Below, piece after piece: positions 1-64,000 of a DNA stretch of 64,000 bases. The position numbers and the translations under genes are program-made. The notes under the pieces are model-generated. The model worked only from the letters and a program-made list of their open reading frames with translations, was not told the DNA's origin and searched no databases. Position 1 is the stretch's first letter; every line of letters begins with the position of its first letter. Origin of the DNA: Pyrus communis (taxonomy: Eukaryota; Streptophyta; Magnoliopsida; Rosales; Rosaceae); assembly GCF_963583255.1 (NCBI RefSeq), contig NC_084819.1, positions 3,045,501 to 3,109,500 of the forward strand. Direction: 5' to 3'.

Positions 1-310
1 GAATTGGTTTTTTAGCCAAAGTGGTTTTTGAGATCGACATAACTCCTCATTTTAGTCCTTGAGTTTGTCCACCGCAAATTATTTTGGTCATTCTGTGAAA
101 AATGTATCAATATCCTCGTTAAGTAGAGGGGTTGATTTGACAAAAATAACCTTAAAAAGATGGTCACGTGGCTGTTCCATGACAATTTAACAAGAATATT
201 GACGAATTTTTCATGGAAATATCAAAATGATTTACGATGGACAAACTTAGGGACAACTTTAGTCGCTTTTCATTGTTAAAACCCAAAGTAAGAAATACCA
301 ACTAGCCTAA
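1..310. mobile_element. Diverged copy of a small non-autonomous TIR element
   Basis: This stretch shares its order of motifs with the element at 2696-2890: a start like TTTTTAGCCAAAGTGG, a middle part AGAGGGGTTGATTTGACAAAAATA, and an end with GGACAAACTTAGGGAC followed by TTTTCATTGTTAAA. It is longer and more diverged, and its outer left end may lie outside the window. It probably sits in the first intron of, or just 3' to, the strictosidine-synthase-like exon. Confidence 0.55.
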
Positions 311-439
311 AGAATTTTGAACAATATTTACTGTACATGCAAACACATTAGAGTTCAAACAATGAAAAAAGACAATTGCATCTCCAAATATGAAACCAAG
401 CCATAAGAAAGAAATGAATAAATGAAATTAGTCACACAC

Positions 440-813
440 CAATTTGTTGTCACAAGTGCAAACGTTTCCCATCCCAAATCCTTGCCCATCCATCTAACAA
501 TGCGTCCATCAGCTAACCCTGTGTACGGACCTCGACCCAAAGCATCAAACTCCAACGACTCGGGACCAAAAACTTGATCTTCAAACTCCAGCTTCCCAAG
601 CCCTAACCTACTCTCATTGTCCCTCGGCCACCTCTCCATGACTTGCTTGTACGGTGCAATGCTGTGCTTCACAGGCTTAAACTCATGGTTCCCAAGTGGT
701 CCCATTTGCAGTGGGTCCATCACAACAAACCCTAAAACCAGAATTAGAAGAAGGAGAACTGGGTGCTGCAGTAATGCTTCATCTCTGAGCATAAGCAGTT
801 TCTTCTTCTCCAT
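440..813 (-). CDS. Strictosidine-synthase-like protein, first exon only (partial)
   Basis: Reading the minus strand from the ATG at 813, the exon begins MEKKKLLML, then has a hydrophobic segment (about residues 16-32, rich in Leu and Val) that fits a signal anchor. It then carries the family signature FGPESLEFDALGRGPYTG and DGRIVRW, which forms the first blade of the six-bladed beta-propeller of strictosidine-synthase-like (SSL) proteins. The in-frame upstream codon at 820-822 is GTG, so I chose 813. The frame stays open to 355, but similarity fades after the residues WETFA. A donor near 439 (G|GTGTG) is plausible but uncertain. No second exon is visible in the 439 bases to the left, which hold a repeat. 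Either the rest lies beyond the window or this is a 5' fragment. In most plant SSL proteins the catalytic Glu of true strictosidine synthase is missing; that part is not visible here. Confidence 0.7.
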
Positions 814-2039
814 GTTCAACACAGAAAGAGAAGAGCAGGAGAGTTGGGATGGCGATGTTATGGTGGTGAAGTTGAAGTGTTCATAAAGGTAGGATATGAT
901 TGGTTGATTTTGTCATGCAGTGTTTGTGATCGGCTGTGTGGTTGAGGGAGTAGGTTGTATATTTGTTGACCATGTCTTCTGCATTACGCATATCTTATAT
1001 ATTGGTGAAAGTACGTAGATATTTAGTAATGAAGAATGTTATCTGAGCATATAGCAATTGTTTTACGTTGTATACATATGGTTAAGGGGTTTGATAGGCA
1101 TGCATGCAAGCATCTGTTTGTTGTGATGGCTATGTGGTTGAGAGTAGGTTCTCTCCTATGTGACATCTCTTTTGCATTCACTCTAGGACTGGCAAACGCG
1201 TCATGTTTGTTGTGTTTGTGTTAAACCCGTTATCTTAACAGGTCATAATAGTTTACCTGATAACGATCCGATTCATTAATAGGTCTTGTCGTTTCGTATA
1301 GAGTTAACGAGTCATGCAAGAAATTGTCATGCCTAATGTTTAGATGTTGCAAACGATATCTTATCGGGTTCTTAACGGGTTCTTAACGGGTGACCCCATA
1401 ATGCCCCCACTTGTTAACAAGTTCTTAAGGGATGCTTGATAAAAACTCAGCTCGTTAACGAATTGACCTGTTATTTCCATGTCGTTCGTATCAAATTAAT
1501 GATGGTGCGAGAAGTTGCCCGGCCTAATTCACCCATTCTTATTGTTGTGATGGCTAGGGAAATTGCAATCAACTATGAATGCATAAAGGCAAATTTTAAA
1601 AATAAAAATAAAAATAAAAACAAAACATAAAACTGCCACTATGGTCTAAAGTAATATTGGTGATGGCTAGGGAAATTGCAATCAACTATGAATGCACAAA
1701 GGCCAATTTAAAAAAATAAAATAAAATAAAAAATAAAAACAAAACATAGAACTGTCACTATAGTCTAAGTAATATTTCTTTACATTAAAAAATGTGAGGT
1801 CTTAAATTTTGACTCCCATGTATAATGCTAAGAGAACACTGGTTAGCCGGTTAACGTTGGAGCTGTGCTTTAAAAATCAAATTTGTAACATTAGATATTA
1901 TGTAACAACTCAATTTTAATTATTTACATTTCGCGTCGAGTATCCTCACGAACCTAGTTAAGTTGATGAGGTAACTTTGACCTCCATAATACTTCTAATT
2001 CTCAAAAACTTTGCTCACTGTATTACAAATCACCAACAA
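814..2039. other. Intergenic region between SSL exon and SPRING-like gene
   Basis: No supported gene. It holds the presumed SSL promoter, a 1240-1400 stretch with repeated TTAACGGGT motifs that looks like transposon-derived DNA, and the tandem duplication listed at 1548-1781. Confidence 0.6.
1548..1781. repeat. Tandem direct duplication, about 115 bp unit
   Basis: Two adjacent copies begin with GTGATGGCTAGGGAAATTGC (about 1548 and 1662) and continue through CAATCAACTATGAATGCA, an A-rich AAATAAAA tract, and CATARAACTGYCACTAT. Copies differ mostly in the A-rich part. Confidence 0.85.
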
Positions 2040-2329
2040 CAATACACATTAACATTATACATTGTGTGCTATCTGTGATGAACAGCTAGAACTACACGGA
2101 ACAGAAAGACCCACGCCCTCACTTTCTGATGCCATTGCAAGGCAGAGCTTACTGACTTGTTTCTCCTCAACCGAACTTCGTTACAATGAGCCGCTCTTGC
2201 AATTACAAAAACTCGGAGCAAACTAGATTCGCCAATTTTGGGAAATCAGGCCAGGTGGAACAGCAAATGAAATCGGCGTACAATATACATCATCCCGACA
2301 GTTCATCCCGGAGACCTTGGTGACGAATC
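2040..2329 (-). other. Probable 3' UTR exon of the SPRING-like gene
   Basis: Ten bases after the SPRING-like stop codon there is a strong donor (G|GTAAGT, exon end 3191). An acceptor TTCTTGCAG|GATTC lies at 2329. The exon downstream has no long frame, so it reads as spliced 3' UTR. The 3' end near 2040 is a guess; no clear polyadenylation signal was fixed. Confidence 0.4.
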
Positions 2330-2695
2330 CTGCAAGAAAATGATAACATAAGGCTTCTTTCATGTTTTGATTTTCTATATTTCTTCTAAGTCAAGAAATT
2401 TAGTTGGGAACAAATTGTGACAAGATTAGGAACAGTGAAGGGATAGTAGTGGTGCAACTTGCCCCACCAACCCCAAAAGGATAAAGTACAGAAAAACGAA
2501 TAATATGCCTCCACATAGCAGGAAATGATGAGCATCCCGGCGGGATACATTCATGGTTGCTATTGGTTTATAGTTTTATACAAACACGACCAAGAAAAAG
2601 ATTAATTGCTAATGTTCTATAATGCTATACATGTATATGTAAGACAAGGCTGCATATTACATTAAGCAATTGGTTGCCATTTATCAAAATTTAAA

Positions 2696-2890
2696 GGCTT
2701 TTTAGCTTAAAATGGTCCATGAAATTCGCACAACTCCTCGTTAGGCAGAGGGGTTGGTTTGACAAAAATACCCTTGAAAAGGTGGGCACATGACAATTTA
2801 ACGAGGTTTGTGGTGGACAAACTCAGGGACCACTTCTATCGATTTTCATTGTCAGGTAGCAAAGTGAGGAGTCAATTTTGGCTAAAAGCC
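2696..2890. mobile_element. Mutator-like MITE with exact 10-bp target duplication
   Basis: The 195-bp element starts GGCTTTTTAGCTTAAAATGG and ends with the near inverse, CAATTTTGGCTAAAAGCC. It is flanked on both sides by the identical direct repeat AAAATTTAAA (2686-2695 and 2891-2900). TSDs of 8-11 bp are typical of MULEs. It has no coding capacity and sits in the inferred 3' UTR intron of the SPRING-like gene. The target repeat is of low complexity, so an exact TSD length is less certain than its presence. Confidence 0.8.
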
Positions 2891-3200
2891 AAAATTTAAA
2901 AGCTAAGATTGGAGAGAAAGTAAAGTAACTGTGCAGCCAATGAAGTATTCCTTGGCCTATTGGCTGGAAAAAAAGGTATTCCTTTGCATATTATGGCGAC
3001 ATTGTGATTTCGGAACTATTCGAAGAATTCTGCCTATTGGAAATTATCTTGACATAGATATATGTTACTAAAATACTACCATGAGTACTGTAAGTTTTTT
3101 TCTAACTATTCGACAAACTTAATTTTCAAACAGTATGTATTTATTGTTATTTTTTAAAATAAAACATGTATTAAAAGAACTCGAACTTACCAATAGGGCA

Positions 3201-6200
3201 CTACGCACAAGGGCAAAGCCTCCTCGTATGCTGATGTGAACCATAACAAGAAAGCATTGATTGTGTTTGTGTAAACAAGCATGCTCCAGGATTCTGCAAG
3301 TCACAAGAGAGCATGCGCCATCAGTGTCATACTCATATACTTCCAACAAAAGCAAAACTGTCATGGAATGTCATTTTTTTCTAGCTTCGTGAAGAAAAAA
3401 CATGTCATACACAAATTCTTCTATTACAATGTTTTCAGTTCCACTTGTTTCTATAACAAAACAATCAGAAAAATGAGTCCATCCAAGCTTTGTGATGTTT
3501 AGATGACGGTTTTAAATAGCTCCGCTAAAATTTCATAACATATTGCAAAACTGATAAGTCTAACACCACAAAAGTATACAGTGTTCTAAAAATCGGCCTA
3601 GGCGACAATAATAACCTCCAGCGACTGCGTCTTCTTTGCAAACGAGTGATATTCTTCTAACAAATTGTGATATATCGATAATTACTGTATCATAATCGAA
3701 AAGGGTTAAAAACTATGTAAATAGAGTATACAATCTCCACAATAAAGGGTTGGCATAAAGATACAAAGCAGTGCATAAGAAACAGAAGAAAAAAAATTGC
3801 TACAAACAACAAATTTCCTATGCGGTAATAATAACCTCCAGCGACTGCAACTTCTTTGCAAAATACAATAAATTGTTTACAGGCAGGATGTTTTGATCAA
3901 AGTTGTGCAGAAAAAAGAAAGCATCTCTATATTATAAAACACAACCCCAGAACATAGAAACTTTAATGCTAAAACAAAAGTATACCAAATCTTCAGGAGC
4001 GTCATCAACCACTTCAGCAGGTTGGTCTGGACCGATACTTGCCAGGCAAGTTCCCTTGCATCTCATATATTTCTGCATACTGCTCAAGAGAGAATCACAA
4101 AGAATTAAATAGATGTTACATCCCATATGAAAAATATAAAGTGCCGCTTAATGTTATGAAAAAGAAAAATGATCAGAAACAAAAACTTAATTGAAAACAA
4201 ATAAAGTGCAAAAGGAGATGGGAAAGCAGTCAATCAGTTCAATTAAATCTACAAACAGAGCAACTGGAGTAAACAACTACAAAAAAAGACTACGAAATGA
4301 ATCATCAACGTAAAGCTCCCACACATTCAAGAAGAATATCACAAAAAAGAAAACCTTTTGGGTCGTCATGGCTGAAAAGAATCTTCCATTAGTGTTTAGA
4401 CAATATAAGTTCCCTTTAAAATGTTACAATCCAAACATGAAAGAAAAAAAAAAAAAAAATAATTACAGCATGACGAAAGCCTGTACATATATTTTTCTGC
4501 TACTTATTGAATCTATACAGAAGGAAGCATATTTTATTTTTGGCCTGAGCAATGGGGAACATAGAAGTTAACACAATAACTGATTGACATAATATTGATC
4601 ATATCCCCCATGATATATAATATAGCCAGCTGCAAAGCAGGTGCAGGCTGTGCACCACACAGGACCCAAACGAGTGGATCCACCATAAAAATCTGAGGCA
4701 TGAAGTAGAAACTACGTATTTGAATTTAGGCTCAAATGCTCATCCATCAACTTTGAAAATTACGACTTTTTAACCATAAAACAAATGTGGACTTTCAAGA
4801 AGTTAAACTGCTTGGCTACAACAAACATCTTTACACTTTTTTTGGTCTTTCAAATTGATAGTTTCAAAATTATTTATTAGTCAGTGGTACACAATCAATT
4901 TTTTGAATAATAATAGCATGCATTCTTTTCCTTTTTCTTTTGATATAAAAAGGGCCACAATATTAGTGTTTGCATGTATGATGACTACGTTTTAACCAAC
5001 AAGAAAAATTCAAGAATTATAAATAAAAGGTTCAATAAAGAAAACTGAAACTCAACTTACATGTCACACTGGTTAAGTACCGAAAGCTTATTTGGAACAC
5101 AAGATTGTCCCTTTGACTTGCAAACTGTATCGCATGATTCCCCTTGCCTGACGCACAAAATAAGAAATTTTGTGAATCAGCTACAGTTTGAGATTTTCTA
5201 TTAATTGATATATAAATATATAGAGAAAAACAATTGTTGTGAAACCTCACCTTCCAACAAGAACATCAATGCCATTCAGTCTGGCTTCTAAAAATGTATA
5301 ATTTGCAGCTGTTGACATATTTAGAAAGAACAAAATTAACCCTCTTAACTAGAAGTATACTGTATCCAGTCAGAGAGATGGGAACTGATTTTATCAATCA
5401 AATCAAAAGGTTTAGCAGGAGGGCTAACAGCAAAACATCAATGATGCTCCAATAGTCCAGTTTGACATTAATTTATATATATATATATATATAAAAGGCC
5501 TTCTACACTAGCATTACTATGTTCACTGTTATATTAACTTAAGATGTATCTCGCAGAAAAGCTATATATTAGTGTGGACTGTGGAAAGAAAATTTCCTTT
5601 CAACGACCAAAAAAGGTAATTTAAAAAAACATTTTTTTATACTTACAAACAAAAAGGAATACCATTGGACTATAGTACTAAGTGGCAAAAACAATTTAAT
5701 AATGAGGATTTCTAATAAAAGTTTATCCAAAATCCCATGGAAATTATGGGGAACTAGAAACCTATCAGGTATAACTAGGTTCTGAGTTTATTTTTTTTAA
5801 AGGTCATTTATGGAAACAGTTAGCTCCTCCAAGAAAGCAAACAGGAACCATCAATTTCCGAAACCATTACTACATAGGAATCAGATATTAAATAGGGCAT
5901 GAAGACCCTTGCCACTGCTTTGAAGAGCAAGCTAAAGTCTTCTTCCAGATTTGGTGCCAGGTTTCTTGAGATTAGCCTAGGGCTCTACTACACCCCAGGT
6001 TACCGGTTCCACTTCTATAGCTGTGTCTCTTTTTAAGACTTTATTCAGTCCCGAGTACTGTTAATATCATCCTACATCTTTACACTACTATACCAAATTA
6101 AGAATAAACAAAACCCTTTTTCCAGAAACAAGGACATGTTCTTCATCCAAGAAAAAGTCCAACTAAAAACTATCATCAGAAACTTGGCAAAAATCATAAC

Positions 6201-9200
6201 ACAACTAAAAAATTCATGCTTTCAATGAGGTAAACAATGCACTTTTTTATACAAAAACAATTATAAAATTTAGATGAAAACTGTATAATCAAATGTTAAG
6301 CTAGCGTTAGAATCAAGGTAACAAATATAAGCAAAATATGGAGCAGGTACTAAACAGCAAATGGGAGTTGAAACCGTCTTCACCCAAAATAAATAAAAGG
6401 AATTCTCCACACAATAAGAGGAAAAAAAAGGTCATAATGTTTCAAACATGGTCCTCAATAAGATGGGGTATGTTTTATAATTAATCACTACAGAAATCTC
6501 TGATGTTGTTAAAGAATAGAACATATTCTAATATATCACCAAAGCCGAATCTTACCTGAAGAGTTTGATGGCAGAGAAAAACAGTGATGGAAATCACTAA
6601 GGTAAGCATTTTCATGGACCTGAGATGTTCAAACTTATTCAAACAGGGTCCCAGTATACGAAAACATCACATGCACACATATTGAAACCATACAAATAAA
6701 AAATCCAAAATTTCTACTGTTTTGTAAGGTATTTCAATAAGAAAAGAATGAGTCAAACTACCCGAACAAGGAATCTGGGGAAGTTTATGTGCTATGCTAT
6801 TATATTTGCTCTTGCTGATTATATCCTGAGGCTGAAATCATTATTGGTGCTTGATAGACATTGACGTGCCCTTTGTCTAAATGCTTAAGTCTACAATGGT
6901 TGTTTTCTGTTATATTTTCAAATTGGAAATGCTGCTGTTTCTTAATGTGTTTTGGTGTTGTCTTGGATGTATTTTGCAGTTGTCTTGGTGTAGGCAGACG
7001 ATGGTTTCAGTTTCAACTTTTTATTTTTTTTCCTGTAGAGGCATCTAGTCCTTAGTATTGTATCAGTGCTTTTTATTAGTCAGGTCTTGTATCCTATAAG
7101 AAATTTAAGAATAGTGAGAGAAGTTGTTCATTTTCTGTCTTTCCTACTTTCTTTTCTGGCCATGATACCGGTTTGAAAAGAAAATTTAGATAAGTTTTAT
7201 AGATAAGTTTAAATAGCCTCCATGCAAGTCAATGAAGAACCTACAAGTTAGCCATAGGAATTGACCAAAAAAAAAAAACCTGATAAATGAAATCAACTAA
7301 ATTAGCTCAATCAGGAGCACTCAAGTAGCTAGCCAAATCTACTAATAGCTCAATCATCCCTAAACATAAAGCCTACACCAATGACAATAACATTCTTACT
7401 TACTGTACATTAAATTGATATATTTAATAGGGAAACTGCTATCATGTTCTGTCATTTGACAAATCTGACATCTAACGAAGACTTTTCAGTGACCCATCTG
7501 ACCTGAATTCTCATGCTAAGTCTGATCACCAGTTTCTTAACCAAGTATTGAGAATCCAGTAACAAAATTCCAATAAAAAGGTAATTGCGATACATTTCTC
7601 GATTAAATCTTTCACACGAGATTTATAAAAAGAGATTGCATGCCACATGTAAGTTAACATTTAAGACCATGGCTCTGAGTTCTTGACAAAGGAAGATACT
7701 TAACTTCGCACACTAATTTGGTCAAACTGGCAACTAATAATTAAGTTACTCCTAGGATCACATTTGATAAATATCTTTGAGAACTTATTCCCATAATGAG
7801 GAAACAGTATCTATCATGGGAAAAAGCCAAAAGCAACAAACCAAGTCCAAGAAGAAAAACGATTACATCATAAATGCATTACTTACCACACTCTCAGAAT
7901 TATGACGGCACCTCCCAGCACAGAAATCGAAAGCACTAGAATATGTCCCTGCCAAATGAAAATTTTGAGCACAGAAATCGAAAAACTGAGCTTTCGCCAA
8001 ACTCATTCCATGCAGTGGATAAAGGGAACGAATAGCTCAATCAGGAACTCTAATTTTACAAAACCTAGTTCAAATAGCAGCTGAACATTCATTTATCAAT
8101 GTACAATTTATAGCAAGGAATGCTCAAGATTAGTCTCTAAGAAAAGATTAAAACCTTCTTGTACAATTTATAATTGTACCTGCCGTAGCTGGTTTGGCCA
8201 TCTTCACCTTTATTACTTGTTCCTCCGTAATCTGTGTCACAAAACCCAGTAAAATTGAAGATTATAATATTATAAAGAGAACAGAAAAGCATAAATTAAA
8301 CAGTAATAAATGAAAATACATACATATATAGCACGATAAAACAAAAATTAAAGAAAATTACCCTTGAAGGATTTAGACAGCATGAAACACAATATTCATA
8401 AGAATTACAACACTCTGAAACAACGTTGCAACCACTGCAAACAAAAGGGGGCCGGGATGTTATAAGTTTGCTCAATCTTCTTATAATGTGTAGCATTTCA
8501 GAGTTCTACTTAGTGAAAAACTCACTAACAAGAGAATGTTTCTCCTTTTTCAGGGCAGCAGCGGGACCGGGGATTTACTGTCAGTGCATCACAGACACGG
8601 CCTACAATGCAAACATAGATTATGTAACTAAGGGAATGAAAACTGACACGGAAGTAAAAACCATTAGAGTAACTTCTTAGCAACATTAGCATATTGCAGT
8701 AGCAACCATCAACCCCTTGCCCTCCCTTTTTCTTTTCTCCCTCACAGTTCCACTATGAGCTCATTACTTGTATCATCACTTATATGGACGTTTCACAGGG
8801 AAAATTAACCATTTTTTGGCATCTCCTGTTACTTCAATATGAAATCCACAACCAAGAACTAATAATTATAGTATCATGGTAATCCCTTTGAGAATGTCGG
8901 GAAGTACTAAAATGTTGATGATTTAAATTTCAAGAATGACAACAACAACAACAACAAAATAACAGACTCAGTGAGGGACAAGCTGACCATTATCATCAGA
9001 AAGTAAGTATCTTCCTTGGACCGTATTTTTGCAAAAGTGCTTCGTTTGAAAGCCAACATCCTTCCTGTAAAATTTCAATGGGAAACAAAAAACAAGTAGT
9101 TAACCACACTAAAATTAGCATCAACTGGGGAAGAGCCAGAACAAAATGTACAAAATATAACAGCAAACCACATAAACACAAACAATCCAGATGAGCAATT

Positions 9201-9736
9201 TGGTTGTTCAACAAGTCAGAAAAGAATAAGGAAAACTACACAGCACACAAAATCGAAAGTCTACCGCTGTATGACCAAGAACTTACAAATTTACAATAGT
9301 GTGTGCTGAATTCGTTTAAAATTCGGATAAAATCTAGTTAAAACACCAAGAAGGCTGGGGTTAAAATAAAAAAGGATAAGGCATCCTACAAGAACAAGCT
9401 GCCAAGCCTGCCATGTCCTCCAAATTAAGTTCACATCATTAAACCCACATCAAATACTACGTTTTCTTCGTCTCTTTTAGCTTTTGTACATATTTTATGA
9501 AAGGAAAGGAGAAAATTCAAATACCCATCTGGGGAAGCCATCAAAGATTCAAACTTTACATCCGCATCACCACAAAGATTGAACATTTCCTCTGTTTTTC
9601 TCAGCAATCAAAGAGACGATATAAAAAGTTTAAAACTTTGAAAATACCTGATGGCTGAGATTCTGGGGGAGAATTGAAGGATGAACAGGTGAAAGAATAG
9701 CAAGGATACGTTTAATCTGGATATGGGTATTCCCAT
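3201..9736 (-). CDS. Plant SPRING (SREBP regulating gene protein / C12orf49) homolog, 11 exons
   Basis: Eleven exons join in frame on the minus strand: 9648-9736, 8988-9064, 8526-8601, 8362-8434, 8180-8231, 7887-7948, 6556-6619, 5251-5287, 5061-5147, 3986-4079 and 3201-3293 (804 bases, 267 aa). The start MGIPISRLNVSLLFF gives a signal peptide or anchor. The Cys-rich core follows: CKNTVQGRYLLSDDNG, then VCDALTVNPRSRCCPE, CYGCNVVSECCNSYEYCVSCC, and AFDFCAGRCRHNSESVVHENAY. This order and spacing match animal SPRING, a Golgi membrane protein that licenses the site-1 protease. Plants lack a classical SREBP, so the role here is unknown; an S1P or secretory role is inference. After the core there is a second Cys-rich tail (CDTVCKSKGQSC, MRCKGTCL) ending RRLCPCA. 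All splice phases agree; the exon 2 donor (GTCAGC) is the weakest site. Confidence 0.87.
3607..3864. repeat. Short direct repeat in SPRING-like intron
   Basis: AATAATAACCTCCAGCGACTGC followed by CTTCTTTGCAAA occurs at about 3607 and again at about 3825, 218 bases apart, inside the intron between exons 10 and 11. The rest of the intron is not repeated. Confidence 0.7.
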
Positions 9737-10919
9737 ACTGGAGAACGAATATCGAAGTTGAATTTTGGGGCCGGATTGAAGGTTTAAATCTTCGTCTTCT
9801 TGGAAACGATTCAAAATCGAAGAAATCAAAGGGACGGCCTTCTCCTTCAACGAAAAAATTGAAGGATAAATTCAATATAAATCTAATCCAGTTTTGTGAG
9901 ATTATTAAACAAAGTAAGGTGTGGTTTGATTTCTGAACTACTATCTTATTTAAAATTGATCTCTGAATTATTTTTTATAATTAAGGCCCTTAATTATTTA
10001 AAATTAATAAATTAACTATTTATCGTCGGATTTAATAAATTTAATCTATTTTATTGTCAACTATTGACACGATTTTAGGCTTATTTTTGCTTATGCACTT
10101 TAGAACTCTATTTTAATTTTATTTTGTAACTAAAAAATAGTTACTTTATTATTTAAAATTTAAAATTTATTTCACTTTAACTTGTAGTTTCTTTTTTATT
10201 TCTGAAATTTATAGGTCGTCTCCTGAAACATCCAACAAAACTATGTCATATGTGCGTTGATTATAAATCTCCATTGTAAGTTAGCATTCAACAATCAAAG
10301 AATATTAAATTTAAAAAAAATTGAAGAGACAAAAATGATAAAAAAAAAAATTGATTAGCATACCACACCTAAATTTTAACCCACGTAAGAAATTAAAATA
10401 TCTAAGGTAATGTAGATTGAATTTTGAGTTTTACAAAGACAACTTTCAAATTTTAGGAAGTAAAATGATGTATTAAAATCGAGTTTCGAATGAGGCAAAA
10501 TTGAGCGAATTTTGAGTTTCAAAAATTAAATAAACGACTTTTAAATCACATAGAGCAAAATAAGATTAAAATCAAGTTTTAGCGGCATAGCTAAAAATAA
10601 GTTCAAGATTTTATTCTAAAGAATGAATCACATGTGTGAAAATTTAATAACAAGTGGATGAAAATTTTGAAGTTTAACAGTAAAGAGTTAATTAGCTAAC
10701 TTTGAATAATTCAAAGAATTAATATATCAAAAAATCATTTCAGAAATCTTTTTTTTTTTAATAAATTTAAGAAATCAATTTACTTAGAATAAATTAATTA
10801 TTTTAAGAAAAGTAAAACAGAAACCCAAACACTACCAGCGGTGACTCAATAGAATTGAACAGAATAGAATAGTTCCCAGTTCCGTCTCTCTCCGTTTCTC
10901 TCACTCTCTGCAAATTGCA
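9737..10919. other. Intergenic, divergent promoters of SPRING-like and L18 genes
   Basis: This AT-rich stretch has no supported gene. It should hold the 5' UTR and promoter of the SPRING-like gene (left, minus) and of the L18-family gene (right, plus). The last 60 bases are CT-rich (TCTCTCTCCGTTTCTCTCACTCTC), typical of a plant 5' UTR or pyrimidine-patch promoter. Confidence 0.6.
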
Positions 10920-11297
10920 ATGTCCGGAAACCACCATGTCCTCCGCCTGGTGCTCTCATGCCGCAAAATCACAGCACAGGTGACGAGCCCCAGCAGCTCC
11001 TCAATCATAGCCATGGCCTCCTCCTCCGAGCAAGAGTTCGTCGCCCGCTACCGATCCAATCTCAACCGCTTCCCTCGCTCCCAAACCTTCTGGGACGCCA
11101 AGGTCGCCTCTCGCGTCGGCGAGAAGCTCGCCCTCCGTCTCCGGGATATCGGCGTCACCGGCGTCGAGATCGACCTCCGCGAAGAGCTGGCCAGGCCTGT
11201 CCACCACCGCATCAGGGTGTTGCCGCTCTTCGATTCCGTTAAACGAGCCGGCGTTGTTGTCGATGGCGTTGACGAGCTTGGCCTTGGTGGGCCCTAG
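10920..11297 (+). CDS. Ribosomal L18p/L5e-family protein (mitochondrial uL18-like)
   Basis: A single exon encodes 125 aa. A short basic N-terminus (LVLSCRKITAQV) is followed by a Ser-rich stretch with IIAMASSSEQEF, then NRFPRSQTFWDAKVASRVGE, RLRDIGVTGVEID and HRIRVLPLFDSVKRAGVVVD. This is the plant version of the small L18p/L5e fold (beta strand with the S-S-I-x-A-x-A-S-S motif, helix, KxGxxLaxR). Family members bind 5S rRNA or work as mitochondrial large-subunit proteins; which one applies here is not shown. The gene is GC-rich against AT-rich flanks. It lies about 1.2 kb from the divergent SPRING-like gene. Length agrees with the small plant members I know; the exact cellular site is inference. 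Confidence 0.75.
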   Translation: MSGNHHVLRLVLSCRKITAQVTSPSSSSIIAMASSSEQEFVARYRSNLNRFPRSQTFWDAKVASRVGEKLALRLRDIGVTGVEIDLREELARPVHHRIRVLPLFDSVKRAGVVVDGVDELGLGGP

Positions 11298-11889
11298 GTT
11301 CGTTTTCCTTGGTCCCAATACGCAATGAGTTGATGACACGTGTAATGCAATTTGGTTTTGGTGCGAGTGAGGTGCACGGGAAGAGTGGACCCGATTTGGG
11401 ATTTTGCGACGGCTTATATAATTTTTATTTTTTTTATTTTTACATTTGAATATGTAATATCGAATTAAAATTTTGTACCCCCACACCATATTTTGTAACA
11501 TTTGTATTATTGACTGGCATCTTTTGTATGGTAAACCCAGCAGCAAGTGATTCTTTTAGGCCTCGTTTGTTACATTGTATAAAGTGTGAGTGGCTTGGCT
11601 ACAACTACTAACCAGCGTTTGGTAAAGTTCGAGACTAAAAAAACAATAAATCACGACCTTTAATGAACTTTTAAATTATTAAAACAAATAAGGGGTAAAA
11701 ACTTTTAAATTATTAAAACAAATGATGGGTAAACGAGTTAGTTGGACCAATGGTCATCGAACCAAGCTTGTTTCTTTATATTGAAATTCTATGATACCTG
11801 GTATTTGGGAATTTTATTTAATGTGGAGAATTGCATTTTTGGTACGTTAGCAAACAAGTCAATGGTTGTTTTAAATTTTTTGTTTTTTT

Positions 11890-12050
11890 TTGAAAAAAAA
11901 AATGATATTGTCTACATTAAGAATGTGGACTTAGTCTCACAATACGTTAACAATAAGGTGGTTCAAATTCGTCTTTGACGAGAATCAAATCTAATACAAC
12001 TCACTTAAAATTAAAGAAGAATATCACTAGACCGTAGTACTAATTAGCAA
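11890..12050 (-). mobile_element. tRNA-derived SINE, reverse orientation
   Basis: Read on the minus strand this is TTAGTACTACGGTCTAGTGA, a pyrimidine stretch, a degenerate B box (GATTCTCG), GACGAATTTGAACCAC, then GTGAGACTAAGTCCAC and the tail TTAATGTAGACAATATCAT. The same order is found in the plus-strand copy at 17710-17885 and in tail fragments near 43445-43500 and 44160-44195, so it is a dispersed family. Confidence 0.6.
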
Positions 12051-12848
12051 TGGTTGTGTTAATATTAGACTTCATACAATTTGAATATAATAATTATAGA
12101 AACGGAATAGGAGGGGCAGTTATCATCTTATTACGTATAAAGAATTGAGTCTCCGTTTCCTAAGGTCCTCATTTTGAGGTGACAAAATGCAAAATAAGAA
12201 AATGAGTTTTCTAATAATTTAAACTTTTACATCTAAATTAATATAATGTTGTGATTAATATGCAGTCTCACAGGTGCCCAAAACGAGAACTTTAAAAGAG
12301 CACGACTGAAGGAATTGATCCATCTTCTCAAATAAACGCGTTCATGAAATACCGGTCCTATTGAGAGCAAGTCTGATTCTGAATTCAAGAGAAAGAGAAG
12401 ACAAATCCCTCTTTTGCTATTTATATTCATGTTTTCGCAAACTGATAAAATTTATACTTTGGTTCCGTAGCTTTCTAATTCGCGGAAATAGTCCCAATCC
12501 GTGATTTACAAGCTTTTACTATTTATATTCACGTTTCAAAAACTCACGTTTGTACGGGTTGTTATATTTTGAAGGACTCTTTATGTGTATATAAAGCTGT
12601 CAACAATAGCTCTGTATTTTATGTAAATACTTTTTTACATGTTTTATGTATACAGTTTTTATATATTTACGCACCATACTTACAACATGTTATGTCTTTT
12701 ATTCTAACACTTCCATATATACAATATTTATAATCTATTTGACATTCTTGCAACAACGCGTGAGCATTTGATTTGTAGGTGGTACTATCTATACATTAAT
12801 TTTTATTTTTCACACATTTTTCTTAATTTTTAACCGTTAATGTTATTC

Positions 12849-13113
12849 ATATCATATTTTTATATCACATTTTTATATCACCTTAAATGACATTTAATAT
12901 GAACAGCCACATCATTTGAATTAATCAGATTCTTAAATTTAATTCATAATTTAATAAACTAATAATTAAGAAAAACTAGTTAATTAAATGATAATCATGG
13001 TATAAGAGAAGTCTTTCTCCTTCTTTTCCTTGGGTTTTACAAATTTTTTAAATGATGTGGCTGTCCACATCAGATGTCATATAAAATGGTATAAAAATAT
13101 AATATAAAAACAT
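12849..13113. repeat. Large inverted repeat, MITE-like
   Basis: The left arm (12849-12920) and right arm (13052-13113) are imperfect reverse complements. The right arm reads AATGATGTGGCTGTCCACAT; the left arm reversed reads AATGATGTGGCTGTTCATAT, and both continue with a match rich in ATAAAAATATGATAT. About 130 bases of AT-rich loop lie between. I found no clear target duplication. Confidence 0.7.
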
Positions 13114-13777
13114 GATGTAAATTAGATAAATAAATTGAACAAAGTCACTTCTGATTTGATTGCATTTCCCCATAAGGACCAATAAAAAACTGTCCAAAAA
13201 CGACGAGCAACAAAACAGAAGTTCACGGTTTGATTTAATTTCATCTGTCTTCATCCTTCCGAAACGCCAAAATATAACGCTCTGTAAAGTTCTACAACTT
13301 TGCTCCCATTCGGCACATTTCACATAGACTCCGTGATGGCTTTAATTCGTACTTTATATAAACAATTGCTTCCACTTGTTTTTACCCAGAAAAAAAATAA
13401 TAAAGAGAAATAAAAGTTCCACCTGTCTGCTATTTTGGGTTATCATTCTTCCACCCGTCCAAACTTTAATAGTCGAGAGACTTTTTAGTGTATTCGAAAC
13501 ACAAAATAATATTCTACGGATTATAATATAAGTGTAGAGGTGTTTGAAAAAAAAATTATTTACTTATTAATGACACATTGTGTATCAACTCGTGTTCCAG
13601 CTATGTGATTAAATCTCTCCACACAAGTATAAACATACAATTTGAACACAGAAAAGTAGATTTAAATTGTTACAGAAATCCAAATGTTATTCAATTTTTC
13701 TGTGCATAATAATAATAATATAGTAGGTATGTTCCAGAATAATATTCAAATTCATCATGATAATGATATTTCAAATT

Positions 13778-14565
13778 TTAAAAGCTATAATCTGATTTGA
13801 GCACTCTTTTGCTTTTGGAGCCATCCATGAAACCCTTCAAACCTGCAACTCCAATGTTACCTTCGGCTTCAGCAGCAGCTTTTTCTAGAAGCACTTCTTC
13901 TTCAGTGGGCTTGAAAGCTGGATGGTTTAAAATGCTTTTAAGCAACTGGGTACCTCTCAAAGCATTTGTCAATGGCAGATGACCCTCCGGAGTGCTCTCA
14001 TTGAGCTCCCAGATGAACTCACCGGGAAAAGCCCTATAGTTGTATTGCAAAACTTCTGTGTCAAGCTTCTTCATCCACCCTACCTTGATGAAGAACTTGG
14101 TGAAGTCGTCGCCTACCTTGTCGTAAATTTTTTTCTGGACGCTGTACCCGAATTTGTTGTTGCTGTGCTGTCTCCATAAGGCGTCGATGGCTTGGAGGTC
14201 GGCTTCGGAGATGAACTGGACCTCGGAGAAGAAGACGTAGCCTCGCTTCTGGGCTTGTTCTCCGGCGAGGACTATGAGGAGGCGGCGGGTCTCCTCGTCG
14301 GCTTCGCGGAAGTTTTGGGCGGAGAGGTGTTGTTCTAGGAGGTCGAAGGAGGTGGCTTGGGTGGAGGAAGAGGGTGTGGAGAATGATGTGGTGGCGGAGA
14401 TTGAGAAAGTTTTGGTGGAGAATAGAGAGGGATGAGAGAGAGTGGAAGTTAGGGTGTTTGTGGTGGTCGGTTTAAGGAAGAAGGTGGAGGGAGCATTGTC
14501 TATATGGTGGTGGTGGAGGAGGGGTGAGTGGTGATTGTGGCGTATGGATTGGAAAGACTTGGCTG

Positions 14566-14569
<4 letters not shown>
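13778..14569 (-). CDS. GUN4: Tetrapyrrole-binding protein GUN4, chloroplast
   Basis: An intronless gene of 263 aa. The first 70 or so residues are rich in Ser, Thr, His and Pro with almost no acid, a chloroplast transit peptide. The GUN4 domain spans about residues 73-215: FDLLEQHLSAQNFREADEET, then LWRQHSNNKFGYSVQKKIYD, IKVGWM, YRAFPGEFIWELN and EGHLPLTNALRG. GUN4 binds protoporphyrin IX and Mg-protoporphyrin and stimulates Mg-chelatase (with CHLH) at the start of chlorophyll synthesis; it also takes part in plastid-to-nucleus signalling. The plant-type C-terminal extension after residue 215 is present and ends SKRVLKSDYSF, where a Ser near the end is phosphorylated in Arabidopsis. Everything looks intact. 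The (CT)n tract directly before the ATG lies in its 5' UTR. Confidence 0.97.

Positions 14570-14570
<1 letters not shown>

Positions 14571-14609
<39 letters not shown>
14571..14609. repeat. (GA)n microsatellite in GUN4 5' UTR
   Basis: About 19 GA units start two bases upstream of the GUN4 ATG, so the mRNA carries a (CU)n tract right at its start codon. Such tracts are common in plant 5' UTRs and are length-variable. Confidence 0.9.
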
Positions 14610-14612
<3 letters not shown>

Positions 14613-15133
14613 TGTGTGGTGGTGGTGGTGGTGATGGAGAGGAGTTAAGAGGGCATAAAGGGGAAGGGAGGAGGGAGGTGATGGGCTTAAGATGTGGAGA
14701 GATGTGGTGTTGTGAGTTTGGATGGGAGGGTGAACGGATGGATGTTTTGATATATGACAGATAAGAAATATGTGAAGAGGTGATATGGAGTAATAGGACG
14801 GAGGATTTTGATTGGCTGGATGTGGGTGAGGCTTGATCCTCCTATACACATGTACAAATTATTTAAATCATAATGTATATGAAAATCACTTTTTAGCTTC
14901 ATATACATTGGCCAAAAAGAAATGGTCAAGTGGCATTTTGGCAACAAGACAAATGTAAAGTTAAAAGACAAGCCAATGGAGCTTTTTAAGCTTAAAACAA
15001 GAATGGTGCTATTCATTTATTTATTTTTATTTTTCACATAATGTTCTTAATTTTCGTTCGTCATATCGATGAATTGAAAAAGATTAATAGACAAAAACAA
15101 TCCAAATCACCTAAGCAAAAGTACGACTGAAAG

Positions 15134-15270
15134 GGTAATGCTAAAGAAATTAAAATTTTAAACCAAATGTTGTGGTGGTTGATGATTGAATTATTATTTA
15201 ATTGTTGATTAACGTACTTGTTTCTATTAATGGTACATCATTTGGTTTAAATTTTGGTCTCTCTAACATT
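15134..15270. mobile_element. Small MITE with about 35-bp terminal inverted repeats
   Basis: The left end TAATGCTAAAGAAATTAAAA continues TTTTAAACCAAATG. The right end, reversed, reads TAATGTTAGAGAGACCAAAA and TTTAAACCAAATGATG. About 137 bp and no coding capacity. Target duplication not resolved. Confidence 0.7.
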
Positions 15271-15899
15271 ATTCAAAATCAAAACAAAGAAATACAAAGA
15301 AACAAGCCCATAAACAGATCTCATAAATGTTAGAAAACATCTGCCGTCGGAAAAAAGAACCAACAAACCAAATGGAAGAATTATGCTAACTGCCCAAGCC
15401 CCAAAAAAACTCTCTCCAAACTCATCTGAAGAGCCTAACTTTGGGAAGAGTCGTGGTTTATTTATGGAAGGTAAGGTAGCACACTTCACCTCTGGGTTTA
15501 TTTTTTTATTTTTTAATGAATAGCACAGAGAATACAATAATCATGGTTTGGAGAAATAAGATTATGATGAAAAATGAAGTTGAATTTTTTTTTGAGAGAG
15601 TACTGTATAGTGATGAATTCAGGATTTGAACTTTGAGGGTCTCAATGTTAAATACAAGTTTTTCAGAATGTTAAATACAAAAATCGGCAAATGCCGAAAG
15701 AATCTGATGAGTGATATTACGAGAATTTGTCGAGTGCTATCAACGCAATATATTGAGATATGCCTAGCATGCATGATATCAAACATTTAGTAGGCACAAA
15801 AGGGCCTCGTAACAAACATTCAGAGGGTTTTCGGGAAACCTTCATATGTATATTTTCCGGACTCGAGTGGTCCTAATACCACCTTGGTCTCTATTTCCA

Positions 15900-16610
15900 T
15901 CCGCGCGCTAACGGTATGGAAGATAAACTAATTGGTTCACTGTTTCAAATAGTTTACTACCTTTATCTTTGGCTTATGACTTTAAGTGTGGTAAACAAGC
16001 AATTGTTTCGAATAAATGAGTTTGGCGTATATGTTTTTTACCATGTAATTCTATTTTATTATGGCATTCCTTCACAATAAGCTTTAAACTCGTGATTTAT
16101 TGCTTCATTGGGGTTCTCTTTGCGTCGATGTGCTCTTTGTGTTGTAACGCTACTAAATCTGCTCATCATTTATTGTTCGATTGCTCATTTTCTTTGGTAA
16201 TTTGACGTATTTTAGCCTTATGTACGTTATTCTCTAACATCACATATTTTTTTTCTTATCCTCTGAGGCGCGGTTTCGGTACTCAACTTTAGTTATTATA
16301 GTGGGGTCTGATTGGGGTTGGTTTTTGTCACTTTGGCAAGCTCGTAATTTAATTCGTTTTGAAGGAAAAATATTTACAGTTGATCAGTTGATCAGTGCCA
16401 TTCTCTTGCAAGTTTGTGAGATGAATTCTTGGAGTATGTGTTTTATATTAAACTTAGTTGAGCTTTGCATTCTCAGAGCGCTTGGAGTGCATCAGAAGGC
16501 ATTCAAGGGCGCCTATAATTCATGAGGTTCTTTGGCTTTCTCCTTGTGCTTTTCAAGATAAAGTTAACATTGATGGTGCAACTCGTGCTTCTACGGGCAT
16601 GGTTGGTTTG
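15900..16610 (+). pseudogene. Non-LTR retrotransposon (LINE) relic, zf-RVT to RNase H
   Basis: Several frames together recall the C-terminal part of plant LINE polyproteins. Around 16125-16200 the frames give CALCCN-like and HHLLFDCSFSL, as in the zinc-binding zf-RVT region. At 16325-16400 there is WQARNLIRFEGK, and at 16535-16610 LSPCAFQDKVNIDGATR, the start of the RNase H (RVT_3) domain with its Asp. Frames are shifted and stops are present, so it is dead. It is cut on the right by the MITE at about 16612. Confidence 0.6.
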
Positions 16611-16611
16611 G

Positions 16612-16770
16612 TGGTATTTTCCACACACCTATTTTTACTTCTTACACACTTCTCTCAATTTTTGGCAGTCGGATCAAATGAATTGAAGAAGATCAATGAC
16701 CTAAAATTAACAAGAGTGTGTGAGAGGTAAAATAAAAAATAAGTGTGAATAGAATAGCACTATCCTTAGT
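16612..16770. mobile_element. MITE inserted in the LINE relic
   Basis: The left end TTTCCACACACCTATTTTTA and the following CTTCTTACACACTTCTCTC are matched, reversed, by the right end TTCACACTTATTTTTTATTT and TACCTCTCACACACTC. It breaks the RNase H homology just after KVNIDGATR-ASTGMVGLVV, so it inserted after the LINE. Confidence 0.65.
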
Positions 16771-17709
16771 GATATGAGTGTGTAAAATAAAATGAGGAGA
16801 CTGAAACAGGAGCTGGAGTTAAAAACAGAGCTTAGTAAAAAGTAACAGGTGGCAGCTTACTTCAGTTGAAGGTTTTGTTTAAGCAAGTGTTGGTAGGTTA
16901 ATTGTATAGATGGTGCCTAGTTTTTGTGCTAAAATCTGTCATTTTTCACCCAGATGGTTTGACAAATTAAACTACGACCTCAAAAGAGTTGGACTGTTAC
17001 ATACGCATGAATGCTAAACATTTTAGTATATCACATCACATACAACAATCATGGTGCAACTAGAAAAGCAGCTTTTAATACAATGACAAAATTAAGTTGA
17101 TTTATAACAGTTTTGTGAGATTGTGAGGATAACTGTTCTGCCTAGCATGGTGCATTCCTGCTAGCAGACAACTTATGGACATCTTCCCGTATAAATAACC
17201 GAGTCAACTAGAAAAATTTGTAATCGCAATTTTATCTATTTTATTTAGTTATTCAGTTAAACCAATGAGTCGTTATTGTAGCAGATAGCAACAACCATTT
17301 CATCACTTCCTCGTAATAACTCTACCAGAGGCGAGCCTATTACAGGAATAGCGTCTAGTACGCCTGTTACAATACTTAGAATTCTCAAACTTTCAATTTG
17401 TCTCAAACACTTTCTAACTTAGGCATTAATCTTACATCATTTATTGTTTTGCAGGTTTTCCATCCAATTTATCTTATGCGAAACACTGCATCCACAAATA
17501 TGAATAATATATCCTAATATTGTAAGTTATAGTTTAAATTCAAAGTTCACCAACTCTTGAGACCATCACGTTTGTGAACTTTTACTGTTTTACATGTGAC
17601 CCTTTAAAGAATGTTCTTTGATTGGCCATGTCTCAAAGTGGCCTTAATAGTCAAAATTACTATTTGTTACTTAATATTAAAAGTTCATTATTTAAATAAA
17701 ATAAAAAAA

Positions 17710-17885
17710 GTTCAACTTGCCATTCAGTACTACGATCTGGTAGTATTTCTCTTCACTTGAAAATGAGAAATCTTAGGTTCGAATCTTGTAGATGACGAAT
17801 TCGATACCAAATTAGGTTGTCCATTATATGGCTTAGCCGAACTTTCCCTTCCCTTAATGTAAAAATATCAATGTATTAAAAGAAA
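17710..17885 (+). mobile_element. tRNA-derived SINE
   Basis: The copy reads CAGTACTACGATCTGGTAGT, a pyrimidine stretch, a good B box (GGTTCGAATC at about 17777), GACGAATTCGATACCA, GGCTTAGCCGAAC and the tail CCTTAATGTAAAAATATC. Same family as 11890-12050. Confidence 0.65.
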
Positions 17886-17890
17886 ATGTT

Positions 17891-18226
17891 TAACTTAGCC
17901 CTGTAATTGAACGGATAGATTGAGTTTTAATTAGAATTGTTGATATTCAAGTATGTTAGTTGTAATTAGGTTAATAATAGTTGAACTTAACTCACAAATT
18001 GAACGAATGGATTGAGTTTTAACTTGAACATAAATTTTTACAATTTACAACCCAACCTTCAACTTAACCCACCAATTAAACGGATCGATCGAGTTTTAAT
18101 TAGAATTGCTGATATTCAAGTATGTCAGTTGTAATTAGATTAATAATAGTTGAGCTTAACCACCTATTAAATGGAGGATTAAGTTTTTACCTGAACATAA
18201 ATCTTTACAGTTTACAACCCAACCCA
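17891..18226. repeat. Tandem duplication, about 169 bp unit, upstream of GCN2
   Basis: Both copies contain AACGGATMGATYGAGTTTTA, then ATTAGAATTGYTGATATTCA and AGTATGTYAGTTGTAATTAG. Copy one begins near 17891 and copy two near 18060. They lie 550-900 bases before the GCN2 start codon, so they may be inside its promoter. Confidence 0.8.
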
Positions 18227-18778
18227 ACCCAAACCAACCCGACCAAACTGATTTCGGTTGAATTAGTCGGGTTCTATCCAATGTCTGGTAATTCTGTTAA
18301 AAATGAGGTTACAACTTAAAAGCGGGTAAAACCAACGTGGCAACATACCAATGGTCGTTTGCCGCCAGTGTTGAGCCCAGCGCATATTCCCGGTTTCAAA
18401 ACAAAGTTGAGCGCCGCCGTCAATATTTTTCTGCGCCGTAATATTTAATTTTCATCACCATTAGGTATTTGTCCAATCACTGGGGATTAGCTTTCTCAAT
18501 CACAAACACCTCAGTTCTCAAAACCCTTTCACTATTGAGGGTTTTCGACGATCCATTTGTTCCCACTGAGGTGCTTCCCATTTTTTACACTGCATTTTAC
18601 GATTGATTTTGATTTGATTTTTCATGACCTGGGTTGTGGGATTTGGATGAAAAGGTGAATTGGGTTGGTGGGTATTTGAAGAAAGAGCACCAGGGTTTGT
18701 AATTCTTGGTGTGGATTGGGTCCTCCAGGTGTTTGATAAAAAGCGCAAGAGGGTTTTTGGGCTTTTTGGAGTGGGAGA

Positions 18779-35294
<16,516 letters not shown>

Positions 35295-35822
35295 GCGTGT
35301 CATCAAAAGCACAACTTTTTCTGGTACGTGAATCAAGATGCCGAAGTACCTGCATAATTTCTGCATATAAGATTGCTTGTGAAAATAGTCCCAACAATAA
35401 CAGCTTTTTTTATCTGTACCCTTTGTTAGGAGCCCTTATATGGTGTGTACACTGATTATCCAGCCCTTGTCCTGTTTCCATATTTTGTTCAGCTTTCCTT
35501 CAAACCTGTTGAGTTCGGGGGTGGTTACGCGGTTGATTTTAGTTTTCTTTTCTTGTGGGAAGATTGTTTAGGGTTCTTCATGAATTCGCAAATTTGTATG
35601 TATTTACGAGCCAACTTGTCTAATGAAACAGAAAATAGCAATAGCAAAGCTTTGTCATGTGAAGCAGAATGTCTTATTTCTTTTAATGAAGAGAAATTTT
35701 GGGAATTCTTGGAGCTAACGGAAGACTTGGCCCAAAACCGAGGACAATAGCGTTCTGGAATTCATACAACCGACCTCACTTAGTGGGATAAGACTTTATT
35801 GTTGTAAGAGAAATTTTGGGAA
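35295..35822. other. GCN2 3' flank
   Basis: The likely 3' UTR of GCN2 and intergenic DNA up to the receptor-kinase pseudogene on the other strand. The open frame at 35445-35750 has no recognisable domain and no splice sites that would add it to GCN2. Confidence 0.5.
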
Positions 35823-36657
35823 TCAAAACTTCCCATCGTCTCTAATTGTCTTCATTTGGTTGACAACGACAGCAATAGGCATCCGCTCTCTAGGCGACAT
35901 TGCAGAGCAAGAAATTCCTATCTGCATTACTGAAACCAAACATTCCTCAAATCTTGTTGCATGGAGTGGAGCACGGTCACAATATCTTGTAATTGGTCTT
36001 TCTTGTATGTTATTACCGTATGTTTCATCATAATTGTCACCATCACCATCTGTTTCGAGGAGCAAAGAAGGGTCAACTACGTTCATGACATGGCAGGCAA
36101 CACTGTAGCTGCAAATTTGTGAATGCTTGGACCATCGTTGAACGTGTCGTCTGTAGGTCTTTTTCCAATGAAAAACATTGCTCGGCTTTAGATCATAGTG
36201 AACAATGGGAGTTTCGCAACGATGGTGGAGATATAGAAGCAACATCGATGGCAATATTCAATTTCTCCACAGTGCTCAATCTCTTGATTTGAGATTGCTC
36301 GTCTTTTGGATGCAACCATGAATCTAGGCTTTCGTTTTTCATGAACTTGAAAACTAGGCCTTTGAAGTCGTTACCTTGATTATCCATGCTTGAGCAAGCG
36401 GTTATGATCTCGAGAAGATTTTGATGCCTTATACTTCTTAAAGCTTTGCATTCATCAAAGAAACTCTCATACGCTCCTTGTTGATGAAGGTTTAATACCT
36501 TAATAGCAACTATCATTCTATCGCTAGGGAGTACCCCTTTGTAAACAAAATCAAAACTTCCCGAACCAATCAAATTGTCCACAGAGAACCCATTCGTTGA
36601 TTCGAGAAGTTCAGGGTAAGACACACCCGATTTATAATCTTTATAAGAATGTGCCAT
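35823..36657 (-). pseudogene. LRR receptor-like kinase (EFR/Xa21-type, subfamily XII) kinase-domain pseudogene
   Basis: The first part (36657 to about 36240) reads VSYPELLESTNGFSVDNLIG, then VYKGVLPSDRMIVAIKVLNL, ACSSMDNQGNDFKGLVFKFM and LSTVEKLNIAIDVA: the cytosolic kinase N-lobe of LRR-XII receptors. The glycine loop is GSGSFD, with Asp in place of the third Gly. Near 36240 the frame shifts and a few residues are lost, then YLHHRCETPIVHYDLKPSNV follows. After this the DFG segment and activation loop are deleted and frames are mixed until NVVDPSLLLE and the C-terminal MQIGISCSAMSPRERM. No extracellular LRR or membrane segment lies upstream. It is a truncated, dead copy. Confidence 0.88.
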
Positions 36658-37285
36658 TAGAGGTCTACCTCTTTGCGAATATGTAGTTTACTAACCTAAT
36701 TTTCACTCAAATGATAATTTAAGAACTAAATCGGTAATTCACTTGAAATAAAATTAATTGTTCATTGGGTACAACGGTTGTGTTTCTGAGGTTAGACAGA
36801 GAGGAACAAGTCCAAATGCTGAGGACCGCGATTGGGCTGGGCTGACTAAGATTTTTCCTGTGTTATTTACACTATGATTTACTTTACCCAGACTCTGGTT
36901 GAGAGCAGTTCCAGCGTTGGCTGGTGCTCGGGGGAATGGCTGGTGAACAAGGCCATAGAGCCTGAGTGAGAGAGTCCACCGTGTGGTAGCCCGAGGGACA
37001 AGCCTGGCATGAGTTGCCAGCTCGAGAGCCCGAGGGCTTTATGACGCACGGCTGACGTCACCCAGACGTCAACCACTTTTTTTATTTTTTTCTGTTAGGC
37101 GTGTGGCTCTCAAGCGCGCGTATGGGCGAGTGGGCCGACAAGATTTCAGGAATTGGAGCCTGCGACCCATTGAAAATTGTTATCGTTAGGAAGCCACATG
37201 GCTTCCCACAGTCCGTTCGATCTCAACGGTAAAAATTTTTGGACCGTTTGATTTGCAACGGTAATAAAAATAAAAAAACCTTATT

Positions 37286-37326
37286 TAATATCAACCGTTG
37301 GATCTGAGATCAACGGTTGATATTAT
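37286..37326. repeat. Short hairpin
   Basis: AATATCAACCGTTGGATC is followed directly by GAGATCAACGGTTGATATT, giving a stem of about 18 pairs inside the TIR element. Confidence 0.8.
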
Positions 37327-37610
37327 TAGCCTTTATAAATATTAAAAAAAAACAGTTTTAAAAATCAGAAATGTTATCGTTGTGACACGTGGCAGAATCT
37401 GGAGTGTTGGAATTCAATTTTTTTTAAATCCAACGGCAGAGATTAATTAGTTGAATAAAAAATTTAAAAAAATTGTAAAAAATCCAAAAAAAAAAATTAT
37501 TTTTACTTTTCTATAAATACATACTCATTATCATCTACCTAACACATAAAAAAATTGAAAAAATTTTAAAAAAATCTTATCAGAAATCCATCACCAATAA
37601 TTATCTTTTT

Positions 37611-37790
37611 CGGATTACGACACGTGGTGCAACGAGAACGATTAAAAATCTGTCGGTCCGAAATTACAAATAAAATTATTTTGTATTATTTTATAACTTT
37701 TCGGATAATGACACGCGGCGCAACGAAAACGATTAAAAATTCCAATCCGAAATTACAAATAAAATTATTTTGTATTATTTTATAAATACA
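37611..37790. repeat. Two-copy tandem repeat, 90-bp unit
   Basis: Copies start TCGGATTACGACACGTGGTG (37611) and TCGGATAATGACACGCGGCG (37701) and both run through GATTAAAAAT, CCGAAATTACAAATAAAATT and ATTTTGTATTATTTTATAA. Confidence 0.85.
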
Positions 37791-37952
37791 AAAAATAATA
37801 ATATTTTATTGCCTATTGCCTATTGCCAAGGTTATTGAAGTGCAACGGTGGAGATGCAAAATGTAGTTATTATTCATTATGGCAGTTACTGTTCATTTGG
37901 TGGATAGCATAATGTATTGCCTGGGAGAAGGGTTCCCACGCTATAGCTGCTC

Positions 37953-39509
37953 TGAACATCATGCTCAACAATTTGAATCCAATATCCATCACAGTAACAC
38001 ATGTTTGAGTGTTTCACCATCCTTTTCCATCCCTCTTTTCCCTGGTATATTTTGTTGAAATCAAATAACTAAAACTAAAAACGAAATGATTATCTAATTA
38101 ATAGTTGGCGGGTAGACTTGAAATGACCTGTAAAATAACGGATAATTGACGAGTCTATTTGTTAACGACCAGACATGTCAAACATCCGCCTAATGTTGCT
38201 TTTAACTGGTTGGGAAGCTAATTATGCCTTGTGTTATAGTTAATTAGTGCAAACTACCCTAAACCCTATACCCAATCAGTCAATTAAGTTAATTTTTCCA
38301 CAATTAATTTTGTGAATTGAAAGGAATTTTGCATGACTTGGAATATTTGGACGAACGCAATAAAACTGCAAGGACAAAAAATGAAACCAAAAAAAAAACC
38401 TTCATGGACGAAAGTGAAATCGATACAATTTTTTAAGGATATAATAATAAGGACAGCCACCACATACCGGATTGCTATCTACACTTTATTCACTTCAGAA
38501 TCGTTCAATATTTTAAACAGTATCTCAAATCGATCAAAGACATAAAGCACCAGACATTACCAATCGCAAAACCTCCCTCGCCGGCTTCGCTTCTGCTCAT
38601 TGATCCTTCTTCCGGCAATGCAACACGACGCAAATCGGTGTCGACATGGTTGCATGTTGAGCATCTGGTCAGCAAGCCCTTGTCGGCGTTTCGCTGTACG
38701 TGTTCTTGTAAATGTTGCATAAGCTTTGAAGGATGCCATTGGAATCTTGTTAGGGATGAACCCAGGGCTGTTGTTATAGTTCCACTTGGCTTCAACATCT
38801 CAACACAAAATGAGTCGCCAAGTTTTAATTTTCTGACATTTCACTATTAGGTTTTGAAATAGTATCAATTTATGTTTAATTTAATTTGAATGTATAGTTC
38901 TTCTTTGTGTTTGATGACGTGACAAGCACATTGACTCTTTTATAAGTTGACGTGGAAGCCACACTTGCATCACATAGACTAAAACGAGTCACCGTGAAGC
39001 TTCAGCTTCTCCTCAATCAATAATAGCAAACAATCACATAGATTTGCCCCTGTAGTATAAGTGTGGCTTCTACACAACGTGTCTCATATCATCAATTTGT
39101 ATGAAAGCTCATTGGGTCAAATTTGATGGAAGACGCAAATGTTATGATTTCGAGACCTGAAGGTGCACTGTGAGAAAATTTACATTTCGTCACCCATTTT
39201 GCAAACCAGCTATAACTAAAATATATATAAAAAAAGGGTAAAACGTAGCTGGTAAAAAATGAAAAACGAAAAAGAGTTACAAACGTGATATTAGCTCAAT
39301 CGATTAAGACCGTTCACCTGGTGTGCCAAATTGTTGGAACTGAATAAACAAAAGAACTGATTGTCACAGAATACAGGTGGCAGTCATAATACTAATACTT
39401 CCATTAATTTTTTTTTACATTTCATCCTCCAATAAACTAAATTCAAACCTGCCAACATTAATCAAATCAAAGATTTTGATCATCTTACTTCCTTCTGCTT
39501 GGCCAGTTT
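37953..39509. other. Intergenic, 3' of ACR4
   Basis: No supported gene. Frames between 38500 and 38850 are open on both strands but show no known domain. Confidence 0.5.
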
Positions 39510-42248
39510 TTAAAAATTATGCTGCAAGAATAACTTCTCTTGAGGTGATGCAGGTCCAATCTCTTCTTCCAAGCTCCTCAAGCCATCACCACCACTCCCA
39601 CAGTTGCCCAAATTTCTACCCTCTGTGGTCTTCCCATCGGCATCGGCATCTGAGGCCGATGACTTCCTCCTCTGGGAAGAAGCAACACTCGGAAATGTGA
39701 TCCATGAAGGAGCTCGGAATTCAAACCTTTGCGCGTCCTCCAGTTCTACCACATCAGTGTCGACTGACCTGTTTGAAGATTTTTGTGAGGATTTTTTGTG
39801 CATTCTACTGCTTCCCAATACCACCTCGGTTGGCAGAATAGGTTGCTCGTTACACGGGCTGCCCATTAGCATGGCAAGAGCTCGTTCTAGCGCTGTCGTC
39901 ACCTTGTCCATTGATGGCCTCTCCTTCCCTCTCATTCTCACACATTTGCAGGCTACATTGGCAATTCTTTTCAAGGCTTCAAGGTCAGGTGGGGGTTTCA
40001 AAACTGGATCCAAAATTGCACTTATGTCTCCTGACTTGATCAGAGGCACTCCCCATTCAACTATATTTCCGTCTTCATACTGCATATCGATGGCTTTTCT
40101 GCCACTAAGAATCTCCAAAAGCAAAACACCAAAACTATAAACATCAGATTTGGTTGTAAGGTAATGAAGTCTGTAGTACTCAGGATCAAGATACCCTAGA
40201 GTTCCGGCTGGTAGCTCTGCCAATGGGGAGCCACTGTCTGCAGGTCCCAGTAACGACAAACCAAAATCAGCCACTCGAGCATTGTGCTCCTCGTCAATGA
40301 GAATGTTTGAAGACTTAATGTCTCGATGAATCACCGGTGGGCAAGCATAACCGTGCAAGTATTCAATTCCCCGAGCTGCTTGGACTGCAATAGTGACCCT
40401 TCGCACCCAATCCAATTGCTCTTTCAAGGCTTTGTTCTTTCCGTGGAGATGCTGATGCAATGATCCATGAGCCATGAACTCATAAACAAGAAGACTTTGT
40501 CCGCCTTCTTCACAATATCCGAGCAGATTGAGTAAATGTGCGTGGTTTAATCGTGAGAGCAAGTCTAGCTCTGTATGGAACTCTTTCGAATTCTTTTGCA
40601 TGTTAGGAGACATTATAGCCCTTTTGACAGCAACAACTGTCCCGTCTTTTAAAACACCTCTGAAAACACAGGAGAAGCTTCCCTTTCCAACAACAGACTC
40701 CTCTCCAAAGCCGGCTGTGGCCCTTTCAAGCTCCTCATACGTGAACATCTGAGCTCTCCTTATCTTGAGGTCATCCAACTCGGGACGAATCTTACCATTG
40801 TCTTTCTGGAAAGATCCACCCTGACCATTCTTTTTCGAATTCAAATCTTTTCCTGTGCACTGACAGTTGCGTAATCTGTAGCGAACATATAAAATTGCAG
40901 TTATAGACACAACACTCACCAAGAACAGAGCAAAAGCAACCTCCGCAATAATGATAGGCAATTGCATGGACCAAAACCTTTCATTCTTCTTGCCATATGA
41001 AGATGAACAATTTGAGAAACATTCAGCTGAGTAACAAATAGAACAGTTATATTCACACTGTCTATCAGATTTCAAAGTACATCCGGTTTTTGGGTACATT
41101 TCATCTGGACAATCATTGCTGCACGGCATGCAAATATGAGAGTTAGGTAACTTGCAAGAGGCACTCTCATTACTGAGCTCATAGAAACCAGGAGCGCACG
41201 GAGTGGACTTGCAGAATCCAGGTGCCATAGGTAATGGAAGAGAAGTTGGGAATCCATGTCCCCAACAAACCGGTAAGAATGATTTGTCAGCAAGAATTCC
41301 ACAAGTGAAGTAATTTCCAGCAGCAATCTCATAAACCTTAGCACCATTAGGAGCCGGTGTACTTTGTTTCACAATAAACCCCCAACAAATCACCTCACGG
41401 TCATAGCTCTTAATTCCGCAAGCATGGAACTTCCCTCCGACAACTGAAAGCATTGGGTCATTTGGAGCCATATCAACATTGCCCTGACCTGAATATGCCA
41501 CTGAAATTTCTTCTTCCATGACCAAGCTTCTTCCCCAACAAACGGTTCTGGAATTCACAGGCTCCAAAATCCCACAAACATGATTCCCACCAGCTGAAAT
41601 CTTCCGAAACCTCATATCTTTGGGGATCAAGCTGATAACCCTGCTACTAGTCTCATCACCCCAGCAAAAGACAGTCCTGTTCTGGGCAAACAATCCACAA
41701 TTGAATTCTGAGCCAGCTGAAATCGACTGAATCTGCCCATCAAACACATAGTTTTTGGTCATGTTATATCCCCAACAATCAACAAAAGAAGTGTTTCTGA
41801 GCCTGCCAGTTAAAGGTTTTCGTAATCCACACAAATGATAATCACCAGCACTGATTTCTAAGTATTGAGCTTCTTTAACAATGGGTTGAGGGACACCCAT
41901 TTGGATATAACCACTGCTTCCCCAACAATATGGCTGGTTGGAATCCATGAGAAGTCCACAAACAAATCCATCACCAGCAGTTAAACCGATAAATGGGAAT
42001 CGATTAGGAGCCCCGTGTGTAATTGCTGAGTTTGATCCATAGCAGGTCACAAGATGAGACCCATCTAATTTTAACCCACAGAAAACTGGACCTTTCTCTC
42101 CATAAGAAACTGCAATGGCTGACATGGAACCTAGTCCTGAAGCTAAACACCATAAATCTGATAAAACTACAAGTTCAGCAAGAAATCCAGCTCTCAGTAT
42201 GCTGATATTAAGAACCCAGATCAGGAAATCATTTACTGAAAACCCCAT
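39510..42248 (-). CDS. ACR4: CRINKLY4-family receptor kinase ACR4
   Basis: An intronless gene of 912 aa, as expected for ACR4. Order: signal peptide (about 1-40); crinkly repeat domain (about 45-345) with seven propeller-type units, each with an AG-type turn and CWG or CYG (for example residues 108-110, 158-160, 195-197, 237-239, 288-290, 328-330); TNFR-like Cys-rich region (about 346-415); membrane helix (about 429-455); kinase (about 515-790) with VGKGSFSCVFRG, Lys542, HRDIKSSN (Asp643), DFG 661-663 and LGYLDPEYY; Ser-rich tail. All catalytic residues are present. ACR4 acts at the plasma membrane in epidermis differentiation, embryo and ovule development and root stem-cell control, where in Arabidopsis it works with CLV1 downstream of CLE40. 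A CRINKLY4-related (CCR) paralog is the alternative, but length, single exon and TNFR region favour ACR4. Confidence 0.95.
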   Translation of the reverse strand: MGFSVNDFLIWVLNISILRAGFLAELVVLSDLWCLASGLGSMSAIAVSYGEKGPVFCGLKLDGSHLVTCYGSNSAITHGAPNRFPFIGLTAGDGFVCGLLMDSNQPYCWGSSGYIQMGVPQPIVKEAQYLEISAGDYHLCGLRKPLTGRLRNTSFVDCWGYNMTKNYVFDGQIQSISAGSEFNCGLFAQNRTVFCWGDETSSRVISLIPKDMRFRKISAGGNHVCGILEPVNSRTVCWGRSLVMEEEISVAYSGQGNVDMAPNDPMLSVVGGKFHACGIKSYDREVICWGFIVKQSTPAPNGAKVYEIAAGNYFTCGILADKSFLPVCWGHGFPTSLPLPMAPGFCKSTPCAPGFYELSNESASCKLPNSHICMPCSNDCPDEMYPKTGCTLKSDRQCEYNCSICYSAECFSNCSSSYGKKNERFWSMQLPIIIAEVAFALFLVSVVSITAILYVRYRLRNCQCTGKDLNSKKNGQGGSFQKDNGKIRPELDDLKIRRAQMFTYEELERATAGFGEESVVGKGSFSCVFRGVLKDGTVVAVKRAIMSPNMQKNSKEFHTELDLLSRLNHAHLLNLLGYCEEGGQSLLVYEFMAHGSLHQHLHGKNKALKEQLDWVRRVTIAVQAARGIEYLHGYACPPVIHRDIKSSNILIDEEHNARVADFGLSLLGPADSGSPLAELPAGTLGYLDPEYYRLHYLTTKSDVYSFGVLLLEILSGRKAIDMQYEDGNIVEWGVPLIKSGDISAILDPVLKPPPDLEALKRIANVACKCVRMRGKERPSMDKVTTALERALAMLMGSPCNEQPILPTEVVLGSSRMHKKSSQKSSNRSVDTDVVELEDAQRFEFRAPSWITFPSVASSQRRKSSASDADADGKTTEGRNLGNCGSGGDGLRSLEEEIGPASPQEKLFLQHNF

Positions 42249-42986
42249 TATAACAAGCCACTGTAAAGCTACTCAAAGATAAAGTTTCACCCACCAACTA
42301 AAGTTGCTGACTTTTATTTCCTTCCAAATTGAAGGACAAAGTCTGGTATCCAATGCAGTAATTTACAAGGAAAATCTGTGTTTCTGGTGTTTTTCTAAAG
42401 AGATGCAACCACATTATACTCCCCTTTTCTCCATAACGAAAAATGAAGAAAAAGGCGAAAAATTAAACTAAGTGGCCATGAATTGATGAACAGAAAAAGA
42501 GGCGAATGTGTGACAAACCCACGTACCAGAAGCAACAGATCAGCAAAAACCAAGCAGGACCCAAATCAGAAAATCCCTTCTGAAGCAGGCAACTTTGGCA
42601 AAAAGATTAATAAAGGTAACAACTTTAGAGAAGCCCACACCTCCAAGTTATCCGTTGCTGAAAACCCATGTGAGAAAACCTCATGTTTCTTCACTTTTCT
42701 GGTGCTGAAAACAAAACTTCCAAACTTGAATGGGCTTTCTGCAATTTTGATTCCAGGAAGCAAGGAAAACAAATCACCTTTTAGAATCCCATGTACTTAT
42801 TTATTTGATTTGCTTTCAGGTTCATCTGTAAAACTCAAGAATGGGAAGAGTAATCTGGCACTTCTCTGTCCATGAAATTTTGCTTTGAATGAGTGTTGGG
42901 TGGTGAGGTGAATTTCATGAATGGAAATTAAAGAAAGCTGGATTGTTGCATGTGGTTGCAGGGTATTGTTGTTGCAGACTAGAATC

Positions 42987-43022
<36 letters not shown>

Positions 43023-43850
43023 AGAAGAGGAGAGAGAGCATTTAATACCATGAAACTGCAGCTTCTGAATATGGCGTTAGGTGCAGGTGAAGGCAATAAA
43101 TGAGAAGTTAATGCAAATTCATCTTTTCATGCCTGCATTGGAGCACACTTGGCTACCCTTCTGATTTTTTTTTTTTTAACTTTGGTGAAGATGCATCCAA
43201 ATTTTTTTCCAATTTAAATCTTGCTTCCCCTACTTGATCATATCAAAATGTATCGCACTTTCTCATGGTTTTTAATGTTTTTGTTTGCTCTTGCATGCAT
43301 GACGTCCATATTTTGAATATTTTTAATAAGATTTACGTGTTTCTTTTATGTGAACAAATTTCATTTGTTTGCATTTTTATTGGTTTTTTCCCCTTAAAAA
43401 TAAGGTTTCACCTTGCTATATTCTCTTTTATTTTTATTTTGAACAAATGATATTATTTACATTAAGAGAAGGGAAAGTAGGTTTAGTCTCATAATAAATT
43501 GTTTTATTCGTTTTTGGGTCATGTTAGACATAATCTGCATTCTTAACGAGTTGATAAAAACAAGATATTTTACATCAACAGGTGAAAAAATCCCAACGCA
43601 AACAAAAAGATTAAATAAAATGCATTTTAATTAACAAATACTTCATTGCTTTATTTGCAAAGTATTTAATTAGGATGTTGACTTTGTTGTTAAAATAATA
43701 TTTGAGAGAGAGAAGAGAGAGAGGGACGGCTAGAGACGATGAAAGAAGGGGCTTAACCGCTTAAGTGTTTCTAAAATTGTTATTTCTCTTTGCTTTTGTG
43801 CCTTTATTTTTATTAATTTTGGTAGATTTTACTTCCTCTAAGTAATACAA
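42249..43850. other. ACR4 upstream region
   Basis: Promoter and 5' UTR of ACR4. It includes the (GA)n tract at 42990-43040 and, near 43445-43500, the reversed tail of the SINE family (CATTAAGAGAAGGGAAAGTA and TTTAGTCTCATAAT). The open frame at 42483-42875 has no recognisable domain. Confidence 0.5.
42990..43040. repeat. (GA)n-rich tract upstream of ACR4
   Basis: About 15 GA units followed by imperfect AGAGAAGAGGAGAGA, 740-790 bases before the ACR4 ATG, so (CT)n on the coding strand. GAGA-type tracts are bound by BBR/BPC factors in plants; a role here is inference. Confidence 0.85.
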
Positions 43851-43855
43851 ATTAT

Positions 43856-43877
43856 TAATATATATATATATATATAT
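43856..43877. repeat. (TA)n microsatellite
   Basis: About 11 TA units in AT-rich intergenic DNA. Confidence 0.85.
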
Positions 43878-43934
43878 TTTAGATCATATAAGATTCTTAT
43901 TCCTAGTCTACACAATCATACTAAACATAAAATA

Positions 43935-44510
43935 CTATTTATAGTACAAATTATATATACATATATAGTCAAACAACTTTAAACAAATAAAATATAATAT
44001 AACAATTTAACATATCACTAACGTTAGCCCACCCTTATCCACACAACTCGTTAAGCCTTAACTCAAACAATGACTTTTCGTGCATGTTCCAGTCATGTTA
44101 TGGGTCGTCGCTTAGTACTACAAAAAACGAAATTGAGTTACATTATTGCTAATTTATAGTGCTCCTTCCCTTAGTGTAGATAATATCGTTTGCTCAAGGA
44201 AAAAAAGTTCATGTTATGAGTCATGCACAATTATATATACATATAGTCAATTAGCTTAAACCAAACAAAATATAATGGGGAAGTGTTATTGGCACTCCAA
44301 AAATCTCATTTTCCACTCTTCACAAATATATTTTTCTTTCCAAATATAGAAAGTTTGGAGTGTAGAATGAGAGCCATACAATATAGCAATTTAACATATC
44401 ACTAACGAGCCCACCCTTATCAACACAACTCGTTTAACCTCAACTCAAACAATGAATTTTTCGTGCATGTTTGAAGTCATATTATGGGTCATGCACAATT
44501 TTACTAGGTC
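43935..44510. repeat. Tandem segmental duplication; second copy carries a MITE
   Basis: Copy one (about 43935-44107) and copy two (about 44228-44510) share TATATATACATATA-TAGTCAA, AACAAAATATAAT, CAATTTAACATATCACTAAC, GCCCACCCTTATC and TTTTTCGTGCATGTT. In copy two, 98 bp beginning GGGGAAGTGTTATTGGCACT interrupts the match right after AAAATATAAT. Confidence 0.8.
44281..44378. mobile_element. Truncated MITE, same family as 32186-32297
   Basis: The left TIR AGTGTTATTGGCACTCCAAA is intact, and the interior shares CACTC..., ATATTTTTCTTTCCAAATAT and AAAGTTTGGAGTGTA with the family. The right TIR (TTTGGAGTGCCAATAAC) is missing. Confidence 0.75.
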
Positions 44511-44628
44511 TAGTCTCACGACTCATCAACCAATATGTCCCAAAGTTTCTCCACAAAAAGTTTATGGCAAGGTAAGTTATTAAGAGGCGTTTTGATATAT
44601 TCGTCTTGTTTTTAAACTTGTTAGACCA

Positions 44629-44631
<3 letters not shown>

Positions 44632-44665
<34 letters not shown>
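44632..44665. repeat. (TA)n microsatellite
   Basis: About 17 TA units. Confidence 0.85.
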
Positions 44666-44668
<3 letters not shown>

Positions 44669-44779
44669 TGTCTTTTAACGATTTAATTATACATCCTTCT
44701 ACGATTTTGGAATCACTCTTAATTAACCCATTTTGTTGTACCTAAATTACAAGACCTAGAATAGTTTACATAAAAAATA

Positions 44780-45002
44780 GGATTTGGATCCCATCCGGAT
44801 CCAAGTTATGAGGATTCTAGGGGTTCTCACATCCTAACCGTTTATTGTACATCATGCGGTCATAAATCATTTGAAATTTATTTATTTATAATTAAACACA
44901 AATAGTACCTAACGAAAACTGATAAAACGATGTATGATAAACTGCCATGATGTGAGGATCTCTAAGATCCCCACAAAGAGGATCCGGAGAGGATCCTCAT
45001 CC
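44780..45002. mobile_element. MITE with GGATCC-rich terminal repeats
   Basis: The left end GGATTTGGATCCCATCCGGA is paired by the reversed right end GGATGAGGATCCTCTCCGGA; the arms extend about 80 bp, including CTCACATC and TTTATYRTACATC. Flanks TAAAAAATA and AAAAAAATA agree at 8 of 9 positions, which fits a MULE-type 9-bp target duplication. Confidence 0.75.
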
Positions 45003-45939
45003 AAAAAAATAAACAAGGAAAAAAAAAATGAAAGAAAAAGGGTTCCAACATTCTTGCTAACTAATGTCTCTTAGTTTGAGGTTCAGCTCGTAGAGCCAAA
45101 GCTAGGGCTGCGTGGCACCTTGGTTTCACATAAGTAAAAGCTCTTCGGAGCTGGTGATGCTTGATAAAAAGTCTCATCTCTCCCCTTTGAGAAACCATGA
45201 GACTCTGTTATCTTGACACCGTTAACATTGCTATTGAAGTTCCAAGTAATTCTTTTTATGTTCACATATTGTAGGTTTGTTAATTTTTCTTTTAGCTTCA
45301 CATTCCGTTGATAGCTACTCGTATCGATTATCACAGTTGAAAAATTCTTGGATTTTCACATACTGTAACTTAGGCTTAGGACGTGTCGAGAGAATAGTCT
45401 GCTATGATACTATGATAAACTTTATAGACTCATACATTTCCACCATCAATACCACCGATATTGTTTCAACTTAACTACTTATTATTAAGTGTTGGGTTTA
45501 TCACAAAAGGCTTGGGTGATATTAAGAGTGAAAACTCACATATATTATTTTATCATATGACCACTGTATAGGATCCTATTCTTCAAACCCTTTTTCCGGT
45601 GACTCCGAAGAATCCAATCATGCTCTCATCTGTCTCTTTCTTGTATATTTAAGAACTTGGATCAAATCAATCAAGAAACCGAGACGGTTGCGAATTGGTG
45701 TTGATGGAAGAATTGTGCGGAGCCATGTTCGATGCCGACCATTTGAAGGACACTATTCGCAGCAGTTCAGTGGGAGAAAACCTAGTGCTTCTTTCAAACT
45801 AAAGGATATGAACAATTTCTAGCCTTGGAAAAGTCTGAAAACTAACTGCAGAATTAGGCTAATGCTTACCGAATTAATTTTCATGTCAACTTATTTCCCA
45901 ACCAATACTGCAGTGTTACTTTGACTTCTACGTTACAGC

Positions 45940-46200
45940 TATTGTTTTTAGTGCTTGTCTAGAAGTGCTTTTACAATGACTGAAAGTACTCTTAGAGAAA
46001 ATGTTTCTGAGTTTCAAAAGCACTAAAAATGCTTTATGCAAGAAGCACCAGTTATGTGCTCTGTTGTTTCTTGTATGATGCACTTTAAGTGTTTTTCCAT
46101 GATTCACTTGCATTTTACTAAAAATATATTAGTTCAAAAAACATTTTTACAAAAATAGCTTTCAACCATTTTAAATGCAGTTCAAAATGAACTCTTAATG
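45940..46200. mobile_element. Probable MITE rich in AAGTGCTTTT motifs
   Basis: The stretch has several direct and inverted copies of GAAGTGCTTTT-like words (for example AGAAGTGCTTTTACAATG, AAAAGCACTAAAAATGCT, GCAAGAAGCACC), which recalls a common dispersed element. Ends were not resolved. No gene is seen here or in the 46200-47410 flank. Confidence 0.45.
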
Positions 46201-47750
46201 TATTTCAGTATATTATGTTTCTCAGTATTTGATTTAATCAAGTTAACTAAAGCGGTGTGATTATCATGGATGGCTACCAAAGAGCCAACAAACTCATGGA
46301 CCATACCATCCCTTATTGTCTTCCATCTTCATTCATTCCTCCAAACAAAACGGCACTCCACCAACATCACAAATGCAACGGCTCCAATTTCATACTCTTC
46401 TAGTAACGACATTAATTAAGTTTTTATAATCGATATTCTTATTTTAAATTATACTACAGAGAACGAGAAAAGTTGAATTCAAAAATAAAAAAGACGAATA
46501 GAAATGTTATATCTATCAAAGCGATCCATCACTTATAACGGTGGTTTAAGTTGATAACCTAAAAGTAGTGGGGACCAACCGCATTTCAATCACCTTAATG
46601 GAGAGCCCATATTTACTGACCTACAAATTTATTAATAAATATCTTTGTTCCATTAAACTTTGCTTTCATAGATTGTTGTGAATGCCATGCTCAATGAATT
46701 TTATATTTCATCTCAAGATTTTGTAAGCATAAATTAGTGAATAATTGACAACATTTCGTCCTGATTTACATATTACGTGTTCCCAATGCCAAATTAAACG
46801 TAATTTGACTCGTTTCATGCTAGAAACTTCTTATGTTATCGAAAATTGTTCCCTCACACGACCACAACAAAGCACAAAACACAATCGGGTAGCAAAGGGA
46901 CGACGACTAGGAGCCCGAATTATTAAGAAACTTTTCAGTTTGTCCGAAATTCAGCTCGTTACACAAAGCATTATAATACAATTGATTGAAAATATTTTTT
47001 TTAAAATTTTTAACAAATTGTATTATTACACTTAATGCATCAGACCGTGTTCTAAGCACATTAAACAATCTCTTCAAATTATCGGCAGCAAATCACATGC
47101 ATGGTTAATCAAAGTTTATGCAAGTCCCGATAAGATTGTGTTACTAGCAGTGGGCCCTAAAGCAGTATATTTGTGAGTTGTGATTTCTAATTTGATTTTC
47201 TTTACAATGAGTTTTGTAAGTATTAAATAAGTTTAAAGTTGGAAGGACTTCCAGTTCGAGTTGAACTCTGAGTTTACTGTTACCCAACATGTGCACTCTT
47301 ATTTTTATTTTATTTTGAATACTTTTAAAATTTTTATTGTACAAAGAAATGTTAAGACGCACTCTAATCTTTTATAGTAAAACTCAAAATTTATCTAACT
47401 AAACCCACCCCAACTCACTTGTAACAACCTGTCTTCAATTATTACGATTTTTATAAATTTTAAATGTGAATTTACGAAAATGCCCTTCGAGGCAAGTGTT
47501 GAATTTTGTTGACTGTCGTGTCACGTAAGATTCATTTTCTTAGCATATCCTCGTAGGACTCATCGCTACGGATGCGTGGGCGCAAACGGAACGCAATTTG
47601 AAGTTATAACGAATGAGTTATTAACGTTTAAAGTTGGGAGCATTTTAGTAAATACATATCTAGAAAATTCCATATTTTTGAAGCAAAATTTGGGATGCCA
47701 CATGTGTGGCCCAGATTAAAAGGAACAGAGGATGGTTGGTGCAGATGGAG

Positions 47751-47759
47751 TATAAATGA
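47751..47759 (+). promoter_or_regulatory. TATA box of the LTR
   Basis: TATAAATGA lies 330 bases from the LTR start in a GC-richer, purine-rich context (GAGAGAAAGGACGGAGAGG follows), as expected at a U3/R border. Confidence 0.55.
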
Positions 47760-49121
47760 GAGAAAGGACGGAGAGGTGAGACAAATCAAAAGAGGAGTGA
47801 TGTGAGGAGAACCAATAGGAAGCAGAAGAAAGAAGGGGAAGGGAGAGAAACGAGAAGCACGGAATCACCCTTGACTCGTGCGACCCGCGAACCTGGTTGT
47901 GACCCGTAGGTTTCTCCGATGAAATTCATCATTTTTCCGATGGATTGGGCTAATCTACCACTCCCAATCCTCATATTGACCCTTCCTCTACCATTTCTAC
48001 ATCAAATTTGAGAGGATTGGGTTTGGAATTAAGGGATTTTGCACCAGTGGGTGCGACGGCTTCGGGGTGGCGATCCACCATATCCGAAGGTACCTCAGTC
48101 AACCACCACCATCAATAGACTTTCCATGAGGCCTAGAACAAAGCCCAATCAGTTGTAGGGGCAGCGGAGCACCGGAGATGGCGAATCAAGAAACACCCTT
48201 TAAAGGGTTTTCGACGAGTTTTAGTGGAATTGGGGCTTTTCCCCAGCCAAATTGGCCTTAGTCACAGGTATGAAAGTTGCTCCACTCACTGAGATCTTCA
48301 CTTCTGTGAAGTTTGAGAATTTTTAGAAATGGTTGAATTTTCCAGCGAGACGGGGCTGCCGACCGCCACCAGCGGTGGCGCGTAGCCAACGGGCCGCCGA
48401 TGCTATTTTACACTAAATTGATATCCATATGATGTGATTTGAGTATTGTGAATCTAGTTTAATTAGGCCTCGTTTGGCAGCTCAGACTGTACTGACTATT
48501 TCTGTCGGATAGGATAAATAGCCACCAGATAGTACTGACTAAATTAGTCGGGCGTTTGGTGCAGTATTGGATTAATGATCGTATTATTTATACTGTGTTT
48601 GGTACTGAATCGGATAGGACAAGAGAAAAAAAAAATTTAACAAATCTTTCTTTATTTGTTGAACTTTTCTCATATTTATACTTATTGAAAACCACATAAA
48701 TTTTCAAATAACAAAGAAAAATAGTAAATTTCATACATCAAATTCAAAATATTTTCCAATAACATAAAAGAAGGTTCACAAAAAACAATTACAATCGTTA
48801 CGATAAATAATCCAACCACATATCCAAGTTCATAAAATATACAAATGCAAGGTGGTTTCAGTAAGAAACAGTTTGTCCAGATAGCCAAAATATATGCATG
48901 CTACTTTTAACAAAATATATGCATGCTATAGCTTTTAACAAAATATATTGTTGTCGGTTTGAAATGTCAATTGGGGTTACTTTGTCCAAGTAACATGAGT
49001 ACAAAGGCTTTTTTCATTGCACCATCCAAAGACGAGAATGTCCTCACATTCTGTGGCTTTTCGAAAAGGATATTTAGTGCCTTGATTTGATCCTCAATAG
49101 ACGAATTCATCTTTGACAATT

Positions 49122-50035
49122 CTAAACAATCTCAGGTTTTGGATCCACTCCTTTCCCAAAAGCAACTTGTAAAACTTCACCCAACTTATCAACTGATTCA
49201 AAAAGCATTTCTTTAAATGCCACAGCAAGATCATTATCATTAGTAGCTTTCTTCCTTTTCTGGGTACTTGAACTACTGGACCATCGAGCAACAGAGGGAG
49301 AACTAGTCTCTGCCTCATCTTCATCTTCATTAATGTGCTCAGGCTCATTCATCATCTCAGTAGGAGTTGCAGCTCCTACTCCGGTTGCTCGGTCTTTCCC
49401 AAAAATAACATTCAATCTGTCATACAATGGAAACGATTTTCCTAGCCAGCCTTCTGCTTCTTTGTTAACTTGCAATGCGAAAACAAATCACACTATCCAT
49501 AAAATACAAACAATCTTATGTTGTTCCCTTCAACCTGTCTTGATATAATCAAGCATCCATTAATTTAATTAAGCTGTTATAATGAATAGGGCTAAAGGAT
49601 ATGGTTTGGTACTATTAAATTGTATGTAAGGGAACATGTTAAGTAATCAAATATGTAAAGTTAAATTCGAGTATTATGTTAGAGAATTACCTTTACATAG
49701 GATTGCCATACTTCAGTGCTATCAACCTCAATACACTTTCGTACATCATTCCATGCAAAACCAGTTTTATTAACCATGTCATAAACTATTGCATAATCTT
49801 TTTTCCACCTTCTCATTTTGGACTCAATATGTGGAACTGCGTTTATATTGGCATTAGGACATTTCAAATTAATAGCTGTTTCAAACTGAGCCATTGTTCC
49901 GGGTTTGAAACAATCGTTATCACATCGCAAATTCCTAACAACTGCCTCCTCAAGTATGGAGAGCAATGCATCTTCTTCATGTTGGTTTCAAACCTTTCTA
50001 CTTCCTTTTGGTTGACTACTTTGTTCACTTTCCAT
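49122..50035 (-). pseudogene. Harbinger ORF1, Myb/SANT-like DNA-binding protein, with nonsense codon
   Basis: From the ATG at 50035 the frame reads MESEQSSQPKGSRKV, then TGA (49988-49990) where family members have Trp, then NQHEEDALLSILEEAVV, FETAINLKCPNANINAVPHI, ESKMRRWKKDYAIVYDM and GFAWNDVRKCIEVDS. This is the plant Myb/SANT-like domain that partners the transposase for DNA binding and nuclear entry. A second block (49468-49122) continues EAEGWLGKSFPLYDRLNVIF, a Ser-rich and acidic stretch, and KKATNDNDLAVAFKEML. A donor at 49691 and an acceptor near 49468 are plausible but their phases do not agree by one base, so a further indel is likely. Confidence 0.85.
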
Positions 50036-50287
50036 TCCTACAATTACATACACAACATGTGGAACACCCTTTATATTGGCATTAGGACATATAATCAATA
50101 ATGCATATAATTAATAGTAAGTGATAAAAACCATAAGCAAATCATCACACTTTTTAAATAAATACATAATCAGGTCGCACTTTGTTCGAATAAAGTATCA
50201 TAACCGAATACATAAGAAATCACTATTTGTTCAAATAACAAACCATAACCAAATCACAACATGCATATGTAAAAAAATTTAATCAAA

Positions 50288-51632
50288 TCACACTTGCACA
50301 CGCCACTCATTGTACATATTCATAGCCAAAGTGTTTCTCCATGCAGTCCATTCTTGTGTAGGTTGAACACTGTCAATCATATCTTCATCATCATCACTAC
50401 TTTCAGATTCGTCCAAGTTTAGGATTTTATTTTCTATTGGATCATCTGACATATGCCTTCTAATAAGATTATGTAATAGGCAGCAGGCTGTCATAATCCT
50501 AAATTGTGTTTTAATTGGGAAAAATGATAGACCTCTTAAGATGCTTCAACGCATCTTAAGTAGTCCAAAACATCTCTCAATGACATTTCTAGCTTGAGCA
50601 TGTTTCATATTGAAATACTCCTCATGATTAATCGGGAGTCTTCTATTTCTCCACTCCGAGAGATGGTAACGCACTCCCCTATACGGTGCAAGGTATCCTG
50701 GACCCTTTGTGTACCCACCATCCATAAGGTAGTAACACCCTAACACACAAAAAAATGTATATTACTATATATAAGAAAAATGAGGATTCAAATTACTAAT
50801 ATAAACAAATAATCTATTGTTACCCGTGGGAACTTTTAATCCCGATGGTCTACTTATCGCATCTCAGAGTACTCTAGAATAAGATGCCGACCCTTCCCAA
50901 CCTGGGTACACAAATATAAAATTCATGTCCACATTACAGACTCCCAACATATTGGTCGCAATCTCTCCCTTTTTGATCGGTATCTTGGTAGGGACATGAA
51001 CGTTAATGTAAGTCCCATCCAATGCCCCCAAGCAATTCCTAAAAAAAATCATTAACATTAGTATGATCAATATATTTAATTACATTAATTTTAGAAGTAA
51101 TTTATATAAAATATGAAGAATACCTCAAACCAACTCCATTTAGAATCTGGGTGGGCATTAGGAATGGGTTCTGGCACTTTCAAAAGTGTACCTTGTAGCC
51201 TTAACACTCCATGTAGAATGGAATTGAAATATCTACTTATGGTATCCCCCGATCGACAAAACCTCCTCCCAATTGTACGATTCTTGACATGATGTGCAAG
51301 TATATGCAAAAACATGCAAACTTGTTCTTCCATTGTTACTACACCATCCAATTTTACTCTACCATGGTCAGGAAGCATTTGACATAAATAGTGGAACGTT
51401 CTTCTATCCATTCTAATTTGGTTCACACACTGAACATCATCATATCCTATTGTGCTATCTAAATAGGTTGACCCTACCATTCTCCTAACAATGTGCGATT
51501 TCTAAGTGCAAGTTGCCGATTCCGCCTTCTAGCTAAATTATGATTCTTGATGAACCACATCATCAACCAAGTCACAATATTCAAGTACCACACGTTAACA
51601 ATGAAGCATGCCACAATCTTTCTTTGATCCAT
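50288..51632 (-). pseudogene. Harbinger (HARBI1-like, DDE_Tnp_4) transposase, inactivated
   Basis: Starting MDQRKIVACFIV (51632), the frame runs to a TAG at 51474-51476; the homology continues in another frame with MVGSTYLDSTIGYDDVQC and IGRRFCRSGDTISRYF, so one base is missing or added near 51480. After an intron (51124 to 51038; phases differ by one) comes NCLGALDGTYINVHVP with the first catalytic Asp. A TGA at 50864-50866 stands where the motif VL-R-DAI has Arg. After the intron ending at 50740 come YYLMDGGYTKGPGYLAP (second Asp) and ARNVIERCFGLLKMR (Glu), then a TGA at 50546-50548 for Trp, and HNLIRR near the end. The DDE triad codons survive, but the gene cannot make a full protein. Confidence 0.9.
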
Positions 51633-51909
51633 GTCTAGTGATAATATAAAATAACATTATTAGATAGTGGCAAAAAATTAAGTAACTGGAGCATGAATGC
51701 ATAATAACACTAAAAACGGAAGGAAGCATGTTAATAAGTCCTACCAAAAAATGTCATAGGCAGATAATCCAAAAAATGTCGAAATTTTTCACACACACAC
51801 AAGAATAAGGATTTCGTGCCCCACAGTATAATATATGTGTCCAATCTAGAAAACCCAGAAAACCCCAAGCAGCTTGCCTATTCTTTTCGCACACCTTTGA
51901 ATGGAATAA

Positions 51910-52160
51910 GCTGCGCACGCTGCCTTTGGTTTTCTCTTGCATTACAAGCGCGCGCGCACACACACACACACACAAGCTGCGCACGCTGCCCTTGGTTTTC
52001 TATTGCATTGCAAGCACACACACACACACACAAGTTGTGCACGCTGCCCTTGGTTTTCTTTTGCATTGCAAGCGCGCGCGCGCACACACACACACAAGCT
52101 GCGCACGCTGCCTTTGGTTTTCTCTTGCATTGTAAGCACGCGCGCGCGTGTACACACACA
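51910..52160. repeat. Four-copy minisatellite with embedded (CA)n, in the Harbinger element
   Basis: Units begin GCTGCGCACGCTGCC at 51910, 51976, 52034 (GTTGTGCACG) and 52098, each followed by TTGGTTTTCTYTTGCATT, then a run of GC and AC dinucleotides. Unit length varies (66, 58, 64) with the dinucleotide run. The long frames on both strands here are products of the repeat. Confidence 0.93.
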
Positions 52161-52301
52161 AACACACAGAGACACAGACACAAAGAAAGAGAGAGAGAGA
52201 CACACACAGAGAGCACACGCACACACATACACACTATAAGGTAATTACTTTACAAACTGGAATAAATGCCAATCAACAATTCAACAACCCTAGTTTGAAA
52301 T

Positions 52302-52345
52302 TTTTCACACACACACACACACACTCACAGATAGAGAGAGAGAGA

Positions 52346-52400
<55 letters not shown>
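52302..52400. repeat. (AC)n microsatellite
   Basis: Two AC runs (about 52302-52325 and 52346-52400) flank a short GAGAGA stretch. The second has about 27 units. Confidence 0.9.
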
Positions 52401-52405
<5 letters not shown>

Positions 52406-54354
52406 GTTAAAATTGTAAGTTCAACACCAACAACAAACCCTAAATTCGACCCTAATAGTAAACCTTAAAATTCAAAAATTCTAATTAAAACACAAAATTA
52501 CATAATCAATTGCATAATTAGAGAGAAAATGATAACTAGATTCAATCAATTGAAAGAAAATTGCAAGAAAAATAGGAGGAGGGGGAAGAATATAGGGAGG
52601 GGTGGAATCCTAGAAGAAGAATTTTGAAAAGACGAATTGTGATTCAAACGAAGAAGAAGAAGTTGAGAAGACGAACCTGGGATGAGAGGAAGAGAGAGCA
52701 CCTGGAGAGCACCTGGAGAGCGCCTGGAGAGGAAGAGAGGGTGCGGAAGACTGGTTTCTCCAACCAAAGCCCGACTAAGTTATGTCGTGCATTTGCACAA
52801 TATTAGTAAGCGGGTAAGCATCGGGTAAAAAGGGTGGGCCCGGATTATTTAATCCGGTGCCTATTTAATCCAAACAGTCACCAAACACGGTACACCGTAT
52901 TATTAGTCGGTGCCTTATACGGTGTGCCAAACAGGGCCTTAAGGTGTGTTACTTGATAATTATATAAATCGACGATCCGACCGTTGGATCGTCACCAAAC
53001 TTTGATACATTATAACACGTAATATTTGAGAATATTAGAAATTTACAGATCGGGAATCCGACGTACGGATCTTACCAATTAGAACATGTAAGTTATATGT
53101 TCTATTGATGTCTTATAATTTGATAATTGTTCTAGGCGACAATCGTTCGTGACGCCTTGCTATTTGTGCTAGGGAGTTGTAGCACGGACTCCAAGTGAGT
53201 GGGCTTTTCGATTTTCTATATATACGTATATATGTTTCCCATTTTTCCCAAAAATGGTTTTAAGTGGAATTTCGTTTAAAATGTCATGTCATGTCATGGT
53301 TGCTTTACATTTTAGCCTATGCATTAGTATAGCTTTGCATAATGTTGCATGATGCTGTGGAGCCTAAGTAAGCTACAGGTGAATACATTATGATGTTAGT
53401 GGTTGTGATGTATATGGATATGTCTGGATGCATTTGGTACTCATTATCTTGCACCCTGGTGTTAGTGCTCCGCCCGAGGTCAGGGCCTAGCCTTCACGTG
53501 ATCATTCACCTCCCGCACCACACGCTCACCTTGGATCCAAGGCAGGTGTCAGCCTATCATACAGACCACATGAGGTGGTTCCGACTCGTAGGTGACTTGC
53601 GATACGTCGCACAACCTTCACTTAATCGTAGCACTTGAGCGTACTTATTTACACCCAACCTGTCGTACATACTTCATTAGGTGGTTCTGACTCATGTGTA
53701 GGTTTAGAGCCATACATGTCATGTTAGGTGACTCTGGCTGACATATCATTTAACATTGATTTATTTCACCTGGCTTACTTATTTCATTGATGAGATACTT
53801 GACATGGCATATACTTGGTTTTCACTACCCTCGAGTATGATTTCTATATACGTATGTATTATTATTTTCTGGGAAATTATACAGGTTTTACGGTGAAGGG
53901 TTATAATGTTTTCAAAAATGTTTTTATTAAAAACTTTATTTTTAGGCCCACTCACCCTTGTTTTTTAGCCCCTCCAGGTTTAGCTGCTAAAAGTTCGTAT
54001 CGACGAGGATTCTTGGTGAATCTCAGTATAGGTGGTTACCTCTAAGGGTATAATCCTTACCCACATTACTATACTTTACTTATGCTCTAACGTTGCGTAT
54101 GAAATGGGCTTGTTCCCGCTCGCAGTGCACTCTAGTCCTTAGGCACTTTTAGGGCTAAATTTATTCATATTTTCCACGTCAATATACTTTATGACTTCGT
54201 CACCTTCCAAGTGTTGGCTAGCACAGCTCGATTCGGAGTCCTAGTGGACATTCCGGGTCAGGGTGTGTCACACTCCAATTCTTGGGTCAAAATTGAGTTT
54301 TGGACAAATTTTGGCCATGATTTGAGTTTGGGTTAGTGGGATGGCTACTCCTGG

Positions 54355-54897
54355 GTGTGGACATGCCTAGCAGATGAGCATTGCACAGCGCAACATGTGC
54401 AAAGCGCTGATAGCGTAGGGGTCCCATGCACATGGGTCTGTCAACCAAATGAAGTTAACAGCTTATTATGGTTTCGATTAGGCAAGTTGTCCATTTACTC
54501 GCTACTCAACAGAAAATGGTCTTGTTATCCTGCTGAAGCAGAATATAAGACTATGGCTAGTACTTGTTGTGAGGTAATTTGGTTACGTTTTCTACTAGAG
54601 AATTGGTACATTCCTTTAACTGGACCATCTTTTTTACTTTGTGATGGTCAAGTGACATTACATGTAGTGGTCAATCCTTTTTTCCATGAGCGAAATCATC
54701 ATATTGAAATAAATTGTCATTTTATACGTGATATGATTGTTGATAGCACGTTAGCTACTAGACACGTTGGTACGACACAACAGCTAATAGACTTGTTTAT
54801 GAAGCCGCTCGAAAAGGAGAAGTTTTCAATCATGTTACGCATGTTGGGAGTTCTTGACATTCACTCTCCAACTTGGGGTACTATTAGACAAATATAG
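54355..54897 (+). pseudogene. Ty1/copia polyprotein relic, RNase H end
   Basis: From about 54520 the frame reads SCYPAEAEYKTMASTCCEVI and WLRFLLENW, then LLCDGQVTLHVVVNPFFHER, HIEINCHFIRD and QLIDLFMKPLEKEKF, ending DIHSPTWG. This is the C-terminal RNase H of copia Pol; the upstream residues do not match and are probably unrelated sequence fused by the open frame. The catalytic-region motifs S-A-E-A-E-Y and CD are seen in altered form. After the stop, AATTGTACTCCTGG and TTGTATAAGGAATGTAATTG look like a decayed 3' LTR up to about 55020. Confidence 0.85.
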
Positions 54898-55529
54898 CAA
54901 ATTAGTTAGAATTAGATTATAATTATAATTGTAATTGTACTCCTGGCAAGAATTCTTGTTGTATAAGGAATGTAATTGTATATATTGTATTCCATATAAA
55001 TGAAAATATTATTCAAGCCAAACATATTTTTCCATAGTATTCCTAGCACCCCTATATCTTAGTGTCACGTGTGGATTCTAGATGTATCTCGAAATTGAGG
55101 TGTGACAAGTTTGATGTTCACCTTCTATATGTTTTCCATTCCGGAAAGTTTCTTCATTAGATTCCAAATTATCATAAAAAAAACTGTTCTTCTCAACTGA
55201 GCATCTGCAAGGTAGGACAATGTACAGAAACTGACAGTAGCATTTTTGAATTAACAAGAACTTCTAGTTTGAAGAGGGATTACTCCGGACTATCCCTCCC
55301 ATATTCAATTATTCATAGAGAAAAAGACATGAACAGATGGCAGAACACAGCCAAATATGCAGTAATGGAAGTCCATTCAATTTGTTCCTCACTGTCGGAA
55401 AATTTTGCAGTAAACCAGCAGAGGGCATTGAAGAAATTACAAATTCTCCCAATAACGAAACAGGTGAACTTATATGGTGTGCTGTAAAAACACAAAAATA
55501 AATCAAATTAGTTTTTGGATGGTCTTCGA

Positions 55530-55810
55530 GCTGCGTTGGCCAGGGATTTCCATTGCCTAGCTAGAGGTCGAGGGTGATACTAAAATCCTTCTTGATGCGA
55601 TCAATGAGACTATCTCCCACCCTGGCATCTCTTGACGCTGGTGTACAATATTTAAAAAATAGCTTGCAGATATCTGCTGGATACCTATTTTCACCAATTT
55701 TCATCACTTTTATCGTGAAACACATTTTGGCAAATGCTCTTGCTAGCGTTGGTCAATCTTCGTTGTTTTTGGTGACTAAATTTCCCCGTGAGGCGCATTC
55801 CACTTGACTT
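55530..55810 (+). pseudogene. LINE RNase H (RVT_3) relic
   Basis: Frames give VEGDTKILLDAINETI around 55568-55615 and, in another frame, FSPIFITFIVKHILANALAS near 55690-55748, which match the 'E-x-D-S-x-x-x-x-x-x-I' and 'R-E-x-N-x-x-A-H-x-L-A' blocks of the RNase H domain of plant LINEs. Frameshifted, dead. Confidence 0.55.
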
Positions 55811-55864
55811 TGAGATTTTTGTAGTTTAGCTTGACCTAGAGGATTATCTTTATAAGTGTTTATT

Positions 55865-57586
55865 GGGAAATTTTATTTGAACATATATATTCTCTTTCTA
55901 CATCCAATTTACCCTCCACACCCGTATTATTTTTAATTAAAGAATTAATATCTCTTTAAATCCAAACTTAATACCTAAACTACCCTCACAAATTCAATTC
56001 AAAATGTAAATTTATCTTTACACCCATTTAGAAAACAAAATTTCAAATTGAATAGTTTGGTGAAGTTTCTACTAGTTTAAGCGAATGAAAGCTTTCTAGA
56101 GTTCAATTTGTGTAGACAAGTCAAATAATTTGGTGAATTTTCTATTTGTTTATGAATCATGTGAGACCACCCCAAATTACGATAACAAAAAGTGGGCTAA
56201 ACATTCTAATCTAACAACAATCCTCACCACTTTTTGCCCTAATGAACCAATTTTCAGTAGCTGCGTCATTCTTTTTTTTTCTTCTTCTTTTTTTAAGCAA
56301 TGGCATGAGTTTGTATGAGATCCAAAAAAACGGTAGCAGATTACAAAGTCTGGGATAAATCCTGCAACACTAATAGCTACAATCAGTTAACAATATGCTC
56401 ATTTGCTTTCGTGAGTGTTACTGTTATGATCACATAGAGCTGCACAATCGTCATCTTTTCTCTTATTACTACTTTTTCCTCAATTTTTACTCTATCAAAT
56501 CATAAGCAATTAGACTCTTAAAGGCAATGACCACACACAAAGCATAGCAAACCCAAAAACCCATCCTCTCAACTTTCAGCGTTGATGGTCGTGAATTGAA
56601 ACCTAAAAACTCATCTTTTCAACTCTTAAAAAAAATTGAAATCAAACAATTTTTTTTTATTTTTTTATTTTGCATAGATCAATTAAACCTTGGTTTGAGA
56701 ATTTAAAACTTCAAAATCACTATCCATCAATAAAAAGCTTGTTTTTAGCTCTTAGATATTGAGTGTGGGTTTGTTGATAACTTTTATTTTTATTGTTAAT
56801 TTCATCTTGCACTTGATGGTAATTATGCAATAGAATTAAAAAGACAACTCTCATTTAAATTTGGGGAAACTTGATATAAGTCCAATTTTTTGAGCCAATA
56901 GTAGGAATAGTCCAGTTTATTAAAATAAGTCCAATTTGTTATATTTAATTATTTAATTATCAATAGTTATATGTTCAATGATAAGATTTATTATAAAAAT
57001 CAAATTTCTTCCCAATTATCTCTTTGCCTATTTCTTTTTATTTATCTTTTGGTTATTTCTCGTTTTTCCTCCTACTTTGAACCCCATTTATAGATTTTAC
57101 TTTTAATTTTTATAATCAACCTATATCACAGGTTAATTATATTTATCTACCTATATGACAAATTCTTTTTTTATAATCAACCTATCACAGATTAATGTGC
57201 CTTACTTGTAGGTATGTTATGTTTTTTTATACATTTTAATTAGGTTTCATATCTCACGTATAGGTATTATATACATTCATATATTTGTTACTTGAGTTAG
57301 GGTAGAATGTTTTGTAGATAAATTTATGCTAGTATATTAGTATTTTTGTTGTAAGATATTAAATATATTCTTTTGGAGTTGGAAAATGCATAATATTAGA
57401 AGATTTTAATTGATTTTTAATATTTTTAGAAAATATAAAATGAGTATAAAAGAAATAAAAACATATAATTTGATAACTGGACTCACTCCTAAAAACACTC
57501 TACATTTTTGGATCTGGATCTAAAAGCCCCTTTAAATTTTAAGTTGGGTGTAGAAAGAGGTTACATGGGTTTAAATAAATTTTCCC
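55865..57586. mobile_element. 1.7-kb non-autonomous TIR element
   Basis: The left end GGGAAATTTTATTTGAACAT, then TCTCTTTCTACATCCAATTT, pairs with the reversed right end GGGAAAATTTATTTAAACCC and CCTCTTTCTACACCCAACTT. Flanking TTATT is duplicated (55860-55864 and 57587-57591). The interior is AT-rich with no coding sequence that I recognise. Confidence 0.7.
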
Positions 57587-58128
57587 TTATTTCTTTCTTG
57601 TAAAAAAAGGAGATTTTATTTAAACATCACTTTTATTATTACAACCAATATTACTATACTAAACTACCTTGAGGGAGGGGACGGTTGCAAACCCGAGTAG
57701 GAGAGAAAGTACTTATTCATCAAGGCAATTCTAAATTTTTTAGGTCGAGCATGGTACACCACCAACATCACCAATATTATCCCAACTTAACCACATATGC
57801 AAGGTGTTGGGTTTTGTTGCAAAAGGTCTCTGTGACACTAGATGTGGAAACTCCCAATATATTAATTGTATATTATTTTTCATATGTCCAAGTAAGGGTA
57901 AAACGTACGATAGACATTCCGCCTCCCCTCGACCCTCGCAAAGGGGGAAGTTTTGTTAGCTTGGCCTTTTCATATGACCGATGTGAAAACCTATCCTCCA
58001 ACAAAACCACCACTTGCGAGTTCACACGCTATTAACTTCAAACAAAATTAAACCAAAACAAAACAATTGAACCAAACCAATAACCAAAACAAACAACCGA
58101 GAAAAAAACTAGAGCTAGTCTCCATATC
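57587..58128. other. 3' flank of the proximal CLE-like gene
   Basis: No gene. It contains a short repeat (CAAACCCGAGTAGGAGAGAA with TTCATCAAGGCAATTC and CACCACTTGCGAGTTCACAC further on) that recurs at about 60445-60535. Confidence 0.5.
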
Positions 58129-58584
58129 TTAACTATCCCATAAGCGTCTTGAGTGAGGTTTCCGGTGAATATTGGCTTCCGTGGCCGAAGAAAGTGACGG
58201 CGATTCCTCAGGAGACCCTTCATGATTTGGACCAGAAGGCACAAGCCTCATAAGATCATAATTTGCACCTGAAGATGGTGGTGGCAGAGTATATACCTTC
58301 GAAGGTGGTTCTTCAGGAGACTCTTCATGGTTTGGACCAGAAGGCACAAGCCTCATAAGATCATAATTCGCAGGATCATCCAACACTTCTGCAGGCGGCG
58401 GTTGGACGACGCCATGTTTAGAATTTGGACCCCTAAGAACCTGCCTCTTGATCCAATACCTCAAGAGCCGATGTGGCTCAGCAAATTTGGTGGACTGTTT
58501 GTTTGGGGATCCTTGATCACCAATACAAGAGGAAAATAGAAAGAGAAGGCAAGTAACAAACAAGTGAGTCTTAGAAAACTCCAT
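58129..58584 (-). CDS. Secreted CLE-like precursor, proximal paralog with degenerate front motif
   Basis: An intronless gene of 151 aa. I start at MEFSKTHLFV (58584), because the matching ATG begins the paralog and a signal peptide follows directly (about 1-22, LFVTCLLFLFSSC); the in-frame upstream extension has no such conservation. The mature part has IKRQVLRGPNSKHG (residues 45-58), a CLE-like dodecapeptide in which Pro4 and Pro9 of the CLE consensus are lost. Then come two units with RLVPSGPNHEES (78-89) and RLVPSGPNHEGS (113-124), each preceded by ANYDLM. They keep the first eight CLE positions but not the PLHN end. The C-terminus HRKPHSRRL is shared with the paralog. A TATA-like CCTATAAGAAAG lies about 55 bases upstream. 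It may still be secreted, but an active CLE peptide from it is doubtful. Confidence 0.8.
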   Translation of the reverse strand: MEFSKTHLFVTCLLFLFSSCIGDQGSPNKQSTKFAEPHRLLRYWIKRQVLRGPNSKHGVVQPPPAEVLDDPANYDLMRLVPSGPNHEESPEEPPSKVYTLPPPSSGANYDLMRLVPSGPNHEGSPEESPSLSSATEANIHRKPHSRRLWDS

Positions 58585-58628
58585 ATTTGATTGTTTGATT
58601 GACAGTATGTTTTGAACCGGAAAATACG

Positions 58629-58642
58629 CTTTCTTATAGGAT
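58629..58642 (-). promoter_or_regulatory. Putative TATA box of the proximal CLE-like gene
   Basis: CCTATAAGAAAG on the minus strand, 45-58 bases before the chosen ATG. The same place in the paralog (62964-62974) reads CCATAAGAAGG, so the TATA core is changed there. Confidence 0.4.
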
Positions 58643-58876
58643 TTCTTGGACGAATTCTGACAGAATATCACAGTAAAATCTTGTGTAATATTGGGCACGT
58701 TAATCTAAATTACCGTTTTAAGAATAATTGGTCGAGATTTTCTACCACAAATACATTAAATTTTTTTTTTCAATTATATTACAAGGAAAACATACCATTT
58801 TAATTGTTAATTCAATAGTAATTTGGCTGTAATTCAGTGTTTATTCAAAAGGATTAAGTTGTGATATTTTATATTA

Positions 58877-59499
58877 AGAGTGCTACTAGACCCACCCCAA
58901 TGTCTTATTTTCCCACCCACATGATAATCCCACCCACCATAGAAAATTAAAAAAGTAAAATGTTATTTCCCTACCCACCATTATTCCCAAAATAACCATA
59001 ATTTTTTTTTTAAATAACTCTAATATATCTTTAAATAAAATTATAAATAAATAAAAATAGAAAAAAAAAATGAAAGAAAATGCAAGACCTAATACCTAGA
59101 CATTCATCATCTCCTTCACACATAACACCGCCATGCAGACCCCGGATCCCCAAACCACTCTTCTTCCTCCTTTTTTGTCAAAACCACATATCTCACACCC
59201 AATTCTCTTTTTTCTCCATTGAAGTTTCTCGCCTTCATCTAGCACACGCCCATTTCTTCCTCCAACCTTTCTGTCGATTTTAACCCAAATCTTTCCCAAC
59301 CTCTTTCCACCAAAGATATCACACCCCACCCAACATTATTTATTTATTATTTTAAATTATTTTTTGTTTTTTCAAAATTTTAGTACTGAATTAAATAAGG
59401 GTTTCAGAGTCTTCTTTTAAAATGATAAATATGTTATTAACATTTTCATTAAATGGTGGGTGGGGAAATAAGACACCGGGGTGGGAATATCACCACTCT
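58877..59499. mobile_element. hAT-like non-autonomous element between the two CLE-like genes
   Basis: The left end AGAGTGCTACTAGACCCACC continues CCAATGTCTTATTTTCCCAC. The right end reversed reads AGAGTGGTGATATTCCCACC and CCGGTGTCTTATTTCCCCAC. It is flanked by TATATTA on both sides (58870-58876 and 59500-59506), extendable to 8 bp if the first A is counted. 623 bp, no gene. Confidence 0.8.
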
Positions 59500-59559
59500 T
59501 ATATTAATACGATAGTGAAACTTAGGTGACCATAAATTGAAATAATTTAATGACAAATT

Positions 59560-59720
59560 ACAGACCGTATTTCACATGGCATATCCTGGGTTCGATTCCT
59601 GGCACTGGTGGATCGCACGACGTTGGTCAAGTGAGGCTGAAATGCCTATGTGAGTCTTCCTGACCCCCAAAAGAGTGGACTGTCGTGACGAAGCCACCAA
59701 CTCGTCCCCTTTTAATAAGA
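59560..59720 (+). mobile_element. Truncated tRNA-derived SINE
   Basis: A Pol III B box GGTTCGATTCC (near 59590) is followed by GGTGGATCGCACGACGTTGG and a tail; no good A box is seen upstream. Confidence 0.4.
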
Positions 59721-60750
59721 TGGATAACAGGTCTCAAACCCTCAAATGCAACAAGCCACACGCTTTAATATATCATTTTCAGTCTCATTATACCAGCATA
59801 TAAAGATACACATTTGTCCATGAAGACGTAATTGTTCTTCCCTATATAGAAACTCGAGGTCTTGAATTCATATTCGTTTTCTAAGTCCAACTTTAGCATT
59901 AGAAATTTTCATACGATTAGAGTTTTGATCCTTGAATTAAAAATTCTTGAATATTAATTTTTAAGCTCATCATAATATGGAGCAATTTGAGTAAATTAGC
60001 GACGAAAACCCAATTGAACCAAGGCACATGACCAATGCTCCAAATCACTTTCAATATATAATAATAAAATCAAAGGTTATAATATGTGAATCTCATCCTC
60101 TAGGGATTTAATCTCCAATGAGATCAAATTGCTAGTTGTTTTATGAGACTAAATACAAGTTTTGTTCCTAAATGAAAAACATTTTCCTGCAGAGAAGAAA
60201 AGTATAAAGAATTGAAATCTCTCAATTTTTTCCCCAAAGCTCGAATACGAGTTATGAGGCAATTTGACACAATATGTAGTCACATAACTTGATAGCACAA
60301 AATTTTGGTTTGAATGGTAAAATATCGCAAAACAAAATTTAGGCCAAGCTTATTAATATTGCTAAAAACTCATAAAAAACGATATAAGTGTTGCATCAGT
60401 AAATACATTTTGCTTCGTGTGTGTGTGTGTGTGTATTAAGACAGGGGAGGGTTTAAACCCGAGTTGAAGAACAAATCTTTATTTATTAAGGCAATCCACC
60501 ACTTGCGAGTTCATTTGCTATTAACTCTAAAAAAAAATTAAAAACATTTCAATTATGCAAAAAGACTAAAGTGAATATATTACTTGGAAACTGATCATAG
60601 CTTTCCTCTCTCTACACCCACCATAAACCCTAAACTAAACTCATAAATGAACGCTATCACCAATGCCACAAAAATTTGGTTTTCTTCGTCACGTAAACCC
60701 TAGACCAGGAAAACAAGACGTACGGCAATCGCCACTGTTTACGTCCAAAG

Positions 60751-60786
<36 letters not shown>

Positions 60787-61130
60787 AAAATTTCATTTTA
60801 ATTCTTAATAAATAAAAAAAAGAGTTTTAGACTATAACCTTGTGTAAGATTAAAATTAAATTTTAGTCCCTGATACATTTAATCAACTCATTTATTAATT
60901 ATATTTTGAATTTTAATTTTAGTTCCTGATACATTTAATCATCTCATTTATTAATTATATTTTGATGTTTTATTTCTTTGTTTTTTCCTATTTTTAATGC
61001 ATTAATTACAATTGATTTTTATTTTCATTTCATTCATCATAATATATTTTGATATCTACATTTAGGTAAACTAATATTTTATTTATTTATATAATATAGG
61101 AATATACAATTTGTATAATCTTCATTTAGG
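59721..61130. other. Intergenic DNA between the CLE-like genes
   Basis: No gene. Contains a (GT)n run at 60417-60434, the short repeat noted at 57670-58030 (60445-60535), and the (AT)n at 60749-60782. Confidence 0.5.
60749..60782. repeat. (AT)n microsatellite
   Basis: About 16 AT units. Confidence 0.85.
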
Positions 61131-61340
61131 TACATTAAATCATTAATTTGATATCTTTCGGTATATCCATTGATACAAATATATAGGTACATTAATTTAA
61201 TATAATACATTTCGGTACATACATTTTGATACATTAATTCAATATAATACACTTTGGTACATACATTTCGGTATTGACACTTAAGTACATTAATTCAATA
61301 TAATACATTTAGGTTCATTATAATATATGTAAGTACAAAC
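61130..61340. repeat. Degenerate minisatellite
   Basis: Repeated words TACATTAATTCAATATAATA and CATTTCGGTACATACATTT recur with a spacing of about 55-65 bases, at least three times. Confidence 0.75.
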
Positions 61341-61524
61341 ATTTTGTTATAGTCATTTCTATACACTTATGTATTTACATATTTACATGTCACTAATTTC
61401 TTTTAATAGTTTCTCATTTAGGTTCATTTATAATTGAAAGAACTAATATGTGCATATTAATAAAATTAAGATTTTAATGTGGAGACATTAAATAAAAATG
61501 CACATTAAATAACAAAAATAGAAT

Positions 61525-61632
61525 GCAAGTGACCTTTTAACACAATGGTGGAAAGGAGTTGAGTCCTTGCATGACAGCATAAGTTCGAATCCCGTCGGTG
61601 ACTAATCTAACTCTAACAAAATCTATCGTTTG

Positions 61633-61640
<8 letters not shown>
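61525..61640 (+). mobile_element. tRNA-derived SINE (Au-like)
   Basis: A perfect Pol III A box TGGTGGAAAGG (61546-61556) and B box GTTCGAATC (61583-61591) lie 27 bases apart, with GAGTTGAGTCCTTGCATGAC between and CCCGTCGGTGACTAATC after. The tail runs into the (TA)n at 61638. Confidence 0.7.

Positions 61641-61673
<33 letters not shown>
61638..61673. repeat. (TA)n microsatellite
   Basis: About 18 TA units directly after the SINE; possibly grown from its tail. Confidence 0.85.
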
Positions 61674-61678
<5 letters not shown>

Positions 61679-62202
61679 TTAATAAAAGTAGACCTTAAGG
61701 GATTAAATTGAATATAATCTAGGTTTAAAAATAAAACAAAAAAACAAAAATTCTAATCTTAAAAAGGGAGGCAGTGATCTCGGGAAACCCAAATGCTGAA
61801 GATAACGTTATAAACGTACTTGAACCCTAAACCCTAAACCCATATCGGTGAAAAAGTTTCTTTGAACTGTGACATATATCATCTGTATGGAGTTTGCTCG
61901 CGTCGATATAGCTATGTTTCTGGTTTTGTCTGGCATCGTCCCAATGGATTGGACATTTACTGAACTTTTCTACTGTCAGTGATTGCCACATATAAAATGC
62001 CTTGCATGCAATATAGTATGTATATAGATAATCTCATAAGCTGAAAGAAAAAAGTAGAGAGATTTGATCACTGATCAGATAACTGAACCAAACTAATATC
62101 CAAAACAAACAACTGAGAAAACGAAAAATAGACTGTAGTTATTGATTATAACAAAATAAAGAAAGTGCCAAAACTAATGGAGCTATAGCTAGCATCCATG
62201 GC

Positions 62203-62922
62203 TTAATTATCCAATAAGCGTCTTGAGTGAGGTTTCCGATGAACATTGGCTTCCGTGGCCGAAGAAGGTGATGGCAGTTCCTCAGGAGACTCTTCATGAT
62301 TTGGACCAGAAGGCACAAGCCTCATAAGATCATAATTTGCACGTGAAGATGGTGGTGGTGGAGTATATACCTTGGAAGGGGGCTCTTCAGGAGACTCTTC
62401 ATGCCCAGAAGGCACAAGCCTCATATTAAGATCATAATTTGGAAGTTCATCCAACACTTCTACAGGCGGTTGGACGAAGTGATGTAGAGGGTTTGGACCG
62501 GTAGGAACCTGCCTCTTTGATTCATAATTTGCAGGATCATCCAACACTTGTACGGGCGGTTGGACGAAGTGATGTAGAGGATTTGGACCGGTAGGAACCT
62601 GCCTCTTTGATTCATAATTTGCAGGATCATCCAACACTTGTACGGGCGGTTGGACGAAGTGATGTAGAGGATTTGGACCGGTAGGAACCTGCCTCTTTGA
62701 TTCATAATTTGCAGGATCATCCAACACTTCTACAGGCGGTTGGACGAAGTGATGTAGAGGGTTTGGACCGGTAGGAACCTGCCTCTTGATCCAATACTTC
62801 AAGAGTCGATGTTGCTCAGCAAGTTTGGTGGACTGTTTGTTTGGGGATCCTTGATCGCCAAAACAAGAAGAAGATAGAAAGAGAAGGCAAGTAACAAACA
62901 TGTGGGTCTTAGAAAACTCCAT
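62203..62922 (-). CDS. Multi-CLE peptide precursor, four identical CLE dodecapeptides
   Basis: An intronless gene of 239 aa. Start at MEFSKTHMFV (62922), which opens a signal peptide (about 1-22) and aligns with the paralog at 58129-58584; a longer in-frame start at 62964 would bury it. Four copies of RQVPTGPNPLHH lie at residues 47-58, 77-88, 107-118 and 137-148. This fits the CLE consensus R-x-V-P-x-G-P-x-P-x-H-x in every fixed place and is nearest, from memory, to the CLE40/CLV3 class. Each copy follows Lys (IK or ESK), a possible processing site, and is joined by FVQPPV-x-VLDDPANYESK. Two divergent units follow: RLVPSGHEES (168-177, lacking Pro-Asn) and RLVPSGPNHEES (201-212). The C-terminus is HRKPHSRRLLDN. 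CLE peptides are secreted, processed, and act on LRR receptor kinases in stem-cell and vascular control. The receptor and tissue are unknown here. Confidence 0.85.
   Translation of the reverse strand: MEFSKTHMFVTCLLFLSSSCFGDQGSPNKQSTKLAEQHRLLKYWIKRQVPTGPNPLHHFVQPPVEVLDDPANYESKRQVPTGPNPLHHFVQPPVQVLDDPANYESKRQVPTGPNPLHHFVQPPVQVLDDPANYESKRQVPTGPNPLHHFVQPPVEVLDELPNYDLNMRLVPSGHEESPEEPPSKVYTPPPPSSRANYDLMRLVPSGPNHEESPEELPSPSSATEANVHRKPHSRRLLDN
62425..62784 (-). repeat. Four-unit, 90-bp coding tandem repeat of the multi-CLE gene
   Basis: Units are 62695-62784, 62605-62694, 62515-62604 and 62425-62514. The middle two are identical over all 90 bases; the first differs from them at 3 places. The fourth keeps the CLE part but diverges in its last 10 codons. 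Confidence 0.97.
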
Positions 62923-63679
62923 ATTTTGATTGTTTGATGGCCATTTGAACAGCCAACTACACACCTTCTTATGGTGTTTCGATTTTTTTATTTTTCATTT
63001 TTTGGGTTAATTAAGGGTTGCTTGACCTATAATTCAACATGATTCGCTACCCATTTAGGAACGAGATTTTCTGTTCCATTAATTTCGTGCTCTAGGATTT
63101 CAATCCCATCATGTACTTAAATGATAATTTTCAGACTATTGTTAATGTAAAACATTTAGATTCGATCTTTCATTCCAGAAGTAATTTATTTGGCATAAGA
63201 AGGATCCACTTTTCCTCCAATATTTTTTTTTCAACTAAGCATTTGTGGCTTTTTCAAATTTTTATTCGTTTTTTTTTTTTTTTTTTTTTAACAAACGATA
63301 TCGTTAGCAGGTTAAATTGTTAATTGTTAGGAGGAGGCGATTGGTGGGAATGCAACCCGTATCATAGTACATAGACATAATTGCTTGCCACCGTTACAGT
63401 AAAGCAAAAGTAAAACGTGGATATGAATCAAAGCTGATTTCCTAGTTAAATTGACACGCATTGAAGGCTCTTAATTCGAAGCGGAAGGCGAAAAATCAAA
63501 TCCAAAAAAAAATAACCGTGGAGGGGAAGAATGAGAAAGGACATTAAAGGTGTTGCTATGTTTTTTTTAAAAAAAAAACTACTATGTTGTGAGAATAAAT
63601 AGTTCTAAAATAAAATTGTTCAATGTTATGTAATTTTTTTTTAAAAGTGATTTTAACAAAACAAAAATCAGTGTCTTGT
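62923..63679. other. Upstream region of the multi-CLE gene
   Basis: Promoter side of the multi-CLE gene. It holds a poly(T) run at 63270-63290 and no gene that I can support. Confidence 0.5.
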
Positions 63680-63681
63680 TG

Positions 63682-64000
63682 CAGTCATATTTAGAATAGG
63701 AATGTGATTGTGTAAATCCTAAAGAATCTGGGAAAGTATTATATATTCCTATTAAGAGTAGATTACCTATTCAATGTTGTAATCCTAAAGGGAAAGATTT
63801 TACCCTTTCTACTACTATAAATAAAGGCACAATGGTTTAAATCAAGCACACCTCACAATTAAATCAATCTCTCTTCTCTCTCAATATTGCCGAACCCCTC
63901 TCTCCCTAGATCATTCAATCAAATAGGCCTACAAAATGTCTGAGTATTTAGAAAACTTTAATATAAATATTCAATGATGAAAAAGGATATAGTATTGATG
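63682..64000 (+). mobile_element. Copia-type LTR, 5' part, cut by the window edge
   Basis: The stretch starts near TGTTGCAGTCATATTTAGAA and has the layout of a plant copia LTR: GGGAAAGTATTATATATTCC, a TATA box (TATAAATAAA, 63816-63825), GGCACAATGG, then the CT-rich leader CAATCTCTCTTCTCTCTC. The 3' end is beyond the window. Confidence 0.6.

Follow-up and report, generated by a model that had tools for sequence, protein, structure and literature searches.

A pear gene whose predicted precursor carries four identical CLE motifs and two altered CLE-like cores

CLE prepropeptides usually comprise about 60-120 residues and carry their motif at or near the C-terminus. An open reading frame of Pyrus communis departs from this layout, with a 239-residue product in which CLE motifs span residues 47 to 148, and it raises the question of whether one pear gene may release several copies of the same CLE ligand and what else such a precursor might encode. 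The frame lies in the stretch of 64,000 nucleotides that we analysed (the window; C17:3045501-3109500 in our numbering of the genome). Precursors with several CLE motifs are described as a recognised exception to the layout with a single C-terminal motif (PMC2254619, PMC4526924), and the domains of published examples are given as lying about 30 residues apart (PMC2254619).

The original prediction for this locus was of four exact copies of RQVPTGPNPLHH on a 30-residue period, each directly preceded by lysine, and this anatomy was confirmed on the minus strand (Table 1). The plus strand has several stops in the frame of the same interval. All four motifs agree with the CLE pattern R-x-V-P-x-G-P-[N/D]-P-x-H-[N/H], and their period of 30 residues falls within the regular 24-35-residue spacing that marks multi-CLE frames with two or more motifs. 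The residue pairs before the motifs are IK, SK, SK and SK. The gene uses AGG and not CGN, and a DNA pattern starting with CGN gave no information. Array units 2 and 3 have the same DNA sequence, unit 1 differs from unit 2 at 3 of 90 bases and from unit 4 at 8 of 90, and the one base that varies when the four 36-nt motif copies are compared is silent (AAC/AAT). The unit has been duplicated recently, and the array would have grown by tandem duplication of these 90 bp inside a locally duplicated gene cluster.

Hydropathy makes a signal peptide plausible: the hydrophobicity peak of the protein is at residues 8-18 (mean Kyte-Doolittle 2.12, 11-residue window), compared with a best value of 0.27 outside the first 25 residues. 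The expectation of four identical peptides holds for the four motifs but passed over two variant cores that the precursor also holds, so that the protein in full comprises four identical CLE motifs plus two altered CLE-like cores. The latter end in xxx-[S/P]-P, which we call SP-type, and the C-terminal part that holds them would represent a second, conserved CLE-like repeat. The core at residue 168 is without the two codons for PN; the copies of the gene at 58 kb and at the third site carry PN or TN there.

We consider it likely that this is a plant multi-CLE prepropeptide gene which can release up to four copies of one CLE dodecapeptide. The precursor, if expressed as we presume, would enter the secretory pathway, where a protease may cut before the arginine that follows each lysine and after His-His. 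One A-type dodecapeptide, probably hydroxylated at prolines 4 and 7, would be set free in as many as four copies and would be read by a receptor kinase that we expect to be of the CLV1/BAM class. The intact frame in the assembly, the four exact motifs with their lysines, the hydrophobic N-terminus and the existence of Pyrus, Malus and Prunus proteins that resemble its product in N-terminus and repeats all support the predicted multi-CLE prepropeptide gene, as do the wider set of relatives found with a profile and the plan shared with published multi-CLE precursors (both below). An array that is not constant (P0001, below) and a rearranged third copy in the genome count against it.

Table 1. 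Features of the multi-CLE locus and its surroundings (window positions unless another contig position is given)
Feature	Position	Strand	Details
Multi-CLE prepropeptide ORF	62203..62922	minus	239 aa, single open frame, ATG at 62922
Hydrophobic N-terminus, probable signal peptide	62857..62922	minus	residues ~1-22, hydropathy only
CLE motif 1, RQVPTGPNPLHH	62749..62784	minus	aa 47-58
CLE motif 2, RQVPTGPNPLHH	62659..62694	minus	aa 77-88
CLE motif 3, RQVPTGPNPLHH	62569..62604	minus	aa 107-118
CLE motif 4, RQVPTGPNPLHH	62479..62514	minus	aa 137-148
90-bp tandem array	62432..62787	minus	4.0 copies, 96% matches
Shortened SP-type core, RLVPSG-HEESP	62389..62421	minus	aa 168-178; continues RLVPSG-HEESPEE
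SP-type core, RLVPSGPNHEESPE	62281..62322	minus	aa 201-214; RLVPSGPN-HEESPEE
Tandem paralogue ORF	58129..58584	minus	151 aa, 3.6 kb from main gene
Rearranged third copy	C17 3141.2-3142.0 kb (L010 4168-5017)		33 kb beyond main gene, outside window
CRINKLY4/ACR4-like receptor kinase ORF	39510..42248	minus	912 aa, 20 kb from main gene

The gene belongs to a local cluster. When the main protein was compared by tblastn with all 29 contigs of the genome (487 Mb), nine matches were obtained at E <= 10, five of which represent three places in the cluster on C17; the other four, on C4, C6, C10 and C5, are weak (E 0.011-1.2), and a motif scan around them found a CLE frame at C6 only. Used as queries, the proteins P0019 and P0010 yielded 5 and 4 matches, respectively, the best again in the C17 cluster and the others, on C4, C16 and C12, at E > 0.5. 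No second multi-CLE locus was seen in the genome with these three tblastn queries, a method that is weak for short motifs. The C6 open frame (L012 3107-3757), whose C-terminus is KRRVPTGPNPLHH, looks like an ordinary single-CLE gene.

Within the cluster, the paralogue at 58 kb has a degenerate first motif (RQVLRGPNSKHG) followed by two SP-type cores; the PLHH motif is absent. Its two blocks share 86-87% DNA identity with the main gene, and the 112 alignable codons give Ka 0.058 and Ks 0.148 (Ka/Ks ~0.39). A Fisher test on rounded counts for this pair yielded P = 0.049 and therefore provides only weak evidence of constraint. The third copy consists of two pieces. The first is a truncated 79-aa frame carrying RLVPSGPDADPA, with its own stop, and the second is a partial copy with RQVPTGPNPLHK and without the native start, in which the open frame begins with hydrophobic MFRFLSCLFWFW from former untranslated sequence. 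A split copy of this kind would be expected under birth-and-death decay, whereby a locus whose repeats expanded recently within a tandem cluster is weakly or not expressed and has little function. The degenerate first motif of the 58-kb paralogue, the weak constraint suggested by the Ka/Ks ratio and its P value, and the fewer intact motifs in P0001 are also consistent with decay, but the main frame is intact, its four motifs are exact and differ by a silent change only, and the plan is kept in Prunus and Rubus. We regard decay as an unlikely account of the locus.

Searching approximately 5.8 billion proteins with the main protein (E <= 1) returned five matches, representing Pyrus, Malus, two Prunus and one JGI protein. 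The closest, P0001 from another Pyrus, is 75% identical over 100% of the query. It has two intact motifs and one altered, RQVPTGPDAKPS, and its stretch AGSYRSKSSTSLR is an exact out-of-frame reading of units 2 and 3; together, this stretch and the fewer intact motifs suggest either that repeat number and frame vary between Pyrus or that the P0001 gene model has errors. A similar N-terminus and repeats are found among Rosaceae in P0001 (Pyrus), P0002 and P0006 (Malus), P0003 and P0004 (Prunus), and P0015, P0016 and P0034 (Rubus), and the hydrophobic stretch at the N-terminus is conserved in relatives. P0003, from Prunus armeniaca, has CLE-type units and then SP-type units, as in the main gene. 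None of these rosaceous relatives has four identical PLHH motifs, unlike the main gene, and their source names do not call them CLE.

Because similar secreted repeat precursors occur in Pyrus, Malus, Prunus and Rubus, chance resemblance is not an issue. The names given to such proteins invite another interpretation, namely a proline-rich secreted or wall protein with no signalling role and an incidental resemblance to CLE: P0001 is called a mitochondrial distribution and morphology protein 34-like in the database, and radish RsCLEm2 is described as formerly called PERK10 (PMC11172632). Four exact 12-residue A-type CLE matches with Lys-Arg before each would nevertheless be unexpected in a structural protein, and we give this interpretation almost no credence.

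A profile from seven sequences was also used (E <= 1), and in the scored set, the 7984 candidates sharing most words, it matched at least 67 proteins. The precomputed label PF27922.1 is present on 35 of the 67; hmmscan of the main protein against a Pfam library without PF27922.1 found no family at E <= 1, which counts against the multi-CLE reading. Among the named sources of the matches are legumes, Rubus (three genes whose tags are consecutive), Craigia, Cinchona, carrot, Heracleum, Solanum, Brassica, Arabidopsis halleri, Nelumbo, Vanilla, Oryza punctata and the fungi Dentiscutata and Cetraspora. The predicted proteins from these two arbuscular mycorrhizal fungi, P0042 and P0053, have three CLE motifs each; five CLE domains have been described for Gigaspora rosea and Globodera (PMC11538016).

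Cores were counted in the 67 matches and two window ORFs, 69 proteins in all. A strict core was defined as xxVPxGP[N/D] followed by five or more residues, and a CLE-type ending as x-x-H-[N/H/D/K]. The 167 strict cores comprise 115 SP-type, 37 CLE-type and 15 other (142, 50 and 27, respectively, in a looser scan), proportions that are biased because the query profile already held SP-type sequences. SP-type cores alone are present in 41 proteins and CLE-type cores alone in 10; 11 proteins are mixed, one has other cores only and six are without a strict core. The mixed proteins are the main gene product, P0001, P0003 (Prunus armeniaca), P0015, P0016 and P0034 (Rubus), P0012 (Sesbania), P0023 (Neltuma; a gene model fused to a transporter), P0009 (whose CLE-type core WLVPSGPNPDHN is doubtful), P0020 and P0026, while P0004 and P0007 are mixed in the loose scan only. 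So that the pattern would not define the result, every non-CLE strict core whose tail was long enough was examined, 128 in all, and serine occupies position 12 in 99 and proline position 13 in 116; proline is found at position 10 in five and at position 11 in one of the same cores. The ending ESPEE is kept in several cores between Pyrus and Prunus.

These counts bear on a reading that adds to the multi-CLE explanation and does not exclude it: the CLE and SP-type units might be two secreted signals from one protein, with the SP-type peptide acting as a CLE antagonist or through another receptor. The fixed register of serine and proline, the large share of SP-type cores, the retained ESPEE ending, and the occurrence of both types in one protein in Pyrus, Prunus armeniaca, three genes of Rubus argutus and Sesbania all speak for it. 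In addition, N8, I10 and N12 of TDIF are described as its C-terminal anchor on its receptor (PMC5383425); the SP ending replaces these anchor residues, and an SP-type peptide should therefore bind differently or not at all. A precedent for antagonism is the switchgrass PvTDIFL3-MR3, in which a motif altered at the last residue has been proposed to antagonise its neighbours (PMC8496505). Against this stand the bias that SP-type sequences in the profile introduced into the proportions, the lack of a known activity for an SP-type peptide and the loss of PN from one of the two SP-type cores in the main protein; legume multi-CLE papers, moreover, may have treated cores of this kind in their figures as ordinary CLE domains. 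We hold two signals from one precursor to be possible, if doubtful.

A broader proposal, which we offer only as speculation, is that R-L-V-P-[S/T]-G-P-N-P-[E/A]-[E/Q]-S-P-[E/D]-x-P represents a eudicot-wide second class of CLE-derived ligand, as yet undescribed, which multi-repeat precursors release. Rosaceous and some legume precursors of this kind would carry classical CLE dodecapeptides as well, such that the number of repeats sets the ratio in which one mRNA yields an agonist and its partner or antagonist, and the four CLE and two SP-type units of pear would reflect a recent shift in that ratio. A full-text literature search found no description of the SP-type ending spellings in text, although figures and supplements may show them. 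That search also included the 12-mer core QVPTGPNPLHH and gave text matches only to RLVPSGPN or RLVPTGPN, strings which in PMC4776436, PMC7552357 and PMC9670457 are part of LHN/LHH motifs or of lists of such motifs. The SP-type cores are possibly new. If they are real peptides, they would constitute a second signal, widespread and encoded alongside the CLE hormones, that has been missed because searches target the LHN/LHH ending.

The multi-CLE layout itself is well known, and the pear gene is a rosaceous addition to it. The original prediction placed such precursors in a few plants, which understates their distribution: 59 multi-CLE proteins in 27 species were counted by Goad et al. 2017, as cited in PMC8496505, and MtCLE14 is described as having four identical 12-aa CLE domains (PMC4526924). 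Among legumes, MtCLE14, GmCLE37a/b, LjCLE32/33/46/47 and MtCLE22/26/27 are given as having several CLE domains per precursor, like the main gene (PMC4526924, PMC5570945), and the Medicago and Lotus examples have 24-35-aa repeats with some genes in tandem, like the pear locus (PMC5570945); this likeness is one of domain layout as described. Crucifer BnCLEm and RsCLEm genes have near-identical tandem CLE domains, five in BnCLEm3 and eight per RsCLEm, and in light the BnCLEm products reportedly act on the shoot apical meristem (PMC11172632); they too are likened to the pear gene by the domain layout as described. In grasses, CLE75/76, CLE30/31 and PvTDIFL3-MR3 of rice, wheat and switchgrass carry regular CLE arrays after a signal peptide (PMC2254619, PMC8496505), but their motifs, as given there (REVPSGPDPITS, RPVPSGPDPIHH, HDVPSGPNPGSN), differ from the pear RQVPTGPNPLHH, PvTDIFL3 being TDIF-like, and SP-type cores were not found in the passages of these two papers that were compared. 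Multi-CLE genes are not reported from poplar (PMC4776436). No Rosaceae-wide CLE catalogue was among the matches listed in the literature search; a rosaceous catalogue by Cheng et al. (2021) is among the works that PMC12114883 cites.

The suggestion that four copies act as a dose amplifier is likewise not new, as signal amplification by such arrays was proposed in 2008 (PMC2254619). In the one test found, TDIF-like multi-motif PvTDIFL3 genes of switchgrass were placed in Arabidopsis and amplification was not seen (PMC8496505), and that multi-motif precursors raised no activity in this account is a further point against the multi-CLE reading. Little testing has been done on this class, to which the pear gene contributes an intact example holding four identical CLE 12-mers. 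Its difference in copy number from P0001 makes up a natural dose series in which amplification could be examined.

The identity of the putative ligand can be narrowed by its motif. RQVPTGPNPLHH is one residue apart from RLVPTGPNPLHH, the motif of poplar PtCLE21/31/39 (PMC4776436) and tomato CLE25/29 (PMC9670457), and is also one residue apart from RRVPTGPNPLHH, which ends the C6 open frame of the same genome, and from RTVPTGPNPLHH in the fungal P0042. It differs by two residues from CLE40 and by three from CLV3. The resemblance to CLE40/CLV3 that had been proposed gives way to this closer kinship, and a CLE40 or CLV3 identity was rejected on motif distance. LjCLV3 is tabulated with an intron (PMC5570945), unlike the main gene, which is one open frame.

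The receptor kinase ORF 20 kb away is CRINKLY4/ACR4-like. Its Pfam matches are kinase, RCC1_2 and TNFR_c6 (the last with a score of 25.4, below the cut-off of 29.4), database matches among the best 120 of 350 are named ACR4, and among the best 50 of 2587 candidates scored it is the sole full-length match in the genome, the next best having 36%. The main gene could be imagined as the counterpart of CLE40, in linkage with the ACR4 receptor of that peptide, since a review places CLE40 upstream of CLV1/ACR4 (PMC12114883), the window holds this single full-length ACR4-like ORF, and matches to both genes lie on a 47,941,709-base contig in Prunus armeniaca and on a 49,759,023-base contig in Canavalia (equal size taken as the same contig). 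However, the locus tags are about 1800 apart in Canavalia (27326 vs 29136) and about 720 apart on a contig of the same size in Rubus (018897-018899 vs 019617), and tight CLE-ACR4 linkage is therefore not conserved there. The motif, moreover, has nearer matches among other A-type motifs than in CLE40, and the proximity was noticed after the fact. Such a ligand-receptor neighbourhood is very improbable, and the proximity is probably fortuitous.

The window has other features besides. By eye, two overlapping ORFs at 35823-36657 on the minus strand resemble fragments of a single receptor-like kinase, whose gene may be broken. On the same strand, an ORF at 51091-51480 resembles a Harbinger/PIF-type transposon protein, and a 263-aa ORF at 13778-14569 resembles the tetrapyrrole-binding protein GUN4.
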